DNA of 64,000 nt from contig JAGWTH010000012.1 in assembly GCA_028868995.1 (NCBI GenBank), positions 1-64,000 on the forward strand, written 5' to 3'. Made by a program: the position numbers and the translations under genes. Positions 1 to 64,000 of this stretch are shown piece by piece. The first letter of the stretch is position 1. Each line of letters opens with the position of its first letter. The notes under the pieces were generated by a model. It did not search any database. It saw only the letters and a program-made list of their open reading frames with translations, and was not told the DNA's origin. This stretch comes from Burkholderiales bacterium (GTDB taxonomy: Bacteria; Pseudomonadota; Gammaproteobacteria; Burkholderiales; Burkholderiaceae_C).

Positions 1-1
1 G

Positions 2-41
2 CGGTGGGGTTCGGGCTGCGCCGCTCACCGCCACCCTACGA
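2..41. repeat. Dispersed repeat family 1, copy A
   Basis: GC-rich imperfect palindrome that reappears at about 20567-20605 (opposite orientation) and 43199-43233. The shared core is GGTGGGGTTCGG, then CTGCGC, then GCTCACC and a terminal CCCTA. On the minus strand it begins TAGGG, and that TAG is the stop codon of the ion channel gene. The arms GGTGG and CCACC can pair. Seen directly; a terminator or REP-like role is inferred. Confidence 0.6.
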
Positions 42-911
42 GACGCCCCCCGTCTTCGGGAGCAACGCCGCCCCGCACAGGCGGCAGAAGCGCGCGTCCG
101 GCGCATGGCCGCCGGCGCCGCAGGCGGGGCAGCCGGGAGGCGGCGCGGCCGCCTGCTGCAGCCGCCGGGCGGTGATCTCCGAGCTGACGATGCCCGTGGG
201 CACGGCCAGCGTGCCCCAGCCGATCAGCATCATCACCGAGGCGATGAAGCGCCCGAGGTCGGTCTTGGGCGTGATGTCGCCGAAACCGACCGTCGTGATG
301 GTGGTGATGGCCCAGTACACCGAGGTGGGGATGTCCTTGAAGCCGTGTTCCGGCCCTTCCACGACGTACAGCAGCGTGCCCAGGATCAGCACCACCATCA
401 GCACGGCCGAGAGGAACACCAGGATCTTGCGCCGGCTGGCGGCCAGCGCCTCGGCCAGCAGCTGATACTCCAGGATGTAGCCGGTGAGCTTGAAGATCCG
501 GAAGATGCGTAGCAGGCGCAGCACCCGCACGTCGATCAGCGCATGCATCTCCGGCACCAGGATCGCCAGGTAGGTGGGCAGGATAGCCAGCAGGTCGACG
601 ATGCCGACGAAGCTGCGCGCGTAGCGCAGCGGCCGCTCCACGCTCGCCAGGCGCAGCACGTATTCGAGCGTGAACAGCAGCGTGAACAGCCACTCGGCCA
701 CGTCCAGCGCCGAGCCCAGGCGCGGCTGCCAGCCGGGCACGCTGTCGACGATCACCGCGGTCACGCTCAGCACGATGGTGACCACCACCACCTTGTCGAA
801 GGCGCGACCGGCGGCTGTCTCCGACTCGAAGACGATCTCGTACAGGCGGCGGCGCCAGCCGGCGGCGGGCTTGCCGTAGCGCGATTCGGATTCCGGCGGC
901 ATGCCCGCCAT
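36..911 (-). CDS. Voltage-gated-like potassium channel with C-terminal zinc ribbon
   Basis: A 291-residue inner-membrane ion channel of the six-helix family. Several hydrophobic segments are followed by an S4-like helix with repeated arginines (VRVLRLLRIFRIFKL). A pore loop with the K+ selectivity signature TVGFGD comes next, then a last helix. The C-terminus carries two Cys pairs, CPACG and CRLCG, 12 residues apart, which look like a zinc ribbon. That tail is unusual for this family and may be a cytosolic sensing or assembly domain. The start is ATG at 911; an in-frame ATG at 902 is an alternative. The stop codon lies inside repeat copy A. Gene order places it downstream of the histidine kinase, with a 29-base gap. 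Confidence 0.85.
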   Translation of the reverse strand: MAGMPPESESRYGKPAAGWRRRLYEIVFESETAAGRAFDKVVVVTIVLSVTAVIVDSVPGWQPRLGSALDVAEWLFTLLFTLEYVLRLASVERPLRYARSFVGIVDLLAILPTYLAILVPEMHALIDVRVLRLLRIFRIFKLTGYILEYQLLAEALAASRRKILVFLSAVLMVVLILGTLLYVVEGPEHGFKDIPTSVYWAITTITTVGFGDITPKTDLGRFIASVMMLIGWGTLAVPTGIVSSEITARRLQQAAAPPPGCPACGAGGHAPDARFCRLCGAALLPKTGGVS

Positions 912-940
912 CCTATCCGGGCCCGCCGCGCCCGGCACCG

Positions 941-2644
<1,704 letters not shown>

Positions 2645-2673
2645 GGCGATCGTGCGGAACCGCCCCGCCCGCC

Positions 2674-4368
2674 TCAGGCGCGGTTCTCCGCTTCCTGCAG
2701 CATGCGCCACATCACCTTGCCGCTGCCGCTCTTGGGCAGCGCGTCGACGAACTGCACCGCGCGCGGCACCTTGTACACGGCCATGTTCTCGCGGCACCAG
2801 GCGACGATGTCCTCCTCCTTCACCTGGCCCTTGAACTGCGGCCGCAGCACGACCATGGCCTTGACGGTCTCGCCGCGGTAGGCGTCGCGCGCCGAGATCA
2901 CGCAGGCCTCCTGGATCGCCGGATGGCGGAACATCAGAGTCTCCACCTCGGCCGGCCAGACCTTGAAGCCCGAGGCGTTGATCATGCGCTTGAGCCGGTC
3001 GGTGATGAAGAAGTAGCCGTCCTCGTCCACCCGCCCCAGGTCGCCGGTGCGGAAGAAGCGCTTGCCCTCGAACTCGATGAACGCCGCCGCGGTCGCCTCG
3101 GGCCGCTTCCAGTAGCCGTCGAACACCATGGGACCGTGCACGATGATCTCGCCCTGCTCCCCGACCGGCATTTCCCGCAGCGTGTCCGGGTCCACCACGC
3201 GCGCGTCGCAGCTCATGAAGGGAATGCCCAGGCACTGCTGCTTGGGCGCGTCCGGCGGGTTGCTGTGCGAGGGCGCCGCCGTCTCGGTGAGGCCGTAGCC
3301 CTCCGCGTAGCGCAGCCCGAACTGGTCGAACAGGCGCTGGGCCACCGCCTGTGGCATCGCCGCGCCCCCGCCGCCGATGGACACGAGGCTGGAGAGGTCG
3401 TAATTCCCGAAGTGGGGGCTGCCCATCAGGTCGATGACCATGGTCGGGATGTTGGTCCAGGAGGTGACCTTCCAGCGGGAGATCAGCCAGCCGGCCAGGT
3501 CGCGGTCCCAGCGCGGCATCATCACCAGCGTGGCGCCGGCGTAGATGCTGGAGTGCATCATGCTCACCATGCCCGTGATGTGGAACATGGGCACCACCGC
3601 GAGCGTGACCGTATCCTGTGTGGCAATGCTCCAGGCGGCGCTCGCCACGGCGTTGTGCATGAGCGAGCGGTGCGGGTGCATGCAGCCCTTGGGCAGGCCC
3701 GTCGTGCCGCTGGTGTAGGGCAGCACCGCCAGGTCCTCGGGCCCGACGGCCGACGGCGGCAGCGGCAGCTCGCCCGCGAGCGCGTCGGTCCACGCCAGCA
3801 CCTGGCCGCTTTCCAGCGCGGGCAGCGGGTGGCGCGTGAGCAGCCAGTCCTTCCAGGCCTCGGGCATCGGCCCGGCGCCCGGCGCGGCCGGATCGAAGGC
3901 GTCCGTGAACTGGGTGACCACCAGGTGCGCGAGTCGCTGCTCCCGCGGCAGCTGGGCGTCGGCCTTGGCGATCTCGCCGGCCAGGTCGCCGGTGGTGATC
4001 GCGACCTTCGCGTCAGGGTCGGTGATGTAGTGCTTCAGTTCCTCCGCGCGGTTCATCGGGTTCACCGGCACCACCACGGCGTCGGCGCGCAGGATGGCGA
4101 AGTGCGCGACCACCAGCTGCGGGCAGTTCTGCATGTCCAGGATCACCCGGTCGCCCCTGCGCACGCCCAGGGCGTGCAGGCGGGCGGCCAGGCACTCGGC
4201 CTGGCGCTGCAATTCCCGGTAACTGGTCGTGCGGCCGAAGAACACGATGGCGGCCTTGTCCGGGTAGCGGCGGGCGCTGATGGCCAGGTTGTCCCACAGG
4301 GAGGTGGCCGGAACGGTGAGGGAGTGGGGAAGGCGCTTGGGCCAGAACTTGTGATGCGGGCGGTCCAT
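2674..4368 (-). CDS. AMP-dependent synthetase / long-chain acyl-CoA ligase family
   Basis: A 564-residue ANL-superfamily enzyme that should activate a carboxylic acid, probably a fatty acid, with ATP and CoA. Visible motifs are the P-loop YTSGTTGLPKG, the A5 motif GYGLTETA, the A7/A8 region TGDLGRVDEDGYFFITDRLK, and the C-terminal catalytic lysine in PKSGSGKVMWR. Length is typical for FadD-type ligases. The start is ATG at 4368 (MDRPHHKFW). An upstream in-frame extension reads into antisense of the next gene and was rejected. It is followed 29 bases later by the hybrid kinase, which may sense or control something in the same process. Substrate cannot be read from the sequence. Confidence 0.9.
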   Translation of the reverse strand: MDRPHHKFWPKRLPHSLTVPATSLWDNLAISARRYPDKAAIVFFGRTTSYRELQRQAECLAARLHALGVRRGDRVILDMQNCPQLVVAHFAILRADAVVVPVNPMNRAEELKHYITDPDAKVAITTGDLAGEIAKADAQLPREQRLAHLVVTQFTDAFDPAAPGAGPMPEAWKDWLLTRHPLPALESGQVLAWTDALAGELPLPPSAVGPEDLAVLPYTSGTTGLPKGCMHPHRSLMHNAVASAAWSIATQDTVTLAVVPMFHITGMVSMMHSSIYAGATLVMMPRWDRDLAGWLISRWKVTSWTNIPTMVIDLMGSPHFGNYDLSSLVSIGGGGAAMPQAVAQRLFDQFGLRYAEGYGLTETAAPSHSNPPDAPKQQCLGIPFMSCDARVVDPDTLREMPVGEQGEIIVHGPMVFDGYWKRPEATAAAFIEFEGKRFFRTGDLGRVDEDGYFFITDRLKRMINASGFKVWPAEVETLMFRHPAIQEACVISARDAYRGETVKAMVVLRPQFKGQVKEEDIVAWCRENMAVYKVPRAVQFVDALPKSGSGKVMWRMLQEAENRA

Positions 4369-4471
4369 GTCGGGTCTTGTTCTGCGAACACGGCAACATA
4401 AGGCAGGGCGCGCCGGCCCGCATGCGGGGAAGCCCCACGGCCGTCGCCCAGGCGACGCGGCAGGCCGGCCT

Positions 4472-5545
4472 TCAGTGCCCGTGGCGGTGGTGGGCGTCCG
4501 GGAAATGCGGATGCGCGTGGACCAGCGGCACGTGGTGGTGCGGATGGCTGTGCCGCGTGCCGGCCGGCACCGGCGGCATGTGGGCATGGTCGTGGTGCTC
4601 GTCGCCCACGCCGTGGACGTGCTCGTGCGCATGGTCCAGCGCCTCGTGCGCGTGCCGGTGCGCGTGGCTTTCGGTCAGGTGCAGCCACACGCCCCCGGCC
4701 ATCAGCGCCGCGGCGGCCAGCAGCGGCCAACCCAGCGGCTCGCCCAGCAGCAGCACGGCCAGCGCCGCGCCGAAGAAGGGCGCCACCGAGAAGTAGGCGC
4801 CGGTGCGCGCCGTGCCCAGGAAGCGCAGGCCGCGCACGAACAGCACCAGGCTCACGCCGTAGCTGGCGAAGCCCAGCAGCATCGCCCCGGCCAGCACGGG
4901 CCAGGCCGGAGCCCGCGCACCCAGCAGCAGCGCCAGCACCAGGTTGGTGGAGCCCGCCGCCAGCCCCTTGACCATCGCGATCCAGGACGCGTCGGCCAGC
5001 GAGACCTTGCGGGTGAGGTTGTTGTCCACCGCCCAGGCCAGGCAGGCGGCCAGGACCAGCAGCATCGCGCCCGGCGCCGCGCGACCGGCACCACCTTCCT
5101 GAGGCCAGGCCAGCACCAGGCCGCCGGCCACGATCGCGACCATGCCCAGCGCGATGCGGCGATCGACGTTTTCGCGGAACACGATCCAGGCCAGCAGGGC
5201 CGTGAGCACCGCCTCGCCGTTGAGCAGCAGCGAGGCCTGCGAGGCCGGCAGGCCGGCCAGTCCCGCCATCAGCAGCACCGGCCCGGCGACGCCGCCGGCC
5301 AGCACGGCGGCGGCGAGCCAGCGGCCCTCGCCCGGTGGCAGCCGCACGGGCTCGGCCCCGCGCAGGCGGCGCAGCAGCGCCAGGCCCACGCCCGAACCGA
5401 GGTACAGCAAGGCGGCCAGCAGCCAGGGGTCGGTGCGCGCCAGCAGCAGCTTGGCCAGCGGTGCCGCCGCACCGAACAGCAGCGCCGCCGCGAGGCTGTC
5501 GGCGACGCCGGCGGGCAACCGATGGAAAAGCCGGGAAAACGACAT
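4472..5545 (-). CDS. EamA/DMT-family transporter with histidine-rich C-terminal tail
   Basis: A 357-residue protein with about ten hydrophobic helices in two EamA repeats (VADSLAAALLFGAAAPLAKL at the N-terminus). It ends in a roughly 64-residue cytosolic-looking tail containing 24 histidines in HxH and HHxH patterns plus acidic residues. DMT carriers export metabolites. A tail like this is typical of zinc, nickel or cobalt transporters and metallochaperones, so metal transport or metal-gated export is inferred. The start is ATG at 5545; an ATG at 5569 adds eight residues. The MgtC/DUF4010 gene ends 28 bases upstream on the same strand, so an operon is likely. Confidence 0.8.
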   Translation of the reverse strand: MSFSRLFHRLPAGVADSLAAALLFGAAAPLAKLLLARTDPWLLAALLYLGSGVGLALLRRLRGAEPVRLPPGEGRWLAAAVLAGGVAGPVLLMAGLAGLPASQASLLLNGEAVLTALLAWIVFRENVDRRIALGMVAIVAGGLVLAWPQEGGAGRAAPGAMLLVLAACLAWAVDNNLTRKVSLADASWIAMVKGLAAGSTNLVLALLLGARAPAWPVLAGAMLLGFASYGVSLVLFVRGLRFLGTARTGAYFSVAPFFGAALAVLLLGEPLGWPLLAAAALMAGGVWLHLTESHAHRHAHEALDHAHEHVHGVGDEHHDHAHMPPVPAGTRHSHPHHHVPLVHAHPHFPDAHHRHGH

Positions 5546-5573
5546 GCGATGGATGCTAGCGCGCCCCAACGGC

Positions 5574-6836
5574 TCAGCCCAGGGGCCGCAGGGCCAGCAC
5601 CGCCGCCGCGGCGAGAACGGCGAGGTAGCCGGCGGCGACCCGGCGCCCGACGGCGGCGCCGCCCACGATCCAGGCCATGGCTGCCTTGACGATCATGTTG
5701 GCCGTCACGGCCAGCACGATGGTGTTGGCGGCCACGGCGCGGCCGAGCTCGCCGCGCGCCGCCATCTGCAGGCTGGACACCAGCGGCGCGTCCACGTCGC
5801 CCAGGCCCGAGAGGAAGCCCACGGCGTAGACGCCGGCATCGCCCGCGGCCGCCTGCGCCGCCCGGGCCAGCACCGCGACAGCGCCCAGCAGCAGCGCGAA
5901 GCCCACCGCCGCGCGCAGCTCGAACACCGGGCCTTCGGGCAGGGTGGCCTGGGCGACGCCCTGGCCGCGGGCATGCCACAGCCAGGCGGCGGCGGCGAAC
6001 GACACCCCTGCCAGCACGAGCAGCGGTGCGGCCAGGGTCGAGGCGAGCGCCGGCTGCAGCAGCGTGGCCACCACCGCCATGCGCACGAACATCACGCCGC
6101 TCGCCGCGACGATCCCGGCCGTGGCCGGAACCACCAGCGCCGGCTGCGCCCGCGCCGTCCGGGCCAGGGCCAGCGTGGCGGCCGTCGACGAGGCCAGTCC
6201 GCCCAGCAGCCCGCTCCACAGCAGGCCCTGCTGCGCGCCGCGCCAGCGCGCAGCCACGTGGCCGGCGAGCGACAGGCCGGCCACGAGCACCACCGCCAGC
6301 CACAGGCGGAAGGGATTCAGCGCGTCGTAGGGCCCGTAGCCCCGGTCGGGCAGCAGCGGGAGGATGGCCGCGGTCAGCACGCCGAGCTGGAGCACGGCCT
6401 TGAGCTCCTCGGGCTGGATGCGCCGGATACCCTGGTGCAGTTCACCCTTGAGGCCCAGCAGCAAGGCCACGACGGCCGCGGTGCCCACGGCCAGGAGCAC
6501 CTGCCCGGCGGCGGCCAGGGCGCCCAGGCCCAGGGTCACCAGGCCGGCGATGCCGGTCGTGATGCTGACGCTCTTCTGTGCCGCGGCTGCGCGCCGGAAG
6601 GAAACGGCGAACAGCAGCGCGATCGCGGCCAGGCCGATGGCCAGGGGCAGCGGAGACTCCGCCCCGAGCACCAGCACGCCGCCCAGCAGCCCGATCAAGG
6701 CGAACGTGCGCAGCCCGGCCACACGTCCCCCTTCGGGCCGGTCCCGGCCCTGCCAGCCGCGCTCCAGCCCGACGAGCAGGCCGACAGCCAGCGCCGCGCC
6801 GAGGCGGCCGGCAGCATGGACCAGGTCGGGGTTCAC
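5574..6836 (-). CDS. MgtC/SapB-DUF4010 family membrane protein
   Basis: A 420-residue polytopic inner-membrane protein. The N-terminal 140 residues match the MgtC/SapB pattern (LGAALAVGLLVGLERGW, then GLRTFALIGLLGG), and the rest is the DUF4010 membrane domain with repeated small-residue helices. MgtC-type proteins are linked to growth at low magnesium and to control of ATP synthase. The DUF4010 fusion has no settled function. It faces the Cys-rich copper-storage-like gene across a 157-base divergent region and precedes the His-tailed transporter. A metal-homeostasis neighbourhood is suggested but unproven. Confidence 0.8.
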   Translation of the reverse strand: MNPDLVHAAGRLGAALAVGLLVGLERGWQGRDRPEGGRVAGLRTFALIGLLGGVLVLGAESPLPLAIGLAAIALLFAVSFRRAAAAQKSVSITTGIAGLVTLGLGALAAAGQVLLAVGTAAVVALLLGLKGELHQGIRRIQPEELKAVLQLGVLTAAILPLLPDRGYGPYDALNPFRLWLAVVLVAGLSLAGHVAARWRGAQQGLLWSGLLGGLASSTAATLALARTARAQPALVVPATAGIVAASGVMFVRMAVVATLLQPALASTLAAPLLVLAGVSFAAAAWLWHARGQGVAQATLPEGPVFELRAAVGFALLLGAVAVLARAAQAAAGDAGVYAVGFLSGLGDVDAPLVSSLQMAARGELGRAVAANTIVLAVTANMIVKAAMAWIVGGAAVGRRVAAGYLAVLAAAAVLALRPLG

Positions 6837-6898
6837 TTCGGGGCAGTCTCCATGATCAGGGCGAACAGCCAGTGTGGAGGCCGCCGAGGGGCGCCCGC

Positions 6899-6912
6899 TT
6901 GATTTCGCTCAA
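6899..6912. promoter_or_regulatory. Candidate FNR/ANR box
   Basis: TTGATTTCGCTCAA matches the FNR consensus TTGAT-N4-ATCAA except for one base. Its centre (6905.5) lies 41.5 bases before a possible start site near 6947, which follows a -10-like GACGAT at 6935-6940. That is the classic class II activator spacing for the plus-strand gene at 6994. Sequence match is seen; function is inferred. Confidence 0.45.
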
Positions 6913-6993
6913 GCCCTTCCGGGCCCGGCCTCGCGACGATGTGGCGCAGGCCGGCCCGGCCACCCGGACGGGTCCGCTCCACCGGAGGCTTCC

Positions 6994-7332
6994 ATGTCGC
7001 ACGAGAAGTACGAGGACTACCAGGACTGCATCGCCGCCTGCCACGCCTGCGTGGTGGCCTGCAACCACTGCGCCGCGTCCTGCCTGCAGGAGCCGCACGT
7101 CGGCGAGCTGGTCACCTGCATCGGGCTGGACACCGACTGCGCCCAGGCCTGCCAGCTGGCGATCGCCTTCATGTCGGGCGGCAGCGACCACGTCGCCGCG
7201 GTGTGCCGCATGTGCGCCGAGGTCTGCCGGGCCTGCGCCGCCGAATGCGCCCAGCACGACATGGACCACTGCCAGCAGTGCGCGGAAGCGTGCAAGCGCT
7301 GCGCGGAAGAATGCCGCAAGCTGGCCGGCTGA
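6994..7332 (+). CDS. Four-helix-bundle copper-storage-like protein (Csp/DUF326)
   Basis: A 112-residue cytosolic protein with 19 cysteines arranged as CxxxC and CxxC along predicted helices (for example [15 protein letters not shown] and [15 protein letters not shown]). This is the pattern of Csp-type copper-storage proteins, whose helix-bundle core binds many Cu(I) ions. There is no signal peptide, so a Csp3-like cytosolic role is expected. The start ATG has a GGAGG ribosome-binding site seven bases upstream (6983-6987). It is downstream of the FNR-like box at 6899 and ends one base before the convergent glucan phosphorylase gene. Confidence 0.85.
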
Positions 7333-7333
7333 A

Positions 7334-9022
7334 TCAGTTCCAGTAGGCCTCGGAGACGTAGCGCCGGATCATCCGGTGGCTGTGGAAGTAGGAGCCGTTG
7401 CGCGCGATCGTGGCCTTCATGATCGCCGCCCAGGCGCCGTGGTCCGCGGCGAACACGGGCAGGATCACGCGCTCCAGCTTGTCGTAGAGGGACTCGGCAT
7501 GCCGGTGCGCGTCGTGCTCGCCGTCCTCGCCGATGGCCCAGCCGGTGACGCCTTCCTCGCAGCCCTCCACCCACCAGCCGTCCAGCACGCTGAGGCTGGG
7601 CACGCCGTTGAGCGCGGCCTTCATGCCGCTGGTGCCGGAGGCCTCCAGGGGCGGCTGCGGCGTGTTGAGCCACAGGTCCACGCCGGCGACCACGCGGCGC
7701 GCCACCTCCAGCCGGTAGTCCGGCACGAACACCACCGGCACGCTGCCCGCCAGCTCGCGCGCCCAGGCTTGCAGCGCCTCGATGTGCTGCTTGCCGGCCA
7801 GGTCGCGCGGGTGCGCCTTGCCCGAGACGATCACCTGGAAGGGCGCGCGGCGGGCGATCGCGCGCAGCCGATCCAGGTCGGTGAACAGCAGGCCCGGGCG
7901 CTTGTAGTCGGTCATGCGGCGGGCGAAGCCGATGGTGAAGCGCTGCGCGTCGAGCCGCTCGGCGCCGGCCAGGCCGGCGAGCGAATGCAGCAGGTCCTGC
8001 TTGGCGCGCGCGTGCGCGGCGGTCACCTCCTCGTCCGGGATGCGCAGGGCGCGCACCAGCAGCTCCGGTTCGTGGCACCACTGCGGGATGCGGCGGTCGA
8101 ACACCGACTGCAGCGCCGGGGCGGTCCAGCTGCGCGCATGCACGCCGTTGGTGATCGCGTGCACGTCGTAGCCTGGGAACAGCGAGCGGGAGGTCTGGGC
8201 GTGCCGGTCCGCGACGCCGTTGACCCAGCCCGAGAGCGTGAGCGCCAGCCGGGTGAGGTTGAAGCGCACGTCGGGACACACGGTGTGCAGCACCAGCGGG
8301 TCGACCACCCCGGCGAGCGCCTGCTCCACCATCGCATGGGGGAACTGGTCGTGGCCGGCCTCCACCGGCGTGTGGGTGGTGAACACGCAGCGCCGCCGCA
8401 CCGCGGCCATCGCCTCGGGCAGCCCGGCGCGGCCGAAGCCGGCGCCCAGCTCGCGCAGCAGCTCCAGGGTCAGCAGGGCCGAATGACCCTCGTTGAGGTG
8501 GTATTTCTGGATGTGCGTGCCCAGCGCGTTGAGCATGCGCAGGCCGCCGATGCCCAGCACGATCTCCTGCTCCAGCCGATAGGCCTCGTCGCCGCCGTAC
8601 AGGTGGTCGGTCAGCCGCCGGTCTTCCGGCGCGTTCTCCGGCAGGTCCGTGTCCAGCAGCAGGACGGGCACGGGCGGGAACTGCAGGCAGGAGGTCTGCA
8701 CGTCGTACTGCCAGGCGCCGACCCAGACCTCGCGCCCGGCGATGTGCACCAGCACCTTGGCGGGCAGCCGCTGGGCATGCCCGGCCGGGTCCCAGGGCTC
8801 GGGCTCCTCCGTCTGGCGGCCGTCGCGGATGGCCTGGCGGAAATAGCCTTGCCGGCTGGCCAGGGTGACGCCGATGAGGGGCACGCCCAGGTCGGCGGCG
8901 CTGCGCATCATGTCGCCGGCCAGCACCCCCAGGCCGCCGCTGTAGGTGGGGATGCCGTCCTCCAGCGCGATCTCCATGGAGAAGTAGGCGATGCGCGGAC
9001 GGGACAGGTTCACGACCTTCAT
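7334..9022 (-). CDS. glgP: Alpha-glucan phosphorylase (GT35 family)
   Basis: A 562-residue cytosolic enzyme that releases glucose-1-phosphate from alpha-1,4-glucans. It opens with the short-form glucan phosphorylase signature ([21 protein letters not shown]). The pyridoxal-phosphate lysine is in [14 protein letters not shown], and the following DGWWVEG block is conserved. This short class lacks part of the N-terminal regulatory region of the roughly 800-residue phosphorylases. The start is ATG at 9022. Other glycogen genes are not adjacent. Its 3' end lies one base from the copper-protein stop. Confidence 0.9.
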
Positions 9023-9056
9023 GCGCCAAGGATAGTCCCGCGGCGGCCGCACCGCA

Positions 9057-9062
9057 CATAAT
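9057..9062 (+). promoter_or_regulatory. -10 box for a probable leaderless transcript
   Basis: CATAAT lies six bases before the ATG at 9069, and no Shine-Dalgarno sequence is visible. Transcription would begin at or within one or two bases of the start codon. No good -35 is seen. Confidence 0.4.
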
Positions 9063-9068
9063 CGATTC

Positions 9069-10046
9069 ATGCCTTCTTCCATCTGCGACGTGGCCGGCAT
9101 CGAGGTCGGCCATTGCACCGATCCCCGCCGTCCCACGGGCTGCTCGGTCGTTCTGGCGCGCGCCGGCGCCGTGGGCGCGGTCGACGTGCGCGGCGCCGCC
9201 CCCGGCACCCGCGAGACCGACCTGCTGGCGCCGCACAACGTGGTGGAGACCGTGCACGCGGTGCTGCTCGCCGGCGGGAGTGCCTTCGGGCTGGACGCGG
9301 CCGGCGGTGTCATGCGCTGGCTCGACGAGCGCGGCATCGGGCTGGCCGTGGGGCCGGCGCGCGTGCCCATCGTGCCCGCCGCCGTGCTGTTCGACCTGCC
9401 CCTGGGCGACCCGCGCATCCGTCCCGGCGCCGAGGCCGGCTACGCGGCCTGCGAGGCCGCCTCGCGCGCCGCGCCCGCCGAGGGCAGCGTCGGCGCCGGC
9501 GCCGGCGCGGTGGTGGGCAAGATCTTCGGCTTCCACCGGGCGATGAAGGGCGGCATCGGCAGCGCCGCCGTGACGGTGGACGGCGTCACGGTGGGCGCGC
9601 TGATCGCCTGCAACGCGCTGGGCGACGTGGTCGACCCGGCGACCGGGCAGGTGGTCGCCGGCGCACGCACGGTCGACGGACGCGCGCTGCTGGGTTCGCA
9701 GCAGGCCCTGGTCCGCGGGGAAATGCCCAAGCCCATGCTGGCCGGCAGCAACACGACGATCGGCGTGATCGCCACCGACGCGCAGCTCACCAAGGTGCAG
9801 GCAGCTCGGCTGGCCACGCAGGGCCACGACGGCCTGGCGCGCGCCATCCACCCGGCGCACACGCAGTCCGACGGCGACACCCTGTTCGCCCTGGCCACCG
9901 GCGCCAGCGGCCGCAGCCTGGGCCTGATGACACTCGGGGCCATGGCCGCCGAAGCCTGCTCGCTCGCGGTGCTGCGCGCGGTGCGCGCGGCGCGCGCGCT
10001 CACGCTCGGCGAGCTGCACCTGCCGGCGGCGGTCGACCTCGCATGA
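9069..10046 (+). CDS. P1-family (DmpA-like) N-terminal nucleophile peptidase
   Basis: A 325-residue member of the self-cleaving P1/S58 hydrolase family (DmpA aminopeptidase, BapA, NylC). The conserved early block is [19 protein letters not shown]. The autocatalytic site is Asn228-Thr229 in [12 protein letters not shown], where the new N-terminal Thr becomes the nucleophile in NylC-type members. Substrate (peptide, beta-peptide or amide) is not predictable. There is no signal peptide. The stop codon overlaps the ATG of the TAXI protein (ATGA), so the two genes are translationally coupled. Confidence 0.85.
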
Positions 10047-11404
10047 AGACGGTGACCGCCTTGCGCCACACCCTGGTGTCCCTGCGCGACCTGCTGATCT
10101 CCGCCGGGCCGATCGCGCTGCTGACCCTGGGCCTGCTGGCGCTGGCCTACTGGTGGCTGGACCCCAACCCGCCCAAGCGGGTCACGCTCGCCACCGGGCC
10201 GGCGCAGAGCGCCTACGACGAATTCGGCAAGCGCTACCAGCAGGCGCTCAAGCGCTACGGCATCCAGGTGGTGCTGGTGCCCAGCGCCGGCTCGCGCGCC
10301 AACCTGCGCCTGCTCCAGGAAGGCAAGGTCGACCTGGCCTTCGTCCAGGGCGGCAGCGGGGACGCCACGGCCAACGGCAACAGCGGCAACAGCGGCAACA
10401 GCGGCATCGTCTCGCTCGGCAGCCTGTTCGTGGAGCCCCTGTGGCTGTTCTACCGCGCCGATGCCGCGAAGAAGGCGCCCGGCGGCGAACTGACCTCGCT
10501 CGTGCAGCTGAAGGACCTGCGGGTGAACATCGGCGCGCGGGGCAGCGGCTCGCCCGGCATCATGCGCCGGCTGCTGGAAGCCAACGGCCTGGACCCGGCG
10601 AAGCTGGAGCTGTCGCGGCTGGACCAGACCGCCGCGACGGTGGCCTTCCTCGACGGCCAGATCGACGTGGACGTGTTCGCCTCGGCGCCCGAATCGCTGA
10701 TGGTGCAGATGCTGTTGCAGACGCCGGGCGTGCGCCTGGTGGATTTCAGCCAGAGCGAGGCCTACGCGCGCCGCTTCCCCTTCCTCACGCCCGTGGTCCT
10801 GCCGCGCGGCGTGGTGGACCTGGCACGCGACCTGCCGCCGCAGGACGTGCGCCTGGTCGCCACCACCACCTCCATGCTCGCGCGCGAGGGCACGCATCCC
10901 GCCCTGCTGCAGCTGTTCACCCAGGCGGCCAGGGACATCCACAGCCCCGCGGGCTGGTTCAACCGTGCCGGCAGCTTCCCCAACATCGAGCACGGCGAAT
11001 ACCCGATCTCGCGCGAGGCGGAGCGCACCATCCGCAGCGGCCAGCCCTTCCTGCAGCGCTGGCTGCCGTTCTGGCTGGCCAACCTGGTGGAACGCATGTG
11101 GCTGGCGCTGGGCATCATCGTGGCCGTGACGCTGCCGCTGACGCGCATCGTGCCGCCGCTGTACCAGTTCCGCATCCGCTCGCGCGTCTTCCGCTGGTAC
11201 GGCCGGCTGCGCGACATCGAGAACCGGCTGCACGCGCAGCCCGGGGAGGCGCCCGAGCTGGTGCGCGAGCTCGACGCGCTGGACGAGAAGGTCGGGCGCA
11301 TCACCGTGCCGCTGTCCTACGCCGACGAGCTCTACGCGCTGCGCAACAACATCGACAGCGTGCGGCGCCGGGCGCTGGGCGGCGCCCCGGCGGCGGCGCC
11401 CTGA
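10043..11404 (+). CDS. TAXI-family TRAP solute-binding protein with membrane anchors
   Basis: A 453-residue protein. One N-terminal transmembrane helix (about 20-40) is followed by a periplasmic TAXI-type substrate-binding domain ([31 protein letters not shown], then [11 protein letters not shown]-like block). A second transmembrane helix sits near residues 350-375, and a cytosolic helical tail follows. Typical TAXI receptors are soluble and pair with a DctM/DctQ permease. None is present here, and the anchored form may be a sensor or an orphan receptor. A short NSG repeat (residues about 110-120, DNA 10373-10405, nine-base unit) interrupts the domain. The start overlaps the previous stop. 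Confidence 0.82.
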
Positions 11405-11411
11405 CAGCCCC

Positions 11412-11744
11412 ATGGCCCGGGCGGCGCGGCAGCATTACCACGTCTACGTCGTCGAACTGGACGACCGGGTCTGGAACAACGCGCGCTTTCGCCGCAGCAA
11501 CCCCGACTACCGCCTGGGCATGCCCTTCGTGTACGTCGGCATGACCGGGCTCGACCCCGACCTGCGCTTCGACCGCCACAAGGCCGGCATCCAGGCCAAC
11601 GCCTTCGTGCAGGAGTACGGCGTGCGCCTGCGACCGGACCTGTATGCCGTCTACAACCCCATGCCCTATGGCGCGGCCTGCGAGATGGAGGTGGAGCTAG
11701 GGATCGCGCTGCGCGAGAAGGGCTACGGGGTCTGGCAGGCGTGA
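11412..11744 (+). CDS. Small GIY-YIG-like protein
   Basis: A 110-residue single-domain protein that I recognise only by pattern. VYV near residue 11 and YVG at 41-43 resemble the GIY...YIG strands. R52, R55 and H56 (LRFDRHKAG) match the conserved Arg/His helix, and a glutamate-rich helix (EMEVEL, 91-96) could supply the metal-binding Glu. The first two strands are separated by a longer insert than usual. If this is right it would be a nuclease-fold protein of the kind often found as stand-alone genes with unknown role. It starts seven bases after the TAXI gene and may be co-transcribed. It ends 22 bases from the convergent DUF1631 gene. Confidence 0.6.
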   Translation: MARAARQHYHVYVVELDDRVWNNARFRRSNPDYRLGMPFVYVGMTGLDPDLRFDRHKAGIQANAFVQEYGVRLRPDLYAVYNPMPYGAACEMEVELGIALREKGYGVWQA

Positions 11745-11766
11745 GCGCCCCACCCCGCCGGCCGCT

Positions 11767-13854
11767 TCACAGGCTGGAACTGTTGCGCCAAGCCGCGCGG
11801 GCGACCGCGTCGAGCGCACCTTCCACCACGGGTTGCGAAGACACGAGGCGCAGCGTGCCCTGCGCCAGCAGGCCGTTCAGCTTGCGGCGCGTCATCGAGC
11901 GCGCAGTGCCGTTGGCGTGGGTGAACATGAACAGCAGCCCGTGCGGGCTGGCCCAGGTGAGCTGCCAGCGTTCCCAGCGCTCGCCCAGCAGGTCCACGTA
12001 GGCGCCCACGTCCAGGTCCGGCGGCGGCAGCGTGTCGGGCTCCGACGCCTCCATGCCGGCGGGCGCCGAGGTCTCCGGCACGAAGCCCGACTCGTAGATC
12101 TCGAGCGGCGCCAGCCAGGTCGCCGAGGTTTCGGGCGCCGGCTCCGGCTCGCCGGCGCGCAGCGCGCTGCCGGTGGCGGCCGACAGGGCCAGGTCGCGCA
12201 GCGCGGACAACAGGTTCTGCCAGCGGTCGGTGTCCGCCGGCAGGTGGTCGATGGCCGCCAGGCCCTCGTCGATGCGCGCGACCAGGGTGCGGTGCTGGCC
12301 GGCCACGCGAGCGGCCAGCGCCGCCTGCACGCTCCACAGCACCGCCTGCACCACCCACCAGCCGCCGCCCGGATCCTCGTCGCCCGTGGTGTCGGCCAGC
12401 CGCGCCTGCGCCATGAACTGGGCCCAGGGCCCCGTGAGGAAGGCCAGGGCCTCCCGCGGCGCCCGGGCCGCGTCCGGGCGTTCCAGGATCTGGCGGGCGA
12501 TGCGTCCGGCCAGCAGGTTGCGCTGCTCGGCGCGCATCAGCGCGCGCACCGCGCGCTCGCGGTTGCGGCGGCCGCGCGGCTGCACCTCGTCCCAGGCTTC
12601 CTGCAGGGCCGACAGGGCGATCTCGAAGGTGTCCGGGCCGTGGGCGCCGACATCCAGCAGGACCTCGGTGGCCTGCTGCAGGCCCTCCAGGAAGGCGGTG
12701 AAGCCCGCGTCCCGGGGCGAGGCCCAGGCCAGGCTGCGCTGCGTGACCTGCTCCAGCAGGCGGCGCGCCGGGTGCTGGCGGTCGCTGAAGAAGCGCGGGT
12801 CCACCAGGGCCAGTCGCAGCAGCGGCGGCTCCAGGTCGCGCACGATGTCGCGCACGGCGGGCAGCAGACGCGGGTCGCCCGCCAGCTGGTCCACCATCAG
12901 GTGCACCACCTCCAGGCCCAGGGCCTGGGAGGGTCGCCTGGCTTCCTGCCGCAGCGCCTCGCGGAAGGCGGCCAGGCTGTCTTTCTGCTGCCCCGGCATC
13001 GCGGCCTGGCGCTGGCGCAGCTGCAGCAGCAGCTGGTCGACCTTGCGCATGTCCTGCACCATCTCCAGTGCCGCCGGCACCGTCGCCGAGAAGTCACTGT
13101 CGGAGAAGACGATCACGCCCTCGTCGGCAACCTCGGCGGCCGGCGCGCCGCCCAGCAGCCGGCGCAGTTCCAGGATGGTCAGCTGGGTGGTGCCTTCGAG
13201 CGTCTCGCGCGCCACGTCCTCGTCCGCCCCGGCCGGGACGGCGCCGGCCGGCCGCAGGCGCTGCGCCAGGGCGGCGTAGGTCCGCGCCAGCTCGGGCGCC
13301 ATCAGGGCCGGCAGGTGGCGCAGCCAGCGGCGCCGCACCGCGGGCGACACGGGGCTCTGGCGCGCCAGCCGGTAGATGCCGCGGGCGTAGACCTCGGGGC
13401 GAAGGGGATGGCGCTGCCGGCCACCGCGCGGCGCCAGCTGCGCCGCCTCCAGAGCGGCCTCCAGGGCCGCCAGCTCGGGGCGCACGGCCGCCTCCAGTTC
13501 GTGGGCGCCGCGCACCAGGTCCGCGTTCTCCTGCACCTGCTCGTCGCCCAGCAGCGGCAGCGCGTCGAAGCTGAGGGAGGAGACCCGGTCGCCCGCGATC
13601 GCCTGGGCGATCTCGGCCAGCAGCGCCTGCGGAAAGGCGGCCGCCAGCGCCTGCTGCTGCTCGCGCAGCACGTCCGCGGCCTCCAGCAGCAGGTTGCGGT
13701 CCACCAGGTCCTCGATCGCCGCGGCCTGCGCCGGCAACTCGCCCAGCGCGCGAGCGAGCGTCGCCCGCATCAGCTCGCCGCTGGCGACAGCGGCGTCCTT
13801 GACGCAGGCGCGATAGAGCGACTGGTACTGGGGTGGTGGCGTGGGGCCGCTCAT
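11767..13854 (-). CDS. DUF1631 family protein, paralogue 1
   Basis: A 695-residue, largely helical cytosolic protein with no membrane segments. It is homologous along its length to the protein at 15626-17872. Shared blocks include the central DPRFFSDRQHPARRLLEQ-like motif (about residues 345-375) and the C-terminal module (QLTWASPHGLLFMFTHANG, then SMTRRKL). That C-terminal module looks like a small beta-domain of the kind found in PilZ-like regulators, but canonical c-di-GMP motifs are not obvious. No function is assigned. It is the last gene of an operon after DUF1631 paralogue 2 and ettA, starting 28 bases after the ettA stop. Confidence 0.85.
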   Translation of the reverse strand: MSGPTPPPQYQSLYRACVKDAAVASGELMRATLARALGELPAQAAAIEDLVDRNLLLEAADVLREQQQALAAAFPQALLAEIAQAIAGDRVSSLSFDALPLLGDEQVQENADLVRGAHELEAAVRPELAALEAALEAAQLAPRGGRQRHPLRPEVYARGIYRLARQSPVSPAVRRRWLRHLPALMAPELARTYAALAQRLRPAGAVPAGADEDVARETLEGTTQLTILELRRLLGGAPAAEVADEGVIVFSDSDFSATVPAALEMVQDMRKVDQLLLQLRQRQAAMPGQQKDSLAAFREALRQEARRPSQALGLEVVHLMVDQLAGDPRLLPAVRDIVRDLEPPLLRLALVDPRFFSDRQHPARRLLEQVTQRSLAWASPRDAGFTAFLEGLQQATEVLLDVGAHGPDTFEIALSALQEAWDEVQPRGRRNRERAVRALMRAEQRNLLAGRIARQILERPDAARAPREALAFLTGPWAQFMAQARLADTTGDEDPGGGWWVVQAVLWSVQAALAARVAGQHRTLVARIDEGLAAIDHLPADTDRWQNLLSALRDLALSAATGSALRAGEPEPAPETSATWLAPLEIYESGFVPETSAPAGMEASEPDTLPPPDLDVGAYVDLLGERWERWQLTWASPHGLLFMFTHANGTARSMTRRKLNGLLAQGTLRLVSSQPVVEGALDAVARAAWRNSSSL

Positions 13855-13882
13855 CGCGGCGGGCCCTTCCGGGAGTCCCTGT

Positions 13883-15547
13883 TTATTTCAGGGCTTTATA
13901 GCGCACCCGGTGCGGTCTTGCACCTTCCTCGCCCAGGCGGCGTCGCTTGTCGGCCTCGTATTCCTGGTAGTTGCCGTCGAAGAACACCCACTGGCTGTCG
14001 CCCTCGGCGGCCAGGATGTGGGTGGCGATGCGGTCCAGGAACCAGCGGTCGTGGCTGATCACCAGGACGCTGCCGGCGAATTCCAGCAGCGCATCTTCCA
14101 AGGCACGCAACGTTTCCACGTCGAGGTCGTTGGAGGGTTCGTCCAGCAGCAGCACGTTGCCACCCTGCAGCAGGGTCTTGGCAAGGTGCAGGCGGCCGCG
14201 TTCACCGCCGGACAGCATGCCGACCTTCTTCTGCTGGTCGCCGCCGTTGAAGTTGAACCGGCCGCAGTAGGCGCGGCTGGCCATCTGGAACTTGCCGATA
14301 TTGATGATGTCCAGGCCGCCCGAGACGTCTTCCCAGACGGTCTTGTCGTTGGCCAGTTCGTCGCGGTGCTGGTCGACGAAGGCCATCTGCACGGTCTTGC
14401 CGATCTTCACCTCGCCGCTGTCCGGCTTCTCCTTGCCGGCAATCAGCTTGAACAGCGTCGACTTGCCCGCGCCGTTGGGGCCGATGATGCCCACGATGGC
14501 GCCCGCGGGCACCTTGAAGCTCAGGTTGTCGATCAGGACCCGGTCGCCGAAGGACTTCGAGACGTTCACGAACTCGATGACCTCGTGCCCGAGGCGCTCG
14601 CCCACGGGGATGAAGATCTCGTTGGTCTCGTTGCGCTTCTGGTATTCGTAGTCCGACAGCTCCTCGAAGCGGGCCAGGCGGGCCTTGCTCTTGGCCTGGC
14701 GCCCCTTGGGGTTCTGCCGCGCCCACTCCAGTTCCTTCTTCATCGCCTTGGTGCGGGCGTCCTCGGTGCGCTGTTCCTGCTCCAGGCGCGCCTCCTTCTG
14801 CTCCAGCCAGGTGGAGTAGTTGCCCTTGTAGGGGATGCCGCGGCCGCGGTCCAGCTCCAGGATCCACTCGGCGGCATTGTCCAGGAAGTAGCGGTCGTGG
14901 GTGATGCCCACCACGGTGCCGGGGAAGCGGGCCAGGAACTGCTCCAGCCATTCCACCGACTCGGCGTCCAGGTGGTTGGTGGGCTCGTCCAGCAGCAGCA
15001 TGTCGGGCTTGGACAGCAGCAGGCGGCACAGGGCCACGCGGCGCTTCTCGCCGCCCGAGAGGTTCTTGATCACGGCGTCCCAGGGCGGCAGGCGCAGGGC
15101 GTCGGCGGCGATCTCCAGCTGGTGTTCGGTCTCCTCGCCGCCGGCCGAGGCGATGATCGCCTCCAGCCTCTGCTGCTCCTCCGACAGCTTGTCGAAGTCG
15201 GCGTCGGGCTCGGCGTAGGCCGCGTAGACCTCCTCCAGCCGCTTCTTGGCCTCCAGCACCTCGCCCATGCCGCCTTCCACCGCCTCGCGCACCGTCTGCT
15301 CGGGATCGAGCTGCGGCTCCTGCGGCAGGTAGCCGATGCGGATGCCCGGCATCGGCAAGGCCTCGCCCTCGATCTCCTTGTCGATGCCGGCCATGATCTT
15401 CAGCAGCGTGGACTTGCCGGAGCCGTTGAGGCCGAGGACGCCGATCTTGGCGCCGGGGAAGAAGCTGAGCGAGATGTCCTTCAGGATCTGCCGCTTGGGC
15501 GGCACGATCTTGCTGACATGGTTCATCGTGTAGACGTACTGGGCCAT
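13883..15547 (-). CDS. ettA: Energy-dependent translational throttle protein EttA (ABC-F)
   Basis: A 554-residue ABC-F ATPase that binds the ribosomal E site and gates the first elongation cycle according to ATP/ADP ratio. There are two nucleotide-binding domains: first Walker A GLNGSGKST with signature LSGGEKRRVALCRLL, second Walker A GPNGAGKST with signature LSGGERGRLHLAKTL. The charged linker between them and the first-domain arm are present. Length matches the E. coli protein. The start is ATG at 15547 (MAQYVYTMNHVSKIVPPKR). It sits between two DUF1631 genes on the same strand with short gaps (78 and 28 bases), so an operon is likely. Confidence 0.96.
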   Translation of the reverse strand: MAQYVYTMNHVSKIVPPKRQILKDISLSFFPGAKIGVLGLNGSGKSTLLKIMAGIDKEIEGEALPMPGIRIGYLPQEPQLDPEQTVREAVEGGMGEVLEAKKRLEEVYAAYAEPDADFDKLSEEQQRLEAIIASAGGEETEHQLEIAADALRLPPWDAVIKNLSGGEKRRVALCRLLLSKPDMLLLDEPTNHLDAESVEWLEQFLARFPGTVVGITHDRYFLDNAAEWILELDRGRGIPYKGNYSTWLEQKEARLEQEQRTEDARTKAMKKELEWARQNPKGRQAKSKARLARFEELSDYEYQKRNETNEIFIPVGERLGHEVIEFVNVSKSFGDRVLIDNLSFKVPAGAIVGIIGPNGAGKSTLFKLIAGKEKPDSGEVKIGKTVQMAFVDQHRDELANDKTVWEDVSGGLDIINIGKFQMASRAYCGRFNFNGGDQQKKVGMLSGGERGRLHLAKTLLQGGNVLLLDEPSNDLDVETLRALEDALLEFAGSVLVISHDRWFLDRIATHILAAEGDSQWVFFDGNYQEYEADKRRRLGEEGARPHRVRYKALK

Positions 15548-15625
15548 GGAAGTGTTCTGCGGGGAGACTGGCAGGAAACCCGCCATTATCCCGGATGACG
15601 AAATGGCCCGCCGGCGCGGCCGCTC

Positions 15626-17872
15626 TCAGGCCTTCTTGTCGAGGCTGTTCTTCAGCGCGGCCTGGGCGACCTGGTCCAGGGCCTCGTCCACCACCGGCCG
15701 GTCCGCCACCACGCGCAGGTGGTCGGTGCTGCGCAGACGGTCCAGCGTGCGCCGGGACATCGAATGGGCGGTGCCGCCGACCGCGGTGAACATGAAAAGG
15801 GTCGCATGCGGGCTGCACCAGGTCAGCTGGGCCCGCACCCATTCGCCCTTGATCTGGATCTCCACCCAGGTGCCCACGCGCAGCTCGTCGGCCTGGGCGA
15901 CCGGCTCGGCGTCGCCCGCTGCCTCCCCTTCCGCGGCGCGCTGCTCCTGCTGCCGCTGCGCCGCCTCCTTCTGCGCCGCCTCCGGCGAGGCGACGTGCTC
16001 GAGGTCGGTCTCCAGGCCGGGAAAGTCCACGTAGCCGGATTCCTGCACCTCCACGCCGTCCAGCCACATCTCGACCTCGCTGTCGCTGAACTGGGACTCC
16101 TCCTCCCAGGCCTCGTCGGCGGCCTGCTGCAGCCCGGGGTCGCGCCCTTCCTGCACCGCCGCCTTGTGCAGCGTGATCAGGTGGTCGAAGAAGCGCTGGG
16201 TCAGCTCCGGCGGGAAGTGGATGCGCGCCAGGCCCTCCCGCATGCGCTGCAGCAGCCCCGGGATCATCTGCACCAGCCGGCGCGCGCGCCCGCGCTGGGC
16301 CGAGGTCTTCTGCACGCTCCAGACCAGGTCGTCGACCAGCGCGCGGTAGCCGAAGGGGTCGGAGGAACCGTCCGTGCAGCTCAGCTGCGCGTCCGCCACC
16401 ACCTGGGCCCAGGCGTTGCGCAGGAAGTCGCGCACGAAGTCCGCGACGTCCAGTCCCTCCACCAGCTCCAGGAATTCGGCGGCGAGCTTCTGCGCGAGCA
16501 GGTTGCGCTGCTCCGCGTGCAGCAGGGCCTTGGCCGCCTCCTCCCGCTTCTGCTTGCTGCCCCGGTCCTGGTCCTGCCACTGGGCGCTCAGCTGGTCCAG
16601 CAGCTCGCCGAAGGTCTCGGCGTCCACCACCTTGCTCTCCAGCCACCGGCTGGCCGACTCGATCGAGGCGATGAACTGCTGCCAGCCCGGGTCCTGCTCC
16701 GACTGGAAGGCCAGGCTGCGCTGGGTGATCCGATCGAGCACCTGGCGCGCCGGGTGCGTGCGGTCGCTGAAGAAGCGCGAGTCCTCCTTGGCCAGCCGGT
16801 GCACCGCCGGCTCCATGGCCTTGAGCTGGCGCTTGAGCGCCGGCAGCAGCCGCCGGTCGTCCAGCAGGTGGTCGAACATCATCTGCACGACCTCCTCGCC
16901 CAGCTGCGCGCCGATGCGCGGGGGCGCGGCGGCCGGCCGCCCGACGTCGGCCAGCATGTCCACGGGCTGGGCCGGGACGGGGGCCGGCCTGGCCCGCTGC
17001 TCCAGCCGCTTGACCAGTTCGTCGGTCTTCTTCAGGTCCTGCAGCAGCGCCATCGAGGCCGGCACCGTGTGCAGGAATTCCGCCTTCTTCGGCGGGTCGA
17101 AATCGCCGGTGAGCAGCTTGCGCAGGCGGTCCAGGGTCAGCAGGGTCTTGGCGGCGGTGTCGGTCACCGTCTTGCCGCTGGCGCCCGTGGACTTGTCGAT
17201 GCGGCCGCCCAGGGGCACGGCCGGCTCGATGCCGGTGGAGCGCAGCCAGTCGGTGAGCTCGCGGTACAGCCGCCTCAGGTTGACGCCCAGCAGGCCCGCC
17301 GCCGGCGTGATGACCGCGTCGCGCACCTGCGGGTCGGTCACGTGCTGCTTCAGCGCGAACTGCAGTGCCCGCACGAACACGTCGGGCCGCACCGGGTTCA
17401 GTCCGGGCTGGATGGTGCGCCAGCCCAGCATGGTGCTGACCAGGGCGTCGAGGCCGGGCAGCGTGTCGTCGACCGCCAGCGCGACCTCCTGCTGCGCCCG
17501 GGCGATCTCGATGCTCTGGTCCAGTTCCTCGTCGGCGAACAGCTGCAGGTCCTCGAAGCGCAGCACCTCGGCGACGGTCTGGTCCTTGCCGCCGCCCTCG
17601 TAGACCAGGCGCGTGAGCTCCCGCACGAAGGTCTCCTGGATGGCGTCGGCGTCCGCCTGCAGCGCCAGGATGGCGCTGCGCACGCCGGGCAACTGGAACG
17701 CCGCGACGCGGCGCGGACCGGTCGCCGTCACGCCGGTCTCCAGCCCCTTCAGGACGTCCGTGATCAGGGGCCCCGCCTGCTGCAGCATGGCGGCCAGGCA
17801 GTCGCTCAGCGAGGGCTGCAGCTGGGTGGGATCGTCCGCCACGCCGAGGCGCAGCTTCATCGGTTTGGCCAT
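15626..17872 (-). CDS. DUF1631 family protein, paralogue 2
   Basis: A 748-residue helical protein, first gene of the DUF1631-ettA-DUF1631 operon. Blocks shared with paralogue 1 are EDSRFFSDRTHPARQVLDRI (central) and the C-terminal module QLTWCSPHATLFMFTAVGG then SMSRRTLDRL. It has an extra charged, Glu/Gln-rich stretch (about residues 625-655) before the C-terminal module. The start is ATG at 17872, about 23 bases downstream of the start site expected from the -35/-10 pair at 17900-17928. Function is unknown. Its promoter region is shared with divergent rhlE, which suggests a link to RNA or translation. Confidence 0.86.
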   Translation of the reverse strand: MAKPMKLRLGVADDPTQLQPSLSDCLAAMLQQAGPLITDVLKGLETGVTATGPRRVAAFQLPGVRSAILALQADADAIQETFVRELTRLVYEGGGKDQTVAEVLRFEDLQLFADEELDQSIEIARAQQEVALAVDDTLPGLDALVSTMLGWRTIQPGLNPVRPDVFVRALQFALKQHVTDPQVRDAVITPAAGLLGVNLRRLYRELTDWLRSTGIEPAVPLGGRIDKSTGASGKTVTDTAAKTLLTLDRLRKLLTGDFDPPKKAEFLHTVPASMALLQDLKKTDELVKRLEQRARPAPVPAQPVDMLADVGRPAAAPPRIGAQLGEEVVQMMFDHLLDDRRLLPALKRQLKAMEPAVHRLAKEDSRFFSDRTHPARQVLDRITQRSLAFQSEQDPGWQQFIASIESASRWLESKVVDAETFGELLDQLSAQWQDQDRGSKQKREEAAKALLHAEQRNLLAQKLAAEFLELVEGLDVADFVRDFLRNAWAQVVADAQLSCTDGSSDPFGYRALVDDLVWSVQKTSAQRGRARRLVQMIPGLLQRMREGLARIHFPPELTQRFFDHLITLHKAAVQEGRDPGLQQAADEAWEEESQFSDSEVEMWLDGVEVQESGYVDFPGLETDLEHVASPEAAQKEAAQRQQEQRAAEGEAAGDAEPVAQADELRVGTWVEIQIKGEWVRAQLTWCSPHATLFMFTAVGGTAHSMSRRTLDRLRSTDHLRVVADRPVVDEALDQVAQAALKNSLDKKA

Positions 17873-17899
17873 GTTGCTGAATTCGAACTACTGCGGCCC

Positions 17900-17928
17900 A
17901 TTATGGGTCGGCGCCTGCCGCCGGCCAA
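17900..17928 (-). promoter_or_regulatory. Sigma70-type promoter for the DUF1631-ettA-DUF1631 operon, with palindrome
   Basis: On the minus strand TTGGCC (17928-17923), a 17-base spacer and CATAAT (17905-17900) form a good -35/-10 pair. The -10 is embedded in a perfect 11-base palindrome, CCCATTATGGG on the plus strand (17898-17908), which could be an operator. Spacing and palindrome are seen directly. Confidence 0.6.
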
Positions 17929-18020
17929 TTTTTGGCAGGACAGGTGACACTTTGCGCGCGACGACCGGTGCTTTGACGCAACGCGGACGGCCGCTGCCGG
18001 CGGACCGCGCGCAAACGTGC

Positions 18021-18204
18021 CACAATACGGCTTCCCGTGGCCTCCAGTTGCCCACGGGCTCAGCGTTTCCGCTGGGGACGAAGCAGGGCCTTTCGCGCCC
18101 GCCGGCTCCCACCCCTGAAACCTCATCTGCCCTGACTGGATCCGGCCCGCCTGGGCCAAGGAACGGCCGATGCCCCCGCGCCCGGGAAGGCGCTTCATTG
18201 CTCC
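18021..18204 (+). promoter_or_regulatory. rhlE promoter and structured 5' leader
   Basis: CACAAT at 18021-18026 is a plausible -10; no strong -35 is seen. The predicted leader is about 170 bases. It contains two hairpins, CCCGTGG/CCACGGG (18034-18040 with 18052-18058) and CAGCG-TTTC-CGCTG (18061-18074). Long structured leaders are common for cold-induced RNA helicase genes. The 332-base region 17873-18204 holds no other gene that I can support. Confidence 0.4.
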
Positions 18205-19884
18205 ATGACGTTTGACGAACTGAACCTCGCCCCAGCCATCCTGAAGGCCGTGCGCGAACAAGGCTACGAAACCCCCACCCCCATCCAGGCCCAGGCCATC
18301 CCGGCCGTCCTCGAGGGCCATGACCTCCTCGCCGGCGCCCAGACCGGCACCGGCAAGACGGCGGCCTTCACGCTGCCCATGCTGCACAAGCTCACCAAGG
18401 GACACGGGAAGACCAACAAATTCGGCAAGGACGGCGTCGCCGCCCTGGTGCTCACGCCCACGCGCGAACTCGCCGCGCAGGTCGAGGAGTCCATCCGCAC
18501 CTACGGCAAGTACCTGCCGCTCACCTCCACGGTCATCTTCGGTGGCGTGGGCATGAACCCGCAGATCGAGCGCATCCGCGGCGGCGTGGACATCCTGGTC
18601 GCGACACCGGGTCGCCTGCTCGACCTGCACCAGCAGGGCCACCTGGACCTGTCCACCGTGGAGATCCTGGTGCTGGATGAAGCCGACCGCATGCTCGACA
18701 TGGGCTTCCTGCCCGACGTGAAGAAGGTGCTGGCCCTGGTGCCGAAGGAGAAGCAGAGCCTGCTGTTCTCCGCCACCTTCAGCGACGAGATCCGCGACCT
18801 CGCGCACACGCTGCTGAAGAACCCGCAGAGCATCCAGGTCACCCCGCGCAACACCACCGTGCAGCGCATCACCCAGGTGGTCCACCCGGTGGGCCGCGGC
18901 CGCAAGAAGGAGCTGCTCGCCCACGTGATCCAGGAACACGACTGGTCGCAGGTGCTGGTGTTCACCCGCACCAAGTTCGGCGCCAACAGCGTGGCCGAAT
19001 TCCTGCAGAAGAAGGGCATCACCGCGATGGCGCTGCACGGCAACAAGAGCCAGACGGCCCGCACCCAGGCGCTGGCCGGCTTCAAGAGCGGCGAGATCCG
19101 CGCCCTGGTGGCCACCGACATCGCCGCGCGCGGCATCGACATCGACGACCTGCCGCACGTGGTGAACTACGAGATCCCCAACGTGCCCGAGGACTACGTG
19201 CACCGCATCGGCCGCACCGGCCGCGCCGGCCGCGAAGGCCAGGCCGTGTCGCTCGTCTGCCTGGACGAGGAAGGCTTCATGCAGGAGATCGAGCGCTTCA
19301 CCAAGCAGCAGATCCCGGTGCAGGTGGTCGAGGGCTTCGGGCCCGAGCCGGGCGAGCAGGCCGAGCCGATCGCCATGGGCCGCCAGGTGCTGTGGGGCGG
19401 CAAGGGCCGCCCGCCCTCGCGCGAGGTGATGAACGCCGCGGCCAAGGCGGCGCGTTCCGAGATGATGCAGCGCATCCGCGAGAACAAGGACAAGCAGGGC
19501 GGCAACGGCCGGCGCAAGGGCGAGGGCGAAGCCCGCAGCGGCGGCGGCCAGCAGGCGCGCGGCAACGGCGGCGGCCAGCCAGGCCGCGGACCCAAGCCGC
19601 AGCATCCCGGACAGCGCCCGCCGCAGGGCGGCGCCCGGCCGCAGCAACCGGCGCGCGACGCACGCCGCGAGCGCGGGGACGACGAGGACGGGGACGAGCG
19701 CATGCCGCGCAACGTCGACCCGCTGCGCACCAACCTGCCCGGGCGGCGCGACATGACGGGCGTCAAGCGCGTCCAGGCCGGCGGCCAGCCGGATCCCACC
19801 CGCACCAGCATCGACAGCATGGGGGCCACCGGCCGGCGCAACCGCGGCCGCGGCGGCAATCCCCCGCGCAACTACGGGCGCTGA
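18205..19884 (+). CDS. rhlE: DEAD-box ATP-dependent RNA helicase RhlE
   Basis: A 559-residue RNA helicase. In order: Q motif [11 protein letters not shown], Walker A AQTGTGKT (Lys51), PTRELA, GG, TPGRL, DEAD ([13 protein letters not shown]), SAT (LLFSATFS), then the second RecA domain with [18 protein letters not shown] and [11 protein letters not shown]. From about residue 385 on, the tail is low-complexity and rich in Gly, Arg, Gln and Pro, as in RhlE-type helicases that remodel rRNA or act in RNA decay and cold adaptation. A GGAAGG element at 18185-18190 is the best ribosome-binding candidate but is distant. It is divergent from the DUF1631-ettA operon. Confidence 0.93.
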
Positions 19885-19890
19885 GCGGCG

Positions 19891-19896
19891 TACGAT
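19891..19896 (+). promoter_or_regulatory. -10 box for a probable leaderless transcript
   Basis: TACGAT lies six bases before the ATG at 19903. It is immediately downstream of the rhlE stop, with no Shine-Dalgarno sequence. Confidence 0.4.
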
Positions 19897-19902
19897 GCGG
19901 GC

Positions 19903-20569
19903 ATGAACCGGCCCGCCTCCGCCCCCCCCCGCGCGAGTCGCCCTGCTGGCCGGGGCGACCGGCCTGGTGGGCCGCGCCCTCCTGCAGGGCCTGCTGGCCG
20001 ATGACTCGGTCGCGGCCGTCCACGTGCTGGCCCGCCGGCCGCTGCAGCTGCAGTCGCAGAAACTGAGCGTCCACGTCGTCGACTTCGCCGCGCTGCCGGG
20101 GCTGCCGCCGCTGGACGAGGCCTACCTCGCCCTGGGCACCACCATCAAGGTCGCCGGCAGCCAGCCGGCCTTCCGCGCGGTCGATTTCGACGCCAACCTG
20201 GCCGTCGCGAAGGCGGCGCGCGCCGCCGGTGCGCGCCGGCTGGGCCTGGTGAGCGCCATGGGCGCGGACGCGCATTCCTCGATCTTCTACAGCCGCGTGA
20301 AGGGGGAGCTGGAAGAGGCCCTGGACGGCCTGGGCTTCGAAGGTGTCGTCGTCGCGCGGCCCTCCATGCTCGCCGGCGACCGGGCCGCGCTGGGGCAGCC
20401 GGTGCGCGGCGGCGAGCTGCTGGCGCTGCGGGCGAGCCGCTGGCTGCGGCCGCTGATCCCGCGCAACTATCGCTCGATCGAGGCGGCGGACGTGGCGCGG
20501 TCGCTGCTGCGCGAGGTGCCGGCGGCGCGGGGCAGGAAGGTGATGCTCTCCGGCGCGATGCAGCCGTAG
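19903..20569 (+). CDS. NAD(P)-binding atypical SDR-like oxidoreductase, frameshifted in a C9 tract
   Basis: The protein belongs to the NAD(P)H-binding/NmrA-like group. In frame 2 it reads ARVALLAGATGLVGRALLQG (Rossmann GxxGxxG) and continues to the stop at 20569. The only suitable ATG (19903) is in frame 1. The two frames join if one C is removed from the run of nine C at 19922-19930; that gives a 221-residue protein and total length divisible by three. As written, only a truncated product from GTG 19967, which lacks the glycine-rich loop, could be made. This could be a sequencing or assembly error, a recent mutation, or a contingency tract. The stop TAG is supplied by repeat copy B. Confidence 0.7.
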
Positions 20570-20612
20570 GGTGGTGGTGAGCGCGCGTAGCGCCGAACTC
20601 CACCGAACCCGC
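20567..20612. repeat. Dispersed repeat family 1, copy B
   Basis: Inverted copy of the element at 2-41. It starts TAGGGTGGTGGTGAGCGCGC and ends near CCACC. The initial TAG is the stop codon of the NAD(P)-binding gene. It lies between convergent genes, where a bidirectional terminator would be useful. Confidence 0.6.
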
Positions 20613-20626
20613 CGACCGCGGAACCC

Positions 20627-21397
20627 TCAGTTGAACCGGCTGGTGTGCGGAATCGGCCGCACGACCTCCTTGCGCAGGTTGCGCAGGGCCCAGTCCGCCA
20701 GCGGCGTGATCAGGAGCCAGCGCAGTGACTCCAGCAGGGGGATCCCGCGCCGGAAGGCGCCGGAGGCATGCAGGTGGCCCACGTCGTTGAAGACGCCGAG
20801 GTCGCCCGTCACCATCAGGTCGCACTCGGTCGGCACGCCGCCCAGGAAGGCGTCCTCGAAGCCGTCCCACAGCATGCGGCCGTTGACGTGGATGCCGTAG
20901 CCCCATTCCCAGCCCCGGTCCTTCAGCCGCTGCCGGGCCGCGGCCATGCAGGCGGCGTCGAAGATGTAGGTGTCGGTGCGGATCCAGCGGTCCTGCAGCC
21001 AGATCTCGACCACCGGCCGGTAGGCCACCCGGGCGCCCGGCGCGATGCCGCGCAGGATCTCACCGGACAGCAGCACGACCCGGATGCGGGCCGGCAGCCT
21101 GGCGATGCGCAGCATGGCCACCAGCAGCGTGGCCTTGTCCGGCGCGTCGCCGCGGCCGGCGTCGTACACCTCGCGGGCGGTCGCGGGGCGCACCTTGACC
21201 CGGCGTGCGAGCGGCAGCCGCTTGACGTAGCCGTAGACGGCCAGGGCCTTCTCGCGATCGTTCTTGCACAGCTGCACGAGCGAGCGCACGCGCAGGCGCA
21301 ACTTCGGATCCTCCAGGTCCAGCAGGGAAGACGAGCCCAGCCAGCGCTGCGGCTCGTCGATTCCTTCATCCGAGGACCAGGGCGTGGACACGGCCAA
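20627..21397 (-). CDS. Transglutaminase-fold protein lacking catalytic Cys and His
   Basis: About 256 residues with the transglutaminase-like core. The usual G-D-C-x-D-K-A-x-L-L motif reads GDAPDKATLL (residues 83-92), so the nucleophile Cys is Ala85. The following LLVAMLRIARLPARIRVV helix and strand are typical. The His expected four residues before Glu131 is Arg127; Asp142 of the WxxxD motif is kept. The protein is therefore probably a non-catalytic binding fold. The start is uncertain: TTG at 21397 has GAAGAAGG seven bases upstream and is preferred, with GTG 21391 and TTG 21454 as alternatives. The 170 bases upstream of it show nothing else supported. Confidence 0.7.
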   Translation of the reverse strand: MAVSTPWSSDEGIDEPQRWLGSSSLLDLEDPKLRLRVRSLVQLCKNDREKALAVYGYVKRLPLARRVKVRPATAREVYDAGRGDAPDKATLLVAMLRIARLPARIRVVLLSGEILRGIAPGARVAYRPVVEIWLQDRWIRTDTYIFDAACMAAARQRLKDRGWEWGYGIHVNGRMLWDGFEDAFLGGVPTECDLMVTGDLGVFNDVGHLHASGAFRRGIPLLESLRWLLITPLADWALRNLRKEVVRPIPHTSRFN

Positions 21398-21569
21398 GGT
21401 GAAACCTTCTTCCCAACGTTTTCTGGCGGGACTTCGGGGTCCCGGCTGTTTCAAAGTGTATGCCCAACCGTGGCCAGGCCACTAGGCCAGCGGCCTAATC
21501 CCGGAGAAGTCTTTTCGCCGGCAGCCGGACGGTCGCCGCAGCCGCCTCGGCGGTCGCAGGCGCCACCGC

Positions 21570-22312
21570 TCAGGCCGCCCTGAGCAGCGGCGACGGGGTG
21601 TCCAGCTTGGGCAGCGGCCGGCGGCTGGCCAGCACCGCCTCGATATCCTCGCGGGCGCCGTCGATCAGCACCAGGATGGCCCGTTCGGCGCGCTCGGGGT
21701 CGCGGGCGATCACCGCGTCCAGCACGGCCCGGTGCAGCGGCAGGGAGTTGCGCGGTCCGTCCTTGCGGGTGGTGGAGATCTCGAAACTCGTGCGCAGCAG
21801 CGCCGACAGGGCCTTGCTCATTTGCACCAGCATGCGGTTGTGGCAGGCCGAGAGCAGGCCCTGGTGGAAGCGCAGGTCGTGCAGCACGTAGTCCCCGCCC
21901 TCCTCCACCGCCTTCTTCATGCCGGCGAAGGCCTCCTCGATCGCCGCGATGTCCTCGTCGGTCGCGCGCTGCGCCGCCATGCGCACCGCGGCGGGCTCCA
22001 CGACACGCCGCAGCTCCTGCAGGTCGCGCAGGAACTCGCGGGTGAGGCCCGCCTGCGATTGCCAGGCGACCACGTCGGGATCGAACCAGTTCCACTGCTG
22101 CGGCGGCAGCACGCGCGTGCCGACCTTGGGGCCGGTGGAGACCAGGCCCTTGGCCACCAGCGACTTCACCGCCTCGCGCACGACGGTGCGGCTGACCCCG
22201 AGCTCCTCGCACAGCATCGGCTCGGGCGGCATCGAGCTGCCGGGCGGGTAGCGCCCCGCCACGATCGCCTTGCCCAGGAGGTCCAGGGTGTTGCCGTGGA
22301 CGTTCTTGATGG

Positions 22313-22316
<4 letters not shown>
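21570..22316 (-). CDS. FadR-subfamily GntR transcriptional regulator
   Basis: A 248-residue regulator. The N-terminal winged helix (residues 1-75, GRYPPGSSMPPEPMLCEELG and VSRTVVREAVKSLVAKGL) is followed by an all-helical FCD ligand-binding domain (about 95-230) with metal-ligand-type Asp and His residues (LHDLRFHQGLL, LHRAVLDAV). FadR/DgoR-type regulators sense sugar acids or organic acids. It is the last gene of the minus-strand sugar-transport operon and overlaps the ATPase stop by four bases. It probably regulates both this operon and the divergent aldonate-degradation operon through the site near 27671. Confidence 0.9.
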
Positions 22317-23404
<1,088 letters not shown>

Positions 23405-23425
23405 TGCGGGGAAACTCCGTGAGGG

Positions 23426-24274
23426 TCAGCTCTTGACGGCACCGGCCGTCAGGCCCGACACCATGTAGCGCTTGAAGGCGTAGTAGATCGCCGCCGGCGG
23501 CAGCGCGTAGATGAAGCCGGTGGCCATCAGCAGTTCCCAGGGGGAGTCGTCCGCGGACAGGAAGTTGCCCAGGGCCACCGCCAGGGTGATGCTCTTGTCG
23601 TTGGACAGCAGCAGGAAGGCGTACAGGTATTCGTTCCAGGCCAGCAGCAGCGAATAGGTGCCCACCGCCACCAGCGAGGGCACCATCAGCGGCAGGTAAA
23701 CCAGCCGGAACAGTTGCAGCGGGCTGGCGCCGTCCATGCGCGCCGCCTCGTCGAGCTCGTAGGGCAGCTTGTCCGAGGCCTGCTTGAGCACCCAGATGCA
23801 GTAGGGCGAGGCGATGGTGACCATCGCCAGGATCAGCGACCACTGGTTGTTCAGCAGTCCGTACACGCCCATCGCCTTGTACATCGGCACGGCGAGGAAC
23901 GCCGCGGGGATGAAGTAGGTGAAGAGGGCCAGGTTCATCACCGTGCGGCCGCCCGGCACCTTCAGCCGGCTGATGGCGAAGGCCGCGCAGGTGGAGATGA
24001 ACAGCGTCAGCGCCCCGACCGCCAGCGCGATCAGCAGCGAGTTCCACAGCTGCAGCCAGAAGTGGTTCAGGTAGAAGTGCCGCTCGTGCAGCACGATGCT
24101 GAAGTTCTGCAGCGTCGGGTGGTCCGGCCAGAGCTTGCCGGAAGTGGCCGAATCCTTGGGCGAGATGGCGAACAGGAACAGGTGGTAGATCGGGATCATG
24201 GTCCACAGGAACACCGGGATCCCGATCAGCAGCAGCTTCGCCTCGGTGGCGACCCCGCGCAGGGTGATCTTCAT
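23426..24274 (-). CDS. Carbohydrate ABC transporter permease, MalG type
   Basis: A 282-residue inner-membrane permease with about six helices. The cytoplasmic coupling motif is ELDEAARMDGASPLQLFRLVYLP, the EAA loop of MalG-type subunits. It pairs with the MalF-type permease encoded just upstream. The start ATG at 24274 has GGAGG five bases upstream, but that ribosome-binding site forms one arm of an 8-bp hairpin (24277-24307), so its translation may be adjusted relative to the other subunits. Confidence 0.92.
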   Translation of the reverse strand: MKITLRGVATEAKLLLIGIPVFLWTMIPIYHLFLFAISPKDSATSGKLWPDHPTLQNFSIVLHERHFYLNHFWLQLWNSLLIALAVGALTLFISTCAAFAISRLKVPGGRTVMNLALFTYFIPAAFLAVPMYKAMGVYGLLNNQWSLILAMVTIASPYCIWVLKQASDKLPYELDEAARMDGASPLQLFRLVYLPLMVPSLVAVGTYSLLLAWNEYLYAFLLLSNDKSITLAVALGNFLSADDSPWELLMATGFIYALPPAAIYYAFKRYMVSGLTAGAVKS

Positions 24275-24276
24275 AC

Positions 24277-24307
24277 GGACCTCCGACGAGCCGCCTCTAG
24301 GAGGTCC
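24277..24307 (-). promoter_or_regulatory. Hairpin masking the malG-type Shine-Dalgarno
   Basis: On the transcript, GGACCTCC (24307-24300) pairs perfectly with GGAGGTCC (24284-24277) across a 15-base loop. The second arm contains the GGAGG ribosome-binding site of the permease starting at 24274. The pairing is seen directly; translational control is inferred. Confidence 0.5.
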
Positions 24308-24356
24308 GCGGCCCCCTCGGGGGGCAGCGACGACGCGAAGCGAGAAGCGTGGGGGC
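24308..24356. repeat. Dispersed repeat family 2, copy D
   Basis: On the minus strand it begins right after the MalF-type stop with CCCCCACGCTTC and continues to CGCTGCCCCCCGAGGGGGC, a GC-rich hairpin (GCCCCC/GGGGGC). The same core occurs at 27744-27803, where it is inside a coding sequence. This type of element is familiar from Comamonadaceae intergenic regions. Confidence 0.6.
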
Positions 24357-25232
24357 TCATTTCGACAGCCTCTTCATCATGAAGAAGACGAGGGGCAGCA
24401 CGAACGGCAGCGCCACGACGATGGAGGCCATGGCCAGGTCGACCTGGTCCAGACGCAGGTACCGGATCCCCAGCGTGGCCAGCACGTGGGTGAGGTCGGC
24501 GGGCCCGCCGCCGGTGAGCAGGTACACGCTGTTGAAGTCGCCCAGCGTCCAGATCATCGACAGGATGGTGGACGTGAGGTACAGGGTGCGCATCGACGGC
24601 CAGGTGATGTAGCGGAACTTCTGCCACGAGGTGGCGCCGTCCACGGCCGCGGCCTCGTACTGCTCCGCGGGGATGGCCAGCCGGCCGGCCACCAGGATCA
24701 GGGTCCAGAACGGCAGCGACTTCCAGATGTGCATCAGCATCGAGAAGCTCAGGGCCAGCGTCGGGTCGTTCAGCCAGTTGGGGCCGTCGTTGCCGGTCAG
24801 GCGGAAGATCAGGGAGTTGATGACGCCCCACTCCGGGTTCAGCATGAAGCGCACCGACAGGATGGTCGGGATCGACGGCACCGCCCACGGCAGGATGAAC
24901 AGCATCGACAGGATCTTGATCCACCAGCGCGTCTGGATGAAGAAACCGGACAGCAGGAGGGCCACGACCATCTTCAGGTTGATGGCGACCACCAGGAACA
25001 CCACCGTGTTGATGGCGGTGCGGAAGAAGATGGGGTCGGCGAACAGCCGCTCGTAGCTCGCCGGATGGCGCGCCAGCCACAGGCCGTACCCCACGGGATA
25101 GAGCACGAACACCGCGAACACCAGCAGGTAGGGGATCACCAGCACCCGGCCCCAGTTGTCCCAGGTGCTGGAGCGCCGGGTGGCCGGCGCCGAGGCCGGC
25201 AGTTCCGCGGTGCTCACGATGGTCGTGCTCAT
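24357..25232 (-). CDS. Carbohydrate ABC transporter permease, MalF type
   Basis: A 291-residue inner-membrane permease with about six helices. The first helix is VLVIPYLLVFAVFVLYPVG, and the EAA coupling loop is EQYEAAAVDGATSWQKFRYI. It forms the translocation pore with the MalG-type subunit. It starts 19 bases after the solute-binding protein gene. Two structured elements (repeat copy D and the SD-masking hairpin) separate it from the next permease; they could reduce transcript or translation of the downstream subunits. Confidence 0.92.
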   Translation of the reverse strand: MSTTIVSTAELPASAPATRRSSTWDNWGRVLVIPYLLVFAVFVLYPVGYGLWLARHPASYERLFADPIFFRTAINTVVFLVVAINLKMVVALLLSGFFIQTRWWIKILSMLFILPWAVPSIPTILSVRFMLNPEWGVINSLIFRLTGNDGPNWLNDPTLALSFSMLMHIWKSLPFWTLILVAGRLAIPAEQYEAAAVDGATSWQKFRYITWPSMRTLYLTSTILSMIWTLGDFNSVYLLTGGGPADLTHVLATLGIRYLRLDQVDLAMASIVVALPFVLPLVFFMMKRLSK

Positions 25233-25251
25233 GTCTGCGCTCTCGCCGTGC

Positions 25252-26637
25252 TCAGTCGGTGCTGCCCGCGACCGTCTTGATGCGCGCGATCATCTCGTCC
25301 ACCGCCTTGTCCACCGGCACGTGCTCGTTGATGATGCGGTTCATCGCCTTGGCCCACACGTTCTCGTTGTTGAGGATCGTGAACTTCCAGTTCTTGGTGA
25401 ACTCGAAGGTGGTCACGCCGCTCATGTACTGGTTGTACACGTCGAGGCGGTGCGGGTCGTTCTTCCAGAAGGGGCTGGCCTGGCCGGTCTTGGTCACGGG
25501 GAACCAGCGGCCCAGCGAACCCTCGACGTACGGCGTCAGGTTGGCGTCCTGCAGCAGGAAGGCCACGAACTCCTTGGCCAGGGCCTTGTGCTTGGCGTCC
25601 TTGAAGATCACGCCCGTCTTCACGGCGGTGCGGTACTTCATCTTGCTGCCGTCCGGCTTGTTCGGGAAGGCCGCCGTGGCGATCAGCTCGGTGTAGTTCT
25701 TCTTCGCCTCGGCGCGCTGGGCGTCGGTGAGCGCCGTGTTGTTCATGTCGTCCAGCCACTTCGCGGCGATGGAAATCGTCGCGTTGTGGGTCATGATGAT
25801 CGTCTTGTTGTGGAAGGCGACGTTGTTGTCGGGGTCCTTCCAGCTGGTGGACGAAGGCGGCGTGCAGCCCTTCTGGTAGGGCATCACGTAGTCGGTCATC
25901 GCGTTGATCAGGCCCTGGCGCACGGCCGGATCGTCAACCAGCAGCTTGCCCGAGTCGTTGACCATCTTCACGTTGTAGGCGTCGGCGAAGGTCAGGAACG
26001 AGTAGAACGAGTCGCTCGAATCCACCCCCATCGGGAAGCCGGTGCCGTACACCCGCTTGCCGGTCTTCTGGCGGTAGGCGGGCTGCACCTTCTCGCACCA
26101 GAAGTTCCAGTAGCCGTGCCAGTCCTTGGGGATGTCGCTTTCCTTGTAGCCCGCGTCGGCCAGCATGTCCCTCCAGTACTGGATGTGCATGGTCTGCTGC
26201 TTGAGCGGGAAGGCGTAGTAGGCGCGCTTCTTCGCCTTGCTGTCGTACAGGAAGGTCGTGGACAGCGCGGTCGGCTCGAAGTGGGAGACGATCGGGTTGA
26301 TGACGCTGCTGATGTCCTCCAGCTTGTCGTCGTAGGCCCACTTGCCCGTGACCTGGAAGTCGTAGACGTCGGCGTAGGCCACGTCGGGCGGGCTGCCGGA
26401 ATCGAGCGCCGCCACCGTCTTCGGGATCATGTCCTGGATCGGGTACTGCGACAGTTCGACCTTCACGCCCTTGTGCTTGGCCTCGAATTTCTTGATGACG
26501 TTGTACAGGGCGTCGTCTTCCGACTTGTAGAAGCCCTTGACCCACCAGACGGTGAGCGTTTCCTGCGCCATCGCCGGCGCGGCAGCCATCATGCCGAACG
26601 CGATGCCCGCGGCGGCCAGAACCATTCTCCTTTTCAT
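25252..26637 (-). CDS. Extracellular sugar-binding protein, CUT1 family
   Basis: A 461-residue periplasmic receptor. The signal peptide is MKRRMVLAAAGIAFGMMAAA with cleavage after APAMA. The mature protein opens QETLTVWWVKGFYKSEDDAL, typical of family 1 solute-binding proteins for oligo- or monosaccharides, with many Trp/Tyr residues for sugar stacking. It delivers substrate to the permeases and ATPase that follow in the operon. The ligand is not readable from the sequence; the adjoining galactonate-type enzymes suggest a galactose- or aldonate-related sugar. Confidence 0.92.
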   Translation of the reverse strand: MKRRMVLAAAGIAFGMMAAAPAMAQETLTVWWVKGFYKSEDDALYNVIKKFEAKHKGVKVELSQYPIQDMIPKTVAALDSGSPPDVAYADVYDFQVTGKWAYDDKLEDISSVINPIVSHFEPTALSTTFLYDSKAKKRAYYAFPLKQQTMHIQYWRDMLADAGYKESDIPKDWHGYWNFWCEKVQPAYRQKTGKRVYGTGFPMGVDSSDSFYSFLTFADAYNVKMVNDSGKLLVDDPAVRQGLINAMTDYVMPYQKGCTPPSSTSWKDPDNNVAFHNKTIIMTHNATISIAAKWLDDMNNTALTDAQRAEAKKNYTELIATAAFPNKPDGSKMKYRTAVKTGVIFKDAKHKALAKEFVAFLLQDANLTPYVEGSLGRWFPVTKTGQASPFWKNDPHRLDVYNQYMSGVTTFEFTKNWKFTILNNENVWAKAMNRIINEHVPVDKAVDEMIARIKTVAGSTD

Positions 26638-26686
26638 GCCTTCTGTCTCCTGTGCTGTCGTGGTGGAAGAAGCAGGGGCCCGGGCG

Positions 26687-27646
26687 CTAGCGGCACTCGG
26701 GCACGGGACTCGGAAGCGGCCGGCCGGCGAAATGCGCCTGCAGGTTCGCCAGCGCGAGATCTGCCATCGCCTGGCGCGTCTCGCGGGTGGCGCTGGCCAT
26801 GTGCGGGGTGAGCACGACGTTGTCCAGCGCGCGCAGCGCCGCCGGCACGTTCGGCTCGTGGGCGAAGACGTCGAGGCCGGCGCCGGCGATCACGCCTTGC
26901 TGCAAGGCCTCGATCAGCGCGGCTTCGTCCACCACGCTGCCGCGGGCGACGTTGACCAGGAAGCCCTTCGGCCCCAGGGCGCGCAGCACCTGCGCGTCGA
27001 TGAGGTGCTTCGTGCCCTCGCCGCCCGGGGTGATCGCCACCAGGAAGTCGACGTTGCCCGCCAGGTCGCGCGCCGACGGGAACCAGGGAAAGGCCACGCC
27101 CGGCTGCTGGTGGCGGCCGGTGTAGGCGATGGCCATCCCGAAGGCCTGGGCCCGCGCGGCGATCGCCTTGCCGATACGGCCCAGCCCCACGATGCCCAGG
27201 CGCTTGCCGGACATCCGGGTGGCCAGCGGCATGGGGCCCTGCTCGGCCCAGCGGTTGTCGCGCACGTAGCGGTCGGCCTGCGGCACCCGGCGGGCGACCG
27301 AGAGCATCAGCGCGAGCGCCAGGTCGGCCACCTCGTCGTCGAGCACGCCGGGCGTGTGCGTGACCGGGATGCGCCGCTCGATCGCCGCACGCACGTCGAC
27401 CCGGTCGTAGCCCACGCCCATGATGGAGACGATCTCCAGCGCCGGCAGCCGGTCCAGGAGGGCGCGCGACACCAGCGACTCGCCGCCGCCGGTGATGGCG
27501 CGAATGCGCGGCGCGATCCGCGCGAAGGCCTCGGGATCGGTCTCGTGCAGTCGGTCGTGCACGGTGAACGCGGCGGCCAGCGGTTCCAGGTAGAACGGCG
27601 GCAGCTTCATCACGGCGAGCACGTCGGGGCGCGGGGAGGCGGTCAT
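26687..27646 (-). CDS. D-isomer-specific 2-hydroxyacid dehydrogenase
   Basis: A 319-residue NAD(P)-dependent reductase of the glyoxylate/hydroxypyruvate/2-ketogluconate reductase type. The nucleotide-binding motif is GLGRIGKAIAARA. Catalytic residues are Arg in VNVARGSVVDE, Glu in AHEPNVP and His in LTPHMASAT. It is the first gene of the minus-strand operon, 49 bases before the solute-binding protein gene. Its start (27646) touches the operator-like palindrome TGGTTTGTACCA. It could interconvert 2-keto and 2-hydroxy acids produced by the pathway. An upstream in-frame ATG (27682) is less likely because it overlaps the regulatory region. Confidence 0.9.
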   Translation of the reverse strand: MTASPRPDVLAVMKLPPFYLEPLAAAFTVHDRLHETDPEAFARIAPRIRAITGGGESLVSRALLDRLPALEIVSIMGVGYDRVDVRAAIERRIPVTHTPGVLDDEVADLALALMLSVARRVPQADRYVRDNRWAEQGPMPLATRMSGKRLGIVGLGRIGKAIAARAQAFGMAIAYTGRHQQPGVAFPWFPSARDLAGNVDFLVAITPGGEGTKHLIDAQVLRALGPKGFLVNVARGSVVDEAALIEALQQGVIAGAGLDVFAHEPNVPAALRALDNVVLTPHMASATRETRQAMADLALANLQAHFAGRPLPSPVPECR

Positions 27647-27695
27647 GGTTTGTACCAAAATGCCGGTCAATCGTATGACCATAAGATGAATGACC
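27646..27695. promoter_or_regulatory. Divergent control region with FadR-type operator
   Basis: TCGTATGACCA (27671-27681) matches the FadR-subfamily consensus TNGTNNNACNA. It overlaps an inverted repeat GGTCA-N6-TGACC (27665-27680). A second symmetric site, TGGT-TTGT-ACCA, lies at 27646-27657, and TGACC recurs at 27691. A plus-strand promoter could use TTGTAC (27650-27655) and TATGAC (27674-27679, spacing 18), so the site would cover its -10. The regulator at 21570 is the natural candidate. Confidence 0.5.
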
Positions 27696-27711
27696 GATCA
27701 GGACCAACCCT

Positions 27712-29514
27712 ATGAACTCCCCTAGGAAAAAACCCGAAGCGCTTGACGACCCCCACGCTTCGCTGCCCCCCGAGGGGGCCCAAGCCGCCTTGGGGCGGCC
27801 CGGCGGCGGCTTGCGCTCGCAGCAGTGGTTCGGCCGCCAGGACCGCGACGGCTTCGCCTACCGCAGCTGGGTGAAGGGCAAGGGCGTGCCGCACGACCAG
27901 TTCGACGGCCGTCCCGTCATCGGCATCTGCAACACCTTCAGCGAACTCACCCCCTGCAACTCGCATTTCCGCACGCTCGCCGAGCAGGTGAAGATCGGCG
28001 TGTACGAGGCCGGCGGCTTCCCGCTGGAGTTCCCGGTGATGTCGCTGGGCGAGACGCTGCTGCGCCCCACCGCCATGCTCTATCGCAACCTCGCGAGCAT
28101 GGACGTGGAGGAATCGATCCGCGGCAACCCGGTGGACGGCGTCGTGCTGCTCATGGGCTGCGACAAGACCACGCCCTCGCTGATCATGGGCGCGTCCAGC
28201 GTGGACCTGCCCACCATCGGTGTGTCGGGCGGCCCCATGCTCAATGGCAAGTGGCGCGGCCAGGAGCTGGGCTCCGGCACCGGTGTCTGGAGCATGAGCG
28301 AGCAGGTGCGCGCCGGGACGCTCAAGCTGCAGGACTTCTTCGAGGCCGAAAGCTGCATGCACCGCAGCCACGGCCACTGCATGACCATGGGCACCGCGTC
28401 GACGATGGCGAGCATGGTGGAGGCGCTGGGCGTGGGCCTGCCCGGCAACGCCGCCTACCCCGCCGTCGACGGCCGGCGCAACGTGCTCGCGCGCATGGCG
28501 GGCCGCCGCATCGTGGAGATGGTGCACACCGACCAGAAGCTGTCGACCATCCTCACCCGCCAGGCCTTCGAGAACGCCATCAAGACGCTGGCGGCGATCG
28601 GCGGCTCCACCAACGCGGTGATCCACCTGATCGCCATCGCCCGGCGCATCGGCGTGGAGCTGTCGATCGAGGACTTCGACCGCCTGGGCAGCGACATGCC
28701 CTGCCTGGTGAACCTGCAGCCCTCGGGCAAGCACCTGATGGAGGACTTCTGCTACGCCGGCGGCCTGCCGGTGGTGATGAAGGAGATCGGCGAACACCTG
28801 CACCTGGGCGCCATGACCGCCAGCGGCAAGACCGTGGGCGAGAACATCGCCGACGCGCAGAACTGGAACACCGAGGTGATCCAGCCGCTGTCCGCGCCCT
28901 TCAAGGACAAGGCCGGCATCGCCGTGCTGCGCGGCAATCTGGCTCCGCGCGGTGCCGTGATCAAGCCCAGCGCCGCGACGCCCGAACTGATGGTGCACCG
29001 CGGCCGCGCCGTGGTGTTCGAGGACATCGAGGACTTCCACGCTCGCATCGACGACGAGGACCTGGACGTCGACGAGACCTGCGTGCTGGTGCTCAAGAAC
29101 TGCGGCCCCAAGGGTTACCCCGGCATGGCCGAAGTGGGCAACATGCCGCTGCCGCCCAAGATCCTGCGCAAGGGCATCACCGACATGGTCCGCATCAGCG
29201 ACGCCCGCATGAGCGGCACGGCCTACGGCACGGTGGTGCTGCACACCGCGCCGGAGGCGGCCGCCGGCGGCCCGCTGGCGCTGGTGCGCAACGGCGACTT
29301 CATCGAGCTGGACGTGCCGAAGCGGCGCCTGCACCTGGACATCAGCGACGAGGAGCTCGCACGCCGCCAGAGGCAATGGAAGCCGCCGCAGCCGCCCCTG
29401 TCCTCGGGCTACTGGAAGCTGTACGTGGACCACGTGCTGCAGGCCGACGAGGGCGTGGACCTGGACTTCCTGGTGGGCAAGCGCGGCGCCTTCGTGCCGC
29501 GGGACAACCATTGA
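27712..29514 (+). CDS. IlvD/Edd-family aldonate dehydratase (L-arabonate/D-galactonate type)
   Basis: A 600-residue [Fe-S] dehydratase that converts a sugar acid to its 2-keto-3-deoxy acid. Cluster cysteines lie in ELTPCNSH, LLMGCDKTTPS and AESCMHRSHGHC. The sequence follows the sugar-acid dehydratase branch (LRSQQWFGRQDRDGFAYRSW) rather than IlvD. Residues about 12-31 (PHASLPPEGAQAALGRPGG) are a translation of repeat family 2 and form an extra N-terminal arm. The start ATG has AGGA ten bases upstream. The kinase GTG follows one base after its stop. Neighbours indicate galactonate as the likely substrate. Confidence 0.9.
   Translation: MNSPRKKPEALDDPHASLPPEGAQAALGRPGGGLRSQQWFGRQDRDGFAYRSWVKGKGVPHDQFDGRPVIGICNTFSELTPCNSHFRTLAEQVKIGVYEAGGFPLEFPVMSLGETLLRPTAMLYRNLASMDVEESIRGNPVDGVVLLMGCDKTTPSLIMGASSVDLPTIGVSGGPMLNGKWRGQELGSGTGVWSMSEQVRAGTLKLQDFFEAESCMHRSHGHCMTMGTASTMASMVEALGVGLPGNAAYPAVDGRRNVLARMAGRRIVEMVHTDQKLSTILTRQAFENAIKTLAAIGGSTNAVIHLIAIARRIGVELSIEDFDRLGSDMPCLVNLQPSGKHLMEDFCYAGGLPVVMKEIGEHLHLGAMTASGKTVGENIADAQNWNTEVIQPLSAPFKDKAGIAVLRGNLAPRGAVIKPSAATPELMVHRGRAVVFEDIEDFHARIDDEDLDVDETCVLVLKNCGPKGYPGMAEVGNMPLPPKILRKGITDMVRISDARMSGTAYGTVVLHTAPEAAAGGPLALVRNGDFIELDVPKRRLHLDISDEELARRQRQWKPPQPPLSSGYWKLYVDHVLQADEGVDLDFLVGKRGAFVPRDNH
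27744..27803. repeat. Dispersed repeat family 2, copy E, inside a coding sequence
   Basis: CCCCCACGCTTCGCTGCCCC and the hairpin GCCCCC/GGGGGC match copy D. A second hairpin follows, GCCGCC-TTGG-GGCGGC (27784-27799). The element is translated in frame near the N-terminus of the dehydratase. Confidence 0.65.
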
Positions 29515-29515
29515 G

Positions 29516-30400
29516 GTGAAGCCTCTCGTTGCGGTCGACTGGGGCACGTCCTCGCTGCGGGCCGCGCGCATCGCGGCCGACGGGGCCGCGCTGGAAGAAC
29601 GTGCCTCGCCGCGCGGCATCCTCACCGTGCCCGCGGGTGGCTTCCCCGGCGTGCTGCACGAGCTGTGCGGCGACTGGCTCGCCGCACCCGGCACGCTGTG
29701 CCTGGTGAGCGGCATGGCCGGCAGCCGCCAGGGCTGGCGCGAGGCGCCCTACTGCCCCTGCCCCGCCGGCTTCGCAGAACTGGCGCGGGCGCTGCTGTGG
29801 ATCGAACCCGGCCGCGTCGCCATCGTCCCCGGCCTGTCCTGCGAGGCCGGCGGCGTGCCGGACGTGATCCGCGGCGAGGAGGTGCAGGTGTTCGGCGCGC
29901 TGGACCTGCTGCGGCGGCCGGGCGGGGTCTTCGTGCTGCCCGGCACGCACAGCAAATGGGTGCGCGTGGACGCGGGCCGCGTGCGGTCCTTCGCCACCTT
30001 CATGTCGGGCGAGTGCTACGCGCTGCTGCGGCAGCATTCCATCCTGGCGCGCACCCTGCCCGCGGACGACGGCGAGCTCGACGAGCCGGCCTTCGTGCGC
30101 GGCGTGCGCCACGCGCAGGAAGCCGGCAGCCTGCTGCGCGCCGCCTTCAGCGCCCGCACCCTCGCCCTGTTCGACCGGCTGCCCACGGCGGCGCAACCCA
30201 GCTACCTCTCGGGCCTGGTGATCGGCGAGGAGCTTCGGCTGCGCGATCCCGGCGCGCAGCCGGTGCTGGTCGGCAGCCCCGCGCTGACGCGGCGCTATGC
30301 GCTCGCGCTCACGGCGCTCGGCGTCGCATCCACCTGCCTGGGGCCCGAAGCCACCTGGCGCGGCGCCGCGGCCCTGGCACGGTCCCTGGAGATCCCATGA
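29516..30400 (+). CDS. dgoK: 2-dehydro-3-deoxygalactonokinase
   Basis: A 294-residue sugar-acid kinase that phosphorylates 2-keto-3-deoxygalactonate at C6. The N-terminal phosphate loop VAVDWGTSSLRAARI and the block VLPGTHSKWVRV are characteristic of DgoK. The start is GTG at 29516, directly after the dehydratase stop with GAGG close by. The stop overlaps the aldolase ATG (ATGA). Position between dehydratase and aldolase fits the second step of galactonate breakdown. Confidence 0.92.
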   Translation: MKPLVAVDWGTSSLRAARIAADGAALEERASPRGILTVPAGGFPGVLHELCGDWLAAPGTLCLVSGMAGSRQGWREAPYCPCPAGFAELARALLWIEPGRVAIVPGLSCEAGGVPDVIRGEEVQVFGALDLLRRPGGVFVLPGTHSKWVRVDAGRVRSFATFMSGECYALLRQHSILARTLPADDGELDEPAFVRGVRHAQEAGSLLRAAFSARTLALFDRLPTAAQPSYLSGLVIGEELRLRDPGAQPVLVGSPALTRRYALALTALGVASTCLGPEATWRGAAALARSLEIP

Positions 30401-31041
30401 ATCCCTCGCTCGCAAACGACTGGCGCGCGGCCCTGGCCGCCCTGCCGCTGGTGGCCATCCTGCGCGGCCTCACCCCCGCGGAGGCCGACGGCGTCGGCGA
30501 CGTCCTCGCCGGCGCCGGCTGGCGCCTGCTGGAGGTGCCGCTGAACTCGCCGGACCCCCTGGCCAGCATCGCCACGCTCGCGCGCCGCTTCCCGCAGGCG
30601 GTCGTGGGCGCCGGCACGGTGACCACGGCGGCGCAGGTCGGGGCGGTCCACGAAGCGGGCGGCCGCCTGGTCGTGTCGCCGCACCTCGACGCTCGCGTGG
30701 TCGAGGCCGCCGTCTCGCTCGGGATGGCCTGCCTGCCGGGCGTCGCGACGCCCAGCGAGGCCTTCGCCGCGCTGGAGGCCGGGGCGACGGGGCTGAAGCT
30801 CTTCCCGGCGGAGATGATCCCGCCGGCCGCCGTGAAGGCGGTGCGCGCGGTGCTGCCGCGGGGCACGCTGCTGCTGCCCGTGGGCGGCATCGCTCCCCAC
30901 AGCATGGCGACCTACCGCGCGGCCGGTGCCGACGGCTTCGGCATCGGCTCGGCGCTGTACCAGCCCGGGCGCGACCTGCAGGCCGTGGCCGCGGCGGCAC
31001 ACGCCTTCGCCGACGCGTGGACGGGTACGATCCGCGCATGA
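30397..31041 (+). CDS. 2-dehydro-3-deoxy-6-phosphogalactonate aldolase
   Basis: A 214-residue class I aldolase of the KDPG/KDPGal family that yields pyruvate and glyceraldehyde-3-phosphate. The Schiff-base lysine is Lys134 in ATGLKLFPAEM, and the general base Glu46 lies in WRLLEVPLNS. The PLNS context after the Glu is the KDPGal (DgoA) type, whereas the edd-linked copy at 40013 has VTLRT. Starts and stops overlap both neighbours by four bases, so translation is coupled through the operon. Confidence 0.9.
   Translation: MNPSLANDWRAALAALPLVAILRGLTPAEADGVGDVLAGAGWRLLEVPLNSPDPLASIATLARRFPQAVVGAGTVTTAAQVGAVHEAGGRLVVSPHLDARVVEAAVSLGMACLPGVATPSEAFAALEAGATGLKLFPAEMIPPAAVKAVRAVLPRGTLLLPVGGIAPHSMATYRAAGADGFGIGSALYQPGRDLQAVAAAAHAFADAWTGTIRA
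31026..31031 (+). promoter_or_regulatory. -10-like box six bases before the SDR start
   Basis: TACGAT precedes the ATG at 31038 by six bases, as at several other genes in the window. It could give an internal leaderless transcript. It lies inside coding sequence, so chance occurrence is possible. Confidence 0.25.
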
Positions 31042-31838
31042 ACAGCGCGACTCCCACTCCCTCCCCCTCCTCCAGCGTGAATTTCGGCCTGCAGGGCCGC
31101 GTGTGCATCGTCACCGGCGGCTCCCAGGGCATCGGCGAGGCCTGCGTGCGCCGCTTCGCGCGCGAAGGCGCGAAAGTGGTCGTCGCCGACATCGACGACG
31201 CGCGCGGCCAGGCGCTCGCGCAGGAACTGCAGGGCCTGTACCTGCACTGCGACGTGGGCGACAAGGCGCAGGCCGACGCGCTCGTCGCCCGCACGATGGC
31301 GGCCCACGGCCGCATCGACGTGCTGGTGAACAACGCCGGCATCTTCAAGGCCGCGGAGTTCCTGGACATCACCGAGGCCGACTACGACGCCGTGCTGCGC
31401 GTGAACCTCAAGGGCTCGTTCCTCGTGGGCCAGGCCGTGGCCCGCGAGATGGCGAAGGCGGGACGGGGCGCCATCGTGAACATGAGTTCGGTCAACGCCG
31501 TGCTCACCATCCCCACCATCGCCACCTACAACATGAGCAAGGGCGGCATCAACCAGCTGACGCGGGTGATGGCGCTGTCGCTGGCCGACCAGGGCGTGCG
31601 GGTGAACGCGGTCGCCCCCGGCACCATCGCCACCGAGCTGGCCGCCAAGGCGGTGCTCACCAGCGAGGAGGCGAAGAACCGCATCATGATGCGCACGCCC
31701 ATGAAGCGCCTGGGCGAGCCGTGGGAGGTGGCCGACGTCGTGGCCTGGCTGGCCAGCGACGCCGCGAGCTACGTGACCGGCGAGATCGTCGTCGTCGACG
31801 GCGGCCGCATGACGCTGAACTACATCGTGCCCGTCTGA
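31038..31838 (+). CDS. SDR-family sugar dehydrogenase
   Basis: A 266-residue short-chain dehydrogenase/reductase. The cofactor motif is TGGSQGIG, Asp in VVVADIDDARG suggests NAD preference, NNAG is present, and the catalytic YNMSK follows MSSVNA. The C-terminus ends in the usual VDGGRMT region. As the last gene of the galactonate operon it could be the galactose (or fucose/arabinose) 1-dehydrogenase that makes the lactone, or a keto-reductase for a related sugar. No lactonase gene is visible nearby. It ends seven bases from the convergent MFS gene. Confidence 0.88.
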   Translation: MNSATPTPSPSSSVNFGLQGRVCIVTGGSQGIGEACVRRFAREGAKVVVADIDDARGQALAQELQGLYLHCDVGDKAQADALVARTMAAHGRIDVLVNNAGIFKAAEFLDITEADYDAVLRVNLKGSFLVGQAVAREMAKAGRGAIVNMSSVNAVLTIPTIATYNMSKGGINQLTRVMALSLADQGVRVNAVAPGTIATELAAKAVLTSEEAKNRIMMRTPMKRLGEPWEVADVVAWLASDAASYVTGEIVVVDGGRMTLNYIVPV

Positions 31839-31845
31839 CCCGCGT

Positions 31846-33066
31846 TCAGGTCGCGACCGACTGCGGGCGCGCGGCCACCGGCGCCTCGCGGATCGGCAGG
31901 TGGATCAGCGCGGCGGCCACGGCCAGCAGGATGTCCACGTACCAGAACCAGTCGTAGGCACCGGTCCATTCGTAGACCTTGCCGCCCAGCCAGGCGCCGC
32001 AGAAGGCACCGATCTGGTGGGTCAGCATCACCAGGCCGAACAGGGTGGCCATGTGGGTCGGGCCGAAGAACTTGGCCACCAGGCCCGCCGTCGGCGGCAC
32101 GGTGGACAGGTAGCTGAGGCCCATCACCGCGGCGAACAGCAGCACCACGGTGCCGGTCTTGGGCGCCAGCAGGAACACGAGCACGGCCACCGCGCGCACC
32201 GCGTAGATGAGGGACAGCAGCGACTTGGAGCGCCAGCGGCTGGTCGCCCAGCCGATCGCGAGGCTGCCCGCGATGTTGAACAGGCCGATGATGGCCAGCG
32301 CCCAGCCGCCCCACTGGGTGGGCAGGCCGCAGGCCTGGATCACCCCGGGCAGGTGGATGGCCAGGAAGGCCACGTGGAAGCCGCAGACGAAGAAGCCGCT
32401 GCACAGCAGGAGGTAGTCGGGATGGCGGAGCGCCTCGCGAACCGCCTGGCCGGTGCCCACCGGCTTGTGCGCCGCGCCTTCCGCGCGTGCGCCGGTGCCG
32501 CGCAGCACCCAGGCCGCAGGCAGGCAGATCAGCACCATCAGGCCCAGCACCTGCATGGCACGGCCCCAGCCGATGCCCACGATCAGCGCCGCGGCGATCG
32601 GCGCGGTGGCGAACTGGCCGAAGGAGCCGCCGGCGTTGACGATGCCGGTGGCGATGCCGCGCCGCGCCGGCTCGATCATGCGCATGCTGGCGGACATGAG
32701 CACCGCGGGACCGGCCATGCCCGAGCCGCCCGCGGCCAGCACGCCGATGGCGAAGATCAGGCCCAGCGTGGAGGACATGAACGGCGTGATGAAGGTGCCC
32801 AGCGCCATCAGCGCGAGCCCGGCCACCAGCACGCGCCCCGCGCCCCAGCGGTCGGCCAGCGCGCCGGCGAAGGGCTGCGTGAGGCCCCACCACAGCTGGC
32901 CGAAGGCGAAGGCCAGGCTGATGCTGCCCAGGCCCAGCCCGGTGGCGGTGTTCAGCGCCGGCAGGAACAGGCCCATGCTCTGGCGGCTGCCCATGGTCAC
33001 GGCGAAGGTGCCGGCCGCGGCCAGCAGCACCAGCCCGTAGGCGGTGCGGCGCGTCGCATCAGTCAT
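31846..33066 (-). CDS. MFS transporter (OxlT-like organic anion carrier)
   Basis: A 406-residue inner-membrane carrier with about twelve helices. The MFS loop motif is GALADRWGAGRVLV, and the N-terminal RQSMGLFLPALN is typical of the oxalate/formate and monocarboxylate-type MFS group. The start ATG at 33066 has GGAAGGAG upstream. Its first codons overlap the stop of a degenerate MarR C-terminal fragment, which indicates a former MarR-MFS operon. Substrate is unknown; an organic acid is the best guess. Confidence 0.9.
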   Translation of the reverse strand: MTDATRRTAYGLVLLAAAGTFAVTMGSRQSMGLFLPALNTATGLGLGSISLAFAFGQLWWGLTQPFAGALADRWGAGRVLVAGLALMALGTFITPFMSSTLGLIFAIGVLAAGGSGMAGPAVLMSASMRMIEPARRGIATGIVNAGGSFGQFATAPIAAALIVGIGWGRAMQVLGLMVLICLPAAWVLRGTGARAEGAAHKPVGTGQAVREALRHPDYLLLCSGFFVCGFHVAFLAIHLPGVIQACGLPTQWGGWALAIIGLFNIAGSLAIGWATSRWRSKSLLSLIYAVRAVAVLVFLLAPKTGTVVLLFAAVMGLSYLSTVPPTAGLVAKFFGPTHMATLFGLVMLTHQIGAFCGAWLGGKVYEWTGAYDWFWYVDILLAVAAALIHLPIREAPVAARPQSVAT

Positions 33067-33256
33067 GGAGCTCTCCTTCCGGAAGGTCGGCCAGCAGGTC
33101 CTGGCACTCGTCCAGCAGCGCATGCAACGCTACCACGCGATCCCTTCCCAGACGCTGATTCAGTGTCTCCTGCGCCACACGGCAGCGAAGTGGTGCCTGC
33201 CGGCGCGCCTCACGGCCGGCACCTGTCGCGTCGACGAGACGGAGGCAGGACAGCCG
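33059..33256 (-). pseudogene. C-terminal remnant of a MarR-family regulator
   Basis: Immediately after the tamB stop, the same minus-strand frame reads 65 codons. They begin RLSCLRLVDATGAGREARRQ and continue RDRVVALHALLDECQDLLAD, ending EGELHD-stop. The first part matches the end of a MarR wing and the start of its dimer helix (usually L-T-D-x-G-x-x), and the rest matches the last helix. The N-terminus and DNA-binding domain are absent, and no start codon with a ribosome site is visible. Its stop overlaps the MFS start (ATGACTGA), as in intact MarR-transporter pairs. A deletion fused it to the tamB end. Found by reading the frame by hand; homology not searched. Confidence 0.65.
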
Positions 33257-36200
33257 CTACTTCGTCTGCGGCTCACCGAAGTGGAAGGTCAGGATCAGGT
33301 CCAGCCCCGCGCGTTCGCCCGCCTCGGCGCGCACGGTGACGCGGCGCGAGACGTCGTAGAACAGGAACAGCGTGCCCATGGTGCCGGACAGGCTACGCTC
33401 GTAGGCGGCGTATAGGTTGTCGGCGAAGCGCTTGCCCACTCGCACGACGGCGCCGCTGGTGCTGTCGGGCGTCACCGACAGGTCGTCCAGGCCCAGGCTG
33501 CCGGCCACGCCCCGGCCGGTGCCGTGCCGGCCCGCGAGCATCGCGGCGGCGGCGCGCTGCAGCAGCGCCGTCTCGGCCCCGCTGCCGGCCGAGGAGCGCC
33601 CGAGCACCACCCAGGACAGCGTTTCCGCCTCCGACAGGCCAGCCTCCGACCACAGCGCCACGTGCGGCGCGAGCGCGCGGCCGGTGACCTGCACCCCCAC
33701 CTTCTCCACCATGTTCGGCCGCACGGCGAGGATGTCCAGCGCCGGGTTGTCCGCCGGCCCGGTGAAGCGCAGCTCGCCGCGCTCGATCTTCAGGCGCTGG
33801 CCATAGGCCGCGAAGGTGCCGTCCTCGGTGCGGATCTGGCCGGTGAGCAGCGGCGAACCGTCGGCCGCGTTGCGCACTTCGAGCCGGCCCGCCAGGCGGG
33901 CGTCGAGGCCACGGCCGCTCACGCGGAAGTCGGGTCCCAGGTCGAATCCCAGGCGCAGCGTGAGCCGGCCCGTAGCCTCGGTCTCGGACGGCGCCGGATG
34001 GCGCTGCGCGTCGGTGGCGGGCAGCCCGGGCGCGTTGCGCACCACGACATCCGCGCCGAGGCGCGGCGGCGCCTGGTCGGGGATGCGGATGCGCGCGCGG
34101 TCCACCCGCAGGTCGCCCGCGATCCGGGTGCCGCCGCCGTCCATCTGCGCCGACACGGTGCCGGAGACCGTCAGCTGGCGGTCGCCGCGGATGCTGGCGC
34201 GCAGCTGCGACAGGGTGGCCCGGGCCTCGAACGCGGGCCCCTGTGGCGTCCAGCGGCCCACGCCGCTCGCCCGCAGCACGCCGCCATCGCTGCCGTCCCC
34301 GGGGCTGCCGTGCAGCAGGAACTCGTCGACCCGCAAGCCCTGGTCTTCCAGCTGCGCCCGCAGGCGGCCGCCGCGCAGCTCGATGCCGTCGACCACCGAG
34401 CGCAAGGCGAGGTCGTCGGCCCGCAGCGGTCCGCTCAGTGCGGGCCGCTCGCGAGTGCCGGCGATGCGGATGTCCGCGGCGAGCGAGCCGCGCAGCCGCC
34501 AGCCCGGCGGGGCCAGCACCGACCACACCCCGATGCGGGGCAGCTGCGCCTGCAGGCGCCCCTCCAGCGGCGCGTCTTCGGGCCAGCGCCAACGGCCGTC
34601 GGCGGCGCGTTCGAGGCGGCTGCGCAGCAGGCCTTCGGCGTGGCCGGCGCGCTCGCTGTCCCACAGCAGCCGCAGCTCCAGTTGCCCGCCCTGGCCGACG
34701 AGGGACGCACTCGCGGCGCGCACGCCGGCGCTCACCCGCGCGGTGGTCCCGTCCGGCCCCTCGGCCAGCACGTGCACGTCGCCGCGCGCGCGCGCGAGCG
34801 AGACGTCGAAGCGCGGCTCGGTCCCCCACTGCAGGCCCCACTGCCCGTCGAAGGTCAGGTCACCCGCCAGCGCCGCGGCGCCGGCCTGCTCCCCCAGCAG
34901 GCCGAGCCAGGCGAGCGGCACCCCGCGCACGCGGCCCGCGCCCGTCAGCTGTCCCTGCTGCCGGTGCAACGGGTCCCAGGCAAGCGCCGCTTCGGCCGGC
35001 GGCACGCCGCCGGGCAGCGCGGGGGACTCCAGCACGGCTTCGCCCGCGCCCAGCTCGAACCGGCCGGCCGCCGCCTGCCAGGGCACGGCTCGCCGCAAGC
35101 GCAGCTGCCACGGCCCCGGATAGCGATCGGGGTCGCGCAACTGAAGCAACAGCGACGCGACCTGCCCGCGCCAATGGGCCGCGTCGCCCGGCGCCATCGC
35201 CACGCTTCCGCGGGCCGCCAGGTCCAGGCTGCGCGCGCCCTCGACCGCCTGGCCGCGCAGTTCCACCGTCGCGTCGCGCAGCGGTCCGTTCAGTTGCAGC
35301 GTTGCCTCGCGCACGACCCAGGGCTGCGGCTGATCGGACGGCCGGGCCAGGTCCTGCAGGCCGATGCGGGCCTGCACGCTGGGGTCGCGCCAGCCGCCCT
35401 GCCAGGCCAGCTGCGCCTGCGCCCGGCCGCGCAGGCCGGGCGCAGCCAGCGCCGCGGCGAGCGACGGCCACCGGGCCAGCCACTGCTGCGCCTGCGCGAG
35501 GTCGTCCAGCGTGACATCGGCATGGCCCTGTCCGTGGTCGCGCGCGAGGGCGCCCTGCACCTGGGCGCGCAGGCCCGGGGCCCGCACCTGCGCACTGCCG
35601 CTGCCGGCCTGCGCGCGGGGTTGCCACTCGCCCTGCGCTTCCAGCAAAGCATCGCCGGCGTCCACGCGCAGTTGCGCGAGCGAGAGCGCGTCTCCGGACC
35701 AGCGGCCCCGCGCCAGCAGTTCGCGCAGCCGCGGCCGGGCCGGTGCGCCCCCGCGCCGCGCCGCCGACTGCAGCGCCACCTCGAAAGCGACCCCGCGACC
35801 TTCCCCGGACAGCCGCAGCGAGCCGGCCAGCGGCTGGTCGGGGAGCCGCGTGTGCGCCTGCGCGGGGTCGACGTCCGCCACCCGGCCGGTGAAGTTCCAG
35901 CCGCGCCCCTGCCAATGCCCGCGGCCTTCGATGCGGCCGCCGGCCGCCTGGGCGGCGAGCGACTCCAGCAGCATCGCGCCGTCGCGCCACTCGCCGGCGG
36001 CGCGCAGGGCGTCCAGCGGCAGCCGCCCCTGGTCCCAGGGACCGGCGGCGCCGTTGCGCAGGTCCGCCTGCCAGCGCACGCCGGCGCCCGGCACGGGCTG
36101 CACGTCGGCGCTGCCGGCCAGGAGCGTGTGCGGCGCCCGCGGCCAGAACCAGGCCGCGTCGAAGTACTGCATCTCGACGTGGGCCTGCGCCAGTGGCACG

Positions 36201-36985
36201 CGCTCGAAGGGCGTGATGCGGGCCGTGACCTGGGCGCTGGGGCCGCCGCGCACCTGAGCGCCCGGCGCCTGCGCCCGCAGCCGCGCGCTCGCCTCGATCG
36301 CCCGCGCCGGTCCGCGCGCGCGCAGCTCGAAAGCCAGCGGCACCGGCCGCGCGATGCCGGGCACCGGCGCCGCCAACCGCCCTTGCAGCCGCAGGTCCAG
36401 CGTCAGCGGGGCGCTCGCCAGCAGGTCCGCCTCGCCGCGATAGCTGCCGCCGGCCAGCTCCAGGCGCTGCAGCTCCAGGCGGTGGTGCCATCCGTCGAAG
36501 GCGTAGCGCGCCTCGACGGGACCGCCTTCCAGCCGCATGCCGCCCTCGTAGGCGAAGGCGCCGAGCTTCAGCGATTCGACCTCCAGCCGCCAGGGCAGGC
36601 CCAGGCTCGCCGGCTCGGGCGGCGGCCCGCCACCGGGCGGACGGGCATCGACCACCTGCAGGCGGGCCGCCTGCACCTGTTCCAGCAGCAGCCTGCGCTG
36701 CAACAGCGCCAGCGGCTGCCATTCCAGGCGCAGGTCCCGCACCTCCACCCGCAGGCCGTCGCGCTCCCAAGCCAGCCGCCCGATGCGCCAGCCGCCGCGC
36801 AGCGAGCCGTGCACTTCCTCGCCCTGCAATGCGAGCCGGGGCCCCAGGCGCTGCAGTGCCCAGGCGAGCGAGCCTTCCTGGCCCGCCCACCACCAGGCGC
36901 CGGCCGCGGCCAGCGCCAGCAGCAGGCCCAGGCCTACGAGGACGCGGACCATCCAGCGGGCGACGCGCAGGACCTGGCGTTTCAT
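33257..36985 (-). CDS. tamB: Translocation and assembly module protein TamB
   Basis: A 1242-residue AsmA/TamB-family protein. One N-terminal signal-anchor helix ([20 protein letters not shown]) is followed by a long repetitive beta-rich periplasmic region and the conserved C-terminal DUF490 domain (about 870-1242, with [44 protein letters not shown]). TamB bridges the periplasm and works with TamA in outer-membrane protein insertion and phospholipid transport. Its start overlaps the tamA stop by one base (TGATG), so the two are coupled. Its stop is followed directly by the MarR remnant. Confidence 0.94.
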
Positions 36986-38808
36986 CAGAACACGAACCCC
37001 GCGGTGAGGTGCAGGCGCCAGCGCCTCTGGTCGACGCCGTAGGCGATCGCGGCCTCCAGCGGCCCCACGGGACTGCGCCAGCGGATGCCGGTGCCCACGC
37101 CGACCTTCGGGTTCAGCTCGCCCGGCTGGTTGGCCACGGCACCGGCGTCGACGAACAGCGTGTGCTCGAAGGCGGTGAGCACCTCGTTGCGATAGATGGG
37201 CCGCTGCCATTCGAGGCTGGCCACCGTCATGTAGCGGCCCGGCCCCACCAGGTCGCCGGGCAGCGGCACGCCGATATCCAGGTAGGAATAGCCGCGCACC
37301 GTGGTGTCGCCGCCGGTGCGGAACAGCTGCGTGGCCGGGACGTTGAGGTTGTCGCGCGCGAACACGGCGCCGGCCTCCGCGCGCACCTGCAGGCGGCTGC
37401 GCGCGAATGGGTGGTAGCCCAGCCAGCGCACGATGCTGCGCTGGAAGGGGCCGCGCTCGCCCTCGAGCGTCATGCCGCCGCCCAGTTCGAAGCCGAAGCC
37501 GTGGCCCCTGGAGGGGCTGCGCGGGTCGTCGAAGTAGCGACCCGTCCACACGTAGTTGGCGGTGAGGGCCGAGCCGTCGCCGGTGTCGGCGGCGGTGAGC
37601 GGCACTTCGCGCGGGTTGGTGACGCGCGCGCGCTCGTACTGCAGGTAGAAGTTGCGGTCGATGGCATCCCCGTTCTGGAAGCGGCCCGTGCGCAGGCGCT
37701 GGCCGTAGGTGACCAGCCGGCCGTCGTCCAGCCGGTCGAGTCGCCCCAGCACGGACCAGCGCCAGCCGTCCTCGTCGGGAATGGCGGTCCATTCGCTCTG
37801 CGCGAACGGGTTCTTCTGCTCCGCCTGCAGGCGCGTGACGGCGCGCCAGCCCAGCCACGGCAGCCGGTTGTGGGTGTGCTCCAGCGTCGCGCGCGGGCCG
37901 CCGTCGGTGGTGAAGCCCGCGCCCAGCACCACCTTCTGCAGCGGCGCCTCGCGCACGGTGACCTGCACGGGCGCATGCCGCGGGTCCGATGCCGGGTCGA
38001 CGAACAGGAAGGCCGAATCGAAATAGCCGCTGCCGGCCAGGCGCAGCTGCGCCCGCACGATCTTCTCCCGGTCGTACTCGCTGCCTTCCGGCAGCCGGGC
38101 CAGCCGCGGCACCAGGCGCGGGTCGTAGCGTTCGACGCCGCTGACCTGCATCGGGCCCAGGCGGAACAGCGCGCCCGAATCGAGCTTCAGCCCCAGCTTC
38201 GCCGTGCCGTCGGCGGCGTCGACGTCGGCCAGGCTGTAGCTGATGCGCCCGGCCAGGTAGCGCCGCGCCGTCAGCTGCCGCGTGGCCAGCGCCTTGGCGC
38301 GGTCCCAGCCCGCCTGGGTGAAGGGCTGGCCCGCGGGCAGGGCCCAGCCGCCGCGGATGGCCTCGCGCTGGGCGACGGCCTCCGGGTCGGAGCGGTTGGC
38401 GAGGTCGCCCTCGAAATCGATCTGCACGTCCGACACCTTCGTGCGCTCGCCGGGTTCCACCGTCACCACCAGGGTCGTGCGTGCCCCCTCCTCTCGCGTG
38501 ACACGCACCTGCGGCCGGAAATAGCCCTGGGTCGCGAGCAGTTCGCGCGCATCCTTTCCGGCCAGCACCAGCAGGCGCGCGATCTCGGCATCGTCCAGGT
38601 CGGGCACCTCGCGGTAGCGGCGCAGCTCCAGGTGGTCCTCCAGCAGGGTGCGCAGCTCTCCCGGGGCCCGCACCACCAGGTCGAAGGAGGGCCGTGCCGG
38701 CGGCGGGGAGGCGACCTGCCCCCAGGCCGGCGCCAGCCCGCCCCAGGCGAGCACGATCGCCAGCACGGTCAGCAGGCGCAGGAGCGGGCTGGTGGGTGTG
38801 GCTATCAT
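36985..38808 (-). CDS. tamA: Translocation and assembly module protein TamA (BamA-family)
   Basis: A 607-residue Omp85-family outer-membrane protein. The N-terminal signal sequence ([20 protein letters not shown]) precedes three POTRA-like domains (about 35-260) and a 16-strand-type beta-barrel. The barrel includes the conserved [20 protein letters not shown] motif of Omp85 strands. The C-terminus ends in Phe (LHLTAGFVF), the usual barrel signature. The start at 38808 is six bases from the divergent gloA ATG, so the promoters of each gene lie in the other's coding region or the true tamA start is slightly downstream. Confidence 0.93.
38803..38808 (+). promoter_or_regulatory. -10 box for a probable leaderless gloA transcript
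   Basis: TATCAT ends six bases before the gloA ATG (38815). It lies over the tamA start region. No Shine-Dalgarno sequence is well placed for gloA. Confidence 0.4.
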
Positions 38809-38814
38809 CGGCAC

Positions 38815-39210
38815 ATGCGAATTCTCCACACCATGCTGCGCGTCGGCGATCTCCAAAGGTCCATTGACTTCTACACCAAGGTGCTGGGCATGAAGCTGCT
38901 GCGCACCACGGAGCGGCCGGACCAGAAGTATTCCCTGGCCTTCGTGGGCTACGGAGCCAATCCCGAGCACGCCGAGCTGGAGCTCACCTACAACCACGGC
39001 GTGTCGAGCTACGAGCTGGGCACGGCCTACGGCCACATCGCCCTCGGCGTGCCCGACGCCTACGCCGCCTGCGACCGCATCCGCGCGGCCGGCGGCAACA
39101 TCACGCGCGAGCCCGGCCCGGTGAAGGGCGGCAGCACGGTGATCGCGTTCGTGACCGATCCGGACGGCTACAAGATCGAGCTGATCCAGCGGTCCACCGA
39201 GTCCGAATAA
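38815..39210 (+). CDS. gloA: Lactoylglutathione lyase (glyoxalase I)
   Basis: A 131-residue metalloenzyme that converts the methylglyoxal-glutathione hemithioacetal to S-lactoylglutathione. All four metal ligands sit at the E. coli positions: His5, Glu56, His74 and Glu122. Length and the absence of the eukaryotic insertions fit the nickel-dependent bacterial type. The last 43 bases overlap, on the opposite strand, the 3' end of the alpha/beta hydrolase gene. The start is ATG 38815 with a -10-like box six bases before it. Confidence 0.95.
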
Positions 39211-40016
39211 GGACCGGGCAGCCCCAGGTCGTGGTCGACCTGGGCGTGGGTCTTGGCCACGCCCTGCACCTGCACCGGCCGGCCGAGACGGGCGGCGGTC
39301 GCGCGCAGCTCCTCGGCCCGCGGGCAGGAATCACGCCGCAGCGAGGAGCACACCGCCAGGATCGGCGGCGCCTCCGACGTGAACCTCTGCACGGGCGAGG
39401 CGCTGCGCCAGCCGGCCGGATCGCTGCCAAAGGCGCGGTCGTACAGCGGCAGGTGGCGTGCGCGCATGAGCGCCGGCACGTCCATCGCCGCGCTGTCCAG
39501 GCTCACCGTCCCGCGCCAGGGCTGCGCGCCCTGGGCCCGTGCCAGGGCCGGGTCCGCGCTCAGCAGCGCCACCAGGTGGGCACCCGCGGAATGCCCCATC
39601 AACACCACGCGCGCCGGGTCCGCGCCCCAGCCGTGCGCATCGCGCTGCACCAGCGCCAGCGCGCGGGCGACGTCGCCTGCCTGCTCCAGGGGCGCCGCCT
39701 CGGGGAGCATGCGGTAGTTGGTGGAGACGACGACGAAGCCGCGCGCCGTCCAGTAGCGCACCTTCGGCAGGATCATGGCGGCGGCGCGCTTGTCGCCGAA
39801 GGCCCAGCCGCCGCCATGCACCATCAGCAGGATGGGGCCGCGCACCGTGCCCGGGAGGTAGACGTCCAGGCGCTGCAGCGGGTCGGGTCCGTAGGCCAGG
39901 TCGCGCTCGACGCGCACCTGCAGGTCGTTGGTGGCGGCCGCGGCGGAGTCGTCCTGCGGCACTGTACCGGCGAGCGCCGAGCCCGCCAGAAGGAGCACCG
40001 CTGCGAAGCGCCTCAT
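39168..40016 (-). CDS. Secreted alpha/beta hydrolase (carboxylesterase-like)
   Basis: A 282-residue esterase-type hydrolase. The N-terminal signal peptide ([17 protein letters not shown]) implies export. The oxyanion motif is [10 protein letters not shown] of the hormone-sensitive-lipase/BD-FAE type. The nucleophile is Ser in GHSAGAH, and the catalytic His is likely in [10 protein letters not shown]. Its start overlaps the eda stop by four bases, so it is the third gene of an edd-eda-hydrolase operon. A sugar-ester or lactone substrate is possible given that context, but this is inference. The 3' end runs 43 bases antisense into gloA. Confidence 0.85.
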
Positions 40017-40666
40017 TCCCGCGGCAGGCCGGCGGCCTCGCCGGCCAGGCGGGTGATGCGGTCCCAGTCCTGCGCCGCCAGGGCGTCGGCCGGCGTCAGC
40101 CAGGAGCCGCCGACGCAGGCGACGTTGGGCAGCGCCAGGAACTCGCGCGCGTTGCCGGGCGTGATGCCGCCGGTCGGACAGAACTTCACGTCGCCGAAGG
40201 GCCCGCTCCAGGCCTTCAGCATGGGCGCACCGCCCGCCTGCATGGCGGGGAAGAACTTCAGCGCCGTGTAGCCGTCTTCCTGGGCCCGCATGATCTCGCT
40301 GCCCGTCGCCACCCCGGGCAGCAGCGGCAGGCCCAGCTCGTGGCAGGCCTTGCCGACGGCGCGCGTGTAGCCGGGGCTCACGGCGAAGCGGGCACCGGCC
40401 AGCGCCGCAGCCTGGGCGTCGGCGGCGCTGCGCACCGTGCCGGCGCCGACCACGGCCTCGGGCACCTCCTTGGCGATCGCCTCGATGCAGGCCAGCGCCA
40501 CCGGCGTGCGCAGCGTGACCTCCAGCATGCGGATGCCGCCGGCCACCAGCGCGCGCGCCAGGGGCACCGCCTGGGCGGCCTCGTGCAGCACGATCACCGG
40601 GATCACCGGCGCGTCCTGCATCACTTCGGCCGGCGTGGGCCGCTGGGGAACCGGGTTCATAGCCAT
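40013..40666 (-). CDS. eda: KDPG/KHG aldolase Eda
   Basis: A 217-residue class I aldolase that splits 2-keto-3-deoxy-6-phosphogluconate into pyruvate and glyceraldehyde-3-phosphate. The Schiff-base lysine is Lys137 in [11 protein letters not shown] and the general base Glu49 lies in MLEVTLRTP. The start is ATG 40666, about ten bases after GGAGG. An in-frame ATG at 40660 overlaps the edd stop in an ATGA arrangement and is an alternative. It is coupled to edd upstream and the hydrolase downstream. Confidence 0.94.
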
Positions 40667-42480
40667 GTGCAGGCGCCCTCCTCCGCCGCCAGTGCGTGGC
40701 GCCGCATGCCGCCGAACAGTTCGCGGCCGGTGCCGTGCGCATTGTGCTCGCGCTGGGCCTCGGTCATCTCCACCGGCTGGCGCCGCGCCCATTCCTGCGC
40801 GTCCACCAGCGCTTCCAGCCGGCCGGCGCGCGCGTCCAGGCGCACGAGGTCGCCGTCGCGCAGCAGCGCCAGCGGGCCGCCGGCCGCGGCCTCCGGCGAG
40901 ACGTGGATCGCTGCCGGCACCTTGCCCGAGGCGCCGCTCATGCGGCCGTCGGTCACCAGGGCCACGCGGAAGCCCTTGCCCTGCAGCACGGCCAGGGGCG
41001 GGGTCAGCTTGTGCAGCTCCGGCATGCCGTTGGCGCGCGGGCCCTGCCAGCGCACCACGCACACCACGTCGCGTTCCAGCTCGCCGCCGTTGAAGGCGGC
41101 CAGCAGCTGCTCCTGGCTGTCGAAGATGCGCGCCGGGGCCTCGACCACGTGCCGCTCCTCCGGGACCGCCGACACCTTGATCACGCTGCGTCCCAGGTTG
41201 CCGGTCAGCAGCTTCAGGCCGCCCGTGGGGCTGAAGGGCGCCCCCACCGGGCGCAGGACGCTGTCGTCGCCCGAAGCCCCGGGATCGCGCCACTGCAGGC
41301 CGGCTCGCCCCTCGTTCCAGGCGGGGATGCGGGTGAATTCGCGCAGCCCGCCCGCGCGCACGGTGAGCACGTCCTCGTGCATCAGGCCGGCGTCGAGCAG
41401 TTCGCGGATCACGTAGCCCGGCCCGCCCGCGGCCTGGAAGGCGTTCACGTCCGCCGTTCCATTGGGGTACACGCGCGCCAGCAGCGGCACGGCGGCGGAG
41501 AGCCGGTCGAAGTCGTCCCAGTCGATCACGATGCCGGCCGCGCGCGCCACCGCCACCCAGTGGATCAGGTGGTTGGTGGAGCCGCCCGTGGCCACCAGGG
41601 CGGCCATCGCGTTGACGATGCAGCGCTCGTCGACGATGCGGCCGATGGGCGCCCAGCGGCGCGCCCGCAGGTTCGCCAGCGCGGTGCGCACCGCCTCGCG
41701 GGTGAGCTCCTCGCGCAGCGCGTCCCGCGGCTGCACGAAGGCGGCGCCCGGCACGTGCAGGCCCATCGCCTCCATCAGCATCTGGTTGCTGTTGGCCGTG
41801 CCGTAGAAGGTGCAGGTGCCCTGCGTGTGGTAGGCCTGCTCCTCGGCCGCCAGCAGCTCCTTGCGCCCGACCCGCCCCTGCGCGGCCTGCTCGCGCACCT
41901 TGGCCTTCTCGCTGTTGGACAGGCCGCTGGGCATGGGTCCGGCCGGCACGAACACCATGGGCAGGTGGCCGAACTGCAGGGCGCCGATCAGCAGGCCCGG
42001 CACGATCTTGTCGCAGATGCCCAGCAGCACGGCCGCATCGAACACATCGTGGCTCAGGCCCACGGCGGTGGCCATCGCGATCACGTCGCGCGAGAACAGG
42101 CTCAACTCCATGCCGGCGGTGCCCTGCGTCACGCCGTCGCACATGGCCGGCACGCCGGCGGCGACCTGGGCGATGGCGCCCAGCCGGTGCGCCTCGTCCT
42201 TGATCACCTGCGGGTAGCCCGCATAGGGCGCGTGCGCCGACAGCATGTCGTTGTAGGCGTTGACGATGGCGAGGTTGGGCGCGCGCTCGGCCACGACGCG
42301 GAGGCGGTCGTCGGGCGCGATGCCGGCGAAGGCGTGGGCGACGTTGGCGCAGCCCAGGCGGTCGGCGCCGCGGTCGCGGGCGGCGGCGGCGTCGAGGCGG
42401 CGGAGGTAGGCGCTGCGCGTCGCCGCGCTGCGCTCCCGGATGCGCTGCGTCACCGCTTCCAGGACGGGATGGAGTTTCAT
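40657..42480 (-). CDS. edd: 6-phosphogluconate dehydratase
   Basis: A 607-residue [4Fe-4S] dehydratase of the IlvD/Edd family and first enzyme of the lower Entner-Doudoroff pathway. Cluster cysteines are in [10 protein letters not shown] and [10 protein letters not shown]; the block [15 protein letters not shown] is characteristic of Edd. The start ATG 42480 ([14 protein letters not shown]) is standard; an ATG 27 bases upstream is unlikely. No zwf, pgl or hexR gene is adjacent. It is divergent from the ChaC gene. Confidence 0.95.
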
Positions 42481-42586
42481 GGGAAGGCCAGAGGGTGTGG
42501 CGGACATGCTACCCCCGCGCGCCCCAACCCGGGGCGCGGCGCGGGTACGAACCGGTTACCAACTTCCCGACGGCGGCCGGCTTCGC

Positions 42587-42592
42587 TAGAGT
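42587..42592 (+). promoter_or_regulatory. -10 box for a probable leaderless ChaC transcript
   Basis: TAGAGT lies seven bases before GTG 42600, and no ribosome-binding site is visible between them. Confidence 0.35.
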
Positions 42593-42599
42593 AGCTGGC

Positions 42600-43193
42600 G
42601 TGAGCGAAGTGCCGAAGCCGTTGCGCGACCCCGTCCCCATGCTGGAGCAGGCCCTGTCCGAATGGGGCGGACGGGAGGACCTCTGGATCTTCGGCTACGG
42701 CTCGCTGATCTGGCGCCCCGATTTCGAGTTCGCCGAGCGCCGGCCCGCCCGCGTGCACGGCTGGCACCGGGCCCTGAAGATGTGGAGCCGCATCAACCGC
42801 GGCACGCCGGAGCGGCCGGGGCTGGTGTTCGGGCTGCTGAGCGGCGGCTGCTGCCGGGGCGTGGTGTTCCGCATCCCGCGCGAACAGGGCGGCGAGGTGC
42901 TGGCGCGGCTGTGGCAGCGCGAAATGGCCACGGCGGTCTACGACCCGCGCTGGCTCGCGGCCGACACGGCCCAGGGGCGCGTGCGCTCGCTGGCCTTCAC
43001 GCTGTCGCGCAGCAGCCCCAGCCACACCGGCGAGCTGAGCACCGAGGAATACCGGGCGATCTTCGACAGCGCCTCGGGCCGCTACGGGACCACCCAGGAG
43101 TATGCGCACCGCACGCTGGAGGAACTGCGCCGGCACGACATCCGCGACCGCAACCTGGAGCGGCTGCTGAGGATGGTGCGCGGGCACGGGTGA
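42600..43193 (+). CDS. ChaC-family gamma-glutamylcyclotransferase
   Basis: A 197-residue cytosolic enzyme expected to cleave glutathione to 5-oxoproline and Cys-Gly. The substrate-binding loop IFGYGSLIWRPDFEFAERRP and the following RVHGWHRALKMWS are characteristic of ChaC. The glutamate in TGELSTEEYR is a catalytic candidate. The start is uncertain. GTG 42600 (VSEVPKPLRD) fits both length and the -10 box just upstream; the longer ATG form from 42495 would include non-conserved sequence and the edd promoter region. It ends beside repeat copy C. Confidence 0.88.
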   Translation: MSEVPKPLRDPVPMLEQALSEWGGREDLWIFGYGSLIWRPDFEFAERRPARVHGWHRALKMWSRINRGTPERPGLVFGLLSGGCCRGVVFRIPREQGGEVLARLWQREMATAVYDPRWLAADTAQGRVRSLAFTLSRSSPSHTGELSTEEYRAIFDSASGRYGTTQEYAHRTLEELRRHDIRDRNLERLLRMVRGHG

Positions 43194-43198
43194 ACTGT

Positions 43199-43233
43199 TG
43201 CGGTGGGGTTCGGCTGCGCGCTCACCCCCCCTA
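43199..43233. repeat. Dispersed repeat family 1, copy C
   Basis: Third copy of the element at 2-41, same orientation: GGTGGGGTTCGGCTGCGCGC, then CTCACC and CCCTA. The CTA is the complement of the TAG stop codon of the minus-strand gene at 43231-43788. It sits between convergent genes. Confidence 0.6.
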
Positions 43234-43788
43234 AGAAGCGCCCTGTCTTCGGCGCAGCAGCGCCTCCGCCCGCGCCAGGTCCTCCACCGTGTCGATGTCG
43301 GTGACGATGCCCTCGTCCTCCAGCTCCAGCCTCAGGGCCTGCGCCGAGCGCACGATGGCCGCCGCGCCTTCCGCGCCGGTGAGCGACTGCAGGGCCGCGC
43401 CCAGCTCGCGCCCGAAGCCCACCGGATGCCCGCGCGTGCCGTGGTACACGGGCAGCACCACGGACGCCTGCTGCAAGGCCGCGGCGACGGCCCGCAGGGA
43501 ATCCGGCGAGACCAGCGGCAGGTCGCCGGGCAGCACCAGCCAGCCGCCCGCGTCCGGCGTCGCGCGCACGGCCGCCGCAATGGAGTCGCCCATGCCCGGA
43601 TGACCGGCGTCCTCCACGTGGAAGGGCAGGCCGCTCGCGCGCACGGCGGCAAGGGTGTGCTCCAGGACGGTGCCGCCGGCCAGCGGCGCCCGCAGCTTGG
43701 AGCCCTGGCCTCCGGACGCGACGTAGCGCTCGCCCCGCCCGGAGGCGAGGACGAGCACCACGGGGGAACGGACGGTGGCAGGACGCAT
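43231..43788 (-). CDS. MobA/MocA-like nucleotidyltransferase
   Basis: A 185-residue NTP-transferase. The N-terminal nucleotide loop is VLASGRGERY with the downstream Lys in GSKLRAPL, and the metal-binding motif is LPGDLPLVSP. This is the fold of MobA and MocA, which attach GMP or CMP to molybdopterin; CoxC/xdh-linked members also look like this. No molybdoenzyme is nearby, so the partner is unknown. Its stop codon comes from repeat copy C. The 38-base gap to pdxH holds both divergent promoters. Confidence 0.82.
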   Translation of the reverse strand: MRPATVRSPVVLVLASGRGERYVASGGQGSKLRAPLAGGTVLEHTLAAVRASGLPFHVEDAGHPGMGDSIAAAVRATPDAGGWLVLPGDLPLVSPDSLRAVAAALQQASVVLPVYHGTRGHPVGFGRELGAALQSLTGAEGAAAIVRSAQALRLELEDEGIVTDIDTVEDLARAEALLRRRQGAS

Positions 43789-43813
43789 GAAGCGAGCTTA
43801 ACGCGCCCGATGC

Positions 43814-43819
43814 GACAAT
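43814..43819 (+). promoter_or_regulatory. -10 box for a probable leaderless pdxH transcript
   Basis: GACAAT ends seven bases before ATG 43827. No Shine-Dalgarno sequence is visible. Confidence 0.35.
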
Positions 43820-43826
43820 CGCCGCC

Positions 43827-44474
43827 ATGAGCGACACCGCCGCCCGCATCGCCGAACTGCGCAAGAGCTACGAGCGCGCCGAACTGAGCGAGGAAGCCTC
43901 GTTCGCCGACCCGCTGAAGCAGTTCGACCACTGGCTGACCGAGGCGATCAACGCCGAGATTCCCGAGCCGAACGCGATGACGGTCGCCACGGTGGCCGGC
44001 AACCTGCGCCCCAGCACGCGCGTGGTGCTGCTCAAGGGCTACGACGAGCGCGGCATCGTCTGGTACACCAACTACGAAAGCCGCAAGGGCCTGGAGCTGG
44101 CCGGCAACCCCTGGGCCGCCCTGCAGTTCCACTGGGTGGAGCTGGAACGGGTGGTGCGCATCGAGGGCCGGGTGGAGAAGACCGATCCGCAGGAGAGCGA
44201 CGCCTACTTCCACAGCCGCCCCCTGGATTCGCGCATCGGCGCCTGGGCCAGCCCGCAGAGCCAGGTAATCCACGGCCGCAGCGTGCTCGTGGCCAACGCG
44301 GCGAAGTACGGCGCGCAGTTCCTGCTCAACCCGCCGCGGCCGCCGCACTGGGGCGGCTACCGGCTGGTGCCGGACGAGTGGCAGTTCTGGCAGGGACGCC
44401 GCAGCCGGCTGCACGACCGGCTGCGCTACCGGCCGGCGGAAGGCGGCTGGGTGCGGGAGCGGCTCGCGCCCTGA
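43827..44474 (+). CDS. pdxH: Pyridoxamine 5'-phosphate oxidase
   Basis: A 215-residue FMN enzyme that makes pyridoxal 5'-phosphate from the pyridoxine or pyridoxamine phosphates. The N-terminal [23 protein letters not shown]-binding [20 protein letters not shown] and C-terminal [15 protein letters not shown] blocks match the family. Length equals the usual 210-218 residues. It ends 19 bases from the convergent msrA. Confidence 0.96.
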
Positions 44475-44493
44475 ACCCCGCCGGGTCCGCGCG

Positions 44494-45033
44494 CTACCTG
44501 CGCGTGAGCTCCGTGAACGTCTTGCGGAACTTCGCCACCTTGGGCGCCGCCACCGCCAGGCAGTAGCCCTGGGTCGGGTTCTTCTCGAAGAAGTCCTGGT
44601 GGTAGTCCTCCGCCGGCCAGTAGTTGGCCAGCGGCTGCACCTCGGTCACGATGGGCCGGCCGAACAGCTTGTCCTGGCTCATCTCGCGGATCAGGTCGTC
44701 GGCCACCTGCTTCTGCTCGGGCGTCGTGGTGTAGATGCCGCTGCGGTACTGCGTGCCGACGTCGTTGCCCTGGCGATTCAGCTGGGTCGGGTCGTGCACC
44801 ACGAAGAAGATCTCGAGCAGCTGGCGGGTACTCACCTGGTCCGGGTCGTAGGTGAGCTTCACCACCTCGGCATGGCCCGTGCGGCCCGTGCAGACCTCCT
44901 CGTAGCCAGGCCGCTCGGTCCGGCCGTTGCTGTAGCCGGACTCCACGTCGGTGACGCCCCGCACTTCCTTGAACACCGCCTCGGTGCACCAGAAGCAGCC
45001 GCCGGCCAGCACGATGGTTTGCGGATCGCTCAT
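44494..45033 (-). CDS. msrA: Peptide methionine sulfoxide reductase MsrA
   Basis: A 179-residue enzyme that repairs methionine-S-sulfoxide. The active-site motif is GGCFWCTEAVF (Cys13 nucleophile, Cys16). GYSNGRTERPGYEEVCTGRTGHAE and the EDYHQDFFEKNP block are the standard MsrA signatures. Cytosolic form without a signal peptide. It is divergent from the TetR gene; the shared 125-base region contains the TetR promoter and operator. Confidence 0.96.
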   Translation of the reverse strand: MSDPQTIVLAGGCFWCTEAVFKEVRGVTDVESGYSNGRTERPGYEEVCTGRTGHAEVVKLTYDPDQVSTRQLLEIFFVVHDPTQLNRQGNDVGTQYRSGIYTTTPEQKQVADDLIREMSQDKLFGRPIVTEVQPLANYWPAEDYHQDFFEKNPTQGYCLAVAAPKVAKFRKTFTELTRR

Positions 45034-45081
45034 GTGGGTTCTCCTGAGTGCCGCACTGTAGTCGCTCCCGGCCCGGTCGCC

Positions 45082-45125
45082 TTGACGCCCTGCTCCCGGC
45101 ACAGCTATATTACTAACCAGTCAGT
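45082..45125 (+). promoter_or_regulatory. Promoter and TetR-type operator of the efflux operon
   Basis: TTGACG (45082-45087), 18-base spacer and TATATT (45106-45111) form a strong -35/-10 pair. ACTAACCAGTCAGT (45112-45125) is an imperfect palindrome (10 of 14 positions symmetric) of the kind bound by AcrR/TetR repressors. It covers the expected transcription start, so autorepression of the tetR-hlyD-RND operon is likely. Confidence 0.65.
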
Positions 45126-45158
45126 CATTAAAAAGCCGCTTCGCGGTCCTCCGGTCCC

Positions 45159-45842
45159 ATGGTCACCAACCCGCCCGCCGAGCGCGGCAACGATCACCAC
45201 GCCCGGCGCGAGCGCCGCAAGGAAGCCCGTCCGGGCGAACTGCTCGACGCCGCCCTGGAGCTGTTCGTGGAAAAGGGCTTCGCGGCCACCCGCTCGGAAG
45301 AGGTGGCCGCCCGTGCCGGCGTCTCCAAGGGCACCCTGTTCCTGTACTTCCCCTCCAAGGAGGAGCTGTTCAAGGCGGTGGTGCGCGAGAACCTGGCCGG
45401 CCGCTTCGCCGAGTGGCAGAAGGAGTTCGGGTCCTTCGAGGGCCCCACGAGCGACATGCTGCGCTACGGCATGCGCGTCTGGTGGGAGCGCGTCGGCGCC
45501 ACCCGCGCCTCCGGCATCACCAAGCTGATGATCAGCGAGGCGCGCAACTTCCCGGAACTGGCCGCCTTCTACCAGCAGGAGGTGATCCGCCCCGGCACCG
45601 ACCTCGTGCGGCGCATCCTGCAACGCGGCGTGGACCGCGGCGAGTTCCGCGCGGTCGACATCGACTACGCCATCTTCGGCATCGTCGCCCCGATGCTCTT
45701 CATGACCATGATGAAACACTCCCTGGGCGTGTGCGCCCCGCAGGACTATCCGCTGGACGCCCAGCGCTACCTGGACACGCAGGTCGACCTGCTGCTCAAC
45801 GGCCTGGTCGCCCGCGGCGAGGGGCGGGGAGAGCGGGCATGA
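45159..45842 (+). CDS. TetR-family repressor of the RND efflux operon
   Basis: A 227-residue regulator. The N-terminal TetR helix-turn-helix is [20 protein letters not shown] then [20 protein letters not shown], and the C-terminal ligand-binding domain is all helical (TetR_C_7-like, [20 protein letters not shown]). The stop overlaps the ATG of the membrane-fusion gene. It probably represses its own operon through the palindrome at 45112-45125 and is relieved by toxic compounds. Confidence 0.92.
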
Positions 45843-46987
45843 AGCGCTGGCAATGGGGCGTGCTGGTGGTCGTGGTGGGCGCGGTCGGCCTGGCCGGCGT
45901 GCGATCGGTCGTGCACCGCCGGGCGCAGCAGGCGGCCGAGGCGCAGCTGGGCGCCGAGCGGGCCCAGCCCGTGGTCGAACTGGCGGCCAGCGACGTCGTG
46001 CGGGCCGAGGTGCGCACGCTCACGCGCGGCCTGCCGGTGTCCGGCTCGATCAAGGCGGTGAACTCCGCCATCGTCAAGGCCAGGGTGCCCGGCGAGCTGC
46101 TGGAGGGGGTCCCGCGCGAGGGCGACGCGGTGAAGGCCGGCGAGGTGGTCGCGCGCATCGACCGCGTGGAGGCCCAGGCGCGCCTGAAGCAGGCGCAGGA
46201 CCAGGCCGACGCGGCCCAGGCGCAGATCGACATCGCCGAGCGCCAGTTCAACAACAACAAGGCGCTGGTCGACCAGGGCTTCATTTCCAAGTCGGCGCTC
46301 GACACCTCCGGGAACAACCTGGCCGCGGCCCGGGCCACCCACCAGGCCGCGCTGGCGGCCGTGGACCTGGCGCGCAAGTCCCTGGAGGACACGGTGCTGC
46401 GCGCGCCGATCTCGGGCCTGGTCTCGCAGCGGCTGGCCCAGCCCGGCGAGCGCGTCGCCGTGGATGGCCGCATCCTGGAGATCGTGGACCTCAGCCGGCT
46501 GGAAATGGAGGCCAGCCTCAGCGCCGCCGACTCGGTGGACCTGCGCGTGGGCCAGCAGGCCAGCCTGCAGGTCGAGGGCAGCCCGCGGCCGGTCGCGGCG
46601 CGGGTGGCCCGCATCAACCCCAGCGCCCAGGCCGGCAGCCGCAGCGTGCTGGCCTACCTGGCGATCGCCGACACCACCGGCCTGCGCCAGGGGCTGTTTG
46701 CCCAGGGCACGGTGAACGTGGGCAGCACCTCCGCGCTGGCGGTGCCCCTGTCGGCGGTGCGCACCGACCGGCCCGCACCCTATGTGCAGGTCGTGGAGGG
46801 CGGCAAGGTCGCCCACAAGGAGGTGCAGACCGGCGAGCGCGGCGACGTGGACAAGGTCACCTGGGTCGGCGTGAGCGGCCTGGCGCCCGGCGCCACGGTG
46901 ATCCTCGGCCACGTGGGCCCGCTGCGCGAGGGCACGCAGGTGAAGTTCACGGGCGCCGCGCCCGAAGCCCGGCCGGCGAAGCCCTGA
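45839..46987 (+). CDS. RND efflux periplasmic adaptor (HlyD/AcrA family)
   Basis: A 382-residue membrane-fusion protein. The N-terminal signal-anchor ([16 protein letters not shown]) is followed by barrel-sandwich hybrid halves ([14 protein letters not shown] and [20 protein letters not shown]) flanking an alpha-hairpin (about 110-180), then the beta-barrel and membrane-proximal domains. It links the inner-membrane RND pump to an outer-membrane TolC. Six bases separate it from the pump gene. Confidence 0.93.
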
Positions 46988-46993
46988 CGCGCC

Positions 46994-49900
46994 ATGTGGT
47001 TCACCCGCGTCAGCCTCAGGAATCCCGTGTTCGCCACGATGGTGATGCTCGCCATCGTGGTGCTGGGCCTGTTCTCCTTGCAGCGCCTGAACATCGACCA
47101 GTTCCCCAACATCGAGTTCCCGGTGGTGGTGGTGCAGACCGACTACCCGGGCGCCTCGCCCGAGATCGTCGAGAGCGAGGTCAGCAAGCCGATCGAGGAG
47201 GCGGTCAATTCCATCGCCGGCATCAACGCCCTGACCTCGCGCAGCTACCAGGGCCAGTCGGTCGTGGTGATCGAGTTCCAGCTGTACGTCGACGGCCGCC
47301 GCGCCGCCGACGACGTGCGCGAGAAGGTCGCCTCGGTCCGGCCCACCTTCCGCGAGGAGGTGAAGGAGCCGCGCGTGCTGCGCTTCGACCCGGCGAACCG
47401 GCCGATCTGGTCGGTCGCGGTGCTGCCCGACACGCGCGGCGGCGCCCGCCCGCTGAGCCCGGTGGAACTCACCAACTGGGCCGACCAGGTGCTCAAGAAG
47501 CGGCTGGAGAACGTGCGCGGCGTCGGCTCGGTGACGCTGGTGGGCGGGACCCTGCGGGAGATCGACATCTACCTGAACCCGCCGGCCATGGAGGCCTTCG
47601 GCGTCACCGCCGACCAGGTGGCCAACGCCGTGCGCAGCGAGAACCAGGACCTGCCGGTGGGCGCGATCCGCTCGCTGACGCAGGAGCGCGTGGTGCAGGT
47701 CGACGCGCGCATGAAGCGCCCCGAGGACTTCGGCAGCATCATCGTCGCCCGCAAGGGGGGCGCGCCGGTGCGCGTGGACCAGGTGGCGCGGGTCAGCGAC
47801 GGCGGGCAGGAGGTGGAAAGCCTGGCGCTGTACAACGGCCAGCGCACGCTGCTGCTGCAGGTGCTCAAGGCGCAGGACGAAAACACCATCGCGGTGATCG
47901 ACGGCCTGGCGAGCACGCTGGCGGAGATGAAGGCCCAGGTGCCCCCGGGGGTGCGGCTGGAGCCGGTGGCCGACGCATCCCGGCCGATCCGGGTGGCGGT
48001 GGACAACGTGCGCCGCACCCTGATCGAGGGCGCGGCGCTCACCGTGCTGATCGTGTTCCTGTTCCTCAACTCGTGGCGTTCCACGGTCATCACGGGCCTG
48101 ACGCTGCCGATCGCGCTGATCGGCACCTTCCTGTTCATGTACGCCTTCGGCTTCTCCATCAACATGGTGACGCTGATGGCGCTGTCGCTGTGCGTGGGCC
48201 TTCTGATCGACGACGCGATCGTGGTGCGCGAGAACATCGTGCGCCACGTGCAGATGGGCAAGCCGCCCTACCAGGCCGCGCTGGACGGCACGCAGGAGAT
48301 CGGCCTGGCGGTGCTCGCCACGACCTTCTCCATCGTCGCCGTGTTCCTGCCCATCGGCTTCATGGGCGGCATCATCGGCAAGTTCTTCCACGAGTTCGGC
48401 GTGACCATCGTGGCGGCGGTGCTGATCTCCATGTTCGTCAGCTTCACGCTGGATCCGATGCTGTCGTCGGTCTGGCACGACCCCGAGGCCGAGGGGCACG
48501 GCCGGCCCAGGCAGAGGCTGACCTTCTACGACCGCAGCATCGGCCGGGTCACGGGCTGGTTCGACCGCTCCACCGACCGGCTGGCCGACACCTACCAGGC
48601 GATCCTGCGCTGGTCGCTGGCGCACCGCCTGGCCACCCTGCTGGGGGCCGTCGCGATCTTCGTGACCAGCATCCTCATGGTGCCGCTGCTGGGCACCGAG
48701 TTCGTGCCCAAGGCGGACTTCTCCGAGACCAACCTCAACTTCTACACGCCGGTGGGCTCCTCGCTGGAGCTGACCGAGGCCAAGGCGAAGCAGGTCGAGA
48801 GCATCATCCGCGAGTTCCCGGAGGTGCGCTACACCGTGGCCACCATCAACACGGGCCAGGCGATCGGCAAGATCTACGCCTCGATCTACGTGCGCCTGGT
48901 GGACCGCAAGGACCGCAAGCGCAGCGTCGACGACATGGCCGGCGTGCTGCGCGAGCGCCTGAAGCAGGTGCCGGGCATCACGGTGACGCACGTGGGCCTG
49001 CTGGACCCGGTGGGCGGCAACAAGCAGATCGAGTTCTCCCTGCTGGGGCCGGACCTCAAGGAGCTGGAGCGCCTGTCCGCGCTGGTCACCGAGCGCGTGC
49101 GCGGCATCCCCGGCCTGGTGGACCTGGACTTCAGCGTCAAGCCGGACCAGCCGACGGTCGCCATCCGGGTGCGGCGCGACGCCGCCTCCGACCTGGGCCT
49201 GTCGGTGGCCCAGATCGCCGGCACCCTGCGCACGCTGGTGGCCGGCCAGACGGTGGGCAACTGGCGCGCGCCGGACGACGAGACCTACGACGTCAACGTG
49301 CGGCTGGCGCCCGAGGCCCGCAACGCCCCCGGGGACCTGGAGCGCCTGCCCTTCGCCATGGGCAGCAACCCCGACGGCAGCTCGCGCATCGTGCGCCTGA
49401 ACCAGGTCGCCACCGTCAGCGCCTCCACCGGGCCCAACCAGATCAACCGGCGCGACCTCACGCGCGAGGTGGCGATCAGCGCCAACGCCTTCGGCCGCTC
49501 CTCGGGCAAGGTGTCGGACGACCTGCGCGCGCGGCTGGACGGCATCCACTTCCCGCCCGGCTACAGCTACCAGTTCTCCGGTTCGACCAAGAACATGAAG
49601 GAGTCCTTCGGCTACGCGGTGTCCGCCCTGGCCATGGCCGTCATCTTCATCTACATGATCCTGGCCAGCCAGTTCAAGAGCTTCCTGCAGCCGCTGGCGC
49701 TCATGACCTCGCTGCCCCTCACGCTGATCGGGGTGGTGCTGGCCCTGCTGCTGTTCGGCTCATCGCTGTCGATCTTCTCGGTGATCGGCATCGTGATGCT
49801 CATGGGCCTGGTCACCAAGAACGCCATCCTGCTGGTGGATTTCGCCATCCGCCTGCGCGAGGAGGGCATGGAGCGCTCCCAGGCGCTGCTGCAGGCCGCC

Positions 49901-50182
49901 CGGGTGCGGCTGCGCCCGATCCTGATGACCACCCTGGCCATGGTGTTCGGCATGGTGCCGCTGGCCTTCGCCCTGAGCGAGGGCTCGGAGCAGCGCGCCC
50001 CCATGGGCCAGGCGGTGATCGGCGGGGTGATCACCTCCTCCCTGCTCACCCTGGTGGTGGTGCCGGTCGTCTACTGTTACCTGGACGATTTCGCCCGCTG
50101 GCTGAAGCGCGGGCGCCACGCTCCGGCCGGCGGTCCGGGGGCCCCGGCCCTGCCGGCTTCTAGAATCGAGGATCCGTCCTGA
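46994..50182 (+). CDS. RND-family multidrug efflux pump (AcrB/MdtB-like)
   Basis: A 1062-residue proton-driven pump with twelve expected membrane helices and two large periplasmic loops. The N-terminus ([20 protein letters not shown]) and [13 protein letters not shown]-like region are typical. Proton-relay acidic residues are in [20 protein letters not shown]. The periplasmic signature [20 protein letters not shown] is also conserved. It works with the adaptor just upstream and probably the TolC at 51289. The last codons overlap a TAGAAT -10 for the following methyltransferase. Confidence 0.95.
50161..50166 (+). promoter_or_regulatory. -10 box upstream of the methyltransferase gene
   Basis: TAGAAT inside the last codons of the RND gene gives an expected start site near 50173. 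The PCMT-rhodanese-tolC genes could therefore be transcribed independently of the efflux operon. Confidence 0.45.
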
Positions 50183-50197
50183 ATGTCACCCCTTGCC

Positions 50198-50887
50198 ATG
50201 ACCGCCGCCACCGCCACCGAACGCGCCCGCTTCAACATGATCGAGCAGCAGATCCGCCCCTGGGATGTGCTGGATACCGGCGTGCTGGACCTGCTGTCCC
50301 GCGTGCGCCGGGAGGACTTCGTGCCCCCCGCGCACCGGGCCCTGGCCTTCACCGACATGATGATCCCCCTGCTGGCGCCCACCGACGAGGCCCTGCGCCG
50401 CGGCTGGTGCATGCTCGAACCCAAGCAGGAGGCCCGGCTGCTGCAGGACGTGGCGCCCCAGCCGCACGAGAAGGTGCTGGAAGTCGGCGCTGGCTCCGGC
50501 TACATGGCCGCGCTGCTGGCCAGCTGCGCCCAGCGCGTGATCAGCCTGGAGATCGAGCCCGAACTGGCGCGCATGGCGCGCGAGAACCTGCAGCGCGCCG
50601 GGGTCCGCAATGTCGAGATCCGCGAGGCCGACGGCAGCAAGGGCCTGGCGGCCGAGGGCCCCTTCGACGCGATCGTGCTGTCCGGCTCGGTCGCCGAGGT
50701 GCCGCAGGCCCTGCTGGCGCAGCTGAAGGTGGGCGGCCGGCTGGCCGCCATCGTCGGCAGCGAGCCGGTGATGCGTGCCACCTTCATCACCCGCACCGGC
50801 GAGGCCAGCTACGCCACCACCCAGCCCTGGGACACCGCCGCGCCGCGCCTGGCGCACTTCCCCGAGCCCTCCCGCTTCCGCTTCTGA
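50198..50887 (+). CDS. Protein-L-isoaspartate O-methyltransferase family protein
   Basis: About 229 residues with a Rossmann-type SAM methyltransferase fold. The SAM-binding motif is VLEVGAGSGYMAALLA, the acidic strand end is ISLEIEPELA, and the N-terminal ARFNMIEQQIRPWDVLD is common to the Burkholderiales members that precede tolC. It may repair isoaspartyl residues or have diverged. The start is ATG 50198; ATG 50183 directly after the RND stop adds five residues. The rhodanese gene follows in ten bases. Confidence 0.85.
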   Translation: MTAATATERARFNMIEQQIRPWDVLDTGVLDLLSRVRREDFVPPAHRALAFTDMMIPLLAPTDEALRRGWCMLEPKQEARLLQDVAPQPHEKVLEVGAGSGYMAALLASCAQRVISLEIEPELARMARENLQRAGVRNVEIREADGSKGLAAEGPFDAIVLSGSVAEVPQALLAQLKVGGRLAAIVGSEPVMRATFITRTGEASYATTQPWDTAAPRLAHFPEPSRFRF

Positions 50888-50897
50888 AGGCCGCACC

Positions 50898-51236
50898 ATG
50901 ATTTCCCAGGTCCGCCCCGCGCACTGGAACGACTGGCTCACCACGCAATCCGCCCGCCCGCTGCTGCTGGACGTGCGCGAGCCCTGGGAGGTGCAGACCG
51001 CCAGCGTCGCGCCCGAGGCCGGCTTCGACGTCGTCGCCATCCCGATGAGCGTCATCCCGGCGCGCATGATGGAGCTGCCCAAGGACCGGCCGATCGCCTG
51101 CATCTGCCACCACGGCGGCCGCAGCCAGCGCGTGGCCATGTTCCTGGCGCAGCAGGGCTGGCCCGGCGTGGCGAACGTCGCCGGCGGCATCGACGCCTGG
51201 GCGCGGGAGCGCGACCCCGGGATTCCGCGCTACTGA
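50898..51236 (+). CDS. Single-domain rhodanese-like sulfurtransferase
   Basis: A 112-residue rhodanese. The conserved LLLDVREPWEV strand is followed by the active-site loop CHHGGRS with Cys70 as the persulfide carrier. No signal peptide is seen. It lies between the methyltransferase and tolC genes, an arrangement I recall as common in Burkholderiales; the functional link to TolC is not established. Confidence 0.92.
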   Translation: MISQVRPAHWNDWLTTQSARPLLLDVREPWEVQTASVAPEAGFDVVAIPMSVIPARMMELPKDRPIACICHHGGRSQRVAMFLAQQGWPGVANVAGGIDAWARERDPGIPRY

Positions 51237-51288
51237 CCCCCGGACCGCGCGGACACGGCCCCAGAAAAGCAAGACGAAAGGACGGACG

Positions 51289-52611
51289 ATGACGAAATTG
51301 CGGCTTCTCCCCCTGGCGGCGGCCATCGGGCTCTCCCTTGCGGGCCCGGCGCGCGCCGACACCTTGCTGCAGATGTACGAAGCGGCCCGCGCCTACGACG
51401 CTACCTGGCAGTCCGCGAAGCTGCAGTACGACTCCAGCGAGTTCCGCGCCGAGCAGGCCCGCTCGGGCCTGCTGCCGCAGGCGGCCATCACCGCCGGCGT
51501 CAGTCGCAGCCATCTCGACATCGACGTGCCGAACACCGACCGTGCCTTCGGCACGCAGAACGCGACCCTCAGCGCCTCCCAGCCGCTGTACCGGCCGGCC
51601 AACCTGGCCACCTACAACCAGGCGCAGCGCCAGCTGCAGCAGGCCAGGTACCAGCTCACCGCCGCCGGCCAGGACCTGATCATCCGGGTGAGCCAGGCCT
51701 ACTTCGACGTCCTCGGGGCCCAGGACACGCTCACCTTCGTGCGCGCCCAGAAGCAGGCCACGGCCGAACAGCTCGCCTCGGCCAAGCGCAACTTCGAGGT
51801 CGGCACCACCACCATCACCGACACCCGCGAGGCGCAGGCGCGTTACGACCTGGTGCAGGCGCAGGAGATCCAGGCGGAGAACGACCTCCACGTCAAGAAG
51901 CTGGCGCTCGACACGCTGGTGGGAAAGCAGGATGCGCAGCCCGACCCGGTGGGGCCGCTGAAGGACGTGCCGCCGCCGCAGCCGGCCAACCCGGAGGCCT
52001 GGGTCGCCGCCGCCGAGGACGCCAGCCCCGCCATCCTGCAGGCCAAGGCCGGCGTGCAGGTCGCCGAGCTGGAGACCGAGAAGGCGCGCGCCGGGCACAA
52101 GCCGACGGTGGACCTGACCGCCAGCTACGGCTGGATCCACAACGTCGACGGCAGCGCCGTGTCCACGATCGACAACCGGCCCAAGCAGGCAACGGCCGGG
52201 ATCACCCTCACGCTGCCGCTGTTCTCCGGCTTCGCGGTGCAGAACCGCATCCGCGAGACGCTGGCCCTGGAGGACAAGGCCCGCAGCGACCTGGAGGCCG
52301 CGCGCCGGCAGGTGGCGCAGGCCGTGCGCACGGCCTACTTCGGCGTGGTGTCGGGACTGGGGCAGGTGCGGGCGCTGGAAGCCGCCGAGGCCTCCAGCCA
52401 GAGCTCGCTGGACGCCAACCTCCTGGGGTACCAGGTGGGCGTGCGCATCAACATCGACGTGCTGAACGCGCAGACCCAGCTTTACCAGACCAAGCGCGAC
52501 CTCTCGCAGGCCCGCTACAACGTGCTGCTCGGCCAGCTGCGCCTGCGCCAGGCCAACGGCACGCTGCAGGCGGAGGACCTGACGCGCATGAGCGCGCTGC
52601 TGGCGCGGTAA
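51289..52611 (+). CDS. tolC: TolC-family outer-membrane efflux channel
   Basis: A 440-residue outer-membrane factor. The signal peptide (MTKLRLLPLAAAIGLSLAGP) ends near ARA-D. Two structurally repeated halves follow, with long helices (TLLQMYEAARAYDATWQSAK; ALEAAEASSQSSLDANLLGY) and the conserved second-half block VGVRINIDVLNAQTQLYQTK. It forms trimers serving RND pumps or type I secretion. A strong intrinsic terminator lies 18 bases after the stop. Confidence 0.93.
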   Translation: MTKLRLLPLAAAIGLSLAGPARADTLLQMYEAARAYDATWQSAKLQYDSSEFRAEQARSGLLPQAAITAGVSRSHLDIDVPNTDRAFGTQNATLSASQPLYRPANLATYNQAQRQLQQARYQLTAAGQDLIIRVSQAYFDVLGAQDTLTFVRAQKQATAEQLASAKRNFEVGTTTITDTREAQARYDLVQAQEIQAENDLHVKKLALDTLVGKQDAQPDPVGPLKDVPPPQPANPEAWVAAAEDASPAILQAKAGVQVAELETEKARAGHKPTVDLTASYGWIHNVDGSAVSTIDNRPKQATAGITLTLPLFSGFAVQNRIRETLALEDKARSDLEAARRQVAQAVRTAYFGVVSGLGQVRALEAAEASSQSSLDANLLGYQVGVRINIDVLNAQTQLYQTKRDLSQARYNVLLGQLRLRQANGTLQAEDLTRMSALLAR

Positions 52612-52629
52612 GCCATTTGTGTTCCTTGA

Positions 52630-52660
52630 GGGCGCAGGGAGCAGACCCCTGCGCCCTTTT
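52630..52660 (+). terminator. Rho-independent terminator of the tolC transcript
   Basis: GGGCGCAGGG (52630-52639) pairs with CCCTGCGCCC (52647-52656), a ten-base perfect stem, followed by TTTT. It separates the conserved tolC block from the accessory island. Confidence 0.9.
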
Positions 52661-52733
52661 GCTTCCCGGAGGCTTCCATCCCTAGAATCCGCCAGATGAG
52701 CAGCCGCTCATAATGGGTCCGGGGAGATCATGA

Positions 52734-55400
52734 ATGCAGTTGCTTGACAACATCAACAGCCTGCTCGGTGAGGACCTGAAGAAGGCCCTGACGCCGCATT
52801 CCCGGCTGATGATCGCAGCTGCCTCCTTTTCCATCTATGCCTACGAGGCCCTGAAAAGCGAACTGGAGGCGATCGACTCGCTCGAGTTCATCTTCACCCA
52901 GCCCACCTTCGTTCCCGAGGAAGTCACCGATTCAGGCAAGAGAGTCCGCCGCGAGTTCCATATCCCGAAAACCGAGCGGGAACGGAACTTCTATGGCACG
53001 GAATTCGAGCTCCAGCTGCGCAACAAGCTGACCCAGCGCGCCATCGCGCGCGAGTGCGCCGACTGGCTGCGCCGCAAGGCAAGCTTTCGCTCGAATCGCG
53101 GCGGCGCCCCGATGCAGCAGTTCGCGGTGGTCCAGGCCCGCGAACCCGCCGCGGTGTACATGCCCTTGCACGGCTTCACCGCCGTCGACCTCGGCTACCG
53201 GCAGGGCAACGCCGTCTCCAATATCGTCACCAAGTTCGACGATCCCTCCCACACGAGCACCTTCCTCAAGCTCTTCTACCAGATCTGGAACGATCCGGAA
53301 AAGCTCGAAGACGTCACCGAGCGTCTGTGCGAGCACATCGCCTCCGTCTACCAGGAGAACTCGCCGGAGCGCATTTACTTCCTGATGCTCTACAACATCT
53401 TCAACGAGTTCCTGGAGGACCTCGACGAAGATGTTCTGCCCAACGACCGCACCGGCTACCAGGACACGTTGGTCTGGAAGAAGCTATTCAACTTCCAGCG
53501 CGATGCGGCCACCGGCATCATCAACAAGCTGGAAACCTACAACGGCTGCATCCTGGCTGACAGCGTGGGGCTGGGCAAGACGTTCACCGCGCTGGCGGTC
53601 ATCAAGTACTACGAGCTGCGCAACAAGTCGGTCCTGGTCCTCTGCCCCAAGAAGCTAGCGGACAACTGGCTGACCTACAACCGCAACCTGAAGACCAACC
53701 TCTTCGCCGCGGACCGCTTCAACTACGACGTCCTGTGCCACACCGACCTGCTGCGCACCAGCGGTGAATCCTTCGGCACACCGCTGGATCGCGTGAACTG
53801 GGGCAACTACGACCTCGTCGTTATCGACGAGTCGCACAACTTCCGAAACAACGACGCCTACAAGGACCGGGAGACGCGCTACCAGCGGCTCATGAACGCC
53901 GTGGTCAAGCAGGGTGTGAAGACCAAGGTACTGATGCTGTCGGCCACGCCGGTCAACAACCGGTTCACGGACCTGCGCAACCAGCTGGCGCTGGCCTACG
54001 AGGGCAATGCGGGCCACCTCGGAGAGAACCTGCGCACCGAGAAGGAAATCGAAGAAGTGTTCAGGCGCGCCCAGGCGGCGTTCAACACCTGGTCCAAGCT
54101 GCCGCCGGAAGAGCGCACGGCCGAATCCATCCTCGCCGCGCTGGATTTCGATTTCTTCGAGCTGCTGGACAACGTCACTATCGCCCGGTCCCGCAAGCAC
54201 ATCGAGACCTTCTACGACACCCGGGACATTGGCCAGTTTCCCAAGCGCCTGAAGCCCCTTTCCTTCCATTGCCCGCTCACGCGCCGCACGGATGTGATCG
54301 GCTTCAACCGGATCTTCGACGAGCTCTCCCGCCTCAAGCTGGCCGTCTATGCGCCCGTCAGCTACATCCTGCCGAGCCGGCTGAAAAGGTACGAAGCGCT
54401 CTACGACACCGAGGTGGCGAGCGGCGGCGGCAAGTTCCGGCAGGCCGACCGCGAGCGCAGCCTGCAGGCGCTGATGATCGTCAACCTGCTCAAGCGCTTG
54501 GAAAGCTCGGTCGCCTCGTTCCGGCTCACTCTGCAAAGCCTGCAGAGCAACCATCTGCAGACCATCACCAAGATCGTGGAATTCTCCGCCAGCGGCAAAG
54601 GCGGCAGCTTTGCCGATGTGGCCCCGGCCCTGCAGGACGTCGACTTCGACGAGGACGAGGACGAGGACTTCCCCGAGCCGGGAGACGAGCGCACCGGCGG
54701 CAAGGTGCAGATCAACCTCGCGGACATGGACCTGCCCTCCTGGGAGCATGACCTGCGCGCGGACCTGCAGGTCATTGAGCTGCTGCTGGCCGAGATGGAG
54801 AAGATCACCCCGGCGGACGACGCGAAGCTGCAGCACCTGAAGGCGCAGATCGAGGCCAAGCTTGCCGACCCGATCAATCCGGGCAATCGCAAGCTTCTGA
54901 TCTTCACCGCGTTCGCGGACACGGCAGCCTACCTGTACGACAACCTCGCAGACAACCTGTTGTCCGGCCATGGCCTCCACACCGGGCGCGTCACCGGCGC
55001 GCACGACCCGAAGACCACGCTGAAGCTGAAGGTCGATCCGCGGCGCGGCATCGACTACCAGACCATGCTGATGCTGTTCTCGCCGCGTTCCAAGGAGAAG
55101 GCAGCCATCCTTCCCGAAGAGCCGGGCGAGATCGACGTGCTGCTGGCCACGGACTGCATCTCGGAAGGGCAGAACCTGCAGGACTGCGACACGGTCATCA
55201 ACTACGACATCCACTGGAACCCGGTGCGCATCATCCAGCGCTTCGGCCGGGTGGACCGCATCGGCTCGCCCAACGCCAGCATCCAGCTGGTGAATTACTG
55301 GCCCGACATCAGCCTGGACGAGTACATCCGGCTGAAAGAGCGCGTGGAGACCTGCCCCTGGCCCCGGCCCTGTTCGCCTGGCCACCCCAGGCCGCCGTAG
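52734..55400 (+). CDS. SNF2-type helicase of a type III-like restriction locus, C-terminally truncated
   Basis: An 888-codon ORF. An N-terminal phospholipase-D-like region (about 1-230) precedes a superfamily 2 helicase core: Walker A DSVGLGKT (Lys282), DESH box (about 365), SATP, an acidic insert (DEDEDED), and motif VI QRFGRVDRIG (about 840). Native sequence ends at DEYIRLKERVE near residue 870. The last 18 residues (starting TCPWPRPCSP) are out-of-frame DUF4391 sequence. As I recall, relatives continue for some 200 residues. Helicases of this kind precede DUF4391, Mod and Res genes, as here. The last base of the tolC terminator lies about 70 bases upstream, and a TAGAAT near 52683 may be the -10. 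Probably non-functional or altered. Confidence 0.82.
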   Translation: MQLLDNINSLLGEDLKKALTPHSRLMIAAASFSIYAYEALKSELEAIDSLEFIFTQPTFVPEEVTDSGKRVRREFHIPKTERERNFYGTEFELQLRNKLTQRAIARECADWLRRKASFRSNRGGAPMQQFAVVQAREPAAVYMPLHGFTAVDLGYRQGNAVSNIVTKFDDPSHTSTFLKLFYQIWNDPEKLEDVTERLCEHIASVYQENSPERIYFLMLYNIFNEFLEDLDEDVLPNDRTGYQDTLVWKKLFNFQRDAATGIINKLETYNGCILADSVGLGKTFTALAVIKYYELRNKSVLVLCPKKLADNWLTYNRNLKTNLFAADRFNYDVLCHTDLLRTSGESFGTPLDRVNWGNYDLVVIDESHNFRNNDAYKDRETRYQRLMNAVVKQGVKTKVLMLSATPVNNRFTDLRNQLALAYEGNAGHLGENLRTEKEIEEVFRRAQAAFNTWSKLPPEERTAESILAALDFDFFELLDNVTIARSRKHIETFYDTRDIGQFPKRLKPLSFHCPLTRRTDVIGFNRIFDELSRLKLAVYAPVSYILPSRLKRYEALYDTEVASGGGKFRQADRERSLQALMIVNLLKRLESSVASFRLTLQSLQSNHLQTITKIVEFSASGKGGSFADVAPALQDVDFDEDEDEDFPEPGDERTGGKVQINLADMDLPSWEHDLRADLQVIELLLAEMEKITPADDAKLQHLKAQIEAKLADPINPGNRKLLIFTAFADTAAYLYDNLADNLLSGHGLHTGRVTGAHDPKTTLKLKVDPRRGIDYQTMLMLFSPRSKEKAAILPEEPGEIDVLLATDCISEGQNLQDCDTVINYDIHWNPVRIIQRFGRVDRIGSPNASIQLVNYWPDISLDEYIRLKERVETCPWPRPCSPGHPRPP

Positions 55401-55405
55401 GCCGC

Positions 55406-56023
55406 GTGGTGCCCAAGAACAAGGTCTACGTGCACGCCCGGCCCAGCCCGGCATTGCGCGCCCGCTTCGTCGCGCAGGTGGAGCAGATCGTCTGGGCCTT
55501 CAAGCTGGCGCCCGAGACCGTCAACCTGCCGGCAGCGCCCGAGGTGCCGGAGATCGAGTTGTTTCGCATCGCGCAAAAGACGCCGGAACTGGACCTCGAC
55601 GTCCTGCGCTGCATCGACCGGGCCATTCCGTTTCCCATCCTGTTCGAGCTGCAGCATGCCGGCCGCAGCCGCGGAGTGGCCGCCTACAAGCGGCCGGCCG
55701 AAGGCAAGGCCACGCAATGGGTGCCGGGCGAGTACTTCGTCACCCCCTGGCAGCCTGACGAAGCCACCCGGGCCGGCCTGCCGGTGGCCTTGGACCTGGG
55801 CGGCCTGTACGGGGAGCTGATCCGAGCCCATATGCCGCTGCCCGCCCGGCCCGGCGAGAGCCTGCGCGCCCAGGTCGAGCGCCTGGCCCTACTCCGGGAA
55901 GCTGAGGCCGCTGCCCGCAAGCTGGCGGCCCGCCTCGCGACGGAACCCCAGTTCAATCGCAAGGTGGAGCTCAATGCCCAGTTGCGTACCATTCGAACCC
56001 GACTCGAGAGCCTGTCGCGCTGA
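55406..56023 (+). CDS. DUF4391 protein, N-terminus lost at a deletion junction
   Basis: The DUF4391 frame can be read back to about 55352 (LPLAPALFAWPPQAAVGRVV), inside the end of the helicase ORF. The original start codon is missing. The first usable codon is GTG 55406 (VPKNKVYVHARPSP), with no ribosome site. The remainder is intact: QIVWAFKLAPETVNLPAAPE, DVLRCIDRAIPFPILFEL, VALDLGGLYGELI and a C-terminal coiled coil. DUF4391 is a small protein regularly encoded between this helicase and the Mod subunit; its role is unknown. Confidence 0.72.
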   Translation: MVPKNKVYVHARPSPALRARFVAQVEQIVWAFKLAPETVNLPAAPEVPEIELFRIAQKTPELDLDVLRCIDRAIPFPILFELQHAGRSRGVAAYKRPAEGKATQWVPGEYFVTPWQPDEATRAGLPVALDLGGLYGELIRAHMPLPARPGESLRAQVERLALLREAEAAARKLAARLATEPQFNRKVELNAQLRTIRTRLESLSR

Positions 56024-56047
56024 AGCGGCAGGCATGCTTTGAATCCC

Positions 56048-56632
56048 ATGGAAAAACTCAAGCTGCACAGCCCGGACCTCACCCAGGGCAACATCGCCAG
56101 GTTGGCGGAACTGTTCCCCAACTGCGTCACCGAGACGCAGGATGCCCAGGGCACGGTGCGCCGCGCCGTCGACTTCGATCAGTTGCGGCAGGAACTGTCG
56201 TCCGTCATCGTGGAAGGCCCGCAGGAGCGCTACCAGCTCAATTGGCCGGGCAAGCGCGAGGCGCTGCTGCTGGCCAATGCGCCCATCGCCAAGACGCTGC
56301 GACCCTGCCGCGAGGAGAGCGTGGACTTCGACACAACGCGCAACCTGTTCATCGAGGGCGACAACCTGGAGGCGCTGAAGCTGCTGCAGGAGACGTACCT
56401 CAACAAGGTGAAGATGATCTACATCGATCCGCCGTACAACACGGGGAGCGATTTCATCTACGAGGACGATTTTTCTGAAGACGTGGATAGCTACTTGAAA
56501 CGTTCAAATCAGAAGGACGAGTCAGGTGATCGTCTCGTCATGAATCCAGAGAATAACGGAAGACATCATTCAGACTGGTTGACCATGATGTATACGCGTG
56601 AGCCCGCTGCAGTACACCGTGGTTTCCGGTGA
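56048..56632 (+). pseudogene. Type III-like Mod DNA methyltransferase, N-terminal fragment
   Basis: The ORF starts MEKLKLHSPDLTQGNIARLA, typical of site-specific (beta-class) Mod subunits. It includes the catalytic motif IV in MIYIDPPYNTGSDFIYEDDF, where DPPY is the methyltransfer site. After about 183 residues (HSDWLTMMYTR, near 56597) the family sequence stops and ten foreign residues follow to a stop at 56632. The SAM-binding motif I region and the target recognition domain, which lie further C-terminal in this permuted class, are absent. Bases 56461-56580 are 44% GC by my count, far below the neighbours. It cannot be an active methyltransferase. Confidence 0.85.
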
Positions 56633-57359
56633 ACAGGTCGATGCCGCGACGCCGGAGGATCTGGCCAACGGGGATGCGTTCCGTGTCAGACAGAGCCGCA
56701 CGGAGCTGCATCGCGCCTCGGTGCACTCCGCGGTGCGCTACGACCTGATCGGCCGGCTGTCCGAGGAGACGCAGCTCACACGGCGTACGGTGGCGGCCAT
56801 CATCAGGGGATCGAACGCGGCGGTGTTCGCGCAGTACCGGACCAACCCGGAGGACTTCATGCAGAAGGCCGCGCGGCTGATCAACGAACAGAAAGCCACG
56901 GTCATCGTCGAACACATCTCCTACGACGCCACCGGCGATCGCCACGAATTGGACATCTTCACGCAGGAAAAGGCGGGAGAAGATTTCAGCGCCGCATTCA
57001 AGGCCGAACGGCACGTGTTCGACTATGTGTTCACGGACTCGAAGAACGAGCGTGCGTTCGTGCAGGACTTGGACGTCAGCACGGAGGTGGTCGTCTACGC
57101 GAAGCTGCCACGTGGCTTCTTCATCCCGACGCCTGTCGGCAACTACAACCCCGATTGGGCCATCGCCTTCCGTGAGGGCAGCGTGAAGCACGTCTATTTC
57201 GTGGCGGAAACGAAGGGGTCCCTCTCCAGCATGGATCTGCGCAGGATCGAGCAGAGCAAGATCGACTGTGCCCGTGTCTTCTTTGCAAGGATCACGTCGG
57301 AGCAGGTGAAGTACGACGTGGTGGACAGCTATGCGAAGCTGATGGAGCTCGTTCGGTAG
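56598..57359 (+). pseudogene. Type III-like Res endonuclease, C-terminal fragment
   Basis: A 253-codon reading frame from GTG 56598, overlapping the Mod fragment. It matches only the end of a type III restriction subunit: LIGRLSEETQLTRRTVAAII, INEQKATVIVEHISYDATGD, then the endonuclease core VVVYAKLPRGFFIPTPVGNY followed by PDWAI and VYFVAETKGS (PD...ExK nuclease motif: D of NPDWAI, E and K of AETKG). The DEAD-type helicase half and most of the protein are missing. A deletion between the Mod fragment and this point would explain both. It ends 14 bases from the convergent waaA. Confidence 0.82.
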
Positions 57360-57373
57360 CGTCCAGCGGCGCG

Positions 57374-58627
57374 TCAACGCGCTGTCGCGGGCAGTAGCGC
57401 CAGCACCGCTGCGGCCGTCTTTTCCGCCGCGCCGCGGTGGGCCGCCGCGAAGCGCTCGCCGGCCTGCGCCATCGCCTGGCGCGCGGCGGCGTCGCGCGCC
57501 AGTTCGACCGCCACGCGCACGCCCTCCTCCATCGAGGCCACGCGCCGCGCCGCCCCGGCCGCCAGCGCCAGCTCCGCGGCCTCGCCGAAGTTGAAGGTGT
57601 GCGGCCCCATGACGACCGGGCAGCCGCAGGCGGCGGCCTCGATCAGGTTCTGCCCGCCCAGGCGGGCGAAGCTGCCGCCCAGCAACGCCGCATCGGCCAG
57701 CCCGTAGTACAGCGCCATCTCGCCCAGCGAATCGCCCAGCCAGACGTCGGCCGGGGCCGGCGCGGCGTCCCAGCTGCTGCGGCGCGAGACCGAGCGGCTG
57801 GCGCGCAGCACCAGGGCCGCCACCTCGTCGAAGCGCTGGGGATGGCGCGGCACCAGCAGCCACTGCACGTCGCGGTGCTGCGCGATCGCCTCCAGGAACT
57901 CCGCTTCCTCGCCTTCGCGCGAACTGGCGAACATCACCACCGGGCGCGGCGAGGCGCTGCGCCAGTCGCGGCCTTCGCGCAGCTGCTGCGCGTCGGGGCT
58001 CGCATCGAACTTCAGATTGCCGAACACGCCCTGCACCCGGGCGCCCGCCTCGCGCAGGCGGCGCGCGTCGTCCTCGGTCTGGGCCCAGGCGGCGGCCAGC
58101 GCGCCGTAGGCGGGCCGCGACAGGCGCGACAGGCGCCGGGCCTGGGCCAGCGACTTGGGCGACAGGCGCGCGTTGGCCAGGGCCAGCGGCATCCCGCGGG
58201 CCTGGCAGGCGGCGGCCAGGTTGGGCCACACCTCGGTCTCCATCAGGACGCCGGCGCTGGGGAGGAAGTGGTCCAGGAAACGGCGCACCGCCGCCGGCGT
58301 GTCCCAGGGCAGCCAGGCCTGGGCATCGCCGTCGCGCAGCAGGCGCCGGCCCTCGGCACGCCCCGTGGCCGTGCCGTGCGTGAGCAGCACGCGCAGGTCC
58401 GGCTGCGCGCTGCGCAGGGCCTCCAGCAAGATCGCCGCCGCGCGCGTCTCGCCCAGCGAGACCGCGTGGATCCACAGGCGCCCCGGCTCGGTCGCGCCGG
58501 GGTAGCGGCCGAAGCGCTCCTCCACGTGCTCCAGGTAGCCGGGCTCGGCCTTGCCGCGCCGCCGCAGCTTCCGGCGCAGCAGCGGCTGGGCGCCGATGAG
58601 CACCAGGGAATAGAGCGGCCGGATCAT
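57374..58627 (-). CDS. waaA: 3-deoxy-D-manno-octulosonic acid (Kdo) transferase
   Basis: A 417-residue GT30 glycosyltransferase that adds Kdo to lipid A precursor at the inner membrane. The catalytic base Glu60 lies in WIHAVSLGETRAA, as in E. coli. LLTHGTATGRAEG, METEVWPNL and the C-terminal nucleotide-sugar block GGSFARLGGQNLIEAAACGC are conserved. An N-terminal hydrophobic helix anchors it. It overlaps the waaC stop by four bases. Confidence 0.95.
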   Translation of the reverse strand: MIRPLYSLVLIGAQPLLRRKLRRRGKAEPGYLEHVEERFGRYPGATEPGRLWIHAVSLGETRAAAILLEALRSAQPDLRVLLTHGTATGRAEGRRLLRDGDAQAWLPWDTPAAVRRFLDHFLPSAGVLMETEVWPNLAAACQARGMPLALANARLSPKSLAQARRLSRLSRPAYGALAAAWAQTEDDARRLREAGARVQGVFGNLKFDASPDAQQLREGRDWRSASPRPVVMFASSREGEEAEFLEAIAQHRDVQWLLVPRHPQRFDEVAALVLRASRSVSRRSSWDAAPAPADVWLGDSLGEMALYYGLADAALLGGSFARLGGQNLIEAAACGCPVVMGPHTFNFGEAAELALAAGAARRVASMEEGVRVAVELARDAAARQAMAQAGERFAAAHRGAAEKTAAAVLALLPATAR

Positions 58628-59589
58628 GCCGCGATTGTGACCGCCTCCCAGGCCTGCCAGACCGCGTCCACGCCCGGCGTCGGCGCCGCGTAGACGGACA
58701 GCTGCAGGGGGTTGTCCAGGGGCCCGGTGCGCCAGGCCGTGTCGAAGTTGTAGATCTGCACGTGCGGCAGGTCCAGGGCCACGGCGATGTGGCTGAGGCC
58801 GCTGTCGACGCCGATGGCGCCGGCGCACCGCGCCATGCGGCCGGTGAGCGCATCCAGCGCCAGCCGCGGCCATACCTGCGCCCGCGGGCCGAGCGCCGCG
58901 GCCAGGCGGCGGCTGCGCGCCTCCTCCTCCTCGCTGCCGTGCGGCAGGGCCAGGGCGTGGCCCTGCGCCAGCAGGCGCCGGCCCAGCGCCAGCCAGTGTT
59001 CCTCCGGCCAGCACTTGTCGGGGCGCGAACTGCCGTGGACCAGCACGACGGCGTCCTCGCGCGGGCCGTCCGCTGCCGCCAGGCCGTAGCGCGGCGGCCC
59101 CGAGGGCGTGTACCCGAGGGAACGGGCACACACCACCCGGGCGCGCTGCACCGCGTGCAGCTGCGGCTCCAGCGGGATGGAAACATCGGCCAGCCAGCGC
59201 GTGGGCGCCTCGTAGCCGGACCCCGCGGTGCGATTGCCCATGGCGTAGTGCCGCCCCCCCGCAGCCAGCCGGGCCATGTGGGCGATCAGGGCCGACTTGG
59301 TGAGGCCCTGCAGGTCGATCACCGCGTCGTAGGCCGACTCGTGCAGCGCGTTGCGGAACTCGCGCCACTCGCTGCGGGTGCCGCGCGCCAGCGGCGCCTT
59401 GCGCCAGCGGCGCAGGTCGCTGGCGATGACGCGGGCCACGCCCTCGCAGCGCCGCACCAGCGGCGCGAAGCCGCGCTCGACGACCCAGTCGACGCGGGCG
59501 CCGGGGCAGGCCGCGCGCAGGTCCTGCACGGCCGGCAGCGTGTGCACCACGTCGCCGAGCGACGAGAGCTTGACGATCAGGATGTTCAA
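58624..59589 (-). CDS. waaC: Lipopolysaccharide heptosyltransferase I
   Basis: A 321-residue GT9 enzyme that adds the first heptose to Kdo. The N-terminus MNILIVKLSSLGDVVHTLPA is the diagnostic WaaC motif (Asp of SLGDV). The ADP-heptose-binding block VLVHGSSRPDKCWPEEHW and the C-terminal GVDSGLSHIAVALDLP are conserved. It is coupled to waaA downstream and follows the phosphomannomutase gene by 21 bases, forming an LPS-core operon. Confidence 0.95.
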   Translation of the reverse strand: MNILIVKLSSLGDVVHTLPAVQDLRAACPGARVDWVVERGFAPLVRRCEGVARVIASDLRRWRKAPLARGTRSEWREFRNALHESAYDAVIDLQGLTKSALIAHMARLAAGGRHYAMGNRTAGSGYEAPTRWLADVSIPLEPQLHAVQRARVVCARSLGYTPSGPPRYGLAAADGPREDAVVLVHGSSRPDKCWPEEHWLALGRRLLAQGHALALPHGSEEEEARSRRLAAALGPRAQVWPRLALDALTGRMARCAGAIGVDSGLSHIAVALDLPHVQIYNFDTAWRTGPLDNPLQLSVYAAPTPGVDAVWQAWEAVTIAA

Positions 59590-59610
59590 GAAGGGCCCGT
59601 CATCCCGCGC

Positions 59611-60993
59611 TCAGTGCGCCGCCCCGCCGATCCGGGCGTCCGGCTTGACGCTGCGCACCAGGGCGACCATCTCGCCCTCGATGCGGTGCAGGGCCTCGGG
59701 GGTCTGCCCCTCGAAGCGCAGCACCAGCACCGGCGTGGTGTTGGAGGCGCGCACCAGCCCGAAGCCGTCGGGCCAGTCGACCCGCAGGCCGTCGATGGTG
59801 GACACCTGGGCGCCGGGGAAGCTGGCCTGCTTCACCAGTTCCTCGACCAGGCGGTGCGGCTCACCCTCCTCGCACTTCACGTTCAGCTCCGGGGTGGAAA
59901 AGCTGGTGGGCAGCTCGTCCAGCACCCGGCTCGGATCGGGAGAGCGCGAGAGGATCTCCAGCATGCGGCAGCCGGCATAGGTGCCGTCGTCGAAGCCGAA
60001 CCAGCGCTCCTGGAAGAAGATGTGGCCGCTCATCTCGCCGCCCAGCGGCGCGCCGAGCTCCTTCATCTTCGCCTTGATCAGCGAGTGGCCCGTCTTGTAC
60101 ATCACGGGCCGGCCGCCGGCCTCGGCGATCGCCGGCCCCAGGCGCTGCGAGCACTTCACGTCGTACAGGATGGGGGCGCCCGGCACGCGCGACAGCACGT
60201 CGCGCGCGAACAGCATCATCTGCCGGTCCGGGTAGATGTTGTTGCCGTCGCGGGTGATGATGCCCAGGCGGTCGCCGTCGCCGTCGAAGGCCAGGCCCAG
60301 GTCGGCGCCGGTCTCCTTGAGCCTGGCGATCAGGTCGCGCAGGTTCTCCGGCTTGCTCGGGTCGGGATGGTGGTTGGGGAAGTCGCCGTCCACCTCGCTG
60401 TACATCTCGACCACCTCGCAGCCGACGGCGCGCAGGATCGCCGGGGCGGAGGCGCCGGCGACGCCGTTGCCGCAGTCGACGACGATCCTCAGCGGCCGTG
60501 CGAGCCGGATGTCGGACTTGATGCGGTCCCGGTAGGGGCCGAACACGTTGACGTTGCGGATGCGGCCGGGGGCGGCGGGCCGGTCCCAGCCGGCGGCCTC
60601 CATCATGCGGCGCAGCGACTGGATCTCCTCGCCGTAGATGGCGCGGCCGGCCAGCACCATCTTGAAGCCGTTGTAGTCCTTGGGGTTGTGGCTGCCGGTG
60701 ACCTGGATGCCGCTGGTGCACAGGGTGCTGGCGGCGAAATAGAGCATGGGGGTCGTGACCATGCCGACGTCGATCACGTTGACGCCGCTGGCGACGAGGC
60801 CGCGGACGAGGGCGGCCGACAGGGCCGGGCCGCTCAGCCGGCCGTCGCGGCCGACGGCGACCGCCGCCTCGCCTTCCCGGCGCGCCAGGGTGCCGAAGGC
60901 GCGGCCGAGGGCCTCGGCGACCTCTTCCGTGAGGGTGGAGGGCACGACGCCGCGGACGTCGTAGGCCTTGAAGATGCTGGGGCTGAGCTGCAT
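59611..60993 (-). CDS. Phosphomannomutase/phosphoglucomutase
   Basis: A 460-residue alpha-D-phosphohexomutase. The order is YDVRGVVP, the phosphoserine loop TGSHNPKDYNGFKM, the metal-binding loop DGDGDRLGI, the sugar-specificity loop GEMSGHIFF and the C-terminal phosphate-binding RASNTTPVLVLRFEG. This matches AlgC-type enzymes, which interconvert mannose- or glucose-1- and 6-phosphates for LPS and exopolysaccharide. First gene of the pmm-waaC-waaA operon; start ATG 60993. Confidence 0.95.
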   Translation of the reverse strand: MQLSPSIFKAYDVRGVVPSTLTEEVAEALGRAFGTLARREGEAAVAVGRDGRLSGPALSAALVRGLVASGVNVIDVGMVTTPMLYFAASTLCTSGIQVTGSHNPKDYNGFKMVLAGRAIYGEEIQSLRRMMEAAGWDRPAAPGRIRNVNVFGPYRDRIKSDIRLARPLRIVVDCGNGVAGASAPAILRAVGCEVVEMYSEVDGDFPNHHPDPSKPENLRDLIARLKETGADLGLAFDGDGDRLGIITRDGNNIYPDRQMMLFARDVLSRVPGAPILYDVKCSQRLGPAIAEAGGRPVMYKTGHSLIKAKMKELGAPLGGEMSGHIFFQERWFGFDDGTYAGCRMLEILSRSPDPSRVLDELPTSFSTPELNVKCEEGEPHRLVEELVKQASFPGAQVSTIDGLRVDWPDGFGLVRASNTTPVLVLRFEGQTPEALHRIEGEMVALVRSVKPDARIGGAAH

Positions 60994-61105
60994 GGGGCTG
61001 GGAGATCGTTTCGGTACTGCGACCGGCCATTCTAGGAGTCCGGCCGCGGGGCCCGGGCGGGCAGGCACATGTCCGGAAACGGCCAGTCGCGGCGCCGTCG
61101 CTGCG

Positions 61106-61111
61106 TATCAT
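61106..61111 (+). promoter_or_regulatory. -10 box for a probable leaderless alkA transcript
   Basis: TATCAT overlaps the first possible ATG (61110) and ends seven bases before the second (61119). The second ATG is therefore the more plausible start. Confidence 0.4.
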
Positions 61112-61118
61112 GGACCGC

Positions 61119-62600
61119 ATGGACCCGGCCGAACCGCCCCTGCACCCCGACGCCTGCTACCTGGCGCTGAAGGCCCGCGACGCGCGCTTCGACGGCAGCT
61201 TCTTCACCGGCGTCACCAGCACCGGCATCTATTGCCGGCCGGTGTGCCGCGTGCGCACGCCGCGGCGCGAGAACTGCCGCTTCTTCGCCCATGCCGCGCA
61301 GGCCGAGAGCGCCGGCTTCCGGCCCTGCCTGCGCTGCCGGCCGGAACTGGCGCCGCAGGCGCTGCGCTGGTCGCTGCAGGACGCGGGCGCCGTGCTGGCG
61401 CAGCAGGCGGCCCGGCTGCTCGACGAGCCGGAAGCCTGGGGCGACACCGGGCCGTCGGCCGAGGGCCTGGCGAAGAAGATGGGCATCAGCGACCGCCACC
61501 TGCGCCGCGTCTTCGAGAGCCACCTGGGCGTGTCGCCGCTGCAGTACCTGCAGACGCGCCGCCTGCTCAACGCCAAGCAGCTGCTGGCCGACACGGACCT
61601 GCCCGTCACGCAGGTGGCGCTGGCCAGCGGCTTCGGCAGCGTGCGCCGCTTCAACGCGGCCTTCGCGGCGCACTACGGCCTGAGTCCCGGCGCGCTGCGG
61701 CGCGAGGGCCCGCGGCGCCCGGGCGCCTGCGAGGTGCGCCTGGGCTGGCGGCCGCCCTACGACGTGGACGCGATGCTGGGCTTCTTCCGCACCCGCGCCA
61801 TCGCGGGCATGGAGGCCGTGGGCGAACGGCAGCTGGCGCGCACGCTGGCGCTGGATGCCGGCGGCGTGCGCCACGCGGGCTGGCTGGACGTGGCCTTCGA
61901 CGAGCCGCGCTGCCAGGCGGTGCTGCGGGTGAGCGACACGCTGCTGGGCGTGCTGCCGCTGGTGATCCGCCGGGTCCGGGCGGCCTTCGACCTCGATGCC
62001 GACCCGCAGGCGATCAATGCGCGGCTGCACGCGAGCTTCCCGCGGGGCGACGGGCTGCGCGTGCCGGGTGCGGTGAGCGGCTACGAGCTGGCCGTGCGGG
62101 CGGTGCTGGGCCAGCAGGTCACGGTGGCGGCGGCGCGCACGCTGGCGCAGCGGCTGGTGCAGCGCTTCGGGACGCCGGTCGCCACGCCCCATGCGGCGCT
62201 CACCCACCTGTTCCCGGCGCCGGAGGTGCTGGCCGCCGCCGAAGGCGACGCCCTCGGGCAGCTGGGGATCGTGCGGCAGCGGCAGGCGGCGATCGTCGCC
62301 ATCGCCCGGGCGGTGGCCGAAGGCCGGCTGGCGCTGCATGCGGGTGCCGACGTCGCGGCGACGACTTCGGCCCTCAAGGAGTTGCCCGGGATCGGCGACT
62401 GGACCGCGCAGTACATCGCGATGCGGGCGCTGCGCTGGCCCGACGCCTTCCCGGCCGGCGACGTCGCCCTGCACAAGGCCCTGGGCGTGCAGGCGAGCCG
62501 GCAGCCGGCGCGGGAGGCGGAAGCGGCCTCGCAGGCCTGGAAACCGTGGCGCAGCTACGCCGTGGTGCGTGCCTGGACGGCACTGTCCCAAGGAGATTGA
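61119..62600 (+). CDS. alkA: AlkA-type DNA-3-methyladenine glycosylase with Ada zinc and AraC domains
   Basis: A 493-residue fusion. The N-terminal Ada metal-binding domain has Cys39, Cys43, Cys70 and Cys73 at Ada spacing. An AraC-type helix-turn-helix follows (about 100-190, MGISDRHLRRVFESHLGVSP). The C-terminal AlkA glycosylase has the helix-hairpin-helix LKELPGIGDWTAQYIAMR and catalytic Asp in DAFPAGDVAL. It can both excise alkylated bases and, on methyl transfer to Cys, act as an activator of the adaptive response. The start was set by the -10 box; ATG 61110 would add three residues. The ogt gene follows after one base with AGGAG upstream. Confidence 0.93.
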   Translation: MDPAEPPLHPDACYLALKARDARFDGSFFTGVTSTGIYCRPVCRVRTPRRENCRFFAHAAQAESAGFRPCLRCRPELAPQALRWSLQDAGAVLAQQAARLLDEPEAWGDTGPSAEGLAKKMGISDRHLRRVFESHLGVSPLQYLQTRRLLNAKQLLADTDLPVTQVALASGFGSVRRFNAAFAAHYGLSPGALRREGPRRPGACEVRLGWRPPYDVDAMLGFFRTRAIAGMEAVGERQLARTLALDAGGVRHAGWLDVAFDEPRCQAVLRVSDTLLGVLPLVIRRVRAAFDLDADPQAINARLHASFPRGDGLRVPGAVSGYELAVRAVLGQQVTVAAARTLAQRLVQRFGTPVATPHAALTHLFPAPEVLAAAEGDALGQLGIVRQRQAAIVAIARAVAEGRLALHAGADVAATTSALKELPGIGDWTAQYIAMRALRWPDAFPAGDVALHKALGVQASRQPAREAEAASQAWKPWRSYAVVRAWTALSQGD

Positions 62601-62601
62601 G

Positions 62602-63099
62602 ATGACATCGCAAGGCATCCGCGCGTGCGCGCGCTTCGACAGCCCGCTGGGGCGCATGCTGCTGGCGGCGACGGACCGCGGCCTGGCCGGCGTGTGGTTC
62701 GAGGGACAGCGCCACGGGCCCGACAGCCGCGGCTGGCGCGAGGACCCGCGGCACCCGGTGCTGCGCGAGGCGGTGGCGCAGCTGCGCGCGTATTTCGCGG
62801 GCGAGCGCACCGCCTTCGACCTGCCGCTGGACCTGCAGGCGGGCACGCCCTTCCAGCAAAGCGTGTGGAGCGCGCTGCGGGACATCCCGCGCGGCGGCAC
62901 CGCCAGCTACGCGCAGCTGGCGCGGCGGCTCGGGCGGCCGCAGGCGGCGCGGGCCATCGGCGCCGCCGTGGGGCGCAACCCGGTCAGCGTGGTCGTGCCC
63001 TGCCACCGGGTGCTGGGCAGCGACGGCTCGCTCACCGGCTACGCCGGCGGGCTGGAGCGCAAGACGGCGCTGCTGAAGCTCGAGGGCGCATTGATGTAA
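62602..63099 (+). CDS. ogt: Methylated-DNA-[protein]-cysteine S-methyltransferase
   Basis: A 165-residue suicide repair protein that removes alkyl groups from O6-guanine. The acceptor is Cys134 in VVVPCHRVLGSDG. The DNA-binding helix is in TASYAQLARRLGRPQAARAI and the C-terminal GYAGGLERKTALLKLE is conserved. The ribosome site AGGAG lies within the last alkA codons, so the two repair genes form an operon. The stop codon lies in the loop of a 12-bp hairpin. Confidence 0.95.
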   Translation: MTSQGIRACARFDSPLGRMLLAATDRGLAGVWFEGQRHGPDSRGWREDPRHPVLREAVAQLRAYFAGERTAFDLPLDLQAGTPFQQSVWSALRDIPRGGTASYAQLARRLGRPQAARAIGAAVGRNPVSVVVPCHRVLGSDGSLTGYAGGLERKTALLKLEGALM

Positions 63100-63118
63100 G
63101 CCGCGAATCAATGCGCCC
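63084..63118 (+). terminator. 12-bp perfect hairpin over the ogt stop codon
   Basis: GGGCGCATTGAT (63084-63095) and ATCAATGCGCCC (63107-63118) are exact complements around an 11-base loop that contains the TAA. No U-run follows, so it is not a textbook intrinsic terminator. It could be a transcript-stabilising 3' structure or a weak terminator before the next gene. Confidence 0.5.
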
Positions 63119-63178
63119 CCGAAAATTCATCAGTGGCGGCCGCGCCCCGGCGCGATTGCCCCGACACTTGGCGCTGCC

Positions 63179-64000
63179 ATGAGCTTTTCTTCCATCGTCG
63201 ATTTCGTCGTCCTCGCGGCGATCTGGGGCGCCTCGTTCCTGTTCATGCATCTCGCCGTCGGCGAGTTCGGCGTGGTCGCGACCGCGGCCACCCGCGTCGC
63301 CGTCGCCACCGCGATCCTGATGCCCCTCATGCTGGCCCAGGGCCACGGCGCGGCCTTCCGCCGCCATTGGTGGAAGGCCTGCCTGGTGGGGCTGCTCAAT
63401 TCCGGCCTGCCCTTCCTGCTGTTCGCCTTCGCGCTGCTGTCGATCACCACCGGCCTGTCGGCCATCCTGAACGCCACCGTGCCGCTGTTCGGCGCGCTGG
63501 TCGCGTGGGGATGGCTCAAGGACCGGCCCACCGGATCGCGCGTGCTGGGGCTGCTCGTCGGCTTCGGCGGCGTCGCGGCGCTCGCCTGGGACAAGGCGAG
63601 CTTCAAGCCCGACGCGGTGTCGGGCATCGCCCCCGTCTGGGCGGTGCTGGCCTGCCTGCTGGCCACCGTCTGCTACGCCTTCGCCGCCAGCGCGACGAAG
63701 CGCTTCCTCTCCGGCCTGCCGCCCCTGGTCACGGCCACCGGCAGCCAGCTCGGCGCCACGCTCGCGCTGGGCGTGCCGGCGCTGTGGCTGCGGCCGCAGC
63801 ACATGCCCGGCACGCAGGCCTGGCTGGCCGTGCTGGTGCTGGGGGTGATGTGTACCGGCGTCGCCTACTTCCTGTACTTCCGCCTGATCGAGCAGGCCGG
63901 TCCCTCGCGGGCGCTGGCGGTCACCTTCGCGATCCCCGTGTTCGCGATCCTGTACGGCGCCCTGTTCCTGGGCGAGCGGGTCACGCCCTCGATGCTGCTG
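63179..64000 (+). CDS. EamA/DMT-family transporter, partial at window edge
   Basis: The open frame from ATG 63179 (MSFSSIVDFVVLAAIWGASF) runs 274 codons to the window end without a stop. It shows about ten hydrophobic helices in two EamA halves (AIWGASFLFMHLAVGEFGVV; YFLYFRLIEQAGPSRALAVT, with a final LYGALFLGERV). Related carriers are around 290-310 residues, so only a short tail is missing. It is not closely similar to the His-tailed DMT protein at 4472. Substrate is unknown. Confidence 0.9.
   Translation, partial: MSFSSIVDFVVLAAIWGASFLFMHLAVGEFGVVATAATRVAVATAILMPLMLAQGHGAAFRRHWWKACLVGLLNSGLPFLLFAFALLSITTGLSAILNATVPLFGALVAWGWLKDRPTGSRVLGLLVGFGGVAALAWDKASFKPDAVSGIAPVWAVLACLLATVCYAFAASATKRFLSGLPPLVTATGSQLGATLALGVPALWLRPQHMPGTQAWLAVLVLGVMCTGVAYFLYFRLIEQAGPSRALAVTFAIPVFAILYGALFLGERVTPSMLL

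Follow-up and report, generated by a model that had tools for sequence, protein, structure and literature searches.

A helicase–DUF4391–Mod–Res restriction locus in a Burkholderiales genome, probably acquired and then killed by two recent deletions

Between two convergent genes of a Burkholderiales bacterium lie four pieces of a type III-like restriction locus. Are they the remains of an acquired island, a reduced form that still works, or an intact locus collapsed during assembly? The window (the whole stretch of 64,000 nucleotides that was analysed) comprises bases 1–64000 of a 75,143-bp contig, in an assembly of 81 contigs and 3.76 Mb that is scored 99.67% complete. The four gene pieces, all on the plus strand, fill 4,762 bp between the end (52611) of an ORF that we take to be tolC and the stop codon of an ORF that is presumably waaA (Table 1). 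Pfam and PADLOC searches with the locus proteins give the order PLD/SNF2-type helicase, DUF4391, type III Mod, and type III Res. All four genes of the quartet are represented by fragments, and none is a full-length gene. The first-pass annotation, made from the sequence alone, had described these four genes in this order and on this strand, and both junctions lie where it placed them. It also had waaA convergent with tolC on the right of the locus, in agreement with a waaA stop codon at 57374–57376 on the minus strand. Its strong tolC terminator holds in part: an inverted repeat followed by TTTT is seen by eye downstream of tolC, but the automatic terminator scan does not list it.

Table 1 Features of the locus and its neighbours, in window coordinates
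Feature	Position	Strand	Description
tolC (presumed name), left neighbour	51289..52611	+	ORF; homologues in 59 of 60 same-genus genomes, this genome included
tolC terminator-like repeat	52630..52660	+	10-bp GC-rich perfect inverted repeat (52630-52639 / 52647-52656), then TTTT; read from the sequence
Helicase fragment	52734..55349	+	Codons 1-872 of 1096-1119; ORF extends outside the homology to 55400
Junction 1	55349..55350	+	Helicase codon 872 joins the beginning of DUF4391
DUF4391 gene without start codon	55349..56023	+	Listed ORF from GTG 55406 has 205 aa
Type III Mod fragment	56048..56599	+	Codons 1-184 of 621-692, DPPY present; two thirds or more gone
Junction 2	56595..56599	+	Mod codon 184 joins Res at about codon 753
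Type III Res fragment	56595..57359	+	Last 254 residues, PD-(D/E)xK nuclease domain; translocase part gone
waaA (presumed name), right neighbour, convergent	57374..58615	-	ORF; stop codon 57374-57376

The helicase fragment retains SNF2 and Helicase_C domains (Pfam) and the motifs GLGKT, DESH, and QRFGRVDR. It is close to the PADLOC model 'HKD+Snf2' (4.7e-104), and a search of same-family genomes for relatives matched 18 of 200, its own included. With the whole 888-codon frame as the query, the match ends at codon 871–873 in 80 of 84 relative loci (the Mod-related loci are the best 80 of 573), and the remaining four (L019, L032, L053, and L065) contain short helicase pieces only. Homology stops at codon 872 (55349), beyond which the ORF adds 16 unrelated codons before a stop at 55398–55400. 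The helicase is thus without its C-terminus, as had been claimed, the loss amounting to about 225–240 residues compared with full-length relatives. Two further assignments were rejected in a scan of the four locus proteins. A DISARM DrmD-like helicase scores 140 bits against an NCBIfam cut-off of 610 with the truncated protein, and the phospholipase D-like antiphage protein NF042964 scores 108.9 bits against a cut-off of 1100 with the truncated fragment.

The DUF4391 protein is nearly whole, covering profile positions 1–232 of 232 (9.1e-50, Pfam). It begins at about codon 3 of the protein of G236, the same-genus genome with the closest locus, so that what is missing is the start codon and no more than a few residues. 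The start had been reported as lost, and this is correct for the start codon; the damage to DUF4391 goes hardly any further. Its predicted fold is confident, and structure comparison gave no convincing known match.

The Mod fragment is the N-terminus of a type III methyltransferase (PADLOC MTase_III, 5.2e-92) and matches EcoP15I Mod (1.1e-21), placing it in the EcoP15I/type III family. When the 197-codon frame from TTG 56039 is used as the query, the match ends at codon 185–187 in 80 of 82 loci (the Mod-related ones being the best 80 of 573) and is limited by the locus end in the other two. Counted from ATG 56048, Mod stops at codon 184 in HSDWLTMMYTR, where relatives go on with LKLARNLL or a near variant. 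Codons 1–184 alone are present, and the fragment does not include the target recognition and cofactor-binding parts of a complete Mod. The Res fragment is the C-terminus of a type III endonuclease (5.8e-60, PADLOC; RE_endonuc PF19778, 2.5e-33, Pfam), retained from about codon 753 of 1006–1035, and its matches begin at the first query codon in all 60 loci (the Mod-related ones again from the best 80 of 573). A Walker A motif was sought in the Res fragment and is absent; the translocase part is gone, so the nuclease stands without it. The earlier picture of a Mod without its C-terminal part and a Res without its N-terminal bulk is borne out. So is the survival of both catalytic motifs, DPPY being found at Mod codon 127 and PD..ETK in Res. 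Alignment of the pieces to full-length homologues, a check proposed at the outset, finds that relatives contain exactly the parts missing here.

The missing DNA can be sized against relatives. At junction 1, 680 bp are missing compared with the locus of G236 (helicase 81.5% identical in amino acids). At junction 2, the gap is 5,314 bp compared with G236, including a 559-aa cargo gene, and 3,790 bp compared with G206, which is without a cargo gene. Neither junction is an in-frame fusion. At junction 2, the five bases CGCGT can be read with Mod (codon CGT) or with Res (CGC GT.), giving an estimated microhomology of 5 bp, and one or two bases at junction 1 are possibly common to both sides; both figures are estimates. 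Each deletion takes coding sequence from two neighbouring genes at one stroke.

Several features point to an origin of the locus outside this lineage. The GC contents of the four pieces are 0.623, 0.703, 0.578, and 0.616, compared with 0.721 in the flanks. The first-pass annotation described tolC and waaA as close neighbours in related genomes, and they form a convergent pair on one contig in 52 of the 59 other same-genus genomes, the other seven being unpairable. The spacing between the protein matches in these 52 genomes ranges from −4 to 13,295 bp (≤300 bp in 29, 300–900 bp in 5, and >900 bp in 18), and in G207, G097, and G239, the three whose tolC is closest to that of the window, it is 139, 45, and 787 bp between genes. 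We retrieved 35 of these intervals, among them every one of the 18 that exceed 900 bp; 32 of the 35 are at least 30 bp long, and neither the island DNA nor its proteins match any of these 32. Comparison of the tolC–waaA interval, a second check suggested earlier, therefore finds the locus in none of 32 gaps, with 29 of the 52 spacings at 300 bp or less. The full quartet is present elsewhere in three same-genus genomes (G236, G219, and G206), and a divergent version in G212. In G236, the quartet and tolC share a contig, about 32 kb apart, and waaA is on another. No repeat pair bounding the island is found among 20 of 42 direct-repeat families listed.

The earlier reading as an acquired island thus agrees with the lower GC and with the absence of the locus from the compared intervals. 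Together with the patchy presence of the quartet and the short interval in relatives, the GC difference suggests horizontal acquisition. The site is probably a long-standing gap between convergent genes into which other genes often move, mostly without a PADLOC match, and this locus probably came from outside.

The surviving pieces contain no stops and no frameshifts. With G219 as the outgroup, lineage-specific residue changes in the window and in G236 number 39 and 59 for the helicase, 24 and 37 for DUF4391, 11 and 13 for Mod, and 19 and 24 for Res. In 20 comparisons (five outgroups and four genes), the window count is never higher than the G236 count, so these residue-change counts give no sign of relaxed evolution of the pieces. 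In the absence of stops, frameshifts, and excess residue changes, the loss appears recent compared with the time since these copies diverged. The same lack of decay is equally expected of an intact gene in a misassembled locus.

We consider it probable that this is a composite type III restriction locus that was acquired and then killed by two recent deletions. A helicase–DUF4391–Mod–Res locus would have entered the tolC–waaA gap by horizontal transfer. Two recent deletions, both products of illegitimate recombination at sites of little or no homology, would then have followed, one taking the helicase C-terminus and the DUF4391 start, and the other taking the rest of Mod and the Res translocase. 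The remaining locus is predicted from its gene content to be unable to methylate or restrict, as nothing of Mod remains beyond codon 184 and only the nuclease domain of Res is left.

The first-pass annotation had left the choice between a decayed island and a locus collapsed during assembly. In the latter case, the cell would carry an intact locus, and sequences that are not adjacent would have been joined twice by the assembler or a gap filler. Such an error would fit a draft assembly of 81 contigs, two clean junctions within one locus, and reading frames perfectly preserved in all pieces. Two separate deletions in 4.6 kb, each leaving perfect pieces, are somewhat unusual, and local misassembly would also give this. 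On the other hand, a k-mer or overlap assembler would require a shared word far longer than the 5 bp estimated at junction 2. None of the 16-mers flanking or spanning the junctions is repeated within the window, both junctions are interior to the 75-kb contig, and a second copy of 55300–56700 is not found in the genome at E 0.001. The lost parts were found on no other contig: full-length Mod and Res relatives match the genome nowhere outside the fragments, and a full-length helicase relative matches only the fragment and, weakly, two stretches of 67 and 65 residues. Had a short-read assembler collapsed the locus, a longer shared word would be expected at the junctions, and the lost DNA would usually turn up as a separate contig; neither is seen. 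The absence of the missing parts from the rest of the assembly, together with shared sequence estimated at 5 bp or less, makes repeat-driven collapse unlikely. Decay is therefore favoured over collapse, with both junctions known from one assembly, and we regard an artefact as improbable.

Within decay, a single complex rearrangement (template switching) may have made both junctions at once. In its favour, the junctions are only 1.25 kb apart and all pieces look equally fresh. Against it, every piece has kept its order and strand, which two simple deletions explain with no further assumptions; we consider this variant rather unlikely. A functional reduced form, with the Res nuclease domain, DUF4391, and the shortened helicase working in the absence of Mod, is very improbable. 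The helicase retains its motifs, including QRFGRVDR, DUF4391 is nearly whole, and the nuclease domain has PD..ETK. Against this, there is no in-frame fusion at either junction, the DUF4391 start codon is gone, and, by homology, Mod and Res are without the parts that serve recognition and translocation in EcoP15I-like enzymes. Homologues with the same short architecture would have spoken for such a form, but no Mod relative among the 80 examined (best 80 of 573, many ended by contig ends) has both junctions.

The locus has full-length counterparts in known genomes. The locus of E. coli ABU 83972 (ECABU_RS24850, RS24845, RS24840, and RS24835) contains the same four genes in the same order and on one strand, with 71.2% DNA identity over 83% of the query from the helicase to the Mod N-terminus. 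Unlike the fragments in the window, all four of these genes are annotated without an incomplete or pseudogene flag. The E. coli locus has a regulator before it and a broken integrase after it. Of 5,426 E. coli genomes, 89 match the helicase-to-Mod query at least in part, 44 of them with at least 80% coverage. The Aeromonas media plasmid pE31A (JJL53_RS24275 to RS24245) carries, in order, an SNF2-related protein, DUF4391, a DNA methyltransferase, and a DEAD/DEAH box helicase family protein, the last taken as Res by position. Unlike in the window, an additional ATP-binding gene separates DUF4391 from Mod, and an AAA ATPase and DUF4276 pair stands between Mod and Res.

In EcoP15I, Mod marks one strand of a short asymmetric site, and Mod–Res cuts unmarked DNA after ATP-driven communication between sites. 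Since Mod and Res are homologous to EcoP15I, an intact Mod would mark one strand of such a site, and an intact Mod–Res would cut unmarked DNA in the same way. In the EcoP15I structure (PDB 4zcf), the Mod fragment aligns to residues 41–181 of 644 of the modification subunit and the Res fragment to residues 846–952 of 970 of the restriction subunit; the remainder of both subunits is missing in the window. An extra SF2 helicase-like ATPase gene of unclear function, 5' of mod and res, is described in more than 500 genomes, with Eco86II and BspHIV as examples (PMC8259958). By gene position, their helicase-like gene upstream of mod resembles that in the window; their Mods make m4C. That paper's text makes no mention of DUF4391.

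The Mod-related loci used here are the best 80 of 573 confirmed stretches and thus a biased sample. Among the 42 with at least 6.5 kb upstream and at least 7.2 kb downstream, 38 have the quartet in order and near full length by span. The other four are L023, which lacks both helicase and DUF4391, L079, whose helicase is truncated by the locus end, and the decayed loci L032 and L084. Across all 80, the quartet is present by span in 48 and with open frames in all four genes in 45, a frame being interrupted in L021, L040, and L046. In this sample, the helicase and DUF4391 are constant partners of Mod–Res.

Among the 69 relatives of this sample (best 80 of 573) with both a Mod end and a Res start, the spacing between Mod and Res is ≤21 bp in 26 and 277–3,205 bp in 43. 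The 48 ORFs of at least 110 aa in this slot match Schlafen AlbA_2 (15), DUF1016_N (10, with YhcG nuclease in 9), Fic (7), RhuM (2), PIN (2), and others; one of the 43 spaced loci (L054) has no ORF of 80 aa between Mod and Res. In two of the 43 (L053 and L065), a cargo gene is preceded by a duplicate of 75–78 bp from the Res 5' end, with 89–90% identity, and L024 has a third, weak match of 14 bp upstream of the Res start. The window shows no cargo gene, though one may have been lost at junction 2. We tentatively suggest, at somewhat less than even odds, that the intact locus is one composite defence system. In such a system, the helicase and DUF4391 would work with Mod–Res, and the space between Mod and Res would hold an effector that can be exchanged, from the Schlafen/AlbA, DUF1016 nuclease, Fic, RhuM, PIN, or AAA families; its insertion would at times leave behind a second copy of the Res 5' end.

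The full-length quartet is already widespread and annotated, and the copy in the window is a decayed member of it, a case of ordinary gene decay. The unusual points are limited to the role of the helicase and DUF4391 and to the exchangeable cargo slot. The window records the very recent loss of a restriction system, with both deletions placed to a few bases. For the widespread quartet, the literature that we found describes no role for the helicase or DUF4391, and the cargo slot would be open to testing in laboratory E. coli. The intact composite merits more attention than the decayed copy in the window.

The interval between Mod and Res, the type III methyltransferase and endonuclease subunits, was examined across L021–L100, the loci encoding the best 80 of 573 confirmed Mod relatives (a biased sample). 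In these relatives, the interval is an exchangeable cargo slot. The Mod–Res spacing, counted over 69 of the 80 loci, is 21 bp or less in 26 and at least 277 bp in 43, and the families found in the slot are Schlafen/AlbA, DUF1016, Fic, RhuM, PIN, and AAA. In L053 and L065, the cargo gene is preceded by a copy of the Res 5′ end (75–78 bp, 89–90% identity), which looks as if the cargo had been inserted at the start of Res. In both loci, a short helicase piece precedes a full-span Mod, and a DUF4391 match is absent. The helicase is limited to its first ~144–264 residues in these two loci, in L032, and in L110 (a locus of genome G146).

The DUF4391–Mod interval is a second variable slot in L056, L058, L060, L079, and others. 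The spacing ranges from 2 bp to 6.4 kb in 66 loci from the best 80 of 573; a 900-residue ORF in L060 is one example of the content.

In L084, DUF4391 from codon 63 is joined in frame to helicase codons 1–984, and Res is interrupted at approximately codon 569; L084 is another decaying copy of the locus. The Mod deletion of L039 starts no more than a few codons from the Mod breakpoint of the window (codon 184), and DUF4391 and Res are likewise broken. In L047, two Mod genes precede one Res.

Positions of features in loci of relatives
Locus	Position	Feature
L053	6544-6621	duplicated Res 5′ end ahead of cargo gene
L065	6618-6692	duplicated Res 5′ end ahead of cargo gene
L084	6526-9909 and 13630-15345	fused helicase/DUF4391 and broken Res
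L039	10001-10945	internal Mod deletion, in frame
L047	8028-11881	tandem Mod genes

Across 52 same-genus genomes carrying tolC and waaA on one contig, the convergent gap between the two protein matches measures −4 to 13,295 bp and is a repeated recipient of unrelated genes.
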